64,000 bases of DNA, from assembly GCF_002742335.1 (NCBI RefSeq), contig NZ_MDGR01000007.1, positions 3,786,501 to 3,850,500 of the forward strand, in the 5' to 3' direction. This stretch comes from Reichenbachiella sp. 5M10 (GTDB lineage: Bacteria; Bacteroidota; Bacteroidia; Cytophagales; Cyclobacteriaceae). Shown here in pieces: positions 1 through 64,000 of this stretch. The notes below the pieces were generated by a model. The model made no database searches. It saw nothing but the letters and a program-made list of their open reading frames with translations, and was not told the DNA's origin. Every line of letters begins with the position of its first letter. The first letter of the stretch is position 1. The translations under genes and the position numbers were made by a program.

Positions 1-293
1 AAGGACATGCTTGCTGTCCCTCTGTCAAAGTAAGCCATAAAGTCACTCTCCCACCAATCCTCCATCGCAAAAGACACGATGTACTCACGAGCCATGTCAT
101 CCGTGTGTATTAGCTTGAGCAGTCCTTGACCTACATAATAGGCATAATCTACGCGCTCACCTTTTCGAAAAACGTACTGACGCTTTTTGAAAGTTTTGAC
201 CGTAAAATGTACGAGCACCACCGAAAACTCCTCAGGGGTCAACTCCACTACACGGTCGATTTGTTTCTTTAGCTGCTGCTCCATCCAGCACAT
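1..293 (-). CDS. Crp/Fnr-family transcriptional regulator (N-terminal part, cut by window edge)
   Basis: An open frame runs from an ATG at 293 off the left edge, giving about 97 residues; a second in-frame ATG at 284 (MEQQLKKQIDRVVELTPEEF) is an equally good start. The translation has the cyclic-nucleotide-binding-like jelly roll seen in Bacteroidetes Crp/Fnr proteins: a T-x-E-E-F start, then F-K-K-R-Q-Y-V-F-R-K-G, then a glycine turn (YYVGQGLLKL) and the REYIVSF strand. The C-terminal HTH would lie outside the window, so the family call rests on the sensor half only. In these proteins the domain often senses something other than cAMP. It is divergent from the small gene at 543. Confidence 0.72.
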   Translation of the reverse strand, partial: MCWMEQQLKKQIDRVVELTPEEFSVVLVHFTVKTFKKRQYVFRKGERVDYAYYVGQGLLKLIHTDDMAREYIVSFAMEDWWESDFMAYFDRGTASMS

Positions 294-542
294 AAAAGTA
301 AACCAAACTGCGAGGATGACAGGTGTCCCATCCCACTAGTCTTCAAAAAATCAAACCTATAAAAAGAAATCTGTCATTGCTAGACTTGCTCCAATCCTGT
401 GACAAACAGATGAAGACCCGCAAAGAAGGACGACTCGATTCTCATCGCTTATGGTGTGATTGGTTTTATTGATGAACTTATTCTGCATACATCCTCCTTC
501 GTATCTAATATTGCAACACGATAATAACAAAGCAATACAGAC

Positions 543-800
543 ATGAGACTACCGATTATAAAACACACATTGGAATTCGTCAAAGAAAACGACGAGGATT
601 GGGTACACGAGACCATCGAACTGCTGGAGCATTTGGCGGATGCCAAGGGAATCAAAGACGAAGAACTCGAAGTGATCGGCGAACTCCTCTCCAACCTATA
701 CGGCAGCCTAGAGGTTCACAAAGAAATCAAAAAAGGCACTGCAGAAAAAGACGCACTCAATGGCTTCATGAGCCGTGTGATGGGCTCTATCGGGAAGTAA
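543..800 (+). CDS. Small conserved protein, DUF6952-like
   Basis: 85 residues, acidic and helical, with no signal peptide or membrane segment. The sequence (MRLPIIKHTLEFVKEND, then EELEVIGELLSNLYG and EVHKEIKKG) resembles a small cytoplasmic family that I recall as DUF6952. In other Bacteroidetes that family often sits near thioredoxin or peroxiredoxin genes; no such neighbour is visible here. The assignment is from memory of the motif K-D-E-E-L-x-V-I-G-E-L-x-S-N. Function is unknown. The overlapping frame at 599 is a shadow. A strong terminator follows at 871, so it is probably monocistronic. Confidence 0.7.
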   Translation: MRLPIIKHTLEFVKENDEDWVHETIELLEHLADAKGIKDEELEVIGELLSNLYGSLEVHKEIKKGTAEKDALNGFMSRVMGSIGK

Positions 801-870
801 ATTCTGGTATTAACCTGAGTTCGGTTTTAAATTTTGTTAAAGCCTCTCCTTATTCATGATGATCAAAAAT

Positions 871-897
871 AAACCCAGTTTAGACAACTGGGTTTTT
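871..897 (+). terminator. Rho-independent terminator after the small DUF6952-like gene
   Basis: A perfect 9-bp stem, AACCCAGTT (872-880) with AACTGGGTT (886-894), a 5-nt loop, and a T tract running out to 897. Confidence 0.8.
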
Positions 898-978
898 ACT
901 TCTAAACTACAGGTTCAAGTCGTTATTCTAAAAAAACAAGCAGTAGTTCGATTTTTCAATTGAGAAATAGTAGTCAGA

Positions 979-1110
979 TTAGTCATTCGCCCACTTCAGG
1001 AATTCGACAACTCCTACTACTGACCCTGTCCCTACTGCCACTCCAACCACATACCCAAGTACCAAAGGAAAAACACCTCCGTCGATTTCCTTTAACTCGT
1101 CATTACTCAT
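979..1110 (-). CDS. Double-glycine leader peptide (bacteriocin-like), 43 aa
   Basis: A 43-codon frame starting at ATG 1110. It begins MSNDELKEIDGG, a classic double-glycine leader with the usual acidic/hydrophobic L-x-x-I-D-G-G end. After cleavage it would give a roughly 31-residue core starting VFPLVLGYVV, rich in Gly and Val with G-x-x-x-G spacing and an amphipathic end (VEFLKWAND). Such leaders are recognised by C39 peptidase-containing ABC exporters. It is the third short gene of a minus-strand series (1427, 1265, 1110) downstream of an HTH regulator and exporter fragments. Whether the product is antimicrobial, a signal or neither cannot be told from sequence. Confidence 0.68.
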   Translation of the reverse strand: MSNDELKEIDGGVFPLVLGYVVGVAVGTGSVVGVVEFLKWAND

Positions 1111-1169
1111 GACAGTAAGTTCCTAATCATTTAACATTCCATCAGTCATAATTAATAACCTTAAAAAGG

Positions 1170-1265
1170 TTAACAAAAAACATAATACACAACGGCACCA
1201 ATAACTCCACATGCAATACCAAAAAGTACTCCTCGTAAGAATCGGTTCATAAATCCTGACTCCAT
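1170..1265 (-). CDS. Very small hydrophobic peptide, 31 aa, between two GG-leader genes
   Basis: A 31-codon frame from ATG 1265, only 6 nt after the stop of the upstream GG-peptide gene, so translational coupling is plausible. The product starts MESGFMNRFLRG and continues as one hydrophobic segment with G-x-x-x-G spacing (FGIACGVIGAVVYY), ending in Cys. It has no double-glycine leader. It could be a leaderless peptide, a small immunity or membrane-anchor protein, or a chance frame. Its spacing and the glycine pattern shared with its neighbours favour a real gene. Confidence 0.45.
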   Translation of the reverse strand: MESGFMNRFLRGVLFGIACGVIGAVVYYVFC

Positions 1266-1271
1266 AATCAA

Positions 1272-1427
1272 TTAAGTCAAAGCGTAATATGCACCAGCGC
1301 CTGTAGCTCCAACTCCAGCACCTCTAAAAAAAGCTCCCCAATTGAAGCTCAAAAACATCCCTCCATCAACTTCATTCATCTCAGATTGTCTCATCTCCAC
1401 AAGACCCAATTCATTCAAATTTTCCAT
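1272..1427 (-). CDS. Double-glycine leader peptide (bacteriocin-like), 51 aa
   Basis: A 51-codon frame from ATG 1427. A 23-residue leader ends in the double-glycine site (MRQSEMNEVDGG). The predicted core starts MFLSFNWGAFF and continues RGAGVGATGAGAYYALT, that is 28 residues, glycine/alanine-rich, cationic at one Arg and lacking Cys. The leader has the E-M-x-x-V-D-G-G pattern typical of Bacteroidetes bacteriocin-type signal sequences. It lies 61 nt after the HTH gene at 1489-1821 on the same strand and starts the three-peptide cluster. Confidence 0.68.
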   Translation of the reverse strand: MENLNELGLVEMRQSEMNEVDGGMFLSFNWGAFFRGAGVGATGAGAYYALT

Positions 1428-1488
1428 TTTGTATTAAAACTTAAGTTAGACCTGCTCTTTGTTTGGGTGGCAGGAAGCACCCTTTATG

Positions 1489-1821
1489 CTAGCATGCAAC
1501 TAAGGTAGATTCGCAAAGTGAAATAAAATTGCACTCTGACTCTTTTAACAAAAAACCACCATCCGTCTTCATAACAACCTCTGAGCTAAGCACTTCAAAA
1601 TGAAAATCAATTTTAATTCTTCGATCTGTATAATAGTAGGTCTTATACACTTTGTCATACACGATGTCCGCGCCTAAATTTTTAAGAGACTCTATATGAT
1701 TGTACAGTTGTCTCTTGCTGATATTTAGACGTATTGCCAGCTCATCAGGTGTGCCTGTTGACTCAGAGATGATGAGCTTGTTGATCAATTGGATTCTCTC
1801 TATCTGTTTGATGAAATTCAT
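1489..1821 (-). CDS. Small HTH-domain protein linked to a peptide-export locus
   Basis: 110 residues. Residues about 7-55 (RIQLINKLI, then GTPDELAIRLNISKRQLYNHIESLKNLGADIVYD) form a DeoR/HTH_11-type winged helix-turn-helix, with the recognition helix around ISKRQLYNHIE. The rest (KTYYYTDRRIKIDFHFEV) may be the wing and a short dimer segment; there is no ligand-binding domain. The start overlaps the stop of the ABC-transporter fragment by 4 nt, and the gene precedes the GG-leader peptides. It may regulate the cluster, which is inference from position. The frame is intact although the exporter genes beside it are broken. Confidence 0.65.
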   Translation of the reverse strand: MNFIKQIERIQLINKLIISESTGTPDELAIRLNISKRQLYNHIESLKNLGADIVYDKVYKTYYYTDRRIKIDFHFEVLSSEVVMKTDGGFLLKESECNFISLCESTLVAC

Positions 1822-2300
1822 GAGGGTTGATTTTGGTAAGACAATGTATTGATATTCTCCTGCTGCCCCATCAATTGCTGATAGGGTTGATTGGACTGAG
1901 AAAGTTCTTCATGGCTGCCATTGGCGATGATATCCCCATTCTCTAGCAGCACTATCTGATCTGCCATGGTCACGGCATTGAGTCGATGTGAGGTAGAGAT
2001 GACGGTTTTGCCCTGATCTCTAAGTTTCAGCATGGTTTTGAGCACGAATGCTTCAGACTTCTTATCCAAGGCAGAAGTCGCCTCATCAAAAATTACTACC
2101 TCAGGATCGGCGTACAATGTCCTGAGAATCGCCAATCGCTGACGCTGACCGATGGAGAGGTTGGTGCCGTTTTCTCCCAAATAGGCAGAAAACCCTCCCT
2201 GTAATTCATTGATAAAGCCTAAGACACCCAACTCATGTGCCAATTGTACGATTCTTTGGGTATCTGGCTGAAACTCCCCCAAAGCGATGTTTTCGATCAC
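1818..2300 (-). pseudogene. ABC transporter fragment: C-terminal half of the nucleotide-binding domain
   Basis: About 160 codons that match only the distal part of an ABC ATPase of the bacteriocin/peptide exporter type. Present are the start-region motif ENIALGEF, a signature NLSIGQRQR (LSGGQ variant), Walker B VVIFDEATSALD and the H-loop STSHRL. Missing are the peptidase and membrane domains, Walker A and the Q-loop. The frame begins at a GTG directly after HlyD-like sequence in another frame, with a stop two codons upstream. The simplest reading is that an internal deletion removed the proximal ABC gene and the distal HlyD gene. It cannot hydrolyse ATP by itself. Confidence 0.75.
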
Positions 2301-2706
2301 TTCTCAAACGATTAACACGGACTGGATCAGACAACAATTCTAAATCTAGCGTGTATTGATCAAGTTGAGATTTTCTTGTGCGTATTCTGTCCACTTCAGA
2401 AATAATAACCCTATCATCAAACTTCACCAAGGTATCTCCCTGGTTTACACTAAGGTTCTCTTCTAAACGTGAAGAGACTATTCTAGCCGTAACAGGTGCT
2501 TGAATCGTGTACTTTTTGCCCATGGAGGTGATTCTTCCAGAGGTAGACTCGATGACATCCACAGATACCAATGGCAAAATGACAAGAAATATAAGTATGC
2601 AACTGAGTAGGACTAAGTAAATCCTATTGGTAGGGCGGTTGATTTTGAATGTATAATTTTCTACACTCGCTTGAATAAACTCTTCTGGGAAGAACTCCTT
2701 TTTCAT
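2233..2706 (-). pseudogene. HlyD-family secretion protein, truncated by deletion
   Basis: The first ~133 of 157 codons are a HlyD-type membrane-fusion adaptor: a short cytoplasmic start, one membrane segment (about residues 29-48, YLVLLSCILIFLVILPLV), then the first barrel/biotinyl-like motifs (SGRITSMGKKYTIQAPVTARI, split around residue 70, and VNQGDTLVKFDD). The start of the hairpin coiled coil follows (RKSQLDQYTLDLELL). After about residue 133 it reads out of frame through ABC-transporter sequence (RSDRKHRFGGVSARYPKNRTIGT region) and stops. The coiled coil and C-terminal barrel are lost, so a working adaptor is unlikely. Confidence 0.75.
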
Positions 2707-2928
2707 GGTTGGTTGGTATAAGTTGGCAGTGCAAAAACAACATGAATCAGGGTGCTACGCCGTATCATCTTGCTTTCACCGTTTGGTTGATCATTAGTTT
2801 AGGGACACAATAATTTTGAAAAAACTCAACTTATCAAAACAATAATTCACTTTTTAATATGTACCTACATCAAAACATTAGCCATCTGAAACCCTGATTC
2901 TATAATGTACACTTCGGCCTATAACACC

Positions 2929-2956
2929 AAACGGCCTCACTTCAGCGAGACCGTTT
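2929..2956 (-). terminator. Hairpin downstream of the HU-like gene
   Basis: A stem AAACGG-CTC with GAG-CCGTTT (one mismatch, 2929-2938 and 2947-2956). It sits 40 nt beyond the HU-like stop and 220 nt upstream of the hlyD fragment. The T tract is weak, so it could be a terminator or processing hairpin. Confidence 0.45.
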
Positions 2957-2998
2957 CATTGTCTATCGTTACACATGGTATATACTTTAGGGTAATCG

Positions 2999-3418
2999 TT
3001 ATGCAGCTTGATCTGTCGTCTTGGTAGTTTCATGGACACTTACCTTTTCGTACTCCAGATTATCCGTTAGCTTCTGGAGTCTTGCTCCTGGTCTAAACCT
3101 GATGCGAGCACCCTTGATCTGAGCGGTACGAAAATCCTCTGGAGCATCTACTCCTTGGCTTTTCAGCGTCAGGTAGAAGGTCCCTAGATTACTAAGCCTC
3201 ACTTGTCTACCGTGAGCAAGTTGCATCTCTATCACCTCGATCAAGGTTCCTAAGGCACCTAACGCAGTGCCATAGTTCAAACTAGATACTTTGCTGATAA
3301 GCACTGCCAATTCTTCAAAACTAACATCATCGCCATTGCTGATTCTGGCATAAAACTTTTTGGGGAGCGTAACATCTCTTGGGTCAGCGCGCTCTGCTAC
3401 TTTATATTGTACAGACAT
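2999..3418 (-). CDS. HU-like DNA-binding protein (Bacteroidetes HU-HIG type)
   Basis: 139 residues. The N-terminal helix region starts MSVQYKVAERADPRD, where canonical HU begins with M-N-K-x-E. It is followed by the dimerisation helices (FEELAVLISKVSSLN, then ALGTLIEVIEMQL) and the strand region VRLSNLGTFYLTL, the equivalent of HU's G-F-G-T-F. A C-terminal KGARIRFRPG segment and a short tail complete it. This pattern matches the Bacteroidetes HU-HIG family of nucleoid-associated proteins. A decayed paralogue lies at 31100-31443, and a palindrome array lies about 180 bp upstream. Confidence 0.85.
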   Translation of the reverse strand: MSVQYKVAERADPRDVTLPKKFYARISNGDDVSFEELAVLISKVSSLNYGTALGALGTLIEVIEMQLAHGRQVRLSNLGTFYLTLKSQGVDAPEDFRTAQIKGARIRFRPGARLQKLTDNLEYEKVSVHETTKTTDQAA

Positions 3419-3599
3419 AATTGATAATATTTAAAAGATTAAACATGGATTGATATGAAATCCTAACTGAGCGCTCTGCAAGATATGATTGATTATCAGC
3501 AACATCTATACCAGTAGATGGCTTATAAATGCTAAAGATTGTTAAAAAAAACCGGAGTAAGCAGTAGTACTTTCTACCATTGACTCATTGTTTTATTAG

Positions 3600-3699
3600 G
3601 CTTGCGCAAGCAGGGCTGGTTCGTTGCGCAAGTAGAGCGTTGAGCTTGCGCAAGCAGGGTTGGTGGGTTGCGCAACGAACCAGCCCTGCTTGCGCAAGC
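3600..3699. repeat. Five-copy palindrome array with exact 22-bp period
   Basis: Five copies of the palindrome TTGCGCAA occur at 3602, 3624, 3646, 3668 and 3690, exactly 22 bp apart. Copies 1, 3 and 5 extend to CTTGCGCAAG. The four 14-nt spacers are related: spacers 1 and 3 are direct near-copies (GCAGGGCTGGTTCG; GCAGGGTTGGTGGG), and spacer 4 is the exact reverse complement of spacer 1. As a result 3600-3631 and 3668-3699 form a perfect 32-bp inverted repeat. It lies between the serine hydrolase gene and the HU-like gene, both on the minus strand. Frames crossing it (3585-3800, 3596-3778) are artefacts. Confidence 0.9.
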
Positions 3700-3838
3700 T
3701 CCAGACAAAAGTAACTGTACGTGATGAAGCCAGTTGCACTGCTTTGGTTTGATCGGAAGTTGAGCACAAATGCATCACCTATGAATAAGTCAACGATCAT
3801 CTCTATGCTTATCCCCTATTTCACAAGAGCAAAACGCA

Positions 3839-4879
3839 CTATACTGACCTTTTTTCCTTTCTCAATATCTTCACGATGCGATTGATGACGATCTCTGATA
3901 AGTTCCATTCGTACCCTTCAAAGTCCGTCGTGTTCACAAATTGGACGACCACTGTATCTATGTCCTTGTGGTACTCTGCTAGACTCTGGTAGCCAGGCAC
4001 CAGCCCGCCATGCTCGTACTCATATATCGAGGAGTAGATGTCCTGCTCTCCCTCGTCGAATACGGAACCGTCGTTCAACGCGCGCAAGAACTTCCCCACA
4101 TCCTCTGCGGTAGCAAGCATTCCGTTTTCGTTCGTCTTAAAATCCGCATCAATACCGACATAGTAGCCGCTCATCACATCGTCAATATTCACTTCTTTCA
4201 GCGAACCATAGGTATGCTTGAGCCCGAGAGGTTCCAATATTTCTTCCTTGATGTATTGAAAGTGACCATAGCCCACCACCTGCTCGATGATCTCTCGGAG
4301 CAACAAATAGTTGGTATTAGAATACTCATAGCCCTCGCCTGGTTCAAAACTCGATGGCAAGTCCAACGCAAAGTTCAAGGCTCGTTTTCCGTTTTCCTGT
4401 TCGTCCTCCCAGAAAGCAGGGTTGTTGGTAAAATTGGGAATACCGCTCCGGTGCTGCACCATCATCCTCAAGGTGATTTGGTCTGCATGCTCGATGCGAC
4501 CCACCAGCTCTGGAAAATAATCCGCTAGTGTTTCATCCAAAGACAAGCGTTGGGCATGAGCCAATTTGGCGACAGAAACTGCCACGTACAGTTTGCTGAT
4601 GCTGGCGATCTTAAATAAAGCATCCGGTCTGGCCGGTATCTGATTGTCTCTGTCGTCCCAGCCCGCTGTATAAAACGCCGGGGCTTTTCCTGCTTCGTCC
4701 ACATAGACGATCATCCCATCAAACCCGTGACCGATGGCTTCATCCAGTTGCTCTTGAACCGTATCTGGTAGCGGCAGTATCCAAGCCCACACCAATATCC
4801 ACGGCACGTAAAACATAGAGATTGCCGTTCCAGAGAACAACACTATCCTGAATACTTGTTTGATTTTTTTCTTAGTCAT
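3839..4879 (-). CDS. Serine hydrolase, class C beta-lactamase/DD-peptidase fold
   Basis: 346 residues with an N-terminal membrane anchor (about residues 10-36), so the catalytic domain probably faces the periplasm. Active-site signatures are present in order: S-I-S-K (Ser93, Lys96), Y-S-N (Tyr186) and H-G-G (290-292), as in the beta-lactamase/penicillin-binding-protein-like family (PF00144). The substrate cannot be inferred; members include D-aminopeptidases, esterases and peptidoglycan enzymes, and antibiotic resistance is not implied. The gene is preceded by the lpdA terminator and looks monocistronic. Confidence 0.85.
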   Translation of the reverse strand: MTKKKIKQVFRIVLFSGTAISMFYVPWILVWAWILPLPDTVQEQLDEAIGHGFDGMIVYVDEAGKAPAFYTAGWDDRDNQIPARPDALFKIASISKLYVAVSVAKLAHAQRLSLDETLADYFPELVGRIEHADQITLRMMVQHRSGIPNFTNNPAFWEDEQENGKRALNFALDLPSSFEPGEGYEYSNTNYLLLREIIEQVVGYGHFQYIKEEILEPLGLKHTYGSLKEVNIDDVMSGYYVGIDADFKTNENGMLATAEDVGKFLRALNDGSVFDEGEQDIYSSIYEYEHGGLVPGYQSLAEYHKDIDTVVVQFVNTTDFEGYEWNLSEIVINRIVKILRKEKRSV

Positions 4880-4957
4880 GTCTCAATGTATTATTCTCTG
4901 CTTTCCTTGTACAGTGACAGCCATCACACCTGACAGGTCAGATTCCTCCTCCAAACA

Positions 4958-4994
4958 TAAAAAAGCCCTTAGTCAAATCAATGGCTAAGGGCTT
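4958..4994 (-). terminator. Terminator of the lpdA transcript
   Basis: A 10-bp perfect stem AAGCCCTTAG (4963-4972) with CTAAGGGCTT (4985-4994). On the minus strand it is followed by a run of six T. Confidence 0.85.
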
Positions 4995-5022
4995 CCTAAT
5001 TTAAGGTTTCAACTCTTTCTAC

Positions 5023-6417
5023 TTACATATGGATCGGTCTGTTGTCCGTCGCTGCAAGGCAGGCTTCTTTGACAGCCTCCATATACGTCGGGTGTGCATG
5101 CGACATGCGCGACACATCCTCTGCTGACGCTCTGAATTCCATGGCAGTCACGCCCGAAGCGATCATGTCTGCTGCTCTCGCACCGATGATGTGTAACCCG
5201 AGGATCTCGTCCGTATTCTTGTCTGCGAGCACTTTGACCAAACCATCGGTATCCATACTGGCTCTGGCTCTACCCAATGCTTTGTACGGGAATGAACCCA
5301 CTTTGTAGGCACGACCGGCTTCTTTGAGCTGCTCCTCCGTCTGACCGACACCTGCGACCTCAGGCCATGTGTACACGACTCCTGGGATGAGGTTGTAGTT
5401 GATGTGCGGCTTCTGTCCTGCAATCGTCTCTGCGACGAAGACACCTTCTTCCTCTGCTTTGTGCGCCAGCATGGCTCCTTTGACCACATCACCGATGGCG
5501 TAGATGTTGTCTACGCTCGTTCTGAGGTGATCATCCGTTTCGATTCTTCCTGCTTTGTCGGTTTTGATGCCGACGTTCTCCAAACCAAGCTTGTCTGTGT
5601 AGGCTCTACGTCCTACAGACACGAGGCAGTAGTCTCCTTTGAGTTCCAGTACTTCGCCTTTTGGTGTATCCGCTTTGACTGTTACGGTTTTGGCCGTTGA
5701 CTTCACTTCGGTCACCTTGTGCTTGGTATAGATTTTCATCCCGAGCTTCTTGAGCGATTTGGTGAGTTCTTTGGACATGGTACCATCCATACCAGGAATG
5801 ATACGATCAAAGTACTCCACCACCGACACTTCAGATCCTAATCTCGCATAGACAGAACCCAACTCCAATCCGATCACACCGCCACCGATGATGACCAAAT
5901 GCTTCGGCACTTCCTTCATCACGAGTGCTTCTGTACTGGTGATGACGCGTTTTTTATCGATCTCAATAAATGGCAAAGAAGTAGGCTTTGAACCCGTCGC
6001 AAGGATCACTTTGTCCGTCGAGATTTCTTCTTCCTTCTCTCCTGAAACTTTTATAGTGTTCTTGTTGACAAACGAACCGTGACCAGTGAATACATCGATC
6101 TTGTTCTTTTTCATCAAATAAGCAATGCCTTCGACGTTCTGCTTCACCACTTCACCCTTGCGTGCGATCATTTGTGTGAAGTTCACCTTAGGCGCTGGGA
6201 TATCGATCCCGTGCTCTTTGAACGTATGTTCGGCATTGTGATAGTGCTCCGAAGAGTCCAGCAAAGCCTTGGAAGGAATACACCCCACGTTGAGACAAGT
6301 GCCTCCAAGTGTGCTGTATTTTTCTACGATAGCGACCTTCATCCCTAGCTGTGCACATCTAATGGCTGCCACATATCCACCAGGACCCGATCCGATTACT
6401 GTTATGTCGTATTTCAT
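5023..6417 (-). CDS. lpdA: Dihydrolipoyl dehydrogenase (E3)
   Basis: 464 residues, the normal length for E3. It shows an FAD-binding Rossmann motif (GSGPGGY), the redox disulfide G-G-T-C-L-N-V-G-C (Cys41, Cys46), a second NAD-binding motif (IIGGGVIGLELG), the FAD motif YAIGDV, and the C-terminal His442/Glu447 pair in HAHPTYMEA. It reoxidises dihydrolipoamide on E2 and transfers electrons to NAD+. It lies downstream of the 2-oxoglutarate dehydrogenase E1 and E2 genes on the same strand, separated from E2 by the four-helix-bundle insertion, so the E3 is probably dedicated to this complex or shared with other lipoyl complexes. Confidence 0.96.
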   Translation of the reverse strand: MKYDITVIGSGPGGYVAAIRCAQLGMKVAIVEKYSTLGGTCLNVGCIPSKALLDSSEHYHNAEHTFKEHGIDIPAPKVNFTQMIARKGEVVKQNVEGIAYLMKKNKIDVFTGHGSFVNKNTIKVSGEKEEEISTDKVILATGSKPTSLPFIEIDKKRVITSTEALVMKEVPKHLVIIGGGVIGLELGSVYARLGSEVSVVEYFDRIIPGMDGTMSKELTKSLKKLGMKIYTKHKVTEVKSTAKTVTVKADTPKGEVLELKGDYCLVSVGRRAYTDKLGLENVGIKTDKAGRIETDDHLRTSVDNIYAIGDVVKGAMLAHKAEEEGVFVAETIAGQKPHINYNLIPGVVYTWPEVAGVGQTEEQLKEAGRAYKVGSFPYKALGRARASMDTDGLVKVLADKNTDEILGLHIIGARAADMIASGVTAMEFRASAEDVSRMSHAHPTYMEAVKEACLAATDNRPIHM

Positions 6418-6448
6418 ATTTTTTTAGTCTTGTGATTTGAGTAGTGAG

Positions 6449-6916
6449 TATTTAGACCCGCACTCTTTACTGTAATGACCTCCTCAGGCTAAAGAGCATT
6501 TTTTGGATGTCTTGTATCTCTTTATTCAATTGATTAAACTGTTCATCCGTCAGTAACCCCACCCGCTTAGAAATAATCAGCTGTGTCTCTAACTCACATG
6601 AACTTCCGTATGAATAAGAAAGGAAATTATTGAAATCCTTGTCCGTTGATCTCCCCGATCCTTCTGCTATATTAGAAGAAATCGATACAGAACACCTTCT
6701 GACTTGGCTCGTCATTCCATACTTCTCATCAGACGGAAAAGAAGAAGTCTCTTGATACACTTTGACTGCTAAATCAACAGACCTCTTCCAAACATTAAGT
6801 TCCTTGTAATTGTGCATAAGATTGGATTTGGTTTAGGAGTTAAGATAGCAAAATCACTAGGTTATCCCAACTCCAACTAATCTCAATACACAATACCTAC
6901 GACTCGGTACTAAATA
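6449..6916 (-). mobile_element. Putative intervening-sequence-like insertion carrying a four-helix-bundle gene
   Basis: The segment between E2 and lpdA ends in near-perfect inverted repeats. TATTTAGACCCG is at 6449-6460 on the plus strand, and TATTTAGTACCG reads on the minus strand from 6916 to 6905 (10 of 12 identical). The right repeat includes the last codons of the E2 gene, so its TAG stop lies inside the repeat. The only gene inside is the S23-type four-helix-bundle protein at 6467-6817. Such genes are best known from 23S rRNA intervening sequences. Boundaries are inferred from the repeats alone. Confidence 0.5.
6467..6817 (-). CDS. Four-helix-bundle protein (23S rRNA intervening-sequence protein family)
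   Basis: 116 residues. The start YKELNVWKRSVDLAVKVY, the central S-x-Q-V-R-R-x-S-V-S-I-x-x-N-I-A-E-G-x-G-R and the end helices (QDIQKMLFSLRRSL) match the S23/IVS four-helix-bundle family (PF05635). The biochemical role of the family is not established; it is a pentameric basic-grooved bundle often found within rRNA insertions or as orphan genes. Here it breaks the usual E2-E3 gene order. It is co-oriented with the operon, so it could be transcribed with it. Confidence 0.88.
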   Translation of the reverse strand: MHNYKELNVWKRSVDLAVKVYQETSSFPSDEKYGMTSQVRRCSVSISSNIAEGSGRSTDKDFNNFLSYSYGSSCELETQLIISKRVGLLTDEQFNQLNKEIQDIQKMLFSLRRSLQ

Positions 6917-8436
6917 CCAAGCATCAATCTCGCTGGGTCTTCGAGCAACTGCTTGAGTCGCACGAGGAAGCTCACAGACTCACGCCCATCGATGATACGG
7001 TGATCGTAAGACAGTGCCAAGTACATAATTGGCCTGATTTCTACTTGGCCATTGATCGCTACAGGACGCTCCACGATGTTGTGCATCCCTAGGATGGCTG
7101 ACTGTGGTGCGTTGATAATCGGCGTAGACAGCATCGAACCAAAGATACCCCCGTTGGTCACGGTAAAAGTACCGCCTTGCATCTCGTCGATGCTCAGCTT
7201 GTTGTCTCTAGCCTTGACAGCCAATCTCACCACTTCACTCTCCACTTGGTTGAACGACAAAGATTCGGCATTTCTGATCACAGGTACTACCAACCCTTTC
7301 GGTGCAGACACTGCAATCGATACGTCACAGTAGTCGTTGTAGACGATCTCATCTCCATCGATCTGTGCGTTGACTGCAGGCCACTCTTGGAGTGCCATAC
7401 AAGATGCCTTGATGAAGAAAGACATGAACCCAAGCCCTACTTCGTACTTGTCTTTGAATGCATCCTTGTATTTCTTGCGAAGATCCATAATAGGCTTCAT
7501 GTCTACTTCGTTGAAAGTAGTCAACATTGCCGTTTCATTTTTCACAGACACCAATCGACGAGAAACCGTCTTTCTCAATGGTGTCAATTTTTTGCGTGTC
7601 TGCTCTCTGCTGCCTCCCAGTGACGGAGCTGCAGGAGCCGCAGCAGCCTTAGGCGCTTCTTTCTTCGGTGCAGGTGCTGCCTTTTGAGCTGCTTCTGCAT
7701 CTTCCTTGGTGATACGACCGTCTTTGCCAGTGCCTTTCACCTGTGATGCATCGATACCTTTTTCTGCGAGTATCTTAGCCGCTGCTGGAGATGGATGCCC
7801 TGCCGCATAGTTTCCTTCGTCACTAGCTGTGGCAGCTGGTGCGCTTGCTGCTGTCTTGGCAGCTGGTGCTGCCCCTTCTACTACTTCGATCTTACAGATC
7901 ATGCCACCGATTTCGATGGTATCTCCTTCTTGTGCGACGATTTGGAGGATTCCTCTCGCCTCAGCAGTCAATTCGAAAGTCGCTTTGTCTGACTCAATCT
8001 CTGCGATGATTTCGTCCAGCTCGACCATGTCACCGTCTTCTTTGACCCATGAGCCCACAGTCACCTCAGTGATAGATTCCCCTACAGTAGGGACGATCAT
8101 TTCGTAGATTTCACCTGTTTTGCCCCCACTAGACGCTGGAGCAGCTGCAGGCTCTGCAGATTTAGCAGCAGGCGTAGCTTCCGAAGCGGACGCACCTTTG
8201 GCAGCACTATCGTCGATCGTACATACTACTGTACCGATCTCGATGGTTTCGCCTTCCTCTACTTTGATACTTAGGATTCCAGCTGATTCAGCATTGAGCT
8301 CGAACGTCGCTTTGTCAGATTCCAATTCGCAGATTACCTCGTCCATTTCGACGTAATCCCCATCTTGTTTGGTCCATTGGGAGATCGTCACTTCTGTGAT
8401 CGACTCGCCAACTGTTGGTATTTTAACCTCAATCAT
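6910..8436 (-). CDS. sucB: 2-oxoglutarate dehydrogenase E2 (dihydrolipoyl succinyltransferase) with two lipoyl domains
   Basis: 508 residues. Two lipoyl domains (about 1-75 and 109-185) carry lysines in the E-S-D-K-A motif at Lys42 and Lys151. Each is followed by an Ala/Pro/Ser-rich linker. A peripheral-subunit-binding domain follows (about 212-250, [13 protein letters not shown]), then the acyltransferase core with the H-x-x-x-D-G motif (His479 in DHRIIDG). Two lipoyl domains is longer than the single-lipoyl E. coli SucB but common in Bacteroidetes. The position after sucA identifies it as the succinyltransferase rather than a pyruvate complex E2. Its stop codon lies within the inverted repeat of the insertion described at 6449-6916. 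Confidence 0.94.
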
Positions 8437-8473
8437 ATCTCTATGTTTTCAATGTTTTGATTCAAATATTAAA

Positions 8474-11185
8474 TTAAGCGAACGACCTGTTCATGATGTC
8501 TTCCTGCTCTTGTTTGTGAACTTTCGCAAATCCTGTCGCTGGTGAAGCGGCGTTCTTTCTTGAGATGACGTCTTTCTTCACTTCTCTGAAAGTTCTCAAG
8601 ATAAACGACCATGCGCCCATATTTTCTGGCTCTTCTTGTACCCAATGTACCGTCTTGACATTGTATTTGTCCAGCTCAGCCATCACTTGCTTTTTAGGGA
8701 ATGGGTGCAACTGCTCGACTCTGATGATTGCGACATCCTTGCGCTTATCCTTTTGCTGTCTTTCGAGTAGATCAAAATAAACCTTACCTGTACACAACAG
8801 TACCTTCGTTACTTTCTTCGCATCGACATAGTCATCTCCGATCACCTCTTGGAATTTCCCGTCGGTAAACTCCTCTACTTTCGACACCACCAATGGGTGT
8901 CTAAACAGAGACTTAGGCGACATCAAGATACACGGCATACGAAACGGCATAGCAAGCTGTCTTCTGATCATGTGGAAGTAATTAGAAGGCTTGGTTAGGT
9001 TACAGATATACATGTTGTTGCCTGATGCTAACTGTAGATATCTCTCTGGGCGAGCATTGGAGTGCTCAGGTCCCTGCCCTTCATAGCCATGCGGCAAAAG
9101 AAGAACCAAACCGTTCATTCTTCTCCACTTGGTGTACGAGCATGAGATGAACTGATCCACCATCACCTGTGCACCGTTGGCAAAATCCCCAAACTGTGCT
9201 TCCCAAATCACTACTGCGTTTGGATCCGCCATCGCATAGCCAAACTCAAAACCAAGTACCCCAAACTCTGACAACAGTGAGTTGTAGATTTGGAAGGGCT
9301 TTTGTCCTTCTTCGATATGATCGAGGAAGTTGTACGGCTCGTTGGTATTCATATCTCTGACTACCGCATGACGGTGAGAGAATGTGCCTCGCTTACAATC
9401 CTGCCCAGTCATACGCACGACTTTCTCATCAAGCAATAGCGATCCGTAAGCCAACAATTCTGCAGAGGCCCAGTTCAGCTCTTTCTTGTCAAAGAACATC
9501 TCTTTGCGCTGTTTGAGCACTTTGTCGATTTGCTTGATTGGTTTGAAGCCGCTCGGTACGCTCATCAAAGCCTTACCTACTTTCTCGATATACTCTGCGC
9601 TCACAGACGTATCTGGAGACTCATCAAAATCCTCTGGACGAGACAGTCTCATCTCCGAAAACTCCTTCTCACTCTCCTGCAGTGTATATGGAAGCTGCTC
9701 TTGCTTGACCATATTGAGACGATCTTGCAACTGCGCTTTGAATTCCTTATCCATTGACTTGGCCAATCCCGCATCAATGTCCCCTCTTTCGATGAGGCTC
9801 TTGTTGTAAATTTCTCTTGGGTTCGGGTGCTTAGAGATCAAGTTGTAGAGCGATGGCTGAGTAAACTTCGGCTCATCTGACTCGTTGTGTCCATGACGTC
9901 TGTAGCACACCATATCGACGAAGATGTCCCCTTCGAATTTCTGGCGGTACTCTGCGGCTACCTTCATACAAAAGACCACAGCCTCAGGACTGTCTCCATT
10001 GACGTGAAGCACAGGTGCATCCACAGTCTTCGCCAGATCCGTACAATAAATACTCGATCTCGCTTCATCAAAATCTGTGGTAAAACCTACTTGGTTGTTG
10101 ATAATGAAGTGAATTGTCCCCCCAGTCCCGTAGGCTTCCAGCTTAGACATCTGGATCAGCTCGTATCCAATTCCTTGACCTGCCAATGCCGCATCACCAT
10201 GGATGAGGATCGGCATTACTTTTTTGCTATCCTTATATAGGTTGTCAATTTTCGCTCTTACAAATCCCTCCACGACTGGATTGACTGCTTCTAAGTGAGA
10301 CGGGTTAGGCGCTAACTTCAAGTTGACATTCTTGCCTGATGGAGTTACTACTTGTGACGAAAAACCCATGTGGTATTTCACATCACCATCACCCATTGTT
10401 TGATCCGGAGCAAAAGACCCTTCAAATTCATTGAATACCTGCTCGTAGGTTTTACCCATGATATTCACGAGGACATTGAGACGTCCACGGTGAGCCATAC
10501 CGATCACAACTTCTTCTACACCTAGCTCGGCACTACGATCGATGAGCGCGTCCAAGGCCGGAATAGTCGTCTCCCCTCCTTCGAGAGAAAATCGCTTCTG
10601 ACCTAAATATTTGGTATGGAGGAAATTCTCAAAAACTACAGCCTCATTGAGCTTTGATAGTATTTGCTTTTTCTCCTCGATAGGGGGATTGTATTTAAGA
10701 GCATCCTTCTCTACCTTTTCTTTGAACCAATCTACGATATCTGGCTTGCGGATATACAAATATTCAAACCCGACATTGCCTGTATAGATATCCTTGAGCG
10801 CTTCGATTATTTTCTTCAAGCTGGCTTTGCCAACTCCGATAAGCTTACCACACTCAAACTCCGTGTCGAGGTCCGCCTTACTGAGACCAAAATCCTCAAT
10901 CTCCAAGCGAGCCTCTCTGTCTTTTCTCTCTCTGACTGGGTTCGTGGTAGATTTCAAGTGACCTCTAGATCTATAGGCATGGATAAGGTCGCGCACTGCG
11001 ATCTCCTTATTAGATACACCTACATCTGCTTGTCCGTCTTCGCCATACTTGGCCAAAGAAAAATCGTACCCTTCAAAAAACCTCTGCCAAGTCTCATCTA
11101 CAGACTCAGGGTTATTTTTGTACGACTGGTACATATCGTCGATCACATTGGTATGTGCATTCGCGATATAAGAATATTTGTCCAT
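8474..11185 (-). CDS. sucA: 2-oxoglutarate dehydrogenase E1, thiamine diphosphate dependent
   Basis: About 903 residues, matching the usual SucA length. Recognisable parts are the N-terminal NAYRSRGHL-like segment (IHAYRSRGHLK), the ThDP region with GMAHRGRLNVL and HGDAALAGQGI, the NNQVGFTT stretch, and the C-terminal half with AQFGDFANGAQV and LLPHGYEGQGPEHSNAR. It decarboxylates 2-oxoglutarate in the TCA cycle and passes the succinyl group to E2. I chose ATG 11185; a GTG one codon upstream (11188) is possible. E2 follows after 37 nt, so the two are co-transcribed. Confidence 0.96.
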   Translation of the reverse strand: MDKYSYIANAHTNVIDDMYQSYKNNPESVDETWQRFFEGYDFSLAKYGEDGQADVGVSNKEIAVRDLIHAYRSRGHLKSTTNPVRERKDREARLEIEDFGLSKADLDTEFECGKLIGVGKASLKKIIEALKDIYTGNVGFEYLYIRKPDIVDWFKEKVEKDALKYNPPIEEKKQILSKLNEAVVFENFLHTKYLGQKRFSLEGGETTIPALDALIDRSAELGVEEVVIGMAHRGRLNVLVNIMGKTYEQVFNEFEGSFAPDQTMGDGDVKYHMGFSSQVVTPSGKNVNLKLAPNPSHLEAVNPVVEGFVRAKIDNLYKDSKKVMPILIHGDAALAGQGIGYELIQMSKLEAYGTGGTIHFIINNQVGFTTDFDEARSSIYCTDLAKTVDAPVLHVNGDSPEAVVFCMKVAAEYRQKFEGDIFVDMVCYRRHGHNESDEPKFTQPSLYNLISKHPNPREIYNKSLIERGDIDAGLAKSMDKEFKAQLQDRLNMVKQEQLPYTLQESEKEFSEMRLSRPEDFDESPDTSVSAEYIEKVGKALMSVPSGFKPIKQIDKVLKQRKEMFFDKKELNWASAELLAYGSLLLDEKVVRMTGQDCKRGTFSHRHAVVRDMNTNEPYNFLDHIEEGQKPFQIYNSLLSEFGVLGFEFGYAMADPNAVVIWEAQFGDFANGAQVMVDQFISCSYTKWRRMNGLVLLLPHGYEGQGPEHSNARPERYLQLASGNNMYICNLTKPSNYFHMIRRQLAMPFRMPCILMSPKSLFRHPLVVSKVEEFTDGKFQEVIGDDYVDAKKVTKVLLCTGKVYFDLLERQQKDKRKDVAIIRVEQLHPFPKKQVMAELDKYNVKTVHWVQEEPENMGAWSFILRTFREVKKDVISRKNAASPATGFAKVHKQEQEDIMNRSFA

Positions 11186-11211
11186 CACATCAAATTTTGA
11201 TTTTGCGATGA

Positions 11212-11219
11212 CAAATATA
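11212..11219 (-). promoter_or_regulatory. -7 promoter box for the sucA operon
   Basis: On the minus strand this reads TATATTTG, a perfect match to the Bacteroidetes TAnnTTTG -7 element, 27 nt before the sucA ATG. No clear -33 element was identified. Confidence 0.6.
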
Positions 11220-11510
11220 GAGGGTATATATTACATTTGAAAACCGTATAAACGAATGCACGATTTATAGCTAAAACAATCTCCAAACATAGATTCCAGC
11301 TCCCTTTGAAACAAATACCGCATACTTTTCCGACCAACAGCAACTTCGACATCCTCCCTAAAACCACATAAAAAACACTGCAATAACCCACAAACCACGA
11401 ACAACACACTAAACACAGCCAAACATGGCCCTAACAAAAGAAGATAGTCCGCTGCGGAAGAATCCCTAAGAAAGTCCTCGAATCCTGTTCCTTATCTATG
11501 ATTAATATTC

Positions 11511-11518
11511 TATATTTG
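11511..11518 (+). promoter_or_regulatory. -7 promoter box for the rpsP operon
   Basis: TATATTTG, a perfect TAnnTTTG match, lies 55 nt upstream of the rpsP ATG. The same octamer with the same following GC precedes rplS. The rest of the 384-nt gap between sucA and rpsP shows no gene I can support. Confidence 0.6.
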
Positions 11519-11572
11519 CGGACTTTTTAAATAAATGCGGACGTGATCCGCGAACTTTTAACATTATATATA

Positions 11573-12181
11573 ATGGCAGTAAAAATCAGATTGGCCAGAA
11601 GAGGCCGAAAAAAACAACCGATCTACGATGTAGTAGTAGCGGACGCTCGAGCACCACGTGATGGTAAATTCATCGAGAAATTGGGAACTTTCAACCCAAA
11701 CACAAACCCTGCATTCGTCAACATCAATGTTGAGAGCGCAGTAAAATGGGTTTTGAACGGAGCAATCCCGACAGAAACAGCCAAAAAAATCCTTTCAGAC
11801 CAAGGCGTAATGTACAGAAAGCATTTGCAAGTAGGTGTAAACAAAGGAGCAATCACTCAAGAGGATGCAGACAAGAAATATGATGCATGGTGGAGTGAAA
11901 AAGAAGCGAAAGTACAAGGCACTGCAGATGGCCTAGCCAAGACGCAAGCAGCTGACAGAAAAGCAAGACTAGAAGCAGAAGCGAAAGTAAATGCAGCTAG
12001 AGCAGAAGAAATCGCAAAGAAAAACAAAGTGGAAGAAGAAGCAGAAGCTGTAGCGGCTGCCGAAGCAGAAACTAGCGAAGAAGCAGCTACTGAAGAAGCA
12101 CCTGCAACAGAGGCAGAGACCCCTGTAGCAGAAGCAACTGAGGAAGCACCAGCAGCGGAAGAAGAGAAGAAAGCTGAATAA
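11573..12181 (+). CDS. rpsP: 30S ribosomal protein S16 with long acidic C-terminal tail
   Basis: 202 residues from the ATG at 11573 (a GTG at 11543 would add ten residues, but [16 protein letters not shown] is the conserved S16 start). The first ~80 residues are standard S16 ([19 protein letters not shown]). The remaining ~120 residues are an Ala/Glu/Lys-rich extension, charged helical up to about 150 and then strongly acidic (repeats of EEA, EAP, EAE). Extended S16 proteins are common in Bacteroidetes; the tail has no established role. It is the first gene of rpsP-rimM-trmD. Confidence 0.95.
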
Positions 12182-12187
12182 AATCAT

Positions 12188-12721
12188 ATGAAAGTCGAAG
12201 ATTGCTACCAGCTTGGCTATGTAATCAAGACTCATGGATTGAAAGGGGAAGTTCAACTCTTTTTGGATGTGGACGACCCTCTGGATTATCAAAATTTGGA
12301 ATCAGTGTTTGTCAAACAGGACAACACACTGGTTCCATTTTTTTTAGAATACATTCAGATCAATGCCAAGAAGTCTATCACCAAGCTAGAAGAAGTAGAC
12401 GATATAGAAACCGCTGAAAAGTTGGTCGGCAAAGAGCTATACCTTTCACTCAATAGCCTTCCCCAATTAGAAAACGGTCACTACTACTACCACCAACTCG
12501 TAGGACTGACGCTCTGGGATAGAGACACAGCACTAGGCGTCGTGGACAGGGTCTATGAGATCGCTCCTCAAAACCTCCTATCACTACAACATCAAGGTCA
12601 CGAAATCATGATCCCTATCAATGACAACATCATCCTATCCGTAGACTTTGACAAAAAACGCATAGAAGCACAACTACCCGAAGGTTTACTCGACGTATAT
12701 TTGGAAGACAATGAGAATTGA
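12188..12721 (+). CDS. rimM: Ribosome maturation factor RimM
   Basis: 177 residues, normal length. The N-terminal beta-barrel starts at about residue 5 ([18 protein letters not shown]), and the PRC-barrel domain begins around [15 protein letters not shown], with the end VPIN-like [14 protein letters not shown] and LPEGLLD. RimM binds S19 and assists 30S head assembly and 16S processing. The gene starts 6 nt after rpsP and overlaps trmD by 11 nt, the classical operon order. Confidence 0.95.
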
Positions 12722-13400
12722 TATCATCACTTGCTTGCCGGACATGTTTAAAGGCACTGTGGATCAAAGTATCCTCAAGCGTGCCAGCGAGCGAAACCTT
12801 GCCCATATCCACGTACACAACTTACGCGAGTATGCCATCAACAAGCATAATCAAATCGACGATTATGCTTTCGGCGGTGGTGCTGGCATGGTATTGATGA
12901 TCGAACCGATTGACAAATGTATCTCAGAGCTCAAAACACAACGCAGCTACGACGACATCATATACATGAGTCCTGATGGACAGCTGCTATCCCAAAACAT
13001 CTCCAACGAACTGAGCCTTCAGGAAAACATCATTCTACTTTGTGGCCACTACAAAGGCGTAGACGAGCGTGTCAGAGAACACTTGGTTACACGAGAAATC
13101 AGTATCGGAGATTATGTACTCACTGGAGGAGAACTCGCTGCTGCGGTAGTCGCAGACTCTGTGATCCGCCTACTCCCTGGAGTGATGAACGACGAGACTT
13201 CCGCGCTCACAGACTCCTTTCAAGACAATCTGGTAGCGCCTCCAGTCTATACCCGGCCCGCAGAATACAACGGCTGGCAAGTCCCAGAGGTCCTCACCTC
13301 AGGCCATGAAGCCAAAATCAACGAATGGAGATTTGATCAAGCAGTACAACGAACACAGGCCAAAAGACCCGATTTATTAAAAAACAATCCAAAACTGTAA
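12711..13400 (+). CDS. trmD: tRNA (guanine37-N1)-methyltransferase
   Basis: 229 residues. SPOUT-class methyltransferase with the hallmark loops: [26 protein letters not shown] and the SAM-knot region [15 protein letters not shown], plus the C-terminal [22 protein letters not shown] split at Pro-Glu. It makes m1G37 in tRNAs reading CNN codons and prevents +1 frameshifting. It overlaps rimM by 11 nt. Unlike in E. coli, rplS is not directly fused to this transcript; a separate promoter lies in the 120-nt gap. Confidence 0.96.
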
Positions 13401-13474
13401 CTCAAAAGATAAAAAGATCAGAAATTCAATGAATTATATTTGAAATCATGATTACAGTTTGAAATAATATTTTC

Positions 13475-13482
13475 TATATTTG
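13475..13482 (+). promoter_or_regulatory. -7 promoter box for rplS
   Basis: TATATTTG lies 38 nt upstream of the rplS ATG, with a TTTG 13 nt upstream of it (shorter than the usual spacing). It suggests rplS has its own promoter inside the ribosomal cluster. Confidence 0.55.
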
Positions 13483-13520
13483 CAGTCCGATTTTTTAGGA
13501 GGGCATTAAAAGCTAAAGAA

Positions 13521-13874
13521 ATGAGCGAGTTAATAAAACTTATCGAAGAAGAATATAAAGAAAGAAGAAAATCGTTTCCTTCTTTCGGACCAGGTGATAC
13601 TGTAAACATCCACGTAAAAATTACTGAAGGTACTAAAGAAAGAATTCAGCAGTTCCAAGGTACGGTGATGCAGATCAAAAACCCTAGCACTACAGGAGAG
13701 ACTTTCACTGTTAGAAAAATCTCAAGCGGTATCGCTGTAGAAAGAATTTTCCCTGTCAACTCTCCTAGCATCGAGAAAATCGAAGTTCTAAGAAGAGGTA
13801 AAGTAAGAAGAGCAAGATTGTTCTACTTGAGAGGAAGAAAAGGTAAGGCTGCAAGAATCAAAGAAAAACTGTAA
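13521..13874 (+). CDS. rplS: 50S ribosomal protein L19
   Basis: 117 residues. The family core is clear: [65 protein letters not shown] and KLFYLR-like [16 protein letters not shown]19 lies at the 30S/50S interface. It has its own upstream promoter box and a strong terminator 25 nt downstream, so it may be expressed independently of rpsP-rimM-trmD. Confidence 0.96.
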
Positions 13875-13899
13875 TTCTTCAGCGTCACAAGACACTGCA

Positions 13900-13929
13900 G
13901 CCATTCGTCACTAGACGAATGGCTTTTTT
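13900..13929 (+). terminator. Terminator after rplS
   Basis: A 10-bp perfect stem GCCATTCGTC (13900-13909) with GACGAATGGC (13914-13923), a 4-nt loop and six T. Confidence 0.9.
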
Positions 13930-13991
13930 ATTGACCAAACCTGCTTACCATCCATTCGTATCTAAGCTAACCAAGAAACAATACATACTCC

Positions 13992-14759
13992 ATGTCTATT
14001 ACATTCTACAAATATCAAGGTACAGGCAACGACTTTATCATGATAGACAATAGAGAGGGTGCTTTTCCACACGAGATCTCTCACATAGCCAAACTATGCA
14101 ACCGACGCACAGGTATCGGAGCGGATGGGCTGATCCTCATTGAGAATCACGACACTCTGGATTTTGACATGATCTACTTCAATGCAGACGGAAGCCAGAG
14201 CTTGTGCGGCAATGGCAGCAGATGTGCTGTGCGCTTTGCCAAACAGCTAGGCCTCATAGAAAACGAAACTCGGTTTCAAACCATAGACGGAGAGTACTAC
14301 GCCACCATCGACCAGGATATTGTACACCTCAAGATGAAAGACCAAATGGAGCCGGCTCGTCACGAGGACCATTATTTCCTCAACAACGGCTCTCCACATC
14401 ACATCGTCTTCGTAGAAAAAGCTGAAAGCGCACCTGTCGTCAAGCAAGGGTCTACGATCCGATACTCAGACCAGTACAAGCCTGATGGCACCAATGTAAA
14501 CTTTGTAGAAATACTGAACCAACACGAAATATTCGTTCGCACCTACGAGCGTGGAGTAGAAGACGAGACACTCTCTTGTGGCACAGGGATCACTGCCTGT
14601 TCTCTTGCGGCAGCAGACAAAGGACTCATGAGCCCCATCGACGTACAGGCCAAAGGCGGAAAACTCCAAGTAAAATTTGAGCGCACTCCTGGGGGGTTCA
14701 CCAACATCTGGCTTATAGGCCCGGCACTTCGTGTCTTTGATGGCCACATCAATATCTAA
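13992..14759 (+). CDS. dapF: Diaminopimelate epimerase
   Basis: 255 residues, normal length. Both catalytic cysteines of the two pseudo-symmetric halves are present: Cys72 in SLCGNGSRC and Cys196 in TLSCGTGITAC. The start FYKYQGTGNDFIMID is the family's N-terminal signature. It converts LL- to meso-diaminopimelate for lysine and peptidoglycan synthesis. It stands alone between the rplS terminator and the long secA leader. Confidence 0.96.
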   Translation: MSITFYKYQGTGNDFIMIDNREGAFPHEISHIAKLCNRRTGIGADGLILIENHDTLDFDMIYFNADGSQSLCGNGSRCAVRFAKQLGLIENETRFQTIDGEYYATIDQDIVHLKMKDQMEPARHEDHYFLNNGSPHHIVFVEKAESAPVVKQGSTIRYSDQYKPDGTNVNFVEILNQHEIFVRTYERGVEDETLSCGTGITACSLAAADKGLMSPIDVQAKGGKLQVKFERTPGGFTNIWLIGPALRVFDGHINI

Positions 14760-14972
14760 GACGTATATCACATCCTGTCATTTTGTCGCTACAAGATCCT
14801 TTGGCAAGGTTTTTACAGCTTCCTTTCATGACGAACAACCTACTACCATTTTTGTCCAAAATCTTCTGGATATAAAACATGAATAGATAGGCTAGAATCA
14901 AAAAGAAATTAAATTTACAGCTAGGTATCTTCGAATTTCGTCAAAGCAAATTCGGAATGAATGACACACATT

Positions 14973-15008
14973 AAAAGTCTGACATTGCCGTTTCGGCAAA
15001 AGACTTTT
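14973..15008 (+). promoter_or_regulatory. Nested hairpin in the secA leader
   Basis: An outer stem AAAAGTCT (14973-14980) with AGACTTTT (15001-15008) encloses an inner GCCG/CGGC hairpin (14987-14997). A second potential hairpin (CGAATTT with AAATTCG) lies just upstream, around 14932-14953. The 377-nt gap between dapF and secA holds these structures and a short frame, with no terminator-like T run immediately after. The hairpin could be the dapF transcript end or a leader element. Confidence 0.35.
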
Positions 15009-15040
15009 CGATCAAATGGTCGCTACTTCACAATAGCTCC

Positions 15041-15133
15041 ATGATCATGATCACCGTAGAGGGGACCATACTGGTCATTCATTGTTATCAAGTAATTAAA
15101 GCTTCTGACCTATGGCTCAGAATTAACTATTAG
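15041..15133 (+). CDS. Possible 30-codon upstream frame before secA
   Basis: An ATG-started frame of 30 codons (begins MIMITVEGTILVIHCYQVIK) ends with TAG at 15131-15133, three nucleotides before the secA ATG. The same frame is open without an ATG back to 14975. It is hydrophobic and short, and nothing identifies a family. The tight spacing could couple its translation to secA, which is speculative; a chance frame is equally likely. Confidence 0.2.
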   Translation: MIMITVEGTILVIHCYQVIKASDLWLRINY

Positions 15134-15136
15134 AAT

Positions 15137-18100
15137 ATGTTGAATATATTAACCAAAGGCATTGCAAAAGTATTCGGAACAAAAGCAGACCGGGACCTCA
15201 AAGATTTGCTGCCTTATGTGGATCTAATCAATGGTGAATATGCAAAATTGTCTTCCCTCTCTGACGACCAATTGCGCGCAAAAACCCAAGAACTAAGGGA
15301 TAGAATCAGTACTCATCTCAAAGAGATAGACGACAAGATCAAAACCCACCACCAAACCATCGCTGATGACCCAGAGATGGATATAGACCAAAAAGAAAGT
15401 GTATTTGGCAAAATAGACAAACTCACCAAACAACGGGACGAAGAACTGGAGGTTGTACTGCTCCAAATCCTTCCAGAAGCCTTTGCTATCGTCAAAGATA
15501 CGGCTCGAAGATTGACCGAAAACAAACAGCTGGTGGTGCAAGCCACCATGCAAGACAAAGAATATGCCGCCAAAAAACCGCACGTAGAGATACAAGGTGA
15601 GAAAGCCATTTGGCACAACAAATGGGTTGCTTCGGGCGTCAACGTAGAGTGGAACATGATACACTACGACGTACAACTCATCGGCGGTGTAGTGCTCCAC
15701 CAAGGCAAGATTGCTGAAATGATGACAGGAGAAGGTAAAACCCTAGTCGCGACACTTCCCGCCTTCCTCAACGGACTATCTGGACAAGGGGTACACGTGA
15801 TCACAGTCAATGATTACCTTGCCAAAAGAGACGCCGAATGGAATGCACCAATATTCGAGTTTCATGGGATTTCGATTGATTGTATCGACAAATACAAAGC
15901 CAACTCCCCAGAAAGAAGACAGGCATACAAATGTGACATTGTCTACGGTACCAACAACGAATTTGGGTTTGATTACCTACGGGACAACATGGCACACCAC
16001 CCAGATGAACTCGTACAAGGCAAACATCACTTCGCCATGGTCGATGAAGTCGATTCTGTTTTGATCGATGACGCCCGTACACCACTCATCATCTCTGGCC
16101 CCATCCCCAAAGGAGACGAGCATGAATTTTATGAACTCAAACCACGCATCGCCAAACTCGTCGAAGCGCAACGAAAAGAAGTTGGTCAATACCTCAATGA
16201 AGCCAAAAAGAAATTGGCAGCAGGAGATGAGGCAGAAGGCGGTCTAGCCTTATTTAGGGCTTTTAGAGGGCTACCCAAATACAAGCCATTGATTAAATTC
16301 CTCAGTGAGACTGGCATCCGCCAAATACTCCAAAAGACTGAGAACATTTATTTGGCAGACAATCAAAAACTAATGCCAGAAGCAGACGAGCCGTTGTATT
16401 TCACCATTGATGAAAAAACCAACGGGATCGAGCTAACGGACAAAGGGATAGATTTGATCACTGGATCAGGAGAAGATCCTCACTTCTTTATCCTACCTGA
16501 CATCGGCATGGAGATTGCCCAGTTGGAAAACAATACTTCCCTCAATGAGTCAGACATGCTTCACCAAAAAGAAGCCCTGATTCGTGATTACTCGGCCAAA
16601 GCTCAACGCATCCACTCGGTAAACCAACTGCTCAAAGCCTACACTCTCTTTGAGAAAGATACAGAATACATCGTAGTAGAAGGCAAGGTCATGATTGTCG
16701 ACGAACAAACAGGCCGTGCCATGGATGGGAGACGATACTCTGACGGGCTACACCAAGCTCTAGAAGCCAAAGAAAATGTAAAAGTGGAAGATGCCACGCA
16801 GACCTATGCCACTGTCACCCTGCAGAACTACTTCAGGATGTACCACAAACTTTCTGGTATGACGGGTACGGCAGAGACTGAGGCGGGGGAATTCTGGGAG
16901 ATCTATAAAATGGACGTGATTGTCATCCCTACAAATCGCCCCATCCAAAGAGACGACAGAGAAGACATGGTATTCAAAACCATGCGAGAAAAATTCAATG
17001 CCGTAGCTGACGAAATCGTCAAGCTCACTCAAGCAGGCAGACCTGTACTAGTCGGGACGACATCCGTCGAAATATCTGAGCTAGTCAGTAGAATGCTCAA
17101 CATGAAAGGGATTCAACATCAAGTCCTCAATGCCAAGCAACACGCGAGGGAAGCAGACGTAGTAGCAGAAGCTGGTAAGCCAGGTACAGTCACCATCGCC
17201 ACCAATATGGCAGGTCGTGGTACGGACATCAAACTCACCAAGGAGGCCATGGCCGCAGGTGGGCTAGCCATCATTGGTACCGAACGACACGAGTCACGTC
17301 GTGTAGATAGACAGCTAAGAGGTCGATCTGGACGTCAAGGAGATGTAGGGTCGTCACAATTTTTTGTTTCACTCGAAGACAACTTGATGCGTCTATTTGG
17401 CTCAGAAAGGATCGCCAAAATCATGGATAGACTCGGTCTCGAAGAAGGGGAAGTGATCCAACACAGCATGATCACCAAGTCAATAGAACGAGCACAGAAA
17501 AAAGTAGAAGAAAACAATTTTGCATCGAGAAAGCATCTACTCGAATATGATGACGTGATGAACTCACAAAGGGAAGTCATCTACAAACGTCGCAAAAATG
17601 CGTTGTTTGGAGAACGTCTCGATCTAGACATCCTCAACATGATGTATGACACATCCGAGGAACTCGCAAGCAATGCCAAAGTTACCAACGACTATGAAAG
17701 CTTCAAACTCAATGGGTTGAGTACGTTAGGTCTAGACTCCAAAATCACAGAAGATGAATTCTTGGGCAAAGCCGAAGACAAATTAGGTGAAGAACTCTTC
17801 CATGAAGCTCTCTCCAACTACCGAGCAAAAAACAAAACCGTCGCAGAGAAATCAATCCCTGTGATGAAAAACATCCTTGAAACAAGAGGAGCTACCTTCA
17901 AGGAAGTTAGGGTTCCTTTTACCGACGGACAAAAGCAAATCGGAGTAGTGGCCAACCTACAAAAAACTGTGGACAGTGAAGGTCGTGAGTTGATCAAACA
18001 AATGGAGAAACTCATAGCACTAGCCATCATCGACCAAACCTGGAAAGAGCATCTCAGAGAAATGGATGACCTCAAACAATCAGTAAGAATGGCCGTACAC

Positions 18101-18502
18101 GAGCAAAAAGACCCTCTATTGGTCTACAAGTTCGAGTCATACCAGATGTTCAAGCAATTCATTTCTCGTGTCAATGAGGATACTGTATCCTTCTTGACCA
18201 AAGCCGAAATACCAGTCCAGGATCCAGAAGAAGTACAAGAAGCTAGACGCCAACGCGCTGCTCAAAACTATCAGGAAAGCAAAGAAGAAAGTGGTTCGGC
18301 ATTGAGTGGAGGTAATAGACAGCCCAACGCTAACCGTACAGCACCTGTAGAAAAAACAGCTCCAATCAAATCCGAAAAAGTATACGGCCGAAACGACAAG
18401 GTCTCGGTACAATACGCTGATGGAACAGTCAAAAAAGACGTGAAATTCAAAAGTGTAGAAGCAGATGTATTGAGCAACAACTGTGTAGTGATTGAAAACT
18501 AA
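15137..18502 (+). CDS. secA: Preprotein translocase ATPase SecA
   Basis: 1121 residues, longer than the ~900 of E. coli but usual for Bacteroidetes because of insertions in the nucleotide-binding and preprotein-crosslinking regions. Seen are Walker A [12 protein letters not shown], the DEAD-like [20 protein letters not shown], the [10 protein letters not shown] and [12 protein letters not shown] motifs of NBD2, and the [21 protein letters not shown] segment. The C-terminal cysteine zinc finger of many SecA proteins is absent; the tail instead ends with a [18 protein letters not shown] segment. It drives Sec-dependent export. Confidence 0.96.
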   Translation: [1121 protein letters not shown]

Positions 18503-19060
18503 TTGATAACAGCTATCTTTAATCCCTTGAAAACGAATCGTCCCATTAACTTCAAAATCGTGTTTCCGATCATCACCATCGCTACGCTACTTCAGTTTTG
18601 TGCACCGACTGCTTCTACGAGTACAAGCAACAGTTCGTACAGCGAGGATCTATCGATCTATCGAAATGACTACAGCCGTACAGATTCGATCGACGTGACA
18701 GAGACACAAACAATAGAAGAGCCTGTCCTTGTAGCCAGCGCACCAACTCACGACATTCATCAAGATCTCGATAGTGTCACCAACATCATCATTGATTCGC
18801 GCAAGGCGATCAACTATGTAGATGGGTTTACGATTCAGATATACTCTGGCAATAGCCGTGAGCAGGCAAACAGCTATAAAAGTCGTGTATACAACCTCCT
18901 CGACGATCAAAGCCCCAAGGTAATATACGATCAGCCCAACTACAAAGTCAGAGTAGGCAAGTATTACTCCAAACTGGAGGCAAATCACGACTTCAAAATT
19001 CTAAAAGAATCGTTTTCAAGGGCCGTATTGATCCCCGCCAAAATTGAAATTCAAGAGTAA
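18503..19060 (+). CDS. SPOR-domain lipoprotein-like protein
   Basis: Up to 185 residues. No ATG is available; the frame opens with TTG at 18503, and a second TTG at 18527 (MKTNRPINFKIVFPI) gives a better signal peptide. A hydrophobic stretch ends at L-L-Q-F-C (Cys33 from the first TTG), a possible weak lipobox, followed by a Ser/Thr-rich linker. The C-terminal ~75 residues (GFTIQIYSGNSREQANSYKSRVYN, split at Arg, then YKVRVGKYYSKLEA) are a SPOR-type peptidoglycan-binding domain, which recognises denuded glycan at division sites. It directly abuts secA (0 nt). Confidence 0.7.
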   Translation: MITAIFNPLKTNRPINFKIVFPIITIATLLQFCAPTASTSTSNSSYSEDLSIYRNDYSRTDSIDVTETQTIEEPVLVASAPTHDIHQDLDSVTNIIIDSRKAINYVDGFTIQIYSGNSREQANSYKSRVYNLLDDQSPKVIYDQPNYKVRVGKYYSKLEANHDFKILKESFSRAVLIPAKIEIQE

Positions 19061-19192
19061 TTCAGAATTCCGCTCCTTGCGATTGTCTCATCAAAACAAC
19101 CTATTCATTGCATTTGATTCAATTTTTTACACATATACCAAAAGAGAAGAATAGCGAAAGCCGAAATTGATTAACTTGCCGAAAATTTCCCT

Positions 19193-20383
19193 ATGGATTT
19201 AATCAATAGAATAAAATCGCTTTCTGCGTCATTTCACGAAGACACTGTCGCGAACAGAAGACATTTGCATGCTCATCCAGAGCTATCTTTCCAAGAAACA
19301 GAAACTGCAGCATATGTCAAGGCATACCTCGAGAAACTAGGCATCAAACACCGTACTGGCATTGCTGGCAATGGTATCGAAGCGATCATTGAAGGCAAAA
19401 ATCCAGAAAAGAAAATCACTGCCCTACGTGCAGACATGGACGCTCTCCCTATCAAAGAAGAGAGCTTAAAACCCTACAAATCTAAAAATGAGGGGGTCAT
19501 GCATGCATGCGGCCATGATGTACACACTTCCTCCTTGATGACCTGTCTACGCATCCTTCACGAACTCAAGGACGAATTTGAAGGAACTATCAAGTTCATC
19601 TTTCAACCTGGAGAAGAGCTATTCCCAGGAGGTGCATCTTTGATGATCAAAGATGGGATTCTTAAAAACCCAAAACCCTCCTCTATATTTGGGCAGCACG
19701 TCATGCCGCTAATCCCCGTGGGCAAAGTTGGTTTTCGAAAAGGCATGTACATGGCTAGTGCCGATGAGATATACGTAACGGTACGTGGCAAAGGAGGGCA
19801 TGGCGCACTCCCTGAGTTATGCGTCGACTCAGTATTGATTGCTTCTCACATCATCGTTGCCTTGCAACAGGTCGTGAGCCGTATGGCCAGCCCCAAAACA
19901 CCAAGTGTCCTGACCTTCGGTAAAGTTGAAGCTAAAGGAGCGACCAACGTGATCCCGACAGAAGTTAAAATCGAAGGCACTTTCCGTACCCTCGATGAGA
20001 AATGGAGAAAAGAAGCACACGTTCGAATGAAAAAATTGGCTGAAGGGCTCGCTGAATCTATGGGAGGGTACTGCGACTTCAACATCCAAGTGGGTTACCC
20101 TTTCCTCAAAAACGAACCCGAACTCACCGAAAGAGCTAGACAAGCTGCCATTGCTTATCTAGGTGAGGAAAATGTGGTAGACCTGGATGTATGGATGGGA
20201 GCAGAGGATTTTGCCTACTATTCTCAAAAAGCTGATGCCTGCTTTTACAGACTCGGTACGCGAAACGAGGACAAAAACATCATCTCCGCCGTACACACAC
20301 CTACTTTTGATATCGATGAAGATGCACTCAATCTAGGACCTGGCTTGATGGCATGGCTCGCCATCAACGAACTCTCCAGCTAA
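19193..20383 (+). CDS. M20 family amidohydrolase (N-acyl-amino-acid hydrolase type)
   Basis: 396 residues. The metal-binding features of the M20D/HipO-type amidohydrolases are present: RRHLHAHPELSFQE near the start, HACGHDVH (Cys106, His108), QPGEE (Glu141-142), the lid-domain GKGGHGALP and the late FAYYSQKADACFYRLG. These enzymes remove acyl groups from amino acids such as hippurate, indole-acetyl-amino acids or N-acetyl-diaminopimelate; the substrate cannot be fixed from sequence. It appears monocistronic. Confidence 0.88.
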   Translation: MDLINRIKSLSASFHEDTVANRRHLHAHPELSFQETETAAYVKAYLEKLGIKHRTGIAGNGIEAIIEGKNPEKKITALRADMDALPIKEESLKPYKSKNEGVMHACGHDVHTSSLMTCLRILHELKDEFEGTIKFIFQPGEELFPGGASLMIKDGILKNPKPSSIFGQHVMPLIPVGKVGFRKGMYMASADEIYVTVRGKGGHGALPELCVDSVLIASHIIVALQQVVSRMASPKTPSVLTFGKVEAKGATNVIPTEVKIEGTFRTLDEKWRKEAHVRMKKLAEGLAESMGGYCDFNIQVGYPFLKNEPELTERARQAAIAYLGEENVVDLDVWMGAEDFAYYSQKADACFYRLGTRNEDKNIISAVHTPTFDIDEDALNLGPGLMAWLAINELSS

Positions 20384-20506
20384 CCGAGACTTTTCTTGCT
20401 CTGAAAAACTGTCCATGACGGACAGCTCCGAATATCTCCATCCCAAAACAAGGATGGTTCTATTTCAATTCACTTATATTTATAGCCCAATAAAAGCAAC
20501 TCACAA

Positions 20507-20869
20507 GTGATCGATTTATTCAATATCAACAAAATTAAAGACGCCCTATCAGACTACCTCAAAGTCAAAATCGACTTGATCAAGCTCGATATTACTGAGC
20601 AACTGTCCAATGTACTCGCTCAGGTCATCGCGTATTTCATCATCATCTTGATCTCGAGCATTGTGATACTCTTTATCAGTTTAGGGTTAGCCTTTCTCAT
20701 CAACCGTGAGCTCCATAGCGAATACCTAGGCTTTATGGTGGTCGCAGGGTTTTACACAATCTGTCTAGCGGTCGTCTTTACCTTATTGAAATCCGGTAAG
20801 CTGAAAAATTTCTTCGAAGGAAAAATGATGGATACTTTCAACCAGAAAGACAAAGCAGAGCATGAATAG
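20507..20869 (+). CDS. Holin-superfamily-III-like small membrane protein
   Basis: 120 residues starting at GTG 20507. An amphipathic N-terminal part (DYLKVKIDLIKLDITEQLS) precedes two membrane helices (about 38-66 and 76-95) and a charged tail. This layout matches the 'phage holin family / holin-X' (PF07332) proteins, which are usually chromosomal and unrelated to lysis. It overlaps the next gene by 8 nt and probably acts with it at the inner membrane. There are no phage genes around it. Confidence 0.65.
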   Translation: MIDLFNINKIKDALSDYLKVKIDLIKLDITEQLSNVLAQVIAYFIIILISSIVILFISLGLAFLINRELHSEYLGFMVVAGFYTICLAVVFTLLKSGKLKNFFEGKMMDTFNQKDKAEHE

Positions 20870-21212
20870 CGAGAAGAAAACCAAACTTCGAGAGCAACTC
20901 GAACAAGAAGAGCTCAGACTCAAAGAGCAACTTGATCAAGAAACCATTGATCTAGAAATGCAAGTGAGCCAATCCCTCAAAGCGCTCGGCGTAGTAAGCT
21001 TAGCCCTAGTCGCTGGATATACTGCATTTCGTCTCATGACTCCTGCCACTCCCAAGGTTGTCAAACCCAAAAAAACACAAAAACTAGGTCTTGTCAGCCA
21101 GTCTCTAATCACTGCAGCAGTCGGCAAGTTGATCCCTATCGCCCTAAACAAAATCAATCAGATCACATCGACCCAAAGAGATGAGCATACTGAATCAACT
21201 GGAACAAAATAA
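20862..21212 (+). CDS. Hypothetical membrane-associated protein with coiled-coil start
   Basis: 116 residues. The first ~40 are highly charged and coiled-coil-like (KKTKLREQLEQEELRLKEQL), followed by one hydrophobic segment (ALGVVSLALVAGYTAFRLM) and a basic, partly hydrophobic C-terminal half. No family was recognised. It overlaps the holin-like gene by 8 nt and GGGP synthase by 32 nt, so the three form one tight transcription unit. Function is unknown. Confidence 0.6.
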   Translation: MNSEKKTKLREQLEQEELRLKEQLDQETIDLEMQVSQSLKALGVVSLALVAGYTAFRLMTPATPKVVKPKKTQKLGLVSQSLITAAVGKLIPIALNKINQITSTQRDEHTESTGTK

Positions 21213-21945
21213 GAAACTCAACAAAAAGAGCTTGGCCATTTTAATCGATCCAGACAAGGTCGATGACACGGGGGGGCTCATTCAGACGATCAATCTCTGT
21301 ACAGAAAATCGTGTCGATTACATCTTTGTAGGCGGGAGCCTAATCACCAATGACAACTTCGCAAGAGTCATCTCCATCATCAAAGCAAACAGTGCCATTC
21401 CAGTGCTCATCTTTCCGGGCAACAACATTCAGATAGATGCCAATGCAGACGCAATTCTTTTGCTCTCATTGATTTCAGGTAGAAACCCAGATTTTCTCAT
21501 CGGACAGCACGTCCTAGCTGCCCCAATCCTCAAAAAAAGTCGGTTAGAAATCATTTCTATGGGATACATGCTCGTCAACTCTGGCCCTGCCACCTCTGCA
21601 AGCTACATGAGCAACACTACTCCCATCCCGTCTGACAAACCCACGATCGCCGCATGCACGGCTATGGCTGGAGAAATGCTCGGTCTACGGACCATCTATC
21701 TCGATGCTGGCAGTGGTGCCCAACAACCCATTCCTCAAAAAATCATATCCAAAGTATCGAGATCTATTGCTGTACCTCTCGTGGTAGGTGGTGGCATCAA
21801 CTCCATCAGCAGGATCAATTTGGCTTTGGAGGCGGGAGCAGACGTCATTGTCATAGGCAATGCCCTAGAAAAGGACCCGAGCTTCTTGGCTCAGGCTTCA
21901 GAAAAAATTCACAGTCTAAATATAGACTTAGACATTCATCAATGA
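21181..21945 (+). CDS. Geranylgeranylglyceryl/heptaprenylglyceryl phosphate synthase family
   Basis: 254 residues, TIM-barrel prenyltransferase of the PcrB/GGGPS family. Visible motifs are LIDPDK near the start, GGSLITND, PVLIFPGN, the YLDAGSGAQQPIP region, LVVGGGINS and GADVIVIGNALE. In archaea the enzyme makes the first ether bond of archaeal lipids. Bacteroidetes homologues are group II proteins shown in some species to make GGGP; the end product in bacteria is unclear. The start overlaps the upstream gene by 32 nt, and the end overlaps the convergent AraC gene by 18 nt. Confidence 0.88.
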   Translation: MSILNQLEQNKKLNKKSLAILIDPDKVDDTGGLIQTINLCTENRVDYIFVGGSLITNDNFARVISIIKANSAIPVLIFPGNNIQIDANADAILLLSLISGRNPDFLIGQHVLAAPILKKSRLEIISMGYMLVNSGPATSASYMSNTTPIPSDKPTIAACTAMAGEMLGLRTIYLDAGSGAQQPIPQKIISKVSRSIAVPLVVGGGINSISRINLALEAGADVIVIGNALEKDPSFLAQASEKIHSLNIDLDIHQ

Positions 21946-22848
21946 CTCTCTTCTCCTCATTTTACCCGCAGGGATACCAAACATCATCTTGAATCGACGG
22001 CAAAAATAAGCCGTGTCCTTGAAGCCTACTTCCTTACCAATATCACGGATGCTCTTTTTGGTCGTACGTAGCATATTGACGGCCATCTCCATACGCTGAT
22101 ACTCTATGTAATCCTGTGGATTGATCCCTGTGAGCATTTTAAAATACTGACCTACATAGTCCTCTGACACATTTGCGACATTGGCCAAGGCTTTATTGGA
22201 CAAGTCATCTTTGAGATTATCCTTGATGTAGGCGAAAATATCGATCAAACGCGGATCCTTGAAATAAGTGGAATTAGTCGCCAACTGCTCAACAAACAAA
22301 CCTTGATCCAAAATATGACGAATCAATTCCACTACAATATAATCCGTCTCCAGCTTGACCACTCTGGCTTTTCCAGGAGCCGTGGAGTGAATCTCATTGA
22401 CAATCCCCTTGGCCAAAGAAATCAGTTTATTATTGTTTCGAATAACAAAAGGGGGGATATCCAACGAAGCAAAGAAATTTACCGTATCAAAAACTTTCGC
22501 CTCAAAATTGATCATCGTCACATTATCAAACTCAGACTGTGGGTTATATTTCTCACTGTTTTGAAAGTACTTCTCCTTGTTGTTGATAAAATCATCATTG
22601 GACAGATTGATTGCATTACCTCCTCCATAGGTCAAAGCGACCATTTTACCACCAGGCACGAACAGAATCTCACTCTCTTGGATCGTCTCTTTATCCTTGC
22701 CAAAAGACACTTCTCCCTTATGTACATAGATAAAGACATTCTCTACATCGTAGTAGTTTTCTATCGTTACCGGCTGCAAAATATTAATATTCTTAGCCGA
22801 TATAAACCTCACTCCTAGCGACTCGATAATTTTATTGTAATCTTCCAC
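21928..22848 (-). CDS. AraC-family transcriptional regulator
   Basis: 306 residues. A cupin-like N-terminal sensor region (about 20-130, with VENVFIYVHKGEVSFG and ILFVPGGKMVALT) and a linker precede the C-terminal AraC double HTH (about 205-300): IKDNLKDDLSNKALANVAN, EDYVGQYFKMLTGINPQDYIEY and SIRDIGKEVGFKDTAYFCRRFKM (each a partial segment). The ligand and targets are unknown. It is divergent from nothing obvious; upstream lies the acyl-CoA dehydrogenase on the same strand. Its 3' end overlaps GGGP synthase in convergent orientation. Confidence 0.88.
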   Translation of the reverse strand: MEDYNKIIESLGVRFISAKNINILQPVTIENYYDVENVFIYVHKGEVSFGKDKETIQESEILFVPGGKMVALTYGGGNAINLSNDDFINNKEKYFQNSEKYNPQSEFDNVTMINFEAKVFDTVNFFASLDIPPFVIRNNNKLISLAKGIVNEIHSTAPGKARVVKLETDYIVVELIRHILDQGLFVEQLATNSTYFKDPRLIDIFAYIKDNLKDDLSNKALANVANVSEDYVGQYFKMLTGINPQDYIEYQRMEMAVNMLRTTKKSIRDIGKEVGFKDTAYFCRRFKMMFGIPAGKMRRRESLMNV

Positions 22849-22971
22849 TGTGAATTATTTAGGATTAACCTTCGAATATTCGCAAATATTAAACTTTGTA
22901 TTGTATAAATCTAATATTTTGAAAGAAAAACACAAAAAGAATCAGTCCAAAACTACCCCTACCATATTATA

Positions 22972-24111
22972 TTATTTCAATATCTCACGAGCAATGACGA
23001 TATTTTGAATCTCAGAAGTACCTTCATAAATCTGGGTGATTTTGGCATCTCTCATCAATCTCTCCACGTGATACTCTTTGACATAGCCATACCCTCCATG
23101 TATCTGTACAGCCTCTACCGAACTATCCATAGCAACCTGTGAAGCAAATAGCTTCGCCATGGCCGCTTCTTTGACAAACGGCTCTCCCCGATCTTTTTTC
23201 ATGGCAGCTTGCAAGACCAGTAAGCGCGCTGCTTCGATCTCTGTTGCCATCTTAGACAACTTGAACTGTATCGCCTGATGGTCCGCTATGGCCTTGCCAA
23301 AGGCCTTTCGCTCTTTGGCGTATTTGAGTGACAATTCCAATGCACCCGACGCAATCCCCAGTGCCTGTGACGCAATCCCAATGCGTCCACCGTTCAACAC
23401 CTGCATCGCAAAACTAAAGCCAAAACCATCGGCTCCAATCCTATTTTCCTTGGGTACTTTGACATCTGTAAACATCAATGAATGCGTATCAGACCCTCGT
23501 ATACCCAGTTTATTCTCCTTAGGTCCAATACTAAAACCTTCCTGACCTTTTTCCACAATGACGGCATTGATACCTTTATGCTTTTTATCCGCATCGGTTT
23601 GCGCCATGACGATATACACCGATGCAGTACTACCATTTGTGATCCAATTTTTTGTCCCATTGAGCAGATAGTAATCCCCCATGTCTACGGCCGTAGTCCG
23701 TTGAGAAGTTGCATCGGAACCTGCCTCGGGTTCGGATAGAGCAAATGCCCCGATGATTTCTCCTGAGGCCAGAGGCTTCAAATATTTTTGCTTCTGTGCC
23801 TCCGTACCGTATTTTTCCAGCCCCCAGCAGACCAACGAATTGTTGACAGACATCGACACAGAACAAGAGGCATCCACTTTAGAAATCTCTTCCATGGCCA
23901 GCACATAGGAAACAGTATCCATTCCCCCGCCTCCATATACTGGATTGACCATCATCCCCATAAAACCCAACTCCCCCATCATTCGAATTTGGTCTTTGGG
24001 AAAGCGCTGATGCTCATCTCTGTCAATGACTCCAGGCAATAATTCGTTTTGAGCAAATTCTCTTGCAGCCTCACGAACTGCCAATTGCTCTTCAGTATAT
24101 TCAAAGTCCAT
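22972..24111 (-). CDS. Acyl-CoA dehydrogenase
   Basis: 379 residues from ATG 24111 (MDFEYTEEQLAVREAAREFA); an upstream ATG at 24159 would add 16 non-family residues. Domains: N-terminal helical, the middle beta domain with FALSEPEAGSDA and NWITNG, and the C-terminal helical domain ending in the active-site loop I-Y-E-G-T-S-E-I-Q, where the second Glu matches the catalytic base of short/branched-chain enzymes. It oxidises acyl-CoA thioesters with FAD and hands electrons to ETF. Chain-length specificity is not clear. Confidence 0.93.
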   Translation of the reverse strand: MDFEYTEEQLAVREAAREFAQNELLPGVIDRDEHQRFPKDQIRMMGELGFMGMMVNPVYGGGGMDTVSYVLAMEEISKVDASCSVSMSVNNSLVCWGLEKYGTEAQKQKYLKPLASGEIIGAFALSEPEAGSDATSQRTTAVDMGDYYLLNGTKNWITNGSTASVYIVMAQTDADKKHKGINAVIVEKGQEGFSIGPKENKLGIRGSDTHSLMFTDVKVPKENRIGADGFGFSFAMQVLNGGRIGIASQALGIASGALELSLKYAKERKAFGKAIADHQAIQFKLSKMATEIEAARLLVLQAAMKKDRGEPFVKEAAMAKLFASQVAMDSSVEAVQIHGGYGYVKEYHVERLMRDAKITQIYEGTSEIQNIVIAREILK

Positions 24112-24202
24112 GCTTATCGTCTTTAAATGTTGAGTAGTGAAAATAAGACAAAGTAGCAATATATTTAGTATGCACGCATACTTTTCTACTTATCATGCAC
24201 AA

Positions 24203-24232
24203 AAAAAGGGCTCAATAACTCAAGCCCTTTTT
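24203..24232 (-). terminator. Bidirectional-looking terminator downstream of the zinc peptidase gene
   Basis: A 10-bp stem AAAAAGGGCT (24203-24212) with AGCCCTTTTT (24223-24232). On the minus strand it ends in a run of T, as expected for the gene ending at 24251. Confidence 0.85.
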
Positions 24233-24250
24233 AATTTTTTCTTGCCTCAA

Positions 24251-24940
24251 TCAATCACGGCTACCACCCATAAACAGCATCACAAAGTAAAGCAACTGAG
24301 TAATCGCCGATATCGCCGCTACCACATATGTCATGGCTGCCCAGTGCAAGGCATCCTTGGCCATGGCATGTTCTTGGCTCGTCACGATACCTCTTTGGTC
24401 AATCCAAGCCAACGCACGCTTGCTTGCATCAAACTCTACAGGCAAAGTCACCAAAGCAAACAAAGTAATGACTGCTTGTGCAGCTACGATGACCAAAAAT
24501 ATCGTCTGCATATTCATCGCATAGACCATCCCCCCAAACAAAAACATTCCAATCATCAAGAAGTTGAGTACCCGTGCACTCACGTTTTGGATAGGAACCA
24601 TCGCCGAGCGAAACCTCAAAAAACTATAAGCCGTCGCGTGCTGTACAGCATGACCACACTCATGAGCAGCAACCGCAGCTGCTGCAGCACTCCTCCCCCC
24701 ATATACTTCTGGGCTCAAGTTGACCGTCTTGTTGGCCGGATTGTAGTGATCTGTGAGCTGTCCCTGCACCGACACGACTTTCACATCATATATCCCATTG
24801 TCTCGAAGCATAAGCTCCGCTATTTCTCGTCCAGACAAGCCTGATTGCAAACCGACTTGAGCGTACTTCTTGAATTTGCTCTTCAAACGATTGCTGACCA
24901 AAAAACCAACAATCATGAATACTATCAATATTATCAACAT
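24251..24940 (-). CDS. YugP-type membrane zinc metallopeptidase
   Basis: 229 residues. A membrane helix at the N terminus, then the zinc motif H-E-C-G-H (His93, Glu94, His97) in AAHECGHAVQHA, then two to three further hydrophobic segments (about 122-165 and 205-224). This matches the Zn_peptidase_2 (YugP, PF04298) family of integral membrane proteases. Substrates are not known for most members. It lies 30 nt upstream in gene order from the minus-strand flippase-like gene's end, so 25987-24251 may be one transcript with panC. Confidence 0.85.
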   Translation of the reverse strand: MLIILIVFMIVGFLVSNRLKSKFKKYAQVGLQSGLSGREIAELMLRDNGIYDVKVVSVQGQLTDHYNPANKTVNLSPEVYGGRSAAAAAVAAHECGHAVQHATAYSFLRFRSAMVPIQNVSARVLNFLMIGMFLFGGMVYAMNMQTIFLVIVAAQAVITLFALVTLPVEFDASKRALAWIDQRGIVTSQEHAMAKDALHWAAMTYVVAAISAITQLLYFVMLFMGGSRD

Positions 24941-24970
24941 ACGTTCTTTTGTTAATTTATACTGTTTTGT

Positions 24971-25987
24971 TTACGAATTTGTGGTAGACTCTGTTTTGTT
25001 TTCCCTTCGGATAAATAAGCTCCCCAGCATACTCGCACCACCCACGACCACAATCATGAGCATCTGTGACGTATGCAGCATCGTAGCAAAAAACAATCCC
25101 GTCGTTGCTCCTACACCATAGATCACCAATACACCACTCACCAAGGCATGATAAGCCCCGATTCCACCTTGAACCGGCATAGCCATCGACACCCCAGCTG
25201 CCGCCAAAATAGAAAGCCCTGCACCCACAGTCAACTCGGAGGTCTCCGTCATGGAAAAGAAAATCACATAACTCATCAAATAATACAACACCCAAATCCC
25301 AATCGTACTGAGGACATAGCCCGTTGGACTTTGAACCTTGCGAATAGACCCTAGGCCATCTACTATCTCAAGTAATTTCTCTTTGACCTTGTTCAAGGTT
25401 GGGTTCTTGAATTCGTACTTGAGCACATATCTCAGGCCCAATACACCGACAATCCCACCCACAACCAGCAAGCCGATCCCTGCAAATATCAAAGTCCTGT
25501 TCGCTAGCCAATCTTCCATTTTCACTGAAGTGACAAAATACTCGAAGATCTTATCAAACTCCAGCACAAAATCCAACGCAATGAGACTCAGCAAAATCAA
25601 AAAATCAATCACCCGCTCCGTAATGACCGAACCTATCCCAACACTAATTGGCACCCCATCAATCCGTTTGAGAACTCCACAGCGTGTCACCTCTCCCAAC
25701 CTCGGAAACACCAAGTTGGCTAGATAACCAGACATCAATGCCAAAAAAGTACGCCCTATGGACAGCTCATAGCCCAAAGGCTGCAAAGTCAAGTTCCAGC
25801 GATAGGACCTCAACAAATGGCTAACGATAGAAAGAAGTACCGACAACCCAATCCACCAATAATTGATATCATCCAGTTTGTCCGCAAACTCCGCAAAGGA
25901 TATGTTTCTAAAAACAAAGTAAAAAAGCAGTGCAGCAAGGATGAGCGACACGCAAAATTTAAGTACCGTTGAGATTTTCAATTTCAA
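24971..25987 (-). CDS. Integral membrane protein, lysylphosphatidylglycerol synthase TM / flippase-like (UPF0104)
   Basis: 338 residues with about eight membrane helices and the motif EVTRCGVLKRIDGVPISVGIGSVITERVIDF (in the region 100-130; only part quoted by position matters), typical of the LPG_synthase_TM / UPF0104 group (PF03706). It lacks the catalytic DUF2156 half of MprF, so lysyl transfer is not expected. Such proteins are often thought to move lipids. Its TTG start at 25987 overlaps the panC stop by 4 nt, indicating translational coupling. Confidence 0.78.
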   Translation of the reverse strand: MKLKISTVLKFCVSLILAALLFYFVFRNISFAEFADKLDDINYWWIGLSVLLSIVSHLLRSYRWNLTLQPLGYELSIGRTFLALMSGYLANLVFPRLGEVTRCGVLKRIDGVPISVGIGSVITERVIDFLILLSLIALDFVLEFDKIFEYFVTSVKMEDWLANRTLIFAGIGLLVVGGIVGVLGLRYVLKYEFKNPTLNKVKEKLLEIVDGLGSIRKVQSPTGYVLSTIGIWVLYYLMSYVIFFSMTETSELTVGAGLSILAAAGVSMAMPVQGGIGAYHALVSGVLVIYGVGATTGLFFATMLHTSQMLMIVVVGGASMLGSLFIRRENKTESTTNS

Positions 25988-26835
25988 GACGTTAGGTATA
26001 GGTTATCAATTATTCGCACCCCACTCACGTAGGCCGCTGCACACAACGACACATCACATCCTGCATCTAGGGCTGTGACTTGCCTCATTGTATCAGACTC
26101 CACTGCCTCCATGTATTCCAACTCCACATTGTCGAGATCTTTTAATCTATCCACTGCACCACGAATCGCCTCAGTGATAGACTGTCCCTCAAGCACGTTG
26201 GCCTTCAATTGCTCCATAGACTGGTAGAGCTGCGCCGCAACATCTCGCTCTTGAGGTGTCAAGCGCAAATTCCTAGAACTCATGGCTAGGCCATTGGTTT
26301 CTCGCATGATAGGTACTGCCACAATCTCCACTGGAAAATTCAAGTCAAACGTCAGCTTCTTAATCACTGCCAACTGTTGCAAATCCTTTTGTCCAAAATA
26401 GGCACGATCAGGCTGAACGATATTGAAAAGCTTTGAGACTACTACACCTACCCCTGAGAAATGTCCCGGACGAAACGCTCCCTCCAGTACTTTTTCCAGA
26501 TGCCCAAAACTCATATTGAGCTGACTTGACTTGTCCCTATACATCTCCTCTGGGGTCGGCATAAAGACAAAATCACACCCTCCTAAGCGCAGCTGTTCGA
26601 GATCCTCTTCCTCCCTTCTCGGATATTTTTCCAGATCTTCTGGGTTATTGAACTGAATAGGGTTCACAAAAATACTAGCTACAGACACGTCATTCTGCGC
26701 TACACTCTGGCTCAACAGGCTCAGATGCCCTGGATGCAAAGCCCCCATCGTGGGCACTAGGCCGACAGACTTGCCTTCTTGTCTCAATACTTTGAGCGCT
26801 GCACGCAACTCTGCTATACCGTGAAATACCTTCAT
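25984..26835 (-). CDS. panC: Pantothenate synthetase
   Basis: 283 residues. The adenylate-forming signature is present: P-T-M-G-A-L-H-P-G-H near residue 30, FVNPIQFNNPEDLEKYPR, the FGQKDLQQLAVI segment, and MSSRN in place of KMSKS. It condenses pantoate with beta-alanine for coenzyme A. panD, which makes beta-alanine, is also in the window (54357) but not linked. It is divergent from the glycogen-synthase-like gene at 26955, an arrangement I recognise from other Bacteroidetes. Confidence 0.95.
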   Translation of the reverse strand: MKVFHGIAELRAALKVLRQEGKSVGLVPTMGALHPGHLSLLSQSVAQNDVSVASIFVNPIQFNNPEDLEKYPRREEEDLEQLRLGGCDFVFMPTPEEMYRDKSSQLNMSFGHLEKVLEGAFRPGHFSGVGVVVSKLFNIVQPDRAYFGQKDLQQLAVIKKLTFDLNFPVEIVAVPIMRETNGLAMSSRNLRLTPQERDVAAQLYQSMEQLKANVLEGQSITEAIRGAVDRLKDLDNVELEYMEAVESDTMRQVTALDAGCDVSLCAAAYVSGVRIIDNLYLTS

Positions 26836-26883
26836 AAGAGATGATCTAACTAAGCAGCCTTTTGATGTTAAAAGGCATTATAG

Positions 26884-26914
26884 TTGAAAATGATCCAAAA
26901 ATAGTGTAATTTTG
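26884..26914 (+). promoter_or_regulatory. Bacteroidetes-type promoter for the GT5-like/DUF4270 operon
   Basis: TTG at 26884-26886, a 20-nt spacer and TAATTTTG at 26907-26914. This fits the published -33 TTG / -7 TAnnTTTG pattern with correct spacing, 40 nt before the ATG at 26955. It is the best full promoter in the window. Confidence 0.7.
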
Positions 26915-26954
26915 TGGTCATTTTGAAACAATAACGTACTAAAAATAAAGGTTT

Positions 26955-27767
26955 ATGTCACAGTATAAGATACTCTATGTTGCCAATGAAATAAACCCAT
27001 TTTTACAGACCACAGAGGTGGCTGATTTTGTGAGAGCCTTGCCCCAGGCCATGCAGGAAAGAGGAATGGAAATTAGAATCTTGGTCCCAAGATTCGGATT
27101 AATCAACGAAAGAAAGAACAGACTACACGAAGTGGTGCGACTTTCTGGAATCAACATTGCAGTAGGTGACGAAGAAAAGCCTCTAATCATAAAGGTTGCC
27201 TCCATCCCTAACGCCAAGTTACAAGTCTACTTCATTGACAATGAAGACTACTTCCATAGAAAGTCTGTATTCTTTGACAAAGAAGAGAAGTTTCATGAAG
27301 ACAACGACGAAAGAGCTATCTTCTTTTGCAAAGGCGTATTGGAAACCGTCAAAAAACTAGGGTGGGCTCCAGACATCGTACACTGCAATGACTGGATGAC
27401 TAGCTTCATTCCTCTCTATTTGAAAACGACGTACAAAAACGATCCGATTTTCAAAAATGCCAAGTCGATCTACAACATCTACGGCAATTCCTTTGATCAC
27501 AAGTTTGAAGGCAATTTGATCAACAAAGCCATGATGATGGACATAGACGAAAGTATGCTAGACCATCTCCGCACCGCAGATTTCGAAGGATTCGTCAAAC
27601 TCGGCATGGAGTATGCTGATGCTGTCATCAAGTCCAAAGAAGAAGCGGGTGACATCATTGACAATTTGATCAGCGCCGCGCCGAAGGACAAAAAGGTGGA
27701 AACCATTCAAAAAGACGACAACTACTTAGATTCGTACTATAACTTATATAATGAACTTGTTGGATAA
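26955..27767 (+). CDS. Glycogen/starch synthase N-terminal (GT5) domain-only protein
   Basis: 270 residues. It resembles only the N-terminal Rossmann domain of GT5 glycogen synthase (YVANEINPFLQTTEVADF, RGMEIRILVPRFG, DIVHCNDWMTSFIPLYLK; each a short excerpt of a longer match). The C-terminal GT-B domain with the nucleotide-sugar site is absent. The K-x-G-G-L loop needed for ADP-glucose is replaced by Q-T-T-E-V at residues 20-24. Similar half-size proteins sit beside panC and DUF4270 in other Bacteroidetes. A catalytic glycogen synthase is therefore unlikely; its actual role is unknown. It overlaps the DUF4270 gene by 17 nt. Confidence 0.75.
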   Translation: MSQYKILYVANEINPFLQTTEVADFVRALPQAMQERGMEIRILVPRFGLINERKNRLHEVVRLSGINIAVGDEEKPLIIKVASIPNAKLQVYFIDNEDYFHRKSVFFDKEEKFHEDNDERAIFFCKGVLETVKKLGWAPDIVHCNDWMTSFIPLYLKTTYKNDPIFKNAKSIYNIYGNSFDHKFEGNLINKAMMMDIDESMLDHLRTADFEGFVKLGMEYADAVIKSKEEAGDIIDNLISAAPKDKKVETIQKDDNYLDSYYNLYNELVG

Positions 27768-29106
27768 AAACTGGTTAGGGTTGTTGATATTCACAACCCT
27801 CATCATTTTTTCGTGTGAAGACCCTAGTGAAGTTGGACTTGGGCTAGATCCTGATGGATTAGGTTCTGGGGTGTATTATGAGGAAATCATACTCCCGGCA
27901 GAAAACGTATGGATCGATAGTTTGAGAACAAACAATAGCTCAAGGTTATTTGTGGGACGCATAGAAGACCCTATCTTCGGTACGACTACTGCGGCTACTT
28001 ACAATCAGCTCTCCTCTACCTCTCTCGTATCAAGCAAAACAGACGAGCAGGAATATGTTATTGATTCGGCAGTACTGACGCTTGGCTATGACTACATTCA
28101 TACCAAAGGCGCCATAGCTCCTCAGACTATTCGTCTCCAAGAGCTCGACGATCAGATCTTCTCAGGGGTATACTATCTCTCGCACTTTGACACTCCGCTC
28201 AAACCCTACGACGCAGATAATGTCTTCACATTTACCCCACGGTCGGACTCCGTCGATCAAGGCATCGCTGACACGGTCAAGTTCTATCTCAACGATATCT
28301 GGGCTGAAACCTTGTTTGACATAGCAACACAGTCCAATCGCACGGAACTTTTGACGCAGACATTCAAAGGCATCGCCCTCACTCCAGATGACAACAACAA
28401 CCTGATTGTAGGGTTTACTCCTGCCGGGTACACCAATATCAGCGTACACTATCATATCCTAGGCAAGGACATCAACCAAGCCGACTCCATCGTGTCGGAC
28501 AGTCTATCCGTGGCCTATTCATTATCTGCTTCGAATGCCAAATACAGCAAATTCACCACGGACCGAACCGGCAGTTTGATTGGTGGCAGTATCAAAAACA
28601 ACTTGGAGAACTTTGAGGTTGGAAACGGCTTCATCTACCTCAACTCCGCCACTGGGATCTATCCAAAAATCGACATGACTCCTTTTTTGGATTTTCTCAA
28701 CGACGATGAAAATGATTTGATCCAAATCAACAACCTAGAGTTTCAGTTCAGTACCTCCAACGACACCAGTATCTACAATCGAAAAATGTTCAATACCAGA
28801 CTGTTTTTCGCTGGAGACTCTAGTCAAATCAATGTGGATGGGCTATATGATTTGGACATTCTAAAAACGGTCGTACTCAATGACATTGGTTATCTGACTG
28901 GCTCACAAGACATGCTCGTCATGCCCATCGACTCAGCCACTCAATCCTATCGAGGTGGGGCAACTTTTTTTGGACAACAAGTTGAAAACGGAAACGTAAA
29001 CCCATATAAACTGGTCGTGATGCCATCCCTGCTGACATCATTCAATCAAACCATCCTCCCGCAAGATGGATTCAAACTAAGAATATTTTACTCCAAACCG
29101 AATTAA
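27751..29106 (+). CDS. DUF4270 lipoprotein
   Basis: 451 residues with a lipoprotein signal (lipobox ending at Cys22, IIFSC-EDP). The body matches the DUF4270 family: an early G-L-G-L-D-P-D-G segment, VYYEEIILPAENVWIDSL, and a beta-rich body ending with LRIFYSKPN. It is probably anchored in the outer or inner membrane. No biochemical function is established. It overlaps the GT5-like gene and is followed after 6 nt by glmS, so the three are co-transcribed, which hints at an envelope or sugar-linked role (inference). Confidence 0.85.
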   Translation: MNLLDKNWLGLLIFTTLIIFSCEDPSEVGLGLDPDGLGSGVYYEEIILPAENVWIDSLRTNNSSRLFVGRIEDPIFGTTTAATYNQLSSTSLVSSKTDEQEYVIDSAVLTLGYDYIHTKGAIAPQTIRLQELDDQIFSGVYYLSHFDTPLKPYDADNVFTFTPRSDSVDQGIADTVKFYLNDIWAETLFDIATQSNRTELLTQTFKGIALTPDDNNNLIVGFTPAGYTNISVHYHILGKDINQADSIVSDSLSVAYSLSASNAKYSKFTTDRTGSLIGGSIKNNLENFEVGNGFIYLNSATGIYPKIDMTPFLDFLNDDENDLIQINNLEFQFSTSNDTSIYNRKMFNTRLFFAGDSSQINVDGLYDLDILKTVVLNDIGYLTGSQDMLVMPIDSATQSYRGGATFFGQQVENGNVNPYKLVVMPSLLTSFNQTILPQDGFKLRIFYSKPN

Positions 29107-29112
29107 GGCTTT

Positions 29113-30951
29113 ATGTGTGGAATCGTTGCTTACCTAGGCAATCAACAGGCTTTCCCTTTGATCATCAAGGGACTCAAAAGATTGGAATACCGAGGCTATG
29201 ACAGTACAGGTATATCTATACACCAAGACAGTCAGCTTCAAATCTACAAGAAAGTAGGCAAGGTGTCTGAACTCGAAAAGGCCGTCAAGGGCCAGGCACT
29301 CCAAAGCACTATCGGCATTGGCCACACGCGTTGGGCGACACACGGCGAGCCCAATGACGTCAACGCACACCCGCATTTCTCACATGACAAAAGCCTCTCT
29401 ATCATCCACAACGGAATCATAGAAAACTACAGTGCCCTCAAAAAAGAACTAGAGATCAAAGGATACTCCTTCGTCAGTGAAACAGACACAGAGGTCTTGA
29501 TCACTTTCATAGAAGATATCAAGACACAAAACAAGATATCTCTCGAAGCAGCCGTACGTCAGGCACTCTGCACCATCGAAGGAGCCTACGCCATCGTGAT
29601 CATGGATCGGGACAACCCTGATCAATTGATCGCAGCCCGAAAAGGTAGCCCCATGGTCTTGGGTGTCGGAGATCACGAATACTTCGTCGCATCGGACGCC
29701 ACTCCAATCATAGAATACACCGATGAGGTAGTCTATCTCAACGACCAAGAAATCGCCGTAATCAACAGAGACGGTTTCAAAATCACCACCATCGAAAATG
29801 AAGAGCTCGATCCTTACATCCAAAAAGTAGAACTCGAACTAGACGAAATAGAAAAAGGTGGGTACGAGCATTTCATGCTCAAAGAAATATTTGAGCAGCC
29901 CAACTCCATTGCTGACAGTATGCGAGGCAGACTGGATGCCAAAACCGGAAAAATTACTCTAGGGGGTATTCGAGAGTATGCAGACGCACTGGCGGAGGCC
30001 AAGCGAATCATCATCATCGCCTGTGGAACGAGTTGGCACTCAGGTCTGGTAGCAGAGTACTTGTTCGAAGAGTTTTGCCGCATCCCTGTCGAAGTAGAGT
30101 ACGCCTCTGAATTCAGGTACAGAAACCCCGTCATCAACAAGGGTGATGTAGTCATAGCGATCTCCCAATCTGGCGAGACAGCCGACACCTTAGCAGCCAT
30201 CGAACTCGCCAAATCTAAAGGTGCCATCATACTAGGGGTGGTCAATGTAGTGGGCTCGTCTATTTCACGTGCCTCTCACGAAGGTGCATACTTACATACT
30301 GGACCAGAAATCGGTGTAGCTAGCACCAAGGCATTTACGGGGCAACTATCTGTCCTAACAATGATCGTCCTCTCCATCGCCAAACGAAAGAGTACCATCA
30401 CGGATAGCCGCTTCAAAGAGTTGTTGTCCGATTTTGCACAAATCCCAGAGAAAATCAAAAGAGTACTGGCCAGCAATGACAAGATCGAACACATTTCGAG
30501 CTTGTTCAAAGATGCATCCAACTTCCTCTATCTCGGTAGAGGGTATAACTTCCCTGTGGCACTAGAAGGAGCCCTGAAACTCAAAGAAATCTCCTACATC
30601 CATGCCGAAGGGTACCCTGCAGCAGAGATGAAACATGGCCCAATTGCCTTGATTGACGAGCAAATGCCCGTCGTAGTGATCGCCACCCGAGACAGTTCGT
30701 ACGACAAAATCGTGTCCAACATCCAAGAAGTCAAAGCTCGCAAAGGAGTCGTCATCGCAGTAGTCACAGAAGGGGATGTATTGATCCCTAAGATGGCGGA
30801 TTACGTGATCGAAGTACCACAATGCGACGAAGCATTGATGCCGCTGATTTCCGTAATCCCATTACAGCTCTTAAGCTACCACATTGCTATCATGCGAGGC
30901 TGCAATGTCGATCAACCTAGAAACCTGGCTAAATCTGTGACGGTGGAGTAA
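29113..30951 (+). CDS. glmS: Glutamine-fructose-6-phosphate aminotransferase (isomerizing)
   Basis: 612 residues. The N-terminal glutaminase domain has the nucleophile Cys2 (MCGIVAYLGN) plus the HTRWATHG loop and HNGIIENY. Two SIS domains follow (CGTSWHSG, ISQSGETADTLAA, STKAFTGQL, LGRGYNFPVALEGALKLKE excerpts) and the C-terminal QPRNLAKSVTVE. It makes glucosamine-6-phosphate for peptidoglycan and lipid A. The leader shows no glmS ribozyme, which is expected in this phylum. A strong terminator follows at 31004. Confidence 0.97.
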   Translation: MCGIVAYLGNQQAFPLIIKGLKRLEYRGYDSTGISIHQDSQLQIYKKVGKVSELEKAVKGQALQSTIGIGHTRWATHGEPNDVNAHPHFSHDKSLSIIHNGIIENYSALKKELEIKGYSFVSETDTEVLITFIEDIKTQNKISLEAAVRQALCTIEGAYAIVIMDRDNPDQLIAARKGSPMVLGVGDHEYFVASDATPIIEYTDEVVYLNDQEIAVINRDGFKITTIENEELDPYIQKVELELDEIEKGGYEHFMLKEIFEQPNSIADSMRGRLDAKTGKITLGGIREYADALAEAKRIIIIACGTSWHSGLVAEYLFEEFCRIPVEVEYASEFRYRNPVINKGDVVIAISQSGETADTLAAIELAKSKGAIILGVVNVVGSSISRASHEGAYLHTGPEIGVASTKAFTGQLSVLTMIVLSIAKRKSTITDSRFKELLSDFAQIPEKIKRVLASNDKIEHISSLFKDASNFLYLGRGYNFPVALEGALKLKEISYIHAEGYPAAEMKHGPIALIDEQMPVVVIATRDSSYDKIVSNIQEVKARKGVVIAVVTEGDVLIPKMADYVIEVPQCDEALMPLISVIPLQLLSYHIAIMRGCNVDQPRNLAKSVTVE

Positions 30952-31003
30952 CATGTATCACAGCTGACGCACAAGCCTCACCACCAGATCCTAAGTACGA
31001 CAA

Positions 31004-31034
31004 AAAACGATCTCTCCTTTAGCTAGATCGTTTT
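31004..31034 (+). terminator. Terminator after glmS
   Basis: A 10-bp stem AAAACGATCT (31004-31013) with AGATCGTTTT (31025-31034) around an 11-nt loop. Confidence 0.8.
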
Positions 31035-31099
31035 AGACTGTATGAGACACCATTACTTTTACCTTATGCGTCTAGTGTCGCCTTACTACTGTCGGAGAT

Positions 31100-31443
31100 A
31101 GTGGACTTTTCTTAGCGTGCAGGTTTTTGATCAATTTCTGAAGCCACAGACTCGGCCGAAACTTGATTCTTGCACCTTTGATATTGACTGGATGTAACTC
31201 CTTCAAGATATATATATCATTGAAACGTAGCATAAAGGAGAAAGTGACCAAATTGATCGGTCTTACTTTTCGGGTGGATTTCCATTATCTCTATACATGT
31301 CTCCTACCACTGCTGTGTAGTTGAGATTAGCACTTTGCTGATGAGGTCAGCCAATTCGTCAAAGCTCATATCATTGCCAATGTTAATTCTGGCTTAAAGC
31401 TTTTGGGTGAGCATAAGGTCCGTAGGATGGGCATGCTCCGTCA
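31100..31443 (-). pseudogene. Decayed HU-like DNA-binding protein gene
   Basis: On the minus strand, pieces in different frames match the intact HU-like protein at 2999-3418. One piece reads ARINIGNDMSFDELADLISK against ARISNGDDVSFEELAVLISK. A later one reads KGARIKFRPSLWLQKLIKNL against KGARIRFRPGARLQKLTDNL. Several in-frame stops and frameshifts separate them, including one before ARIN and one after the LISK helix. It is a paralogue beyond repair. About 200 nt between it and ridA hold no gene I can identify, though a short frame around 31470-31560 (minus) reads like protein (VQQAKVLNSAKKLIGAL). Confidence 0.75.
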
Positions 31444-31645
31444 TTTAGGGCGAAATTTTCAGTCATCAAATAAGCCTACATCAGTGCTCCGATCAACTTT
31501 TTGGCGCTATTCAGTACCTTAGCCTGCTGTACTCTCAAAGCTCCATGCCACAACTAATGGTCAATACCCAAGAATGAGTAGTCACTGACAGTCCCAATTT
31601 TCACAGTATCTCGCCCCATATGGCACAATGCATTTCAGTTTGTTT

Positions 31646-31653
31646 TACATTTG
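31646..31653 (+). promoter_or_regulatory. -7 promoter box for ridA
   Basis: TACATTTG matches TAnnTTTG but lies only 4 nt before the chosen start codon, implying a leaderless or nearly leaderless mRNA if used. Confidence 0.4.
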
Positions 31654-31657
31654 GATC

Positions 31658-32035
31658 ATGCATCAAGTCATCTATACCCCCAACGCACCAGAGCCAATTG
31701 GCCCATATAGCCAAGCTACTCTAGCTGGCAACACACTCTATGTATCCGGTCAGATCCCAATAGATCCCGCTAGCGGAGAGCTGGTCATGACCAGCATCGA
31801 GGCAGAGACTGCACAAGTCATGAAAAACCTAGAAGCCATCCTCACAGCCGCAGGCACTACATTTGCGCATGTGGTGAAGTGTTCCATATTCGTCAGTGAC
31901 ATGAACAACTTCGCCCAAGTGAATGAAATCTACGGAAAGTCCTTCGTATCCAACCCTCCTGCGCGTGAAACCGTAGAGGTAAGCTGCCTACCCAAGCATG
32001 TCAATGTAGAAATTTCTTGCATTGCAATCGTATAA
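31658..32035 (+). CDS. ridA: RidA family reactive-intermediate deaminase
   Basis: 125 residues from ATG 31658 (an ATG at 31628 would add ten untypical residues). It matches the RidA/YjgF/YER057c family: NAPEPIGPYSQA, LYVSGQIPIDP, the V-x-x-x-x-I-F-V-x-D-M stretch and the C-terminal PPARETVEVSCLP, where the Arg that binds the substrate carboxylate is kept. It hydrolyses 2-aminoacrylate-type enamines from PLP enzymes. A TACATTTG box ends five nucleotides before the ATG, so the transcript may be nearly leaderless. Confidence 0.92.
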   Translation: MHQVIYTPNAPEPIGPYSQATLAGNTLYVSGQIPIDPASGELVMTSIEAETAQVMKNLEAILTAAGTTFAHVVKCSIFVSDMNNFAQVNEIYGKSFVSNPPARETVEVSCLPKHVNVEISCIAIV

Positions 32036-32064
32036 CCTTGCATAAAATATCGATTTTTGCACCT

Positions 32065-32088
32065 GCCGGATTTAGTCCGGTTTTTTTT
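32065..32088 (+). terminator. Terminator after ridA
   Basis: A short GC stem CCGGA (32066-32070) with TCCGG (32076-32080), followed by eight T. Confidence 0.75.
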
Positions 32089-32106
32089 ACGAAATAATCA
32101 ATTCCA

Positions 32107-33651
32107 ATGAGTCAAGAAGTAAGAGTACGTTTCGCCCCTAGCCCGACAGGGGTATTGCATATTGGTGGAGTCCGAACCGCCCTATACAACTACCTATTTG
32201 CCAAGAAAAACAACGGTAAATTTCTACTCAGAATAGAAGATACAGACCAATCGAGGTTCGTGCCTGGAGCCGAGCAATACATCAAAGATTCGCTCGCTTG
32301 GTGCGGCATCACCCCTGACGAAGGTCCAGACCAGGGCGGAGATTTTGGCCCCTACACACAGTCTCAAAGAAAAGACCTCTACAAGCAATATGTGGACCAA
32401 CTGCTCGAACAGGGCAAGGCCTACTATGCCTTTGACACACCTGAAGAGCTCGATGAAATGAGAGAGACACTCAAGGCCGCCAAGGCACACTCGCTCAACT
32501 ACAATTCGATCTCTCGAAACACCATGAAAAACTCCTTGACTCTCTCAGAAGAAGAAGTCAGAGCAAAATTGGACGCGGGAGATCCCTACGTGATCCGTGT
32601 CAAAGTGCCCGCCAAAGAGGACATTCGTCTCCAAGACATGGTCCGCGGCTGGGTCAATGTACATACCTCTACCATGGACGACAAGGTCCTCATGAAATCA
32701 GACGGAATGCCAACCTACCACTTGGCCAATGTAGTAGATGATCACTTGATGAAAATCACCCACGTGATCCGTGGAGAAGAGTGGCTCCCTTCTGCTCCAC
32801 TGCATGTCTTGCTGTATCAGTATTTGGGCTGGGAAGATGAGGTGCCCGAGTTTGCTCACCTTCCACTATTGCTCAAGCCTGACGGCAATGGCAAACTCAG
32901 CAAGCGTGATGCAGAGAAGCATGGCTTCCCGATCTTCCCTCTCGCCTGGCAAGGGGAAGGCGAAGATGCAGAACTCAAGGGCTTCAGAGAAGAAGGCTAC
33001 CTAGCCGATGCCTTTGTCAACTTCTTGGCATTTTTGGGTTGGAACCCAGGAACAGAAGAAGAAATATTCAGCCTATCGCAACTCATTGAAACTTTCACCA
33101 TCGAGCGAATCAACAAGTCCGGTGCGAAATTTGACATTCAGAAAGCCATCTGGTTCAACCAACAATATATCCGTGCAACCTCTCCTGCGCTACTGGGTCA
33201 ATCACTCATCGAGCAAGTCAAGAGTGAGGGCATGACCTGCGACGAAAACAAGGCGACAGCTATCGCATCGCTCCTGCAAGAACGCATCGATTTCGTCCCT
33301 GAGCTATGGAGCAAAGGACAGTATTTTTTCGCCATGCCTACAGAGTATGACCAAAAGGTGGTCCGAAAGAAATGGAAAGAAACGGCACAGGCAGTCTTGC
33401 CACAGCTCGCAGACCAGTTGCACGAGACGTCGGTGACGGGAGCCGAAGAGATCCAAGCGATCTTCGAAAAAGTACTGGAAGCCAACGACACCAAGGCTGG
33501 CATGGTCTTGCAAATCCTACGTGTAGCAGTGACGGGCGAAGCAGGGGGGCCTGATTTGATGAAAATCATGGAAGTCCTAGGAACAAAAGAAGTAGCAGAG
33601 CGTATAAAATCAGCAGTAAGCACTTTCGCTACGATGACTTCTGACTCATGA
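32107..33651 (+). CDS. gltX: Glutamyl-tRNA synthetase
   Basis: 514 residues. Class I synthetase with the HIGH-like H-I-G-G (18-21) in PSPTGVLHIGGVRTALYNY and the KMSKS-like K-L-S-K-R-D near residue 263. LRIEDTDQSR and VDDHLM are also typical of bacterial GluRS. It charges tRNA-Glu (and perhaps tRNA-Gln, if an amidotransferase route is used). Its stop overlaps the start of a 57-codon gene (ATGA). Confidence 0.96.
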   Translation: MSQEVRVRFAPSPTGVLHIGGVRTALYNYLFAKKNNGKFLLRIEDTDQSRFVPGAEQYIKDSLAWCGITPDEGPDQGGDFGPYTQSQRKDLYKQYVDQLLEQGKAYYAFDTPEELDEMRETLKAAKAHSLNYNSISRNTMKNSLTLSEEEVRAKLDAGDPYVIRVKVPAKEDIRLQDMVRGWVNVHTSTMDDKVLMKSDGMPTYHLANVVDDHLMKITHVIRGEEWLPSAPLHVLLYQYLGWEDEVPEFAHLPLLLKPDGNGKLSKRDAEKHGFPIFPLAWQGEGEDAELKGFREEGYLADAFVNFLAFLGWNPGTEEEIFSLSQLIETFTIERINKSGAKFDIQKAIWFNQQYIRATSPALLGQSLIEQVKSEGMTCDENKATAIASLLQERIDFVPELWSKGQYFFAMPTEYDQKVVRKKWKETAQAVLPQLADQLHETSVTGAEEIQAIFEKVLEANDTKAGMVLQILRVAVTGEAGGPDLMKIMEVLGTKEVAERIKSAVSTFATMTSDS

Positions 33652-33821
33652 CCCAAAAAAAAGTCCCTCAGTCCAAAGTGAACCCAAAACTAGATGGGTT
33701 CGAGCTCGAAATCAATAGTTTCGGGGAGATCGTATCTTCTCTAGACATAGACAAGGTCAATCGATTTTTGGACGAGCATGTCGAAGACAAAAAACTCAAG
33801 GGGAGAAACGACAAGAAGTGA
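33648..33821 (+). CDS. Small charged protein coupled to gltX, 57 aa
   Basis: A 57-codon frame starting at the ATGA overlap with the gltX stop. The product begins MTQKKVPQSKVNPKLDGFEL and continues with an acidic/hydrophobic middle (INSFGEIVSSLDIDKVNRFL) and a lysine-rich end (KKLKGRNDKK). It has no signal or membrane segment. Codon usage and the four-base overlap support a real gene. I recall short proteins in this place in other Bacteroidetes but cannot name a family. Confidence 0.6.
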   Translation: MTQKKVPQSKVNPKLDGFELEINSFGEIVSSLDIDKVNRFLDEHVEDKKLKGRNDKK

Positions 33822-33961
33822 TTTCACCTCTCCTCTACTCCTAAAATCACTCAAAGTCTTGTCACTTCTACTCCAGTTGTGGCATGACTTTTTTCAAGCT
33901 CTCCCATGCGACTATCCTTGTATTCTTGCGATATTTGATTCCAAATCAAACACACCCAAAA

Positions 33962-35182
33962 ATGCCTAAAATCGGAATTCTCAAAGAAGGAAAAATCCCT
34001 GTAGATCGACGAGTAGCCATCACACCAGAGCAAGCACTACGCATTCAAACGAAGTACCCTGACGTAGAGATTGTCTGTCAGCACAGCGACATTCGGTGCT
34101 TTTCGGATGAAGACTATGCCCAGCAAGGTATTCCCCTCACCACTGACATACAGGATTGTGACATTCTCGTAGGCGTCAAAGAAGTCCCCATAGGTCAACT
34201 ACTCGATCACAAGACCTACTTCTTTTTTTCTCACACGATCAAAAAACAAGCTTATAACAGGGACTTGCTACGAGCTGTCCTAGACAAAAACATTCGTCTC
34301 ATCGATTATGAGACACTCACCAATAGCCAAGGGCAACGTATCATAGCGTTTGGACGCTATGCAGGGATCGTCGGTGCCTACAATGCCCTATGGACTTACG
34401 GTCGCAGATACAACCTATACCACATCCGACGAGCCCATGCATGCTTCGATCTAGAAGATCTCAAAACGGAGTTTCCCAAAATCAAATTGCCAGCCGTCAA
34501 AATCGTCATCACTGGCGGAGGCCGTGTGGCCAAAGGAGCCATGGAAATCATGCATGGACTAGGGATACGCCGCGTCTCTCCCGACAAGTTCGTCCACCGA
34601 GACTATACCGAACCCGTATACACCCAACTCAACAACCGAGACTACAACAAAGCAACAGACGGTCGGGCATTCAATAGACAAGAATTCTTTGATAGCCCTG
34701 ATCATTTTGAGCCAGATTTTTCGGCTTACGCTCAACATGCAGACCTGCTCATCGCCTGTGCTTACTGGAACCCCAAGGCGCCAGTACTCTTTACTCGTGA
34801 GGCGATGGCGGGGCGAGACTTCAGTATCAAGGTCATTGCAGATGTGACGTGTGACATACAAGGCTCTATTCCTTCGACACTCCGTCCGTCTACGATAGCT
34901 GATCCCGTCTATGATTTTGATCCTACTCAAGGGACAGAAGCCCCAGCGTTCTCCGATGAAGGAAACATCACCGTCATGGCTGTCGACAACCTTCCTTGTG
35001 AATTGCCCAGAGATGCTTCTCAGGATTTTGGACACGAACTCCTACACAATGTACTACCTCACCTCATTGGAGAGGACCAGGAGCAGATCATCGAAAGAGC
35101 CACAATAGCTCAAAACGGTCAACTCATGCCGCGATACAGCTACCTGCAGGACTATGTCGACGGACTGACGGATACAGACTAA
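33962..35182 (+). CDS. NAD(P)-dependent dehydrogenase of the alanine dehydrogenase/saccharopine dehydrogenase (LYS1) type
   Basis: 406 residues from ATG 33962 (an upstream ATG at 33884 adds 26 unlikely residues). The N-terminal AlaDh_PNT domain opens with KIGILKEGKIPVDRRVAITP. The NAD-binding domain has VKIVITGGGRVAKGAMEIM, and GKIPVDRR and DYE segments match the substrate site of the family. It looks closer to saccharopine-dehydrogenase-like oxidoreductases than to classical alanine dehydrogenase; the substrate is uncertain. A TTTGATT/AATCAAA palindrome lies just upstream (33938-33954), overlapping a likely promoter. Confidence 0.75.
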   Translation: MPKIGILKEGKIPVDRRVAITPEQALRIQTKYPDVEIVCQHSDIRCFSDEDYAQQGIPLTTDIQDCDILVGVKEVPIGQLLDHKTYFFFSHTIKKQAYNRDLLRAVLDKNIRLIDYETLTNSQGQRIIAFGRYAGIVGAYNALWTYGRRYNLYHIRRAHACFDLEDLKTEFPKIKLPAVKIVITGGGRVAKGAMEIMHGLGIRRVSPDKFVHRDYTEPVYTQLNNRDYNKATDGRAFNRQEFFDSPDHFEPDFSAYAQHADLLIACAYWNPKAPVLFTREAMAGRDFSIKVIADVTCDIQGSIPSTLRPSTIADPVYDFDPTQGTEAPAFSDEGNITVMAVDNLPCELPRDASQDFGHELLHNVLPHLIGEDQEQIIERATIAQNGQLMPRYSYLQDYVDGLTDTD

Positions 35183-35221
35183 AAAACCCCACATCGCATC
35201 ACTTACTTTCAATTGTATTCC

Positions 35222-35229
35222 TATCTTTG
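35222..35229 (+). promoter_or_regulatory. -7 promoter box for accD
   Basis: TATCTTTG matches TAnnTTTG and lies 54 nt before the accD ATG. Confidence 0.5.
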
Positions 35230-35282
35230 CAAACCTCCAAATACGGCTTTTTTGAATTAAATGGAGGAATGAAAAGTTAATT

Positions 35283-36125
35283 ATGGCTTGGTTTAAAAGA
35301 ACAAATAAAGGCATTCAAACGCCTACAGAATCAAAGAAAGAAGCTCCTGACGGACTGTGGTACAAAACTCCAAGTGGAAAAATCGTCCACATGAGAGAAC
35401 TGCGAAACAACTCCTATGTCAGCCCAGAGGACGACTACCATGTGCGCATTGGTTCGAAAGAATATTTCGAAATTTTGTTTGATCACAATAAATTCGAAGA
35501 ACTCGATGAGGACATGTCTTCGGCTGACCCGTTGAAATTCATCGATTCGAAACCCTACCCTACGAGAATCGAAGCGACACAAAAGAAATCAGGACTCAAA
35601 GATGCTCTGCGAAGTGCCGTAGGCAACATGAATGGCAAACCAATTGTCATCGCGTGTATGGACTTTAGTTTCATCGGAGGATCGATGGGATCGGTCGTCG
35701 GAGAAAAAATCGCACGAGCCATCGACCACTCCCTCCAAAACAAGATACCGTTCTTGATGATCTCCAAATCTGGAGGGGCACGTATGATGGAGGCAGGATT
35801 TTCGCTCATGCAGATGGCCAAAACTTCGGCCAAACTCGCACTACTTGCAGAGGCCAAGATTCCATACATCTCCTTGCTCACTGACCCGACCACTGGTGGT
35901 GTGACCGCATCCTACGCCATGTTGGGAGACTTCAACATCGCTGAGCCTGGGTCATTGATCGGGTTTGCTGGACCGAGAGTCATCCGCGAAACAATCGGCA
36001 AGGATCTGCCGAAAGGCTTCCAGAGTGCAGAGTTCGTCAAAGAGCACGGTTTCCTTGACTTCATCGTCGACCGACGCAGCCTCAAAAACAAACTCTCTAC
36101 ACTGCTACGCATGCTAGAAAACTAG
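35283..36125 (+). CDS. accD: Acetyl-CoA carboxylase carboxyltransferase beta subunit, zinc-ribbon-less
   Basis: 280 residues. The crotonase-type carboxyltransferase core is well kept: [11 protein letters not shown]-like [44 protein letters not shown] and [15 protein letters not shown]. The N-terminal zinc ribbon found in E. coli AccD has lost all four cysteines: K-C-x-x-C-G is here K-T-P-S-G-K, and V-C-P-K-C is V-S-P-E-D. The flanking framework ([14 protein letters not shown]) is preserved, so this is a substituted and not a deleted domain. It works with AccA, which is not in the window, in malonyl-CoA synthesis. Confidence 0.93.
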
Positions 36126-36130
36126 AAAAC

Positions 36131-36163
36131 AAAACAACCTCAGCCTATCGCTGAGGTTGTTTT
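36131..36163 (+). terminator. Terminator after accD
   Basis: A 14-bp perfect stem AAAACAACCTCAGC (36131-36144) with GCTGAGGTTGTTTT (36150-36163) and a T-rich end. Confidence 0.9.
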
Positions 36164-36185
36164 GTTTTCAGCCCAATAACACATC

Positions 36186-36746
36186 ATGCATCATCTCCTC
36201 TACCCCCTCCTCGTCTCCTGTCTATGCTGGGCATGCCAAACCAAGACTAGAGAGCCTGTTCTCTTTGAGCACCCCCTACTGAGCATCTCCTATCCAAGCA
36301 ACTGGACCAGGATCAATACTGAGTATGCGATCTTCGGTGTTTCGAAGCACAAGAAACTCAACACCTTTCTCAAAACCGAAAACCCTAGCCTCATAATCAC
36401 CGCAGTGGACTCGTCAAGTTTTGCCCAAGAGGGAGTCCCTAATTTTCAGGGTTTCTTGGACGAATTCAAAAGCAAGCAACTCGACAGAGAGAACTACTCC
36501 CTCCTCACAGATTATCATTACGAAACCATCAACGGCCAGATACTCTCTGTGATCCAATACCACATTCATGGAGCGAATGTAGACCTTGTCCAATCCCAAT
36601 ATTTCTTGAGTCACCTAGAACAATACGTAAGTATCATGATCACACACCACTACAACAGCGAAGGTCATGAAGTCAATCAAATACTCCAAACACTACAGCT
36701 ATCAGAAGATGCCCCTTTGGAAGAAATACTGCAAATCGAACTCTAA
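36186..36746 (+). CDS. Hypothetical lipoprotein
   Basis: 186 residues with a lipoprotein signal ending at Cys17 (LCWAC). The body includes LSISYPSNWTRI and an FLKTENPSLIITAVDSSSF stretch, loosely like the PsbP/DcrB-type fold in which a strand 'isYPsnW' is typical, but I would not assign a family. It is predicted to be in the periplasm, lipid-anchored. It lies between the accD terminator and another lipoprotein gene, and may be transcribed from its own promoter. Confidence 0.65.
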   Translation: MHHLLYPLLVSCLCWACQTKTREPVLFEHPLLSISYPSNWTRINTEYAIFGVSKHKKLNTFLKTENPSLIITAVDSSSFAQEGVPNFQGFLDEFKSKQLDRENYSLLTDYHYETINGQILSVIQYHIHGANVDLVQSQYFLSHLEQYVSIMITHHYNSEGHEVNQILQTLQLSEDAPLEEILQIEL

Positions 36747-36830
36747 TCTAAATCGTATCAACCCTTGACTTGCCTGCTTAGTCATAATTGTATAGTTTAG
36801 ATTTTTTGAAAGCTAAATTTATCCCACAAC

Positions 36831-37598
36831 ATGTCTCCAACCTTGCGTAACTCCTACCTCCCTACCCTAGTTCTAGCACTCCTATTTTCGGCTTGTCAGA
36901 ATTTCTCATTGCTCCCCAAAGAACAATCCAGCAGCTCAGCAAACCAAGAAACAGTCACTGATGGCCTCAAGACAACCTACCGAAGCAATGGCTCACTCTA
37001 CTCTGAAGTAATGCTCAAAAATGGAATCAAACATGGCCTATCCAAGAGCTACTATGAAGACGGGAGTGTGCAGCTGGAGCTCTACTACCACAACGGTAAA
37101 AAGGACAGCATATCCCGTCTCTACTATAGAGACGGGAGTCTCAAGCGCACCACGCAATACAAAGAAGGGAGAAAAAATGGTCTACGTAAATCCTACTTCA
37201 TCAATGGCAATCCCTCCGCCCAAATGAACTACCTCGACGATATGCCCGCCTCGGACTTGGTAGAGTACTACAAATCAGGCAACCCTATCCCTCAACCCAA
37301 GATACAGGTGAGTACAGAAGACTTCACGGCAATCAATGGGCTCTATGAGATTAACATTCAATTCGAAGGGCAACCCAAAAACTCTGTGTTTTACATCGGA
37401 AAACTCAAAGACGGAAAATATCTAGATGAGGATCTACTTGAAAGAATCCCTGGAAATGGCAAAGTAGCAAGCATCAAAGGCTCTCTACTCCCTGGACACT
37501 TCCTCATGGAAAAACTCCACATCGTAGGCGAGTTCAAAACCAAAAAAGGCAATACCTACGTGACCACCACTACCTACAATCTCGCCATAGGAGGCTAG
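36831..37598 (+). CDS. MORN-repeat lipoprotein (YwqK-like)
   Basis: 255 residues. Signal peptide with lipobox A-C at Cys22. Residues about 45-135 hold at least four MORN-like repeats of the form Y-x-x-x-G-S-x-x-x-x-x-x-Y-x-x-G-x-x-x-G (SNGSLYSEVMLKNGIKHGL, EDGSVQLELYYHNGKKDS, RDGSLKRTTQYKEGRKNGL). The C-terminal ~100 residues are a separate beta domain. Databases often label this 'YwqK family antitoxin', but no toxin partner is present and a surface lipoprotein is more plausible. Confidence 0.78.
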   Translation: MSPTLRNSYLPTLVLALLFSACQNFSLLPKEQSSSSANQETVTDGLKTTYRSNGSLYSEVMLKNGIKHGLSKSYYEDGSVQLELYYHNGKKDSISRLYYRDGSLKRTTQYKEGRKNGLRKSYFINGNPSAQMNYLDDMPASDLVEYYKSGNPIPQPKIQVSTEDFTAINGLYEINIQFEGQPKNSVFYIGKLKDGKYLDEDLLERIPGNGKVASIKGSLLPGHFLMEKLHIVGEFKTKKGNTYVTTTTYNLAIGG

Positions 37599-37611
37599 TT
37601 GTCAGTCCTAT

Positions 37612-39189
37612 TTAGCGCATGGCTCGTAGACGATTGGTCAGTTCTACGTTGTTGGGGGCATAGTTCAACCCTGTACGCAGAGCGGATTTGGCCGCACTGT
37701 AGCTCCCTTGTCGGAAATGAAAGACCGCCAGTTGCGAATAGGCGCGTCCTATTAAATTAGGATCTGCCCTAAAGTTAGGGTACTGAGAGATCGCCTGTTC
37801 AAACTTATCTTTATGGTAATCTCCATCTCCCCTTTTACTCATGCGGTAGTATTCCTCCATTCGAATCAGGTTGATATTGAGATAGATGTTTCCGAAGTTG
37901 GCATTGTCCATCAGCGTGCTGTACTTGAGCGCCACCGAATCGATCAAATTGTAGCTGTACTTGTAGTCCGTCTCGTACTGAAGTAGTCGCCCCAGCGAGG
38001 ACAGCACCAAGCCCTCTGCGTCTATATTAGTAGGTTTGAGAGCATAGGCGGCCAAAGAATACTCCAATGCCAACTTTGACTGCCCCTTGTTGAAGCGTGT
38101 ACGCGCCATTTCGTAGTTGTAGTAATAAGTGATCTGCTCTCTGAGTGACGCTCTCTCCAAACCCTCGATGAGATGGGTATAGCTCTTGGTATAAAGGTCT
38201 ACATCTCCTCTATCGATGAGCTGCTTCTGGTTGAGTCGAAGAAATTCGTTGCTCACGTCTTGATTACTCACCTTGACACTATCAAAGCGAGCCAACTGTA
38301 TGATGTAGTCAGACTCATCGTAGCGAGAATAAGTCACTTGAGAGACAAGGTAACTCAACGAGCCTAAGAGCAAATCTCTTACTTTCTCATTGGGGAATAA
38401 CAAATAACTCTTTTGGAAGGCCGTATACGCCTCATGATAATCCTCATCTTCTAGCAAGTACAAACCTTGATTCCAGTACTGCACTCCAACCAATTCTTTC
38501 ATACCCAAGTTTTGATCCGTGAAATAGTACTTATCAAACAAAGCATCGACCTCTTGATACCGGGCTTCTTCTTCACTGATCAATTTGCTGGCTTTGAGTT
38601 GATTGACAAAATGGGTCTTAAACTTCGTACTAAACTTGCTGATACCTCCCACTGGATCCGTCGTTTCGATGACGAATGGGTCATCATTGGGATCAATCAG
38701 TAAATACACATGCGTAGGAGTCTCCTTGATCACAAACGAAATCTCCAACTCCTCAAATACCAAACCGTACAATGCACACGCTGATACACAGTTGTACTCC
38801 CCTAAAGTAAAAATTGAGCTAAAATAATTTTCCAACTCATACTTCTCCAAAAACCGATTGTGCACACGGTCGTAGATATCCTTGTAGTACTTGGTTTTCT
38901 TCTTCCCTGTGAGTTTGGGAACTGTCTTGAGCTTTGATATCTCGTGAGACAACATGGTACGGTCTGCCCCGATATTGTTAGGCGTCATGTCACTTTGGAC
39001 AGTCATGAGTAACTCAAAAATAGCGCCCTCATCTTTCAAAACTTTGGCAAACTGCTCCTCTTCGTAAGATGTAGCAAAAGCTACCTCATCCACTCGAACC
39101 AAAGACGTATCCATCTCCTGGCTCTGCGCAATAGCGGCACCACAACCTAGCATCAGCCAGGCAACCCACAAAAATCTAGTTGGTCTCAT
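37612..39189 (-). CDS. Transglutaminase-like domain fused to TPR repeats, secreted
   Basis: 525 residues with an N-terminal signal peptide (WLMLGCGAAIAQS). A compact transglutaminase/protease-like core is suggested by Cys134 in GEYNCVSACALYGLV, His160 in ETPTHVYLLID and Asp166, in the order and spacing of the C-H-D triad. The rest (about 225-525) is helical with TPR-like repeats (YHEAYTAFQKSYLLFP, LALEYSLAAYALKPT, AKSALRTGLNYAPNN). It is probably a periplasmic scaffold or thiol enzyme. The gene is convergent with the MORN lipoprotein. Confidence 0.6.
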   Translation of the reverse strand: MRPTRFLWVAWLMLGCGAAIAQSQEMDTSLVRVDEVAFATSYEEEQFAKVLKDEGAIFELLMTVQSDMTPNNIGADRTMLSHEISKLKTVPKLTGKKKTKYYKDIYDRVHNRFLEKYELENYFSSIFTLGEYNCVSACALYGLVFEELEISFVIKETPTHVYLLIDPNDDPFVIETTDPVGGISKFSTKFKTHFVNQLKASKLISEEEARYQEVDALFDKYYFTDQNLGMKELVGVQYWNQGLYLLEDEDYHEAYTAFQKSYLLFPNEKVRDLLLGSLSYLVSQVTYSRYDESDYIIQLARFDSVKVSNQDVSNEFLRLNQKQLIDRGDVDLYTKSYTHLIEGLERASLREQITYYYNYEMARTRFNKGQSKLALEYSLAAYALKPTNIDAEGLVLSSLGRLLQYETDYKYSYNLIDSVALKYSTLMDNANFGNIYLNINLIRMEEYYRMSKRGDGDYHKDKFEQAISQYPNFRADPNLIGRAYSQLAVFHFRQGSYSAAKSALRTGLNYAPNNVELTNRLRAMR

Positions 39190-39307
39190 CTCAGCAAATT
39201 CAACAAAGTGCTAAACATAATGTAAAGTTGGCGACAATCAAAGGACACATGCGCTAGATCCATACCCAAGCACCAAAAACAAGCACACCCTACACTATCA
39301 CATCAAT

Positions 39308-39358
39308 AAAAAGGCCTAGCACCAGTCCACTTGTACGCTCCTGGTGCTAGGCCTTTTT
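39308..39358. terminator. Strong bidirectional terminator beyond lspA
   Basis: An 18-bp perfect stem (39308-39325 with 39341-39358; core GGCCTAGCACCAG) with A/T tracts on both sides. It ends the minus-strand lspA-ileS transcript. Confidence 0.9.
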
Positions 39359-39374
39359 GTCTCCCCTCTCTGAT

Positions 39375-39992
39375 TTACTCAGTAGCTGTACTGGCAGAGT
39401 CTGGGCTTTCCTTTTCGGAATGAGTAAAAAAACGCTTCTGAAAAATCAGTATAACAGCCACTCCGACAAAGATCGCTGCATCGGCCACATTGAAGACTGG
39501 CCATAAGGACATGTACTTTCCTCCCATGATTGGCAACCAATCCGGAAGCCGACCTTCCCAAATGTCGATATAAAACATATCCACCACTTGCCCATAAAAC
39601 CAAGGGGTCGGCGCGTCATAAGGGGCATTGTCCAAAAACACTCCATAAAATGTACTATCGATGACATTGCCAATAGCTCCTCCCAGTATCAGTGCGATAC
39701 ACACCAATAACCCAGTAGCCACTCCTCTCTGAATCAAAGTATAGAGGTAATAACTGATCCCAACCATCGCCAACAAGCGAAATAGCGTCAGAAACAGTTT
39801 GCCATACTCCGTCCCCAGCTTCATCCCAAAGGCCATCCCAGGGTTGGTCAGATAGTGTAGCTTAAAGTACTCACCAAAAATTTGAATCTGACCATTCACT
39901 CCCATGTCCATGTTGAAATGTACCACGAGCTTGACCACCTGATCCAAAATAATGACCGCCAAACTGATCAAAAAGTATTTATAATATTTCAT
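39375..39992 (-). CDS. lspA: Lipoprotein signal peptidase (signal peptidase II)
   Basis: 205 residues, longer than the ~165 of E. coli. Four membrane helices. The conserved first helix (LAVIILDQVVKLVV) and both catalytic aspartate motifs are present: G-Q-V-V-D-M-F and F-N-V-A-D-A-A. About 30 extra residues lie around the segment between IGNVIDS and GQVVD and again before FNVAD, which is typical of Bacteroidetes LspA. It removes signal peptides from prolipoproteins, several of which are in this window. It sits 23 nt from ileS, the classical ileS-lspA order. Confidence 0.94.
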   Translation of the reverse strand: MKYYKYFLISLAVIILDQVVKLVVHFNMDMGVNGQIQIFGEYFKLHYLTNPGMAFGMKLGTEYGKLFLTLFRLLAMVGISYYLYTLIQRGVATGLLVCIALILGGAIGNVIDSTFYGVFLDNAPYDAPTPWFYGQVVDMFYIDIWEGRLPDWLPIMGGKYMSLWPVFNVADAAIFVGVAVILIFQKRFFTHSEKESPDSASTATE

Positions 39993-40015
39993 CGATTATG
40001 CTCTAAGATTGACAA

Positions 40016-43000
40016 CTAGCAAACTACAATTTGCACGCTGATTTTCAATTCATCTATATCCAACTCTTGTCCCTCTGACAAGTCATCTACCAAGGTGAGT
40101 TCGTTGGCTTGTGTCTCTTCACAAATGTATGCGTTGAACGCAGCTACTGCTTCGCTGACCAAAACCTCCTTGCTACTTAGTTTTACACTTATTTTGTCTT
40201 GAACTTCGAGTCCTTGATCCTTTCTCAGATTCTGAATACGATTGACCAAATCACGCGCGACCCCCTCTTGCTTGAGTTGGTCTGTCAAGTTGATGTCGAG
40301 AGCTACCGTGAGACCACCCTCACTTGCCACCAGCCATCCCGGGATATCCTGTGATGCAATCTCTACATCCTCTAGTGTCAAGGTAATCTCCTCACCATGG
40401 AGCGCTATAGTCAAAGCATTGTTCTTTTCAATCTCGGCAATTTGCTCCTGATCAAAAGCATTGATCAGGTTGCTAACATCCTTCATTTTCGGACCAAACT
40501 CTTTCCCTAGCTTTCTAAAGTTCGGCTTGATAGACTTTACCAATACACCCGATGTATCATCCAAAAATTCAATCTCCTTGATATTGACTTCATTCAAAAT
40601 CAAATCCTTGACCGCACTCACTCGAGACACCGTGTTTTCGTTCATCACAGGGATCATGATCTTGGCCAAAGGTTGGCGTACTTTCAAACGCTCTTTTTTC
40701 CTCAACGAATGGACCAAAGAAGAAATCTTCTGAGCCATATCCATGCGGGCCTCCAACTCTACATCAATCGCTGCTTCCTCAGCGACAGGAAAGTCCGACA
40801 AGTGTACCGATTCATGGTTTTCATTTTGTGACACAGCATTGAGGTCCGAATACAACCTATCCAAAAAGAATGGAGCAATCGGAGCACCGATCTTCGCTAC
40901 TGTCTTGAGGCAAGTATACAACGACTGATAAGCAGCCTTTTTATCCTCATTGTATTCCCCTTTCCAAAATCGCTTGCGGTTGAGTCGTACATACCAGTTG
41001 CTCATGTCATCGATCACAAAATCCTGGATCAATCGAGCAGCTTTGGTGGGCTCGTACTCGGCATACGCCTCGTCGACCTTTTTGACAAGCGTATTGAGCT
41101 TAGAGATCACCCATCGATCACTCTCCGTCCGCTGGTCCAGCGGGATCTCATCCTCACCAAAGGTGAAGCCATCGAGATTTGCATAAAGGGAAAAGAAGGA
41201 GTAAGTATTGTATAAAGTACCGAAGAACCTACGCTGTGACTCAGCGACTCCTTCGATATCAAATTTCAAATTGTCCCATGGGTTCGCATTGGAGATCATG
41301 TACCAACGCGTCGCATCTGGCCCGTACTTCTTGAGTGTCTCAAATGGGTTCACGGCATTGCCCAATCGCTTGGACATCTTGTTGCCATTCTTGTCCAGTA
41401 CTAACCCATTGGCAATTACGTTTTTGAATGACACCTTGTCAAACAACATCACCGCAATCGCATGTAGGGTAAAGAACCAACCTCTGGTCTGATCTACGCC
41501 CTCCGCAATAAAGTCAGCAGGATACACTTCTTTCAAACCACCCTCTTTGAGCGCATCGGCGCTAGGATCATCTCCCATGAAGTGAAACTGTGCATAAGGC
41601 ATAGCTCCCGAATCAAACCACACATCAATCAAATCTGGTTCACGAGACATCCTCTGTCCAGAAGGGCTCACCAAGTATACATCATCCACATAGGGCCTGT
41701 GCAAATCAAAATCATCTCCAATCTGCTCTGTCATAAACCCAGCCGCAATGGATTTCTCTATCTCCACTTTGAGTTCGGCGATCGAGCCGATGCAAATTTC
41801 TTCTTTTTTGTCCTCTGACACCCATATAGGCAGTGGAGTACCCCAGTATCTCGAGCGAGACAAATTCCAATCCACCAAGTTCTCCAACCAATTGCCAAAG
41901 CGCCCCGTGCCAGTCGAAGCAGGTTTCCAATTGATGGTCTTGTTGAGTTCCACGAGACGGTCTTTGTATGCCGTCGTCTTGATAAACCAAGAGTCCAAAG
42001 GGTAATACAAAACAGGCTTGTCTGTTCGCCAACAATGCGGATAACTATGCTCATACTTGGCTACATTGAAGGCCTTATTTTCTTCTTTGAGCTGAATAGC
42101 TATCAATACGTCCGTTGCTTTAAAGTCCTTGGCAGCAGTCTCTTCGTCACTGTAGTATTCTGCCTTTACATATCTTCCTGCATAATCAGTAACTTCCGCA
42201 ACAAAACGCCCTTGCTTGTCTACCAATGGCACCTCTTTGCCTGTATCGTCTTTGACCAATACGCCTGGCACATCGGCTACTTTGGCCGCCAAAAAATCGT
42301 CTGCACCAAATGTCGGCGCGATGTGGACTATGCCTGTACCGTCCTCTGTCGACACGAAATCTCCCGATATGACCCGAAAAGCCTTTGCTTCCAGTTCGGC
42401 ATTGGTCACATAGGGCATCAGCTGCTCATACGGCAGCCCGATCAAATCTTCTCCGGTAAACTCACCTGTCACTTCCCACGGAATCAATTTGTCTCCTGCG
42501 CTGTACTCTGCCAACGCGATCTCTTTCGCTTTGTCTGAAAAATACTTGCCCATCAGGTCTTTCGCCACGATCACCGAGATTGGCATGAAAGTGTATGGGT
42601 TGAAGGTCTTCACTTTGACGTAACTGATTTTCCTTCCTACAGCAAGTGCAGCATTCGAAGGCAAGGTCCAAGGAGTGGTTGTCCATGCAAGAAAGTAAAC
42701 CTCCTCGTCTCCATCAAACAACTTAGCCGTCGCGGCGGTTTTCTTGGCTTTAAACTGCGCCACGATGGACGTGTCCTTTACATCACGGTAGGTCCCTGGC
42801 TGATTGAGCTCATGAGAACTCAACCCCGTCCCCGCCGCAGGAGAGTACGGTTGTATGGTATAGCCTTTGTAAAGCAAGCCTTTGTCGTAGAACTTCTTGA
42901 GCAGATGCCACAGCGTCTCCATGTAGTTCTTGTCGAAGGTGATATAGGGATCATCAAGATCCACCCAATACCCCATCTTTTCTGTAAGGTCATCCCACTC

Positions 43001-43387
43001 ATTCTTGAACTTCATGACCGCCTCACGGCACTTTTGATTGTATTCCTCGACAGATATTTTGGCCCCGATGTCCTCTTTAGTAATCCCAAGTTCTTTCTCC
43101 ACCTGAAGCTCTACAGGTAGCCCGTGTGTGTCCCACCCACCTTTTCGATTGACTTGATAGCCCTTGAGTGTTTTGTATCTGCAAAAAATATCCTTGACCG
43201 CACGGGCCATCACGTGATGGATTCCTGGCGTCCCATTCGCTGATGGAGGTCCTTCATAGAACACAAACGACTCTGCACCTTCCTTTTCATCCACAGATTT
43301 TTTGAAGATGTCATTCTTCTTCCAGAACTCCAACACTTCGTCTGCAACCTCCGCGTAGTTGATGTTTTTATACTCTCTGTATTTCAC
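40016..43387 (-). CDS. ileS: Isoleucyl-tRNA synthetase
   Basis: 1123 residues. The HIGH-type motif appears as H-H-V-M in NGTPGIHHVMARAVKD, and KMSKR as NKMSKRLGNAVNPF. The editing (CP1) domain with TTPWTLPSNAALAVG and the anticodon-binding region are present. Length and motifs fit the type II (eukaryotic-like, mupirocin-insensitive in other bacteria) IleRS form, which lacks the C-terminal zinc-cysteine pair of E. coli; this subtype call is an inference from length. lspA follows. Confidence 0.95.
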   Translation of the reverse strand: MKYREYKNINYAEVADEVLEFWKKNDIFKKSVDEKEGAESFVFYEGPPSANGTPGIHHVMARAVKDIFCRYKTLKGYQVNRKGGWDTHGLPVELQVEKELGITKEDIGAKISVEEYNQKCREAVMKFKNEWDDLTEKMGYWVDLDDPYITFDKNYMETLWHLLKKFYDKGLLYKGYTIQPYSPAAGTGLSSHELNQPGTYRDVKDTSIVAQFKAKKTAATAKLFDGDEEVYFLAWTTTPWTLPSNAALAVGRKISYVKVKTFNPYTFMPISVIVAKDLMGKYFSDKAKEIALAEYSAGDKLIPWEVTGEFTGEDLIGLPYEQLMPYVTNAELEAKAFRVISGDFVSTEDGTGIVHIAPTFGADDFLAAKVADVPGVLVKDDTGKEVPLVDKQGRFVAEVTDYAGRYVKAEYYSDEETAAKDFKATDVLIAIQLKEENKAFNVAKYEHSYPHCWRTDKPVLYYPLDSWFIKTTAYKDRLVELNKTINWKPASTGTGRFGNWLENLVDWNLSRSRYWGTPLPIWVSEDKKEEICIGSIAELKVEIEKSIAAGFMTEQIGDDFDLHRPYVDDVYLVSPSGQRMSREPDLIDVWFDSGAMPYAQFHFMGDDPSADALKEGGLKEVYPADFIAEGVDQTRGWFFTLHAIAVMLFDKVSFKNVIANGLVLDKNGNKMSKRLGNAVNPFETLKKYGPDATRWYMISNANPWDNLKFDIEGVAESQRRFFGTLYNTYSFFSLYANLDGFTFGEDEIPLDQRTESDRWVISKLNTLVKKVDEAYAEYEPTKAARLIQDFVIDDMSNWYVRLNRKRFWKGEYNEDKKAAYQSLYTCLKTVAKIGAPIAPFFLDRLYSDLNAVSQNENHESVHLSDFPVAEEAAIDVELEARMDMAQKISSLVHSLRKKERLKVRQPLAKIMIPVMNENTVSRVSAVKDLILNEVNIKEIEFLDDTSGVLVKSIKPNFRKLGKEFGPKMKDVSNLINAFDQEQIAEIEKNNALTIALHGEEITLTLEDVEIASQDIPGWLVASEGGLTVALDINLTDQLKQEGVARDLVNRIQNLRKDQGLEVQDKISVKLSSKEVLVSEAVAAFNAYICEETQANELTLVDDLSEGQELDIDELKISVQIVVC

Positions 43388-43408
43388 AGTCTCAAAAATC
43401 TTCTTTGA

Positions 43409-45832
43409 TTATTTACTTTCTTCCTTATCGGTGGGTGGGGTTTCCACCTCTATCAACCCCAAATCTATCTCCTCGTCCTCGTCCTCATCATAAAACTCAG
43501 GATACTGCTCAATCAAAGGATGGCTCTTCGTGTTTCTTTTGCCACTATCAAATCTCAACAACAAGGCTGGGAGCAAAGTCAAATTGGTCAGCATGGCCAT
43601 CAGCAATGTCGTAGAAGTCAAGGTACCCAAAGCAACCGTCCCGCCAAATTCAGAGGCCGCAAAAATCACAAAACCAAAAAACAAGATCACCGAGGTATAA
43701 ATCATACTCGCCCCAGTCTCCCTGATACTTTTACTCACCGCTACTGGCACAAAGAAATTATTGGCAAACAATTCTTGTCTGTACTTGGCCAAAAAGTGAA
43801 TTGAATCATCCACAGAAATCCCGAAGGCAATGCTAAAGATCAAGGCTGTACTTGGCTTGAGCGGAATACCGACTAACCCCATCATTCCACCAGTAATCAG
43901 GAGAGGAACCACATTTGGGATAAGGCAAATGACTATCATTTTGAAATTCTTGAACAACAAAGCCATGATGAAAGCGATGATTACAAAAGCAATCAGCATG
44001 CTCGTCACCAAATTGTCAATCAAAAACTTATTTCCCTTGATAAACAACAACGTCGTACCAGTAATGGCAACATCAAATCCTGTCTTTCCAAAGATCTCAT
44101 CAATCTTGGGTTCGATGACCTCATTGACCAGTGAGTCCATTTTGACGGACCCTATATCTGCCATTTTGAGAGACACCCGAATACGCTGACCTGTAGAATC
44201 CACGAAAGCTGAAGCCAATCCCATCTCATCGGTCTCCTTACTCAAATAACGTAGAATAAAGTTTTTGTCCCGATTATTTGGCAGAGCATAATAACTCGCT
44301 TTGTCGTTGTAAAAAGCCTGTCGTGTAGCCTTGATAAAGCTCACCACTGACATGGGCTTAGACACATACTTGATCGAATCTAAGAATACCTCAAACTCAT
44401 CAATCTTCCTCAAGTTATTGAGGTTCTGCACACCATTTTTCTTTTGAGTATCTATGACAATTTCCAAAGGCATCACTCCAGCAAAATTCTCTTCGAAGAA
44501 ATCCAAGTCCTTTTTGATTTGACTATCCTCGGGCAGATCATCTACCATATATGAGACTGCTTGAATTTTACTAATCCCATAAAAACATACTATAACAACT
44601 ACCCCAGTCACCATGAACACAACATGCTTGTATCTGTGCACTAGCAAATCCAATGCATTCAATACTTTATCCAAAGGCTTGAACTCAAGGTGCTTCAGGT
44701 GCCTCTGGCTCGGAGGCTTGAGGTAAGAAAACACACAGGGCACCATGATCATACTCACCACAAATGTCGCCAAGATGTTGATCCCTGCTACGATCCCAAA
44801 TTCTTTGAGAATGACGATGTCTGTCAAGGCCAAAACCAAAAAACCAACTGCAGTGGTAACGTTGGTAATGAAAGTCACGATACCGATTTTTCGAATGATC
44901 GTAGTGATGGCCTTCATTTGATCTCCGTGAGCGAAATACTCTTGATGGTATTTGTTGATCATATAGACGGTATTGGGTATTCCAATCACCACGATGATTG
45001 GCGGCAAGAGCCCCGTCAGTAGAGTAATCTCGTAATCAAGCAACACCAACGTACCCACCACCCAAAGCACAACCATGCCAATGATTGACAGGGCGACCAA
45101 TAGTACTTTAAACGACCGGAAGAATAGAAACAAAATGAAGCCAGTCACAATCACCGACAGTACCAAAAACATTCTCAACTCGTCCTTGAGTAGAGATGTA
45201 TTGATGTAACGGACATAAGGCAATCCAGCATACCGAAACTGAATCCCGGTATCCTCTTCAAATGCCTTCGTCAAAAATAGAATATCAGCAATGACACGGT
45301 TGCGTTCATCCGTATCCATCAATTCTTTTTGAATGGTCACCAGTACCATATTGGCGCCATTCTTCGGATTGATCAGTTGTCCACTGTAAAATTTGATGCC
45401 TTGTGCATATTGGATCAAACTATCCAAATCCTTTTGCTTGTCTGGAATTTGGTCAAACACAGGCTCCAGTCTAAACCGCTTTTCCTCTTGATCCTTGACC
45501 AACTTTTTGAGAGAGGGTAGGCTGAGCACGTCATTGACCCCATTGATATTCATGAGTTCGTCTGACATATACCCCAGTTTGCGGAAGTTGTCCGTCTTGT
45601 AGACCGCACTGTCCAAAATCCCTAGGGCCAAGATGTTTCCATCTTCTCCGAACACCCGTTTGAATTCCTTGAAATCGATCATGTCGGGATCATGGTCCGG
45701 CACCACATTGGCAAGGACAAACGACCATTTGACATACTGCCCCTGATATGCCATAAAGCCTGTGATGGCCAACAGCAACATGATCAAGTACAAACGAAAC
45801 TTAATGATTATATGAGAGATTTGATTCCACAT
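43409..45832 (-). CDS. MMPL/RND-family transporter
   Basis: 807 residues with two copies of the RND layout: one helix, a large periplasmic loop (about 50-210 and 440-600), then five helices (about 225-380 and 605-770). Signature segments include GLLPPIIVVIGIPNTVYMINKYH and its repeat FGISVDDSIHFLAKYR. The acidic C-terminal tail faces the cytoplasm. Such hydrophobe/lipid exporters are common in Bacteroidetes; substrate unknown. It is 21 nt upstream of ileS on the same strand, so co-transcription is possible. Confidence 0.88.
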   Translation of the reverse strand: MWNQISHIIIKFRLYLIMLLLAITGFMAYQGQYVKWSFVLANVVPDHDPDMIDFKEFKRVFGEDGNILALGILDSAVYKTDNFRKLGYMSDELMNINGVNDVLSLPSLKKLVKDQEEKRFRLEPVFDQIPDKQKDLDSLIQYAQGIKFYSGQLINPKNGANMVLVTIQKELMDTDERNRVIADILFLTKAFEEDTGIQFRYAGLPYVRYINTSLLKDELRMFLVLSVIVTGFILFLFFRSFKVLLVALSIIGMVVLWVVGTLVLLDYEITLLTGLLPPIIVVIGIPNTVYMINKYHQEYFAHGDQMKAITTIIRKIGIVTFITNVTTAVGFLVLALTDIVILKEFGIVAGINILATFVVSMIMVPCVFSYLKPPSQRHLKHLEFKPLDKVLNALDLLVHRYKHVVFMVTGVVVIVCFYGISKIQAVSYMVDDLPEDSQIKKDLDFFEENFAGVMPLEIVIDTQKKNGVQNLNNLRKIDEFEVFLDSIKYVSKPMSVVSFIKATRQAFYNDKASYYALPNNRDKNFILRYLSKETDEMGLASAFVDSTGQRIRVSLKMADIGSVKMDSLVNEVIEPKIDEIFGKTGFDVAITGTTLLFIKGNKFLIDNLVTSMLIAFVIIAFIMALLFKNFKMIVICLIPNVVPLLITGGMMGLVGIPLKPSTALIFSIAFGISVDDSIHFLAKYRQELFANNFFVPVAVSKSIRETGASMIYTSVILFFGFVIFAASEFGGTVALGTLTSTTLLMAMLTNLTLLPALLLRFDSGKRNTKSHPLIEQYPEFYDEDEDEEIDLGLIEVETPPTDKEESK

Positions 45833-45904
45833 GCCCGAAAAATGAAGTGCAAAGGTAAGGATTTTTAGATACTATTAAAGTCCATTTTTTGGCTAGACCA
45901 AGCC

Positions 45905-45927
45905 TAAAAAAAAAGGGGCCAAGCCCC
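45905..45927 (-). terminator. Terminator after the TerB-like genes
   Basis: A short stem GGGGC (45915-45919) with GCCCC (45923-45927). On the minus strand it is followed by a T tract of nine. Confidence 0.75.
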
Positions 45928-45961
45928 TAATATTTTGTATATCAAAGTATTGCTCGACACC

Positions 45962-46357
45962 TTAATTTTGGTATTTCAATACAGCCTTCTTCAACGAATC
46001 TTTGTTAGAAGTAATGGCTGGATTAGAATATATTTTGGCAGAGAGTTCTGCAATCACTGCTTTTTTGAATCCCAGTTTTACCGCCACTTCTTCACAGTAT
46101 TTGACTTCACTCAAGAACACTTCTTTGTCTATCTTCATCAACTGAACGACGTTAAACAAGTATTCAAACTTTTCGTCATCCGACATGGTACCTAGCTCTG
46201 GCAAGGGAACTGGATTTTTGAGGAGCCCATCGATCTCTTCTTCCCCGATACCATTGGCTTTGCCCACCATATATATCATATCTTTCTCGTCATCGGCAAA
46301 GTCGTTATCGATGTTTGCCAACCCGATCAGCATGCTGAGTTGTGATTTAATATTCAT
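45962..46357 (-). CDS. TerB-like domain protein, copy 1
   Basis: 131 residues, all helical and acidic, with no signal peptide. It resembles the TerB-like fold (LIGLANIDNDFADDEKDMIYMVGKANGI, excerpt; F-D-E-K-F-E-Y-L-F-N-V-V-Q-L-M-K-I-D-K). The D-x-D-F-x-x-x-E segment near the start is the acidic metal-binding-type motif of that family. It is a clear paralogue of the next gene upstream (46418-46831). A role in tellurite resistance should not be assumed. Confidence 0.75.
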   Translation of the reverse strand: MNIKSQLSMLIGLANIDNDFADDEKDMIYMVGKANGIGEEEIDGLLKNPVPLPELGTMSDDEKFEYLFNVVQLMKIDKEVFLSEVKYCEEVAVKLGFKKAVIAELSAKIYSNPAITSNKDSLKKAVLKYQN

Positions 46358-46417
46358 AGTCTTTGTATTTTCTGTAGGCCGCCCCCATATGAGGCTACTG
46401 ATTTATTCAATTCTTAG

Positions 46418-46831
46418 TTAGGACACTTTATGCTTTTGAATGAGTGACTTGAGGTGGTCTCTATCTCCTGTCACATCTGGATCGCTGAATATCCCACTAC
46501 TCAACTCTGACACCACAGAGCTTTTGTATCCCAGTTTTGCTGCAAGCTTTTGACAAAAACGTATCTCACTGAGGTACACCTTCTTATCTACTTTCATCAA
46601 CTGAACAATATTGTATAGGTATTCAAACTTATCGTCTTCTGATAACGTCCCAATTTCTGGAAGACTCACTTTTTTACTCCCCAAATGGCCTTCAAATAGT
46701 TCGTCTAGCTCGCGTTCAGGGATGCTATTTGCTTTGCCCAGCGCATACACGTATCTTTTTTCTAAACTAGATAGTTGGTTGTCAATCAAGGCCAACTGCA
46801 CCAACACACTCATCTGAGCTCTAAAATCCAT
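46418..46831 (-). CDS. TerB-like domain protein, copy 2
   Basis: 137 residues. It aligns with the neighbour over its whole length (DDKFEYLYNIVQLMKVDKKVYLSEIRFCQKLAAKLGY against DEKFEYLFNVVQLMKIDKEVFLSEVKYCEEVAVKLGF; identical or similar at most positions). It differs in the N-terminal motif (DNQLSSLEKRYVYALGKANSI). A tandem duplication is the simple explanation. Both lie on one minus-strand unit that ends at the 45905 terminator. Confidence 0.75.
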   Translation of the reverse strand: MDFRAQMSVLVQLALIDNQLSSLEKRYVYALGKANSIPERELDELFEGHLGSKKVSLPEIGTLSEDDKFEYLYNIVQLMKVDKKVYLSEIRFCQKLAAKLGYKSSVVSELSSGIFSDPDVTGDRDHLKSLIQKHKVS

Positions 46832-47152
46832 AGGTTTGTTTTTATACTTTAAAAATAAAGATACAAAAATTTAGAACATTAGAGCCGAATACAAATCTTT
46901 CTTGCCCGAAGTTTTTTCAATGTGAGTTTTATCCACAAATTGAAATATCATACAGGGCTATTTCTCTTCCAATGAAGATTTGTTGAGTTGGCGCTATACC
47001 CTCCTCAAAGCACAGGCTCTCCTTATTTTCAATCCTCCGCTCACCAAATAAAAAAAATAGTTTAATTTAGAATTCTAATCAGCTATTGTGTAAAACATCG
47101 TGCGCCAAAAGATGGTTGCAGAGAACAATTTTACCGACCTAAACCGAACAGA
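46832..47152. other. Divergent AT-rich intergenic region with no gene seen
   Basis: This 321-nt stretch separates the minus-strand TerB-like genes from the plus-strand cation exchanger. I see no open frame of note, no tRNA-like fold and no strong hairpin, only AT-rich promoter-like sequence on both sides. Confidence 0.5.
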
Positions 47153-48340
47153 ATGGGCATATTAATACCACTACTACTTATTGCTTTCAGTTGTGTAGTA
47201 ATTTGGCGAGCTGGAGATGGATTCATGGCAGCTTCAGAGTACATTGGCAGAAATTTATCCGAAGGGGTAAGAGGGGCATCTATCAATGCAATTGCCAGCT
47301 CCATGCCCGAAGTTTTCACTTCTCTCTTCTTCTTGTTTGTCCTCCAGGATGCTGCTGGTTTTTCGGGAGGTATCGGTACGACAGCTGGTAGTGCCATATT
47401 CAACAGTATGGTCATCCCTGCCGTATCTGTAATCGCCGTGATCGGAATGGGACTTGCCAAACGCATCGAAGTTTCCAAAAAAGTCATGCTGCGAGACGGG
47501 GTCTCCTTGATACTCATCGAATTACTCTTTTTGATCTTGATCAGTGGCTCAGAACTCCACTGGTACCATGGTGCAATCTTGATGGGGGCATATGTCGTGT
47601 ATATCGCGTACATGTTCATGTCAATGGGCAAAAATGCGCTAGACGAGTCGCCCAAAGAAGAAAACGAAGAAGATGAGGAAGAAGACGACGAACCGAAACC
47701 TTCCTTGTTTAAAAGTATTTTCACTTTTGACCTAGAAAACACCTTCATCCGAAGAAAAATCTCTGGGTCCAATGCTTGGCCTCTCTTACTTTTTTCAACT
47801 CTAGCCATTGCTTTGGTCTGTTATTTTCTAGTTGTCGCTTGTGAATGGATGGGAGCAAAAACCTATGAAGTACCGTACTTGGGAACTTTCAAAGGACTCG
47901 ACATAGAACTTATGTTTGTGGCATTGATCTTGGCTTCTGCTGCGTCGAGCTTTCCGGACACCATCATCTCGATCAAGGATGCCCAGCGAGGACAGTATGA
48001 TGATGCAATCTCCAATGCATTAGGGAGCAACATTTTTGATGTTTGTTTTGCACTAGGCTTTCCGCTGTTCCTCTTTACTGTCATCTATGGGCCCATCCAT
48101 ATGCCTCCTGAAATTGTTGACTTGAGTAGTGAACTTCGACTGCTTCTTTTGATCCTCACAACTATCGCCGTGATCATATTCACTTCGACCAAATACATAG
48201 GGAAGACCAAAGCATTTCTATTGCTAGGTATCTATGTACTGTTTGTCTTGTATATCGTGGGCAGAGGCGCTGACAATGAATTTGCCAACATGATTGCGAA
48301 GTATCTGGTAGATACTGTACACCTTTTTAGAATCCACTAA
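47153..48340 (+). CDS. Sodium/calcium exchanger family cation antiporter
   Basis: 395 residues, about ten membrane helices. The two alpha-repeats are clear: GASINAIASSMPEVFTSLFFL-like around residues 42-62 followed by GTTAGSAIFNS, and ASAASSFPDTIISIKDA with SNALGSNIFDV around 262-300. The acidic loop between the halves (about residues 167-180, E-E-N-E-E-D-E-E-E-D-D-E) resembles a Ca2+-sensing or buffering loop. The repeats support a K+-independent or -dependent Ca2+/cation exchanger; ion specificity is not settled. Confidence 0.88.
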   Translation: MGILIPLLLIAFSCVVIWRAGDGFMAASEYIGRNLSEGVRGASINAIASSMPEVFTSLFFLFVLQDAAGFSGGIGTTAGSAIFNSMVIPAVSVIAVIGMGLAKRIEVSKKVMLRDGVSLILIELLFLILISGSELHWYHGAILMGAYVVYIAYMFMSMGKNALDESPKEENEEDEEEDDEPKPSLFKSIFTFDLENTFIRRKISGSNAWPLLLFSTLAIALVCYFLVVACEWMGAKTYEVPYLGTFKGLDIELMFVALILASAASSFPDTIISIKDAQRGQYDDAISNALGSNIFDVCFALGFPLFLFTVIYGPIHMPPEIVDLSSELRLLLLILTTIAVIIFTSTKYIGKTKAFLLLGIYVLFVLYIVGRGADNEFANMIAKYLVDTVHLFRIH

Positions 48341-48360
48341 GACTAAAGTCTACATAATTT

Positions 48361-48391
48361 AAAAGCCAAGACGATACACGTCTTGGCTTTT
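48361..48391. terminator. Bidirectional terminator between the exchanger and the TonB-like gene
   Basis: A 13-bp perfect stem AAAAGCCAAGACG (48361-48373) with CGTCTTGGCTTTT (48379-48391), with A/T tracts on both sides. It serves both converging genes. Confidence 0.88.
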
Positions 48392-48400
48392 AAAATCGTA

Positions 48401-49078
48401 TCAATTGAGCCTAAATACAATCGGAACGACCATTCTGACTTTGACGGCTTGTCCTCTTTGTCTGCCTGGACTCCAACGAGGCGCAGATGCCAACACGCGA
48501 GCAGCTTCTTCGTCACACCCTCCTCCGATGCCTTTGATCACATGAATGTCGGTAATCGACCCATCACGATCCACCACGAACTGTACAAACACTCTCCCTT
48601 CAATGTCTCTGCTACGAGCTAGTCGTGGGTACTTCATCTCTTTGCCAATGTAATTGTAGAAATTCGCCATCCCTCCGACTGGCTCTGGCATCTCCTCGAC
48701 GACTCCCACATATACATCAGGTTCTTCATCGATGGGTTCCTCGTCTATGATGACTATATCATCTATGTCTACAGTCAAATCATCCACCTCCACCAGTTCT
48801 TCTATTTCTACTTGTGTCTCGACGTATACAGGTGCTTGGACAGACTTGCGGACTACAGGTGCTTTGGGGCGTTCGGGAGCTTTGATTACCGTAGCGACCG
48901 GCTCCATCATATGGACATACTCTAGTTCGGTATCTGGCACAGGTAGATCGGTGACGACCACCTCAGTCCTCCAATTGAATGCCATCAATACCAATGACAA
49001 ACTCGTCACCAGTCCAATGCTAAAAAACATACCTCTTTTGCGTTCCAGATCGATTTCTGGATTTTTCCTCAATTCCAT
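48401..49078 (-). CDS. TonB-family energy transducer
   Basis: 225 residues. A cytoplasmic N-terminus (LRKNPEIDLERKRGMFFSIG), one membrane anchor (about 18-34), a linker that is unusually acidic (E-E-L-V-E-V-D-D-L-T-V-D-I-D-D) and then a TonB C-terminal domain (about 135-225: GGMANFYNYIGKEMKYPRLA, FVVDRDGSITDIHVIKGIG, APRWSPGRQRGQAVKVRM as excerpts). It couples the proton gradient to outer-membrane receptors. The ECF sigma gene and its membrane partner lie 77 nt upstream on the same strand. Confidence 0.87.
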   Translation of the reverse strand: MELRKNPEIDLERKRGMFFSIGLVTSLSLVLMAFNWRTEVVVTDLPVPDTELEYVHMMEPVATVIKAPERPKAPVVRKSVQAPVYVETQVEIEELVEVDDLTVDIDDIVIIDEEPIDEEPDVYVGVVEEMPEPVGGMANFYNYIGKEMKYPRLARSRDIEGRVFVQFVVDRDGSITDIHVIKGIGGGCDEEAARVLASAPRWSPGRQRGQAVKVRMVVPIVFRLN

Positions 49079-49155
49079 AATTGTAACTTTTAATGGTTAA
49101 AATATTTATTCAATCACAGAATTAAGACTGCTCCCGGGATGAGCCTTAATTACAG

Positions 49156-49419
49156 TTATTCACTTTTGAATTCGTCAAAGAGCATCTGATCCACATTTTC
49201 TTGCTTGGGATGCTGCCTGTCAAGTTTCACACGAACGAGCCCCATCACGAGCATACTGAGGATCAATACTGCCGCTACCAGCAGCAACCACATCCTGCGT
49301 GACGAAGTAGATTTTTTCTCACGTTGCACGAGATCACTCAAAGATTGAAAATCCTTGTGTTTGTCGATTTGGCTTTTTTTCACCGACTCCCTCCTCAATC
49401 TGATATCATATTTGGTCAT
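49156..49419 (-). CDS. Small single-pass membrane protein, likely sigma-factor partner
   Basis: 87 residues. Cytoplasmic charged N-terminus (about 1-42), one membrane helix (WLLLVAAVLILSMLVMGLV, about 44-62) and a short C-terminal tail. The start overlaps the ECF sigma gene stop by 4 nt. That position and topology are typical of anti-sigma factors in Bacteroidetes, but it lacks the usual ZAS zinc motif, so the anti-sigma call is inference from context. Confidence 0.55.
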   Translation of the reverse strand: MTKYDIRLRRESVKKSQIDKHKDFQSLSDLVQREKKSTSSRRMWLLLVAAVLILSMLVMGLVRVKLDRQHPKQENVDQMLFDEFKSE

Positions 49420-49961
49420 GACTCCTTTCTTAATGCATCAAACTTCTCCTTCAATTTTTCAAGTGACCGATAGAGTCTCATTTTGATTCCACTTTCTGTT
49501 CTTTCCAAAATAAAGGCGATCTCTTTAAAATTCTTATTCTCAAAAAATTTGAGTTCCAAAATCTGAATCTCATCATCATTGAGTTCTGCGATCAACTGCA
49601 TCAGTACCGTTTGCTTCTCTTCCTGGTCCTCAATCTGCTCGCAACTCATGACGAGATTGACCTTTTCGTCTTCAAGACTCAAGTGCTGCCGTTTTTTGGT
49701 TTCCCTAAAATACTTATTCGTCTCATTGGTCGCGATCTTGTATAGCCACGCACCAAAACCTACATCACGCACTTCATACTTGGGCAATGCCTGCATGGCA
49801 TTCATAAACACCCTAGACGTAACATCCGCCGCTGCACTCTCTTCGTCAGTCCTACGATACACGAATCGAAATATTGCCTCGTAGTATCGATGATACAGTG
49901 GCTCGAAGTGCTTCACATCTGTTTTGGCTCTAGCGATGATATCTGCTTCTGAATACTCCAA
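49416..49961 (-). CDS. ECF-type RNA polymerase sigma factor
   Basis: 181 residues, start at TTG 49961 (no upstream ATG in frame). Region 2 includes FEPLYHRYYEAIFRFVYRRT and F-G-A-W-L-Y-K-I-A-T-N; region 4 has DDEIQILELKFFENKNFKEI and the HTH ERTESGIKMRLYRSLEKLK. It is followed by a membrane-protein gene overlapping by 4 nt and then the TonB-like gene, so it may be a cell-surface signalling unit. It is divergent from the folate cyclo-ligase gene. Confidence 0.88.
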   Translation of the reverse strand: MEYSEADIIARAKTDVKHFEPLYHRYYEAIFRFVYRRTDEESAAADVTSRVFMNAMQALPKYEVRDVGFGAWLYKIATNETNKYFRETKKRQHLSLEDEKVNLVMSCEQIEDQEEKQTVLMQLIAELNDDEIQILELKFFENKNFKEIAFILERTESGIKMRLYRSLEKLKEKFDALRKES

Positions 49962-50032
49962 GGTCTCGATTGATTCGTTTTTATCTTTACAATCCTATCC
50001 CTGTAATAAAGTCACATTTTTTGATGAAAAAA

Positions 50033-50040
50033 TATTTTTG
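50033..50040 (+). promoter_or_regulatory. -7 promoter box for the 5-formyl-THF cyclo-ligase gene
   Basis: TATTTTTG matches TAnnTTTG and lies 40 nt before the ATG at 50080. Confidence 0.45.
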
Positions 50041-50079
50041 TATGGTCAATTGCCTACGAATGGCTTTATTTGGATCACA

Positions 50080-50655
50080 ATGAGTAGCATAGACAAAGCC
50101 AAACTAAGAACTGTGTATCTAAGGAAACGTAAAATGCTTTCCTCAGAGATGTCTGCTCATATTGCTGGCAGGATTTTGGAACAGTTCAAACTATTTCTAA
50201 CACAAATACAGGTGAAAAACACCCACGTATTCCTCCCTATCACGAAGCAAAATGAGATCAATACCTGGCTGATCGTAGACTACCTCCTGAGTCAACACAT
50301 CGATACAGTGGTCTCCCAGTCCAAACTCGAAACCAATCAACTCATCCACTACCTCTATAAAAACCCGAATCAACTCGAGCACAACAAATGGGGGATCCCC
50401 GAGCCAGTCCATGGGACAGTCATATCAGAACAGGACATAGACCTAGTACTCGTGCCACTCGTGGTTTTTGATAGGCAAGGGCATCGTATCGGCTATGGCA
50501 AAGGCTACTACGATCGCTTCTTGGCAGGGTGTCGTCCCGACTGCCTCAAGGTCGGCCTCAGTATGTCTCCTCCTTTGGACATCATTCCGTACGTAGATAC
50601 GTATGATATCCCTTTGGACTATTGTATCACTCCACTCAAAACTTACCATTTTTAG
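50080..50655 (+). CDS. 5-formyltetrahydrofolate cyclo-ligase
   Basis: 191 residues from ATG 50080; the longer frame from 49924 overlaps the divergent sigma gene and is not homologous. Features are the N-terminal K-A-K-L-R-x-x-Y-L-x-x-R, the central FLPITKQNEINTW, and the C-terminal D-L-V-L-V-P-L-V-V-F-D and GYGKGYYDRFL nucleotide/folate loop. It converts 5-formyl-THF to 5,10-methenyl-THF. The reductase gene ypdA follows after 3 nt, so they form an operon. Confidence 0.9.
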   Translation: MSSIDKAKLRTVYLRKRKMLSSEMSAHIAGRILEQFKLFLTQIQVKNTHVFLPITKQNEINTWLIVDYLLSQHIDTVVSQSKLETNQLIHYLYKNPNQLEHNKWGIPEPVHGTVISEQDIDLVLVPLVVFDRQGHRIGYGKGYYDRFLAGCRPDCLKVGLSMSPPLDIIPYVDTYDIPLDYCITPLKTYHF

Positions 50656-50658
50656 CTC

Positions 50659-51633
50659 ATGAGCACAACGAAATCATATGACGTCATCATCATTGGTGCT
50701 GGCCCTATCGGGCTAGCTTGTGGTATCGAAGCGAAGAAAAAAGGCCTCAGCTACCTAATCATCGAAAAAGGATGTCTTGTCAACTCACTCTACAATTACC
50801 CGATGAATATGACGTTTTTCTCTACCTCCGAAAAGCTAGAAATCGGTGGTGTACCCTTCATCTCCCACAACAGTAAACCTACAAGAGCCGAAGCACTCGA
50901 ATATTACCGTCGTGTCACCACCACTTGGGAGCTCGATCTCAAACTCTACGAAAAAGTAGAATCCGTAAATAAAAACGACATTTTCAGCATTGACACAGAC
51001 AAAGAAAGCTACCTCGCTCACCATGTGATTCTCTCAACAGGGTTTTATGATTTGCCTTTTTTGCTGAATGTCAAAGGGGAAAATCTGCCCAAAGTCAAGC
51101 ATTACTACGATGAGCCCCACCCCTACTTTGGACAAAAAATCGTCGTGATCGGAGCGGCCAACAGTGCCGTGGACGTAGCATTAGAGACTTTTAGAAAAGG
51201 CGCGCAAGTCACCATGGTTATTCGCCACGAAGCAATCAACCCAAGAGTCAAATATTGGGTTCTACCTGACATAGAAAATCGCATCAAAGAATCCTCCATC
51301 AAAGCATATTTCAGTTCGTCGATAGCTGAGATTCGTGAGCACGAGGTGGACATCATGACTCCAGATGGACTCGTGACGATAGCAAATGATTTTGTACTGG
51401 CGATGACGGGCTACCAACCTAGCTTTCCTTTCTTAGAAGCGATGGGGATAGCGATTGGTGACGATGATATGAAAACTCCACAACACAACCCTGACACCAT
51501 GGAAACCAATGTGCCTGGACTCTACCTCGCTGGAGTCGTCTGTGGCGGCCTACAGACCAACAAATGGTTCATAGAAAACTCAAGAGTCCACGCGGAAGTG
51601 ATTGTTGGGCAAATAGAAAACAACATAAAATGA
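50659..51633 (+). CDS. YpdA-like bacillithiol-disulfide reductase family
   Basis: 324 residues. Flavoprotein with an FAD motif at the start (DVIIIGAGPIGLACGIEA), a second NADPH-type motif (KIVVIGAANSAVDVALE) and the C-terminal VPGLYLAGVVCGG. It lacks the CxxC redox pair of thioredoxin reductase, as expected for the YpdA/Bdr family. The active Cys could be that in VVCGG. Bacillithiol is reported in several Bacteroidetes, so this is plausibly its disulfide reductase. It shares the unit with the folate enzyme and a small membrane protein. Confidence 0.82.
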   Translation: MSTTKSYDVIIIGAGPIGLACGIEAKKKGLSYLIIEKGCLVNSLYNYPMNMTFFSTSEKLEIGGVPFISHNSKPTRAEALEYYRRVTTTWELDLKLYEKVESVNKNDIFSIDTDKESYLAHHVILSTGFYDLPFLLNVKGENLPKVKHYYDEPHPYFGQKIVVIGAANSAVDVALETFRKGAQVTMVIRHEAINPRVKYWVLPDIENRIKESSIKAYFSSSIAEIREHEVDIMTPDGLVTIANDFVLAMTGYQPSFPFLEAMGIAIGDDDMKTPQHNPDTMETNVPGLYLAGVVCGGLQTNKWFIENSRVHAEVIVGQIENNIK

Positions 51634-52046
51634 AAATACCAACCGACTTGGATATGCTGAACTCAATATACCGCCTTCATCTGGTTAACTATATATCATA
51701 CGAAACAAGCAAAACCCACAAACATAAATTGTATGTGCCAATTGATATTGACAAAATAAGTGCAGATCTAGGTTGCGACAATTACATGATCTTTGATCGA
51801 CTCTACAACCATCTAAACCACAAATACAGCATTATCAAAAGTGATGGAAGTAAAGCTGAACTTTTCGTAAGACGCCTCGGCTCAGAAAAAAACCCTGATA
51901 TCAATTGCATTCAATTCCCTCTTATGACTTCCATTATTGCAGATTTAACTGAACAAAAAGAAAAGTTCAACAAAACGTATTTGATAGCATACCTTTCACT
52001 TATAATATCCATCCTAGCTTTCTTGCTTAGCTTTTGGGAACAATAA
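51630..52046 (+). CDS. Hypothetical protein with C-terminal membrane helix
   Basis: 138 residues from the ATG at 51630, which overlaps the ypdA stop as ATGA. The body (about 1-110) is polar and looks like a compact sensor or winged-helix-like domain (MLNSIYRLHLVNYISYE, YVPIDIDKISADLGCDNYMI); one membrane helix (AYLSLIISILAFLLSFW) closes it. Base composition is visibly more AT-rich than its neighbours, suggesting later arrival. No family recognised. Confidence 0.6.
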   Translation: MKIPTDLDMLNSIYRLHLVNYISYETSKTHKHKLYVPIDIDKISADLGCDNYMIFDRLYNHLNHKYSIIKSDGSKAELFVRRLGSEKNPDINCIQFPLMTSIIADLTEQKEKFNKTYLIAYLSLIISILAFLLSFWEQ

Positions 52047-52080
52047 TCAACAAAACCGAACACTCACGCATAAACATCTA

Positions 52081-53448
52081 TCACTCCACTTTCGCGAAGT
52101 ACACTTTAGCGGCCTGCATCACTTTGGGTGCAAGGTAGATCGCAGACACCATCGTGGGGATCGCCATCAGACCATACATCACGAAGATCAAGCTCACCAC
52201 TCCGTCTAGACTCCATACCGAACCAATCAAAATGATGGCTACATACCAGTAGTTGAAGAACTTCGCGTACTTGACGCCCACCAAAAAAGAAAGACATTTC
52301 TGTCCCAAGTACGAAAAGCCAAACACCGTCGTAAAGGCAAAAACCAGCACACAAGCAAGGAGTATATAATGCCCCAGGTAAGGAATCGACACATCAAAAG
52401 CCTTGGCTGTCAAAGAAATCCCATCCAGGCCAGTCTCCGTCCAGACCCCAGTCGACAGGATACACAAAGCCGTCATCGTACAGATCACCAGCGTATCAAT
52501 GAATGGCCCCAGCATGGCCGCAAGCCCTTCCCGCACGGGTTCGTCGGTCTTGGCTGCTCCGTGCATCATCGGTGCGGTACCAATACCTGCCTCATTGGAA
52601 AACGCCGCTCGTTTGGCTCCCTCTACCACGATCGCACCTACAGCACCACCCAGCACTGCGTCCGCATGAAACGCATCTTCGAATATCAAAAAGAAACTAT
52701 CAACCACGCCACTCCAGTTCACAACCATAATCACAAGTACGCTCAGGATGTACACTACGACCATGAGCGGCACCAAGCGTGACGCTACTTCACCGATCCG
52801 TTTGATCCCACCAAAAATCACAAGTACCGCAAAAAACACGATAACCATCCCTAGCGAAAGATCCACCAAGAACTCATTCCCCTCTACCCAACCGAGTGGA
52901 CGAATGAGCACCTCACGTGTGACCTGCACAATCTGATTGGCTTGAAAAATAGGTGTAGCACCAAAGAACCCCGCTACCGCAAAAAACACGGCCAGCGGTT
53001 TGAAATATTTGGGCATCCCCTCTCGAATCACATACATCGGGCCACCCTGTATCTGTCCCTCACTATCATAGCCACGGTACATCACCGCCAGCGTACAGGT
53101 AAAAAACTTGGTCGCCATACCTACAAAAGCACTGACCCACATCCAAAATATTGCTCCTGGCCCGCCTGCCACGATCGCCAGCGCTACGCCGCTGACATTG
53201 CCCATACCTACGGTAGCAGCCAGATGGCCAGACAAGGCCTGAAAGTGAGAAATCTCACCCTTCTCTTCTGGGCTATCGTACTTGCCTCGAAGGATATTGA
53301 TCGAATGCCCGAGGTAACGAAAAGGCAAAAACCTAGAGTAGAGCATAAAGAAGAGCCCTCCTCCGATCAACAAAAAGAGCAAAGGCTTGCCCCATACAAA
53401 TGATTCTGCTTGCTTAAAAAAATCTTCTAACGTGTATAAAAAATCCAT
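52081..53448 (-). CDS. AGCS-family sodium:alanine symporter
   Basis: 455 residues from ATG 53448 (MDFLYTLEDFFKQAESFVWG); an ATG at 53502 would add 18 residues. About ten membrane helices. AGCS signatures are visible: FQALSGHLAATVGMGNVSGVALAI (excerpt), GPGAIFWMWVSAFVGMATKF and GGPMYVI. The CNIP-like N-G-I-G-T-A segment appears as NEAGIGTAPMMH. Transport of alanine or glycine with Na+ is the family activity. It lies 64 nt downstream of the SGNH esterase stop in the same direction. Confidence 0.92.
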   Translation of the reverse strand: MDFLYTLEDFFKQAESFVWGKPLLFLLIGGGLFFMLYSRFLPFRYLGHSINILRGKYDSPEEKGEISHFQALSGHLAATVGMGNVSGVALAIVAGGPGAIFWMWVSAFVGMATKFFTCTLAVMYRGYDSEGQIQGGPMYVIREGMPKYFKPLAVFFAVAGFFGATPIFQANQIVQVTREVLIRPLGWVEGNEFLVDLSLGMVIVFFAVLVIFGGIKRIGEVASRLVPLMVVVYILSVLVIMVVNWSGVVDSFFLIFEDAFHADAVLGGAVGAIVVEGAKRAAFSNEAGIGTAPMMHGAAKTDEPVREGLAAMLGPFIDTLVICTMTALCILSTGVWTETGLDGISLTAKAFDVSIPYLGHYILLACVLVFAFTTVFGFSYLGQKCLSFLVGVKYAKFFNYWYVAIILIGSVWSLDGVVSLIFVMYGLMAIPTMVSAIYLAPKVMQAAKVYFAKVE

Positions 53449-53512
53449 AAAGGAGTGAAAATAGTAAAGTCCAGAGTCCTCTTGACCCCAAACCGTGTTC
53501 ATTGTAAATGAT

Positions 53513-54208
53513 TTACAGCAAAGGCTGTAGCACAGCCCATACATTCTCGGCTAAGATTGCATGCCCCTCAGCTGTAGGATGTATTCCATCTTCCAAGTTC
53601 AGCTCGGGTATACCTGCTACACCTTGCAGGATAAATGGAATCAACGGCAACTCGTACTCCGCAGCGAGCTCTGGATAAATGCGCTGAAAATCTTCCGCAT
53701 AGTCCGCTCCCATGTTCGGTGGGATCATCATGCCTGCCAGTACCACTTGACAGGTTGGGTATTTGGCTTTGACCTTGTCAATGATCGACCGTAAGTTTTT
53801 TCGAGTCTCCTCTGTACTCACGCCTCTCAGTCCATCGTTTGCGCCAAGCTCTAGGACGAAAATATCGATCGGATTCTTCAGCACCCACTCCACCCGAGCA
53901 TCCCCGCTGGCAGTAGTCTCTCCACTCAAACCTGCATTGATCGTTTGATAGGGCAATTCCATTGAGTCCAATCGCTCCTGAATCAAAGCTGGAAACGCTT
54001 CGGTCAGGTCCAATTTGTATCCTGCGGTGATGCTGTTGCCAAAAAAGAGTATGGTCTTCTTCTCTTCATCTGCGACTTGCTTGGTCTCTTCAATTTCTGA
54101 AGTAGATGCTGTTTTTTGCTTTTGATCTGAACTACAACTGGTCAGGATCGACAAAAAAAAGATCGTCAGAAAAACCGTCGTGGGTATCCGTAAGTTTCTA
54201 ATGCACAT
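53513..54208 (-). CDS. SGNH-hydrolase arylesterase/lysophospholipase (TesA-like)
   Basis: 231 residues with a lipobox (TSC at Cys25) and a Ser/Thr/Lys/Glu linker. The GDSL-type blocks are present: I-L-F-F-G-N-S (Ser59), INAGLSGETTASG, ELGANDGLRG and D-G-I-H-P-T (Asp207, His210). The usual first-block Asp is replaced by Asn in F-G-N-S, a common variant. Expected location is the periplasm, lipid-anchored. In proteobacteria the homologue tesA sits next to ybbA-ybbP; here a similar ABC pair starts 1.9 kb away. Confidence 0.88.
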   Translation of the reverse strand: MCIRNLRIPTTVFLTIFFLSILTSCSSDQKQKTASTSEIEETKQVADEEKKTILFFGNSITAGYKLDLTEAFPALIQERLDSMELPYQTINAGLSGETTASGDARVEWVLKNPIDIFVLELGANDGLRGVSTEETRKNLRSIIDKVKAKYPTCQVVLAGMMIPPNMGADYAEDFQRIYPELAAEYELPLIPFILQGVAGIPELNLEDGIHPTAEGHAILAENVWAVLQPLL

Positions 54209-54282
54209 GATTTTCGGGTGTATTTCGATAAGAAACCAAAATTAACTTTCTAATCCTAAATGGTTTGAAATAAATTAATAAT

Positions 54283-54290
54283 TAATTTTG
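54283..54290 (+). promoter_or_regulatory. -7 promoter box for panD
   Basis: TAATTTTG matches TAnnTTTG; a TTTG lies 15 nt upstream at 54264-54267. It is 66 nt before the ATG at 54357. Confidence 0.5.
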
Positions 54291-54356
54291 CGTTTCGTAA
54301 ACAACATTGCATTAGGGCACAACGTAAGTGCTGAACCATACAAGAACGACTTGATT

Positions 54357-54728
54357 ATGAGATGGATGATGAGATCAAAGATTCACAAAGCGGTAGTCAC
54401 CGAAGCGAATCTGAATTATGTGGGGAGTATTACTATAGACAAGGATTTCCTCGATATGGTAGGGCTCAAAAAGGGCGAAAAAGTCCAAATCGTGAGCAAC
54501 ACTTCGGGTGCTAGATTAGAAACCTACGTGATCGAAGGAGACCGTGGATCCAAAGAAATCTGTATGAATGGTGCTGCCTCTCACCTCATCGGTGAAGGCG
54601 AAGAGATCATCATCATCGGGTACGAACTTACCAATGAAGACATCACTCCAAGTGTGATTCTACTGGACAAAGACAACAACTTCGTAGAATACCTCGAAGA
54701 ATCCGTAGAGCTCAACCGCTTTCTCTAA
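54357..54728 (+). CDS. panD: Aspartate 1-decarboxylase
   Basis: 123 residues from ATG 54357 (MRWMMRSKIHKAVVTEANLN); the longer frame from TTG 54288 overlaps the promoter. The self-cleavage site Gly23-Ser24 in NYVGSITID yields the pyruvoyl cofactor, and the catalytic loop ends with YVIEGDRGSKEICMNGAAS. It makes beta-alanine for pantothenate, partnering panC at 26 kb. It appears monocistronic with a strong terminator. Confidence 0.94.
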   Translation: MRWMMRSKIHKAVVTEANLNYVGSITIDKDFLDMVGLKKGEKVQIVSNTSGARLETYVIEGDRGSKEICMNGAASHLIGEGEEIIIIGYELTNEDITPSVILLDKDNNFVEYLEESVELNRFL

Positions 54729-54747
54729 GCCATTGAACCTATCGTAG

Positions 54748-54785
54748 AAAAAGGATGCTGGAAATGACTCTCCAGCATCCTTTTT
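54748..54785. terminator. Bidirectional terminator between panD and the ExbB-like gene
   Basis: A 15-bp perfect stem (54748-54762 with 54771-54785; core GGATGCTGGA) with an 8-nt loop and A/T tracts on both sides. Confidence 0.9.
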
Positions 54786-54795
54786 TTATCCCTCA

Positions 54796-55173
54796 TCAAA
54801 CAGCCTGTCTCGCTATCATTTTGGCACTAGCCATCTTGAGACCAAACCACAGCAGGTAAGAAATCAAGCATATTACGATCCCATACATACTGGTGATCGA
54901 AGACACCTTCAATCCCCCGGCCAACAAGGCCTGAGATACTTGCCCCACTTGCTCTATGGACTGAAAAGCCGAATACAGACCAATGAACTGCCCCAGCACG
55001 CCAAACACCAAAGCAAACAACCCTATAGACTTGACCCAACTGACATCCACCGCTTTCCCGTTGAAAAGAGCAATAAATTGAGCTATTGTTATCGCCACTA
55101 TCCCCATCAGCAACAATGTCAACACGCCCATAAAAAGGCTTCCGCCCATGTAAAATAATTCTACCATGATCAT
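54796..55173 (-). CDS. Small MotA/TolQ/ExbB-like membrane protein
   Basis: 125 residues with three to four membrane helices. The segment VLGQFIGLYSAFQSIEQVGQVS and the following GGLKVSSITSMYGIVICLISYLLW (excerpts) resemble the conserved membrane block of ExbB/TolQ/MotA proton channels, but most of the periplasmic and cytoplasmic parts are missing. A short member or a degenerate relative is possible. No ExbD-like gene is beside it. Confidence 0.6.
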   Translation of the reverse strand: MIMVELFYMGGSLFMGVLTLLLMGIVAITIAQFIALFNGKAVDVSWVKSIGLFALVFGVLGQFIGLYSAFQSIEQVGQVSQALLAGGLKVSSITSMYGIVICLISYLLWFGLKMASAKMIARQAV

Positions 55174-55306
55174 TTAAATTTAAGTGAAAAATATAAAATC
55201 AAAGGTAGAGTCAGCCACAGCCTGATGTCAATGCAGAATCCAGTCCTAAACCTGCTACTCGTCGACAAAAGTTCGATATTCGGTATTAATTCAACATTTT
55301 AGCGAC

Positions 55307-56056
55307 ATGAAAATCACTCGACATGTTTTCTTTTGGGTCGTCATCGTCCTGCTGCTCACCTTGATCTTTGGCAAATCCTATCACAGCTTTTCAGAGTCGT
55401 TTTACTTCGTCTGCTTGCTACTCCCGATGACAGTCGGTACTGCTTACTATTTCAACTATTATTTAGTACCTAAGTACTTGTTCATGCAGCGCTATGGCAA
55501 GTTTGTACTTTACAGCTTTTATCTACTAATCATCTCACTCAACCTTGAGATGCTCGTCATCACCACCGCCTTCATTGTACTCGCCGAGTATGACTTCACC
55601 AACATGAACCCCATCACCACAGACGTGTCCATATTGACCCTAGCGCTATACTTTGTCGTTTTTGGTTTTTCCTTCGTTCGTTTGGTTCGGTTCTATTTTC
55701 AAAACCAACAATCCATTTCTCGGTTCGAAGAGGAAGTCAAAAAAGCAAGTACCACCACCATTACCATAAAAGAAAATCGCAAAAATCGCCCTGTCAACCT
55801 CGATGACATCCACTACATCGAAAGCCTCAGCGACTATGTCACGATTCACCTCTCGGGTGAAAAAATCACCACCAAAGAAAAAATCAGCGTACTCGAGTAT
55901 CGCCTACCCAGCCAGTTCATCCGTATCCACCGTTCCTTCCTTGTCAATCGTCATCATGTCACGGCATTCGCCAAAGATCAAGTTCAAATCGGTGAACTCA
56001 CCCTTCCCATCAGCAGAACCTACAAACAAAAGGCAATTAGGAGCCTCGAAGCTTAA
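55307..56056 (+). CDS. Membrane-anchored LytTR-domain transcriptional regulator
   Basis: 249 residues. Four membrane helices fill the first ~130 residues (VVIVLLLTLIFG, FVCLLLPMTVGTAYYF, LEMLVITTAFIVLA, LYFVVFGFSFVRLV excerpts). A short coiled linker follows, then a LytTR DNA-binding domain (about 150-249: IHYIESLSDYVTIHLSGEKI, FIRIHRSFLVNRHHVTAF, LPISRTYKQ). It resembles a fused membrane sensor/regulator lacking kinase and receiver domains. It lies 45 nt upstream of an ABC ATPase/permease pair, its likely regulatory target (inference). Confidence 0.85.
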   Translation: MKITRHVFFWVVIVLLLTLIFGKSYHSFSESFYFVCLLLPMTVGTAYYFNYYLVPKYLFMQRYGKFVLYSFYLLIISLNLEMLVITTAFIVLAEYDFTNMNPITTDVSILTLALYFVVFGFSFVRLVRFYFQNQQSISRFEEEVKKASTTTITIKENRKNRPVNLDDIHYIESLSDYVTIHLSGEKITTKEKISVLEYRLPSQFIRIHRSFLVNRHHVTAFAKDQVQIGELTLPISRTYKQKAIRSLEA

Positions 56057-56101
56057 ACCCTTTGGTTCATATCCCGTAAATTGTGACTTATAGTATCCTT
56101 T

Positions 56102-56803
56102 ATGTCACAGATTTTAGAAGTTCACAAGCTCTCCAAAACATACCAAAGCGGAGAAAAAAACCTTACCGTATTAGATCAAATTTCCTTCAGTCTAGAAGCA
56201 GGAAAATCCCTTGCGATCGTAGGTCCCTCTGGCAGTGGCAAAACCACTCTACTCGGACTCTGCGCAGGATTAGATCGAATCGATACAGGCAGTGTCAGCA
56301 TAGCAGGGCACGTCCTTGATCAACTCAGCGAAGATCAAAAAGCGCAAGTACGCAACGAAAACGTAGGCTTTGTCTTTCAGAACTTCCAACTGATCCCTAC
56401 GCTCACAGCACTAGAGAATGTAATGATCCCCCTCGAACTCCTCGGTGACAAAAATGCACTTCAAGAAGCTACAGCTCTCCTCGATCAAGTCGGGCTGGCA
56501 GATCGAAAAAACCACTACCCGTCCCAACTCTCAGGAGGAGAACAACAGCGAGTAGCACTGGCACGCGCCTTCTCCAACCGTCCCAAAATCCTCTTCGCCG
56601 ACGAACCCACCGGCAACCTAGACGAAGAGACAGGTGCTAAAATCGAAAAATTGCTCTTCGACCTCAACCGAGACAAGGGCACTGCCCTCGTACTCGTGAC
56701 CCACGACATAGAGCTCGCCCACAAAACCGACCACCTCATTCGTCTCAAGGGCGGAAAAGTATTTGAATCCGATCTCCTCAGCCAAACACACGCTCAATCT
56801 TGA
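56102..56803 (+). CDS. ABC transporter ATP-binding protein (LolD/MacB/YbbA type)
   Basis: 233 residues. Walker A GPSGSGKTT, Q-loop FVFQNFQLIPTLTALENV, signature LSGGEQQRVALARA, Walker B ILFADEPTGNLD and the H-loop VLVTHDIELA. This subtype pairs with FtsX-like permeases in lipoprotein sorting, macrolide export or the YbbAP system. The permease gene follows within 30 nt. The 'SGSGKTTLLGLCAGLDRID' context is typical of MacB/YbbA. Confidence 0.93.
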   Translation: MSQILEVHKLSKTYQSGEKNLTVLDQISFSLEAGKSLAIVGPSGSGKTTLLGLCAGLDRIDTGSVSIAGHVLDQLSEDQKAQVRNENVGFVFQNFQLIPTLTALENVMIPLELLGDKNALQEATALLDQVGLADRKNHYPSQLSGGEQQRVALARAFSNRPKILFADEPTGNLDEETGAKIEKLLFDLNRDKGTALVLVTHDIELAHKTDHLIRLKGGKVFESDLLSQTHAQS

Positions 56804-56829
56804 AATCACCGCATTTAGTTCCTAGACAA

Positions 56830-59355
56830 ATGTCCCACACCTGGCTACTCCGCATGGCCTGGAAAGACAGCCGACGCAGCAGATCCAAACTCCTACTATT
56901 CACACTATCCATCACGATAGGCATAGCGGCACTAGTTGCCATCAACTCCTTCAAAGAAAACCTCAACGACGAGATCAACAACCAATCTAAGTCCCTACTC
57001 GGCGCAGATCTGGAGGTATATTCTCAAAAGCCCTTCACTGCAGAGCAAATGGGCTTGATAGATAGTATGGGGCAAATTCGTTCTCTACAGAGTCGTTTTT
57101 CTTCCATGATATATTTCCCTCAAACGGGAGCTACCCGATTGATACAAGTCAGAACTCTAAAGGGGGATTACCCCTACTACGGCGTGATTGAAACGTCTCC
57201 AGTTTCGGCAGCCACAGAATTCAAATCAGGACTCTATGCACTCGTAGATGAGACTCTGATGATACAGTACAATGCCAACATCGGTGATCCCGTCAAGATA
57301 GGGCAACTAGAATTCCAGATCATAGGAAAATTACAAAGCATACCAGGTCAAAACAGTGTCAATACTGCCGTAGCTCCAGTAGTCTACATCCCACACCAAT
57401 ACTTACAGCAAACAGGACTTGTCGAGCGAGGCAGCCGCGTGTACTACTCCTACTTTTTCAAAACAGATCAAGAAATTATCGAAGAGGAATTCGATGAGAC
57501 GTACAAAGATCGACTCGAGGAGTTGTCGTTGCGCTATGAGACAGTCGACAAACGCAAGAAAAACACCAGCATCGCCTTCAACAACACGACCATATTCTTG
57601 AATATGTCCGCATTCATTGCTCTCCTCTTGGGGAGCATTGGCATAGCAGGAGCAGTCTACAGCTACCTCCAAGAGAAAAAACGCTCTGTGGCTATCCTCA
57701 GATGTTTGGGGCTCGGTGGTAAACAAGCGTTCCTCATTTATCTCTACCAAGTCCTAGTCATGGGCTCTGTCGGCTCCCTGATCGGAGTAGCAATAGGAAC
57801 TAGTCTCCAATTGTTCATGCCTGGTTGGGTAGAAGGTCTCGTTCCTTTTTCGATCCAAACACGGTTCTACTGGCTCACCGCTCTTGAAGGCCTTTTCATT
57901 GGAATAGTCGTCACGCTGCTCTTTTCTTTGTTGCCGCTGCTCTCGATATTGAAGGTTTCTCCCCTCAATTCGATCCGCTCGGAATTCGAATCAGAGAATG
58001 ACCAAAAAGGCCTGTTAGTCAAAAGCTCCCTCTATGGCTTGATCACTTTGTTCTTGTTTTCCTTTTCTTACTTTCAAATTAGAGAATGGGATCAAGCAGC
58101 AATTTTCATCGGAGGCCTGCTGGTGACCTTTGTTTTACTTTGGGCCTTATCCAAAGGTCTGATTTATCTAGCCAAAATCACTAGCTCCCCCAGCTGGAGT
58201 TTTCTCTTCCGTCATGGAGTAGCCAACCTCCACCGCCCCAAAAACCAAACGGGTCTACTCATCATCACAGTAGGTATGTGCACCATGCTCATCTCTATCA
58301 TGTATTTTTCGCGACACGTACTGCTCGATCAGATTACCCTTGCGGGAAGCAAAGAACGTCCCAACATGGTACTCTTCGATATTCAAACACATCAAAAAGA
58401 TGAGATCGAGAAGGTGATCATGGATTTTGACTTACCCGTTGTACAAAATGTACCTGTAGTAACGATGCGTCTTCTCGAATACAATGGGATCACCAAAAAA
58501 GAAGCCAGCCAGGACTCAACTTTGGAAATCCCGGACTGGCTCTACAACCGAGAGTACCGAGTGACTTTCCGAGACAGCTTGATCAGTTCCGAGACCCTCA
58601 CCGAGGGCCAGTTACGTACCCACCAACCCAACGATTCTATTTTCATCTCTGTAGACGAGGGATTTGCCGAGAGGCGAAAATGGAAGCTTGGAGATAAAAT
58701 TATATTTAATGTACAGGGCGCATTGATGAAAACCTATATCGGCAGCTTTAGAAAAATAGACTGGCGCAGGATACAAACTAATTTTCTCGTACTTTTTCCT
58801 ACAGGGATACTCGAAGAAGCCCCGCAGTTTCATGTGCTCGTCACCAAAGTGAAGGACAATCAACAATCCGCGAGCTTCCAACAAACCATCGTCAAGCACT
58901 TTCCCAATATATCAATCATCGATCTCGAACTCGTCCTACAAACCGTCGAAGAAGTGCTCACCAAAATTTCGTTTGTCATCCAATTCATGGCCCTGATCTC
59001 CGTACTCACAGGGCTACTCGTACTCATCAACTCCATCGTTTTGAGCAAATCCCAGCGAATCAAGGACAGTGTGCTCTTGCGAACCCTAGGAGCCAAATCC
59101 AAACATATCATGAGTGTCATCGCCATAGAATACATCGCTCTAGGTCTCATCGCAGCAACCACAGGTCTGCTGACCGCTCACCTCTTGACATGGGTCCTCT
59201 CTGTCACTCTATTTGAAGCCGAGTACACAATCGATTTTGCCTCGACGGGCTATCTACTTCTTGTGGTGACTTTCTCCACATTGGGGATGGGATTACTCAA
59301 TATGCGACCAGTTCTGAACGAAACGCCACTCACTATACTAAGAAGAGAAAGCTAA
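56830..59355 (+). CDS. FtsX-like ABC transporter permease (YbbP type)
   Basis: 841 residues from ATG 56830; a TTG at 56800 overlapping the ATPase stop is an alternative. The layout is ten predicted membrane helices: an N-terminal helix, a periplasmic domain, two FtsX core helix groups (about 265-395 and 755-840) and two central helices (about 405-450). The second periplasmic domain is at 490-690. Duplicated FtsX domains with two extra central helices match the YbbP family rather than LolC/E or MacB. Probable partner of the ATPase upstream; substrate unknown. Confidence 0.85.
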   Translation: MSHTWLLRMAWKDSRRSRSKLLLFTLSITIGIAALVAINSFKENLNDEINNQSKSLLGADLEVYSQKPFTAEQMGLIDSMGQIRSLQSRFSSMIYFPQTGATRLIQVRTLKGDYPYYGVIETSPVSAATEFKSGLYALVDETLMIQYNANIGDPVKIGQLEFQIIGKLQSIPGQNSVNTAVAPVVYIPHQYLQQTGLVERGSRVYYSYFFKTDQEIIEEEFDETYKDRLEELSLRYETVDKRKKNTSIAFNNTTIFLNMSAFIALLLGSIGIAGAVYSYLQEKKRSVAILRCLGLGGKQAFLIYLYQVLVMGSVGSLIGVAIGTSLQLFMPGWVEGLVPFSIQTRFYWLTALEGLFIGIVVTLLFSLLPLLSILKVSPLNSIRSEFESENDQKGLLVKSSLYGLITLFLFSFSYFQIREWDQAAIFIGGLLVTFVLLWALSKGLIYLAKITSSPSWSFLFRHGVANLHRPKNQTGLLIITVGMCTMLISIMYFSRHVLLDQITLAGSKERPNMVLFDIQTHQKDEIEKVIMDFDLPVVQNVPVVTMRLLEYNGITKKEASQDSTLEIPDWLYNREYRVTFRDSLISSETLTEGQLRTHQPNDSIFISVDEGFAERRKWKLGDKIIFNVQGALMKTYIGSFRKIDWRRIQTNFLVLFPTGILEEAPQFHVLVTKVKDNQQSASFQQTIVKHFPNISIIDLELVLQTVEEVLTKISFVIQFMALISVLTGLLVLINSIVLSKSQRIKDSVLLRTLGAKSKHIMSVIAIEYIALGLIAATTGLLTAHLLTWVLSVTLFEAEYTIDFASTGYLLLVVTFSTLGMGLLNMRPVLNETPLTILRRES

Positions 59356-59428
59356 CCCATCATCATAACTATCTGAAAAACAATATGTAAAGTTTCAATC
59401 CATCTCTCAATAAATAAGGGTGGCACAC

Positions 59429-59453
59429 CGTTTGTTTGTCATAGAAACAAACG
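59429..59453 (+). promoter_or_regulatory. Hairpin upstream of a 22-codon frame
   Basis: A 9-bp perfect stem CGTTTGTTT (59429-59437) with AAACAAACG (59445-59453) and a 7-nt loop. There is no following T run, so it could be a structure in the leader of the tiny frame at 59461 or the 3' end of the ABC transcript. Confidence 0.35.
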
Positions 59454-59460
59454 CTAAGTA

Positions 59461-59529
59461 ATGAAACAGTTCAGAGTCATATTAATCATCGTCTTGATCA
59501 GTTGTTCTTTGATGGCCTTCGCTATCTGA
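59461..59529 (+). CDS. Possible 22-aa hydrophobic peptide
   Basis: An ATG-started frame of 22 codons (MKQFRVILIIVLISCSLMAF plus two residues) that looks exactly like a bacterial signal peptide or membrane anchor, with a Cys in a lipobox-like I-S-C-S context, but stops at once. It lies just after the hairpin at 59429-59453. It may be a truncated lipoprotein, a small membrane peptide or chance. Confidence 0.25.
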   Translation: MKQFRVILIIVLISCSLMAFAI

Positions 59530-59612
59530 GCCGCCTCTTATCATCGCATAGCTCCATTGATACAGGAGTAGCTTGACCCACCCCTAAATCTCTCGCATAT
59601 TCATTCAAAAAC

Positions 59613-60122
59613 ATGAAAATGCATCCCCTTGCCGCACTACTCTTATTCTTCACGTTGTTACAATGTAGCCCTCCTCCCAAGCCCGACGTTCCTACACTGA
59701 CTACAACTGAAACAGCGATTCGCCAAGTTGTACTCGACCTCTTTCAAGCCATGTATGACGGAGATAGTAGCCGTGCTCATGATTTGTTTCAAACGGACGC
59801 CAAACTCTACACGATCTACCTTCGAAACGATTCGACCCAATTTCATAGAGGCGAGGTTTCTCAGTTTCTAACAGCCATAGGTACAGCCCACGAATTCAAA
59901 TGGATCGAAAAATCATGGAACTACAAAATCTCCGTAGATGGAGGGTTGGGGCAGGTCTGGTGTGATTATGCCTTCTTTGCTGGTGACAGCTTCAGTCATT
60001 GTGGTGTAGATGCCTTTCAGCTCGTACATACAACAGAGGGTTGGAGGATCTTTTCTCTCGCAGATACTCGGCGCAAAGAAGCATGTATCTTCCCTACAGG
60101 AGCCTATTTTGAACCAAAATAG
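59613..60122 (+). CDS. NTF2/SnoaL-like lipoprotein
   Basis: 169 residues, lipobox at Cys18 (TLLQC). The mature part opens ETAIRQVVLDLFQAMYDGDS, followed by a cone-shaped alpha+beta pattern: AKLYTIYLRNDSTQFHRGE, VWCDYAFFAGDSFSHCGVDA, GWRIFSLADTRR (excerpts). This is the nuclear transport factor 2 (SnoaL-like) fold. Many members bind small ligands; no catalytic residue can be named. It is predicted to be membrane-anchored and extra-cytoplasmic. Confidence 0.75.
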   Translation: MKMHPLAALLLFFTLLQCSPPPKPDVPTLTTTETAIRQVVLDLFQAMYDGDSSRAHDLFQTDAKLYTIYLRNDSTQFHRGEVSQFLTAIGTAHEFKWIEKSWNYKISVDGGLGQVWCDYAFFAGDSFSHCGVDAFQLVHTTEGWRIFSLADTRRKEACIFPTGAYFEPK

Positions 60123-60135
60123 GCAACTCCAGGCA

Positions 60136-60166
60136 CAAAAAAAGGGCTACCTCACTGGCAGCCCTT
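60136..60166 (-). terminator. Terminator of the glnA transcript
   Basis: A stem AAGGGCT (60142-60148) with AGCCCTT (60160-60166). On the minus strand it is followed by a T tract. It may also end the NTF2-like gene's transcript. Confidence 0.7.
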
Positions 60167-60188
60167 CTTATTATTTATTGCTAATTTC

Positions 60189-61199
60189 TTATCCTACAGT
60201 CTTCACTGTTTTGATAATTCTTGCTGCTACTTTGTACGGATCAGCGTTAGAAGCTGGTCTTCTATCTTCTAGATAACCTGACCATCCTTTGTTCTTTGTG
60301 TAAAGAGGAATACGAATAGACGCTCCTCTATCAGACACACCGTATGAGAAGTCAGTGATCGCAGCAGTCTCGTGCAATCCAGTCAATCTCTGATCGTTGT
60401 ATGCACCATAAACAGCGATATGCTCATCTACTACGCTTCTGAAAGCTTCACATACTTTCTTGATTTTCTCTTCTGATGCCGCAGTTCTCAAGTAGGTATT
60501 AGAGAAGTTGGCGTGCATTCCCGAACCGTTCCAGTCTGTAGCACCTAGTGGTTTCGGGTGGTACTCGATGTACAATCCGTACTGCTCAGACAATCTCTCC
60601 ATCAAGTATCTTCCGATCCAAATCTCGTCACCTGCTTGCTGTGCACCTTTGGCAAATATTTGCCACTCCCACTGTCCAGCAGCTACTTCACCGTTAGTTC
60701 CTTCGATATTCAAACCAGCAGCGATACATAGATCGAGATGCTCGTCTTTGAAGTCTCTACCGAATACATTTTGTCCTCCTACACCACAGTAGTATGGTCC
60801 CTGAGGAGCAGGGTATCCACCAGCTGGGAATCCAACAGGCAATTTAGTCTCTGGATCCATCAAGAAGTACTCTTGCTCAAACCCAAACCAGAAGTCATCA
60901 TCTTGATCGTCGATAGTAGCTCTACCATTAGATTCGTGTGGAGTACCGTCAGCATTCAATACCTCAGTCATCACCAAGTAACCGTTTTCGATTGCTGGAT
61001 CTGGACATATATAGACTGGCTTCAAAATACAATCAGAAGAACCGCCTTCTGCTTGCTGGGTTGATGAACCGTCAAATGACCACTCAGGACAATCCTCTAG
61101 CTTACCGCTAAAATCTGATACAACTTTGGTTTTACTTCTAAGAGATTGAGTAGGCTGGTATCCATCTAGCCAGATATACTCTAATTTTGATTTTGCCAT
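60189..61199 (-). CDS. glnA: Glutamine synthetase, type II (eukaryotic-like, GSII)
   Basis: 336 residues, much shorter than GSI (~470) or GSIII (~730) and matching GSII. The beta-grasp start (LEYIWLDGYQPTQSLRSKT), WSFDGSSTQQAEGGSSDCILKP, the glutamate/metal site GFEQEYFLMD, the GQWEWQIF segment and DWNGSGMHANFS support this, as does the late ASIRIPL. It makes glutamine from glutamate and ammonia. It is on the same strand as amt and the outer-membrane barrel gene, but a strong -7 box at 61332 suggests its own promoter. Confidence 0.94.
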   Translation of the reverse strand: MAKSKLEYIWLDGYQPTQSLRSKTKVVSDFSGKLEDCPEWSFDGSSTQQAEGGSSDCILKPVYICPDPAIENGYLVMTEVLNADGTPHESNGRATIDDQDDDFWFGFEQEYFLMDPETKLPVGFPAGGYPAPQGPYYCGVGGQNVFGRDFKDEHLDLCIAAGLNIEGTNGEVAAGQWEWQIFAKGAQQAGDEIWIGRYLMERLSEQYGLYIEYHPKPLGATDWNGSGMHANFSNTYLRTAASEEKIKKVCEAFRSVVDEHIAVYGAYNDQRLTGLHETAAITDFSYGVSDRGASIRIPLYTKNKGWSGYLEDRRPASNADPYKVAARIIKTVKTVG

Positions 61200-61331
61200 T
61201 TTTCTATAAGTATTTAATAATTTTCTAATTCTAAGCTCTTTTCACTTTTGGGGGGGTGTTGTATATGAGATAGATGTGTCGTCAGTTATTTTGTGGTCTA
61301 CCGAGAACAAATACGTATTATTACGGAATAC

Positions 61332-61339
61332 CAAAGGTA
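61332..61339 (-). promoter_or_regulatory. -7 promoter box for glnA
   Basis: On the minus strand it reads TACCTTTG, a perfect TAnnTTTG match, 132 nt upstream of the glnA ATG with a TTTG 11 nt farther upstream. The resulting leader would be about 120 nt. Confidence 0.55.
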
Positions 61340-61461
61340 GCAACTTTTTTCAAACCCTCCATATCCATGGATAATCAATTGGGCATAAAAAGTATTTGGA
61401 GCGATGCATATGCACCCACTCCAAACACATAATTGCTTAAACACTTAATAAAGTCTTGTTC

Positions 61462-62556
61462 TTAGAATGCATACACAGCTGCAAGCACGAATGAAGAAAG
61501 GCTACTTTGTGGATCACCGTCTTTGTCTCCAAACACATCTTCTGAAGCTGCATCCAATCTAATCTCAGGGATGAAAGTTAATCCTCCTACAGTATAGTTT
61601 GCAGAAAGAGTTACGTCAAACACATTACTTTTCCCATCAGCATCCCATACTGGACCGATAGCACCATACTGGCCGAATTCACTGAAATATTCTGCTCTTA
61701 CACCCAGTCCGAATGCATCAGACAATGAATATTGCACATAAGCAGCAGCTCCGTAAAACCCAAAGTTATCTACACCGTCGGTTACAACTTTGGTTGTTTG
61801 ATATGTAGCATTGACACCTAGGTAAAATGCATCACTCAAGTCCCATCCTGCAGTCAAATCTGCTTGAAACAGAGCGTTCACATCATCACCAGTTCCAGTT
61901 TGATCTCCATACAACAAGTTCAAGTAAACCCCTTTGTATCCCAATTGAGCTCCCAATGAGTAAGTATCAGTTGGGTTGAAATCTGTCATATCGGTTGGGT
62001 TAAAAACACCCACCATCAAGCTTAAGTCATCATTCAATGCAAAATCTGCTTTCAAACCAGTATGAGAGAACGGGCCATATGAGAACATGTATGAAGTAGA
62101 GTAGTTGAAGTTAGCCGTTGGAGAAATCACCTCATAACCCAAGAAAGTATTGAAGTTACCAAAACTCAAAGTTGTCACATCAGACACATTCCAGTACACA
62201 TACAATTGGTTGACAATAGCACTGTTGGAAGGATCGCCAGAAGGGTCAACTGAACCAAAAACTGCAGCATCTCCTCTTGGACCGAATACCAAGTCAGCTA
62301 CAAACCCAGTCTTTTCTCCTTCTAACCCAACGATTAAGTTGGCCATACCCAGCGCAAACCCGTTTTGATTAGCAAAAGAAGACCCTGGTGCTGAACCAGT
62401 CCCGTCATTTGCAGAGTTCAAATTTACCCTGTAATATGCGTCCACACTACCTGAAATCGAAAGCGCTGGTTTAGAAGACTCTTCTTCGTCCTGAGCATTC
62501 GCTGCAAATGAAGCTACCAACAAAGCAGCCAATAAAATTTTTGTAAATTTTTTCAT
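61462..62556 (-). CDS. Outer-membrane beta-barrel protein (porin-like, BBP2 type)
   Basis: 364 residues with a clean Sec signal peptide (MKKFTKILLAALLVASFAANAQ). The mature protein is made of amphipathic strands with aromatic girdles and ends in a hydrophobic strand finishing with Phe (VLAAVYAF), typical of BamA substrates. The segment ISGSVDAYYRVNLNSAND and later TTLSFGNFNTFLGYEVISP match the beta-barrel porin-2 group (PF07642) with its 'YYR' and 'G...GYE' motifs. It lies between amt and glnA, so diffusion of nitrogen compounds is a plausible role. Confidence 0.85.
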   Translation of the reverse strand: MKKFTKILLAALLVASFAANAQDEEESSKPALSISGSVDAYYRVNLNSANDGTGSAPGSSFANQNGFALGMANLIVGLEGEKTGFVADLVFGPRGDAAVFGSVDPSGDPSNSAIVNQLYVYWNVSDVTTLSFGNFNTFLGYEVISPTANFNYSTSYMFSYGPFSHTGLKADFALNDDLSLMVGVFNPTDMTDFNPTDTYSLGAQLGYKGVYLNLLYGDQTGTGDDVNALFQADLTAGWDLSDAFYLGVNATYQTTKVVTDGVDNFGFYGAAAYVQYSLSDAFGLGVRAEYFSEFGQYGAIGPVWDADGKSNVFDVTLSANYTVGGLTFIPEIRLDAASEDVFGDKDGDPQSSLSSFVLAAVYAF

Positions 62557-62592
62557 TATTACCTTATTTAGAGTTGAAATTTAAAGTTGAAG

Positions 62593-62640
62593 AAAAAGAC
62601 CTGTTTACTGTGTTCGCACCACAGTGCAAACAGGTCTTTC
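62593..62640 (-). terminator. Terminator or attenuator between amt and the porin gene
   Basis: A 12-bp stem AAAGACCTGTTT (62595-62606) with AAACAGGTCTTT (62628-62639) and a further inner ACTGTG/CACAGT hairpin with a two-base bulge. It sits 20 nt after amt and 37 nt before the porin start, so it may end the amt transcript or attenuate read-through. Confidence 0.85.
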
Positions 62641-62659
62641 TTTATTTTATGAGAATGAA

Positions 62660-63952
62660 TTACTCGTCGAATATGATCGTGTAACCTCTGATACCGTGCT
62701 CGTGGCTATCAAGGCCTTCGGTCTCATGTTGTTCAGATACTCTTACCCCTGTAGTTTTCTTCAAGATGAAGAACAACAAGAAAGCGATTGGGAAAGCAGC
62801 TCCTGCGTAACACAATACTCCGATCAATTGAGTCATGAAAGAGAACTCACCAATACCGAATATACCTACAGCCAATGTCCCCCAGATACCACATGTCAAG
62901 TGAACCGAAACAGCACCAACAACATCATCCAATTTGAATTTGTCCAAAGTCACTGCAGACAATACAACCAAGATTCCGGCTACTGCTCCGATGATCAATG
63001 AAGAAGTCACTGACACTACGTCTGCTCCAGCAGTGATTCCTACTAGACCTGCAAGGATACCATTGAGCACCATGCCCAAGTCCATTCTTTTGAAAATAAC
63101 TTTAGCTGTAAAGAAGCCAAACAACCCACCTGTACATGCAGCCATACAAGTTGTCACCAATACGTAAGAAACTAGATCTGGATCAGCAGACAGTACAGAA
63201 CCGCCATTGAAACCAAACCATCCCAACCACAGCAAGAATACTCCGATCACTGCCAACGGCACAGAAGCTCCTGGCTTGTCAATTACTTTTCCATCTACGT
63301 ATTTGCCAAGACGTGGCCCGATGATGATGATACCAGCCAATGCGCCCCATCCACCTACAGAGTGAACCAAAGTAGAACCAGCAAAATCATAGAATCCCAT
63401 TTCATCAAGGAATCCTCCGCCCCATTTCCATGAGCCCAAGATTGGGTAAACCAACCCTACATAAACCACAGTGAAGATCATGTAAGCTGATACTTTCACA
63501 CGCTCAGCAATCGCACCAGACACGATAGTGGCAGCAGTCGCAGCAAACATCCCTTGGAACAAGAAATCTGTCCAGTATGTATAACCTGCTCCAGCATAAT
63601 CAATAGAAGCGCCATCAGTAGCTGCATCGAAACCGATACCCGGTCCAGCAAATCCTAAAACGCCAGAGATGTACTGAAACTCGCCAGGATACATCAAGTT
63701 GAATCCACAGATCAAATAAGTCAATAGACCGATGATCGGTGTAATAGTATTTTTGAACAGGATGTTCACTGTGTTTTTGGATTGTCCAAAACCAGCCTCC
63801 ACACCTGCAAAGCCCAAGTGCATAATAAACACCAAAGCTGTAGCCAACATCATCCAGATGTTGTTTGCCGTAAAAAGCGCAACAGCTCCTTCAGAAGCCT
63901 GTGCGGCCGCCTCAGTAGTCATTTCACTCATTACATTAGTCAAAATTGTCAT
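62660..63952 (-). CDS. amt: Ammonium transporter
   Basis: 430 residues with eleven membrane helices, the usual Amt number, and a short cytoplasmic tail. Family motifs are FAGSTLVHSVGGWGALAG with the first twin histidine, GAVSVHLTCGIWGTLAVG with the second, and DFAG/FNGGSVLSAD. The start chosen is ATG 63952; an ATG at 63931 is an alternative. The mature part begins after a short periplasmic segment (SEMTTEAAAQASEG). It imports ammonium for the downstream GSII glutamine synthetase. No glnK gene is seen between amt and glnA; one could lie beyond the right edge. Confidence 0.96.
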   Translation of the reverse strand: MTILTNVMSEMTTEAAAQASEGAVALFTANNIWMMLATALVFIMHLGFAGVEAGFGQSKNTVNILFKNTITPIIGLLTYLICGFNLMYPGEFQYISGVLGFAGPGIGFDAATDGASIDYAGAGYTYWTDFLFQGMFAATAATIVSGAIAERVKVSAYMIFTVVYVGLVYPILGSWKWGGGFLDEMGFYDFAGSTLVHSVGGWGALAGIIIIGPRLGKYVDGKVIDKPGASVPLAVIGVFLLWLGWFGFNGGSVLSADPDLVSYVLVTTCMAACTGGLFGFFTAKVIFKRMDLGMVLNGILAGLVGITAGADVVSVTSSLIIGAVAGILVVLSAVTLDKFKLDDVVGAVSVHLTCGIWGTLAVGIFGIGEFSFMTQLIGVLCYAGAAFPIAFLLFFILKKTTGVRVSEQHETEGLDSHEHGIRGYTIIFDE

Positions 63953-64000
63953 AGCAATAATTTTAAGTTTAAAATAAATTTATAGTCCTAATCAGCAGAT

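Follow-up and report, generated by a model that had tools for sequence, protein, structure and literature searches.

A double-glycine peptide locus with a truncated exporter gene in Reichenbachiella, and a linked winged-HTH regulator that carries a double-glycine motif of its own

Three small peptide genes and the remains of an exporter

The stretch of Reichenbachiella sp. 5M10 DNA analyzed here (the window) is 64,000 nucleotides long, and positions are counted from its first letter. A first-pass annotation had pointed to two short frames, of 51 and 43 codons, with double-glycine (GG) leaders and to a 31-codon frame between them. We confirmed these frames, all of them on the minus strand, and found that they lie at the end of a longer locus (979-2706), in which an adaptor gene is followed by those for a C39 exporter, a winged-HTH regulator, and the peptides. 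The locus contains the following features:

2233-2706, minus strand: HlyD-type adaptor, N-terminal fragment; the frame overlaps the exporter fragment
2302-2324, minus strand: deletion junction, 23 nt between two stretches that match the relative G068
1818-2300, minus strand: exporter, C-terminal fragment comprising part of the ATPase domain; the C39 domain, the membrane region, and the start of the ATPase domain are missing
1489-1821, minus strand: winged-HTH regulator; its own GG is encoded at 1560-1555 and is followed by a tail of 21 residues
1514-1538, minus strand: palindrome CAGAGTG-N11-CACTTTG, inside the HTH gene and 111 nt before the pep51 ATG; presumed operator
1500-1507, minus strand: promoter-box-like sequence TACCTTAG, 6 nt behind the palindrome
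1427-1272, minus strand: pep51, 51 codons, double-glycine leader with predicted cleavage behind residue 23
1265-1170 (ATG at 1265, stop at 1170), minus strand: pep31, 31 codons, leaderless, hydrophobic, with a GxxxG stretch
1110-979, minus strand: pep43, 43 codons, short double-glycine leader with predicted cleavage behind residue 12

The pep51 product divides into the leader MENLNELGLVEMRQSEMNEVDGG and the core MFLSFNWGAFFRGAGVGATGAGAYYALT, and the pep43 product divides into MSNDELKEIDGG and VFPLVLGYVVGVAVGTGSVVGVVEFLKWAND. Both leaders have Glu at −8, hydrophobic residues at −7 and −4, and GG at −2/−1, which is the pattern set out in PMC6363468, and both have Met, not Leu, at −12. The pep31 ATG lies 6 nt after the pep51 stop codon, as the first-pass annotation had noted, and in the pep51 reading frame. 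By eye, the FLRG and GxxxG stretch of pep31 is similar to the pep51 core.

Profile searches, which had been suggested as a check on all three frames, bore out one of them. The pep43 product scored 27.5 bits against PF10439 (Pfam Bacteriocin_IIc; cutoff, 27.1) and 26.7 bits against TIGR03949 (NCBIfam lactobin A/cerein 7B; cutoff, 21.5). Since both cutoffs were passed, we regard the pep43 assignment as above chance. For pep51 and pep31, the profile scan found no Pfam or NCBIfam family above its cutoff. The locus resembles those of class IIb bacteriocins (TIGR03949, PF10439) in its short precursors, its GG leaders, and its hydrophobic, Gly-rich cores with GxxxG; class IIb genes are also often paired and accompanied by a C39 exporter and an accessory protein, which here are found in intact relatives. 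It differs from them in its Bacteroidota host, in a winged-HTH regulator that has a single domain and bears a GG motif itself, in the loss of the exporter from the window's genome, and in that no immunity gene was identified by test. Bacteroidetocins, too, come from Bacteroidota, carry a GG leader, and have an exporter of the C39 type, and PMC6671954 describes them as having at least two Cys residues, leaders of 15 to 16 residues, and adjoining genes for a membrane protein and, in most cases, a thiol oxidoreductase. The cores of pep51 and pep43 depart from that description in containing no Cys.

The exporter and adaptor genes are joined across a deletion. In G068, a genome of the same genus, the locus is intact and encodes a 395-residue adaptor, a 727-residue exporter (with C39, membrane, and ATPase regions), the HTH protein, and a peptide with a pep51-type leader. 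DNA identity to G068 is 84% on the adaptor side of the junction and 87% on the exporter side, and about 2.5 kb is absent relative to G068, joining adaptor codon ~132 to exporter codon ~568 (G068 numbering). The adaptor fragment matched TIGR01000 (E 8e-9) and TIGR01843 (E 1.6e-6), both below cutoff. A search of the window's genome for the C39 domain (PF03412) gave no match, while 8 of 14 control genomes matched. Within the genus, four of eight genomes had a C39 match, that in G197 covering model positions 3-48 only.

Because the exporter and adaptor are reduced to fragments and the C39 domain was not found, cleavage and export of the peptides by the C39 route have probably been lost in this genome, judging from its sequence, and the deletion leaves the window peptides as orphans. 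The first-pass annotation had pictured a bacteriocin-like or signaling secreted-peptide system. The bacteriocin-like class held up, given the pep43 scores and the G068 locus, but export in this genome probably does not. The exporter fragment itself still looks constrained when compared with G068 (dN/dS of 0.07), which counts against decay of the locus; either the loss is therefore recent or the deletion is an assembly error.

With the exporter lost, the three frames might be nonfunctional fossils that make no product now, and a leaderless pep31 and a short pep43 leader would fit such a fate. Against this, the leaders are intact, pep43 lies above curated cutoffs, and neither the palindrome nor the promoter-like box is missing. 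We give the fossil reading appreciable weight but consider it the less probable outcome.

The first-pass annotation had named a lack of conservation in related genomes as grounds for refutation. Conservation was found for the pep51 leader but not, with one exception, for the cores. The 23-residue leader recurs with 3 to 6 residue differences in one G068 gene and in three genes of G154, whose cores differ from that of pep51. A single peptide core is common to G068 and G154; cores are otherwise not conserved. When a profile of 7 such peptides was run against the eight genus genomes, it matched 2 peptides in Reichenbachiella sp. 5M10, 6 in G154, and 1 in G068, gave a single weak match in G197 (E 0.04), and found none in the other four. 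As a lone query, pep43 found its own genome and 1 of 195 other family genomes (G010; E 0.009). No orthologous core for a selection test was found.

Several neighboring arrangements were seen in these relatives. At a contig end of G010 (L077, 1-3200 of G010:C2, minus strand), at least 14 near-identical GG-leader peptide genes lie in tandem with a 174-bp period. Past the peptides of G068 (L060, 3084-7704) and G154 (L059, 3766-7776) lie frames that by eye encode an ABC ATPase, a membrane protein, a larger protein, and a thioredoxin-like protein, none of which appears in the window-side ORF list (L058). These frames are candidates for immunity or maturation functions. A CAAX-type (Rce1-like) protein in G154 is a further candidate for immunity, but no more than that.

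A double-glycine motif in the winged-HTH regulator

The window regulator matched PF08279 (HTH_11) at 29.4 bits (cutoff, 25). Among three of its relatives, L096 scored above this cutoff and L060 and L124 scored below it. No NCBIfam model was above cutoff for the window protein (matches to E 1) or for L060, L096, and L124 (matches to E 0.1). A structural model of the window regulator, built from a 32-row alignment, consists of a high-confidence winged HTH, a short separate helix at residues 80-85 (moderate confidence), GG at residues 88-89, and a tail with pLDDT under 50. When this model was compared with solved structures, the closest folds were NiaR and BirA, none of them at E ≤ 0.001.

HTH protein matches were found in 87 of 196 family genomes, many of them weak. 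A genome scan yielded 58 named loci from Cyclobacteriaceae and their relatives, Flavobacterium, and Marinilabiliales. Alignment of the window regulator with family members revealed a near-invariant GG close to the C terminus. This motif, like the palindrome upstream of pep51, is new relative to the first-pass annotation. We tallied it in 59 regulators, comprising 57 of the 58 named loci plus the window and G068; L153, whose start fell outside the pattern used and which carries AG, is not in this set. GG was present in 47 regulators, AG in 6, and neither in 6. Three of the last six are Cyclobacterium proteins that end before the motif and adjoin an exporter gene of intact length. In the other three (L139, L151, and L152), the frame is broken or different, and the GG part of L151 and L152 lies in another frame.

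The residues ahead of the GG are also largely those of a leader. According to PMC6363468, the C39 recognition pattern consists of Leu at −12, Glu at −8, Leu at −7, and a hydrophobic residue at −4, with position −7 mattering for cutting. In the 52 motif-bearing regulators other than that of the window, −12 is L or I in 50, −8 is E in 43, and −4 is I, V, or L in 44. The window regulator is atypical, with V at −8 and T at −4. Position −7 is one of LIVMFWY in only 11 of 53 regulators versus 29 of 39 palindrome-linked peptides. At the level of sequence, then, the regulator motif is most of the C39 recognition pattern, with a departure at −7. The GG of the 47 regulators is spelled in 12 codon combinations, so it is the protein sequence that is kept. 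The tail past the GG ranges from 2 to 41 residues.

The family sits beside C39 exporter genes. Using a C39 profile built from the loci themselves and flanks of up to 6 kb, we found a match, partial in some cases, near the regulator in 49 of the 58 named loci. The match lies upstream of the regulator in 30 of the 49, directly so in 29 (with gaps of −4 to 175 nt); in the thirtieth, L118, the exporter frame is split. The other 19, all from Flavobacterium, have the match 1.4 to 5.5 kb downstream. Nine loci had no C39 match. In five of them (L097, L100, L117, L132, and L138), the C-terminal part of an exporter lies directly upstream, at a contig edge in the case of L117; no exporter part was seen in the other four (L105, L130, L140, and L153).

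As in the window, the fragments in L097, L100, L132, and L138 lack the N-terminal C39 part and lie directly upstream of the HTH gene. Either the exporter was lost several times, or its end was duplicated together with the regulator. L097 shares its contig with a complete locus, L122. Shorter HTH relatives without the GG motif were seen at L066 (1140-6124) and L073 (673-900), and the one in L073 adjoins a long ORF that by eye resembles a second C39 exporter type.

The regulator might nonetheless be an ordinary winged-HTH protein, its GG being structural or accidental and having no tie to the exporter. Cutting of the regulator has no direct support, its −7 residue is poor, and shorter HTH relatives near other C39 exporters do without the GG. 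However, the GG is kept over all those codon spellings together with the leader residues at −12, −8, and −4, the stretch that bears it adjoins a C39 exporter gene, and the model places a short helix and then a disordered tail there. We consider an ordinary regulator the less likely reading. PMC6363468 reports that a C39 domain was seen binding a short helix before the GG.

A palindrome ahead of double-glycine peptide genes

In Flavobacterium, the DNA that encodes the regulator tail is itself conserved. Across 17 sequences, the tail behind the GG had a dS of 0.17, compared with 0.51 for the GG motif itself and 1.64 for the HTH part. The tail DNA reads TTCCGTC-N11-GACGGAA and then TAnnTTTG, and copies of it occur elsewhere in several loci, mostly ahead of further GG-peptide genes. 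The low synonymous divergence of the tail is therefore explained by a palindrome and a promoter-like box that are also copied outside the gene.

We searched the 58 loci for TTCCGT-N12..14-ACGGAA with at most one mismatch and found 48 distinct sites in 33 loci; one mononucleotide shuffle per locus gave no site. A GG-leader ORF follows the palindrome at 39 of the 48 sites in one direction and at 0 of the 48 in the other. These counts include two sites, L097:8001 and L130:3789, that look unrelated by sequence. TAnnTTTG, which we take to be the Bacteroidota −7 box, lies exactly 6 nt behind 30 of the 48 sites. The canonical palindrome was not recognized in 25 of the 58 loci, and a looser search for other palindromes gave nothing consistent there.

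The window palindrome differs from the canonical TTCCGT type, while that of G068 is canonical with one mismatch. The window 25-mer recurs identically before three GG genes of G154, 100 to 111 nt ahead of the ATG, and a form with 3 mismatches precedes a GG gene of Marinoscillum (L098). In G154, the 3' end of the HTH gene also occurs as three truncated copies (L059, 8020-8319, 13703-13984, and 14758-14910), each with the palindrome and then a GG gene. On the basis of these copies, the promoter seems to spread through duplication of the regulator's end.

The overlap of palindrome and tail bears on two other accounts of the GG and what follows it. We rejected the idea that the GG is a by-product of the DNA element. 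Its 12 codon combinations argue against this, and 8 of the 12 copies shown start behind the GG codons (L123, L124, L137, L140, L148, L150, and two in L152); of the other four, L133 and the two in L151 extend further upstream, and L143 starts before the GG position. The second account, that the tail is an exported signal peptide, draws on a properly placed leader motif, on the disordered tail that follows it in the model, and on the likeness of tails across Flavobacterium species. However, tail length varies widely, the conservation extends to synonymous sites, the tail DNA is also found as a promoter element away from the gene so that the conservation is largely the DNA's, and position −7 is poor. 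A secreted Flavobacterium tail had been our main reading and was dropped after the synonymous-site test and the discovery of the extragenic copies; we now think an exported tail quite improbable.

A second palindrome, TTCTCGAGAA, was seen in Flavobacterium loci within AACAAAAT...ATTTTGTT (for example, L123, 6320-6355). It has the promoter-like box on one side and the GG gene on the other.

Possible coupling of peptide expression to export

Our preferred interpretation, to which we assign a probability of roughly 60%, is that the window holds a decayed version of a common Bacteroidota peptide-secretion locus whose intact relatives are controlled through the palindrome by a regulator whose GG docks on the exporter. 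By binding the palindrome, which lies within or close to the 3' end of the regulator gene and also ahead of other GG-peptide genes, the regulator would control the promoters of these genes. The precursors, which may be antimicrobial, would be cleaved behind the GG and leave the cell by way of the C39 exporter and adaptor. Because the regulator has its own GG leader motif, we propose that its C terminus docks in the C39 domain of the exporter, either as a pseudosubstrate or as a slow substrate. The regulator would then be held or cut by an exporter that is idle and left free by one that is busy, which would link expression of the peptides to the capacity for export. In the window's genome, such a circuit would presumably be inactive. 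What the sequences themselves show is the layout of the locus, the deletion, the linkage to C39 genes, the conserved GG, and the palindrome ahead of peptide genes.

We favor docking or slow cutting over an exported signal because position −7 is poor, the tail ranges so widely in length, and its conservation is largely that of the DNA. Certain observations speak against docking, namely, the same poor −7, the AG in place of GG in 6 of 53 regulators, and the motif-less Cyclobacterium regulators beside an exporter of intact length. The proposal as a whole must also accommodate the 25 loci in which the palindrome went unrecognized, the atypical window motif, and the moderate confidence of helix 80-85. 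Still more tentative, and in our estimation falling somewhat short of even odds, is the generalization that a widespread Bacteroidota regulator family bears the recognition site of its adjacent exporter and, as a substrate mimic, mediates export-coupled feedback in which the exporter's peptidase domain would both sense and set how strongly its cargo is expressed.

Bacteriocin pathways are usually pictured with the peptide exporter as their passive end. A regulator with the peptides' own cutting tag raises the idea that the exporter may talk back to the genes. If this is true, a regulator with the exporter's processing signal would connect export capacity directly, at the molecular level, to gene expression. 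In flagella, FlgM and sigma-28 make expression depend on the state of the export machine, which itself handles the regulator; the export machine and the type of regulator are different there, and the coupling in our case is one that we infer only. HetC of Nostoc is a C39 exporter tied to differentiation, and its authors propose (PMC10986499) that cutting of a substrate could leave an N-terminal piece able to act on a transcription regulator. HetC has no known substrate, whereas here the GG motif sits on the regulator itself. A literature search at the level of titles and abstract starts, with many journals outside its scope, found no description of a regulator with a GG motif.

The palindrome offers a DNA handle for small GG-peptide genes in Flavobacterium, Cyclobacteriaceae, and Marinilabiliales genomes, and the window offers a system without its exporter in which the precursors, regulator, and promoter remain.

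Two other features of the window lie outside the locus. Short repeats at 3574-3800 produce look-alike ORFs in several frames on both strands. A 116-residue protein is encoded at 6467-6817 on the minus strand; it looks like a four-helix-bundle 23S rRNA intervening-sequence protein.
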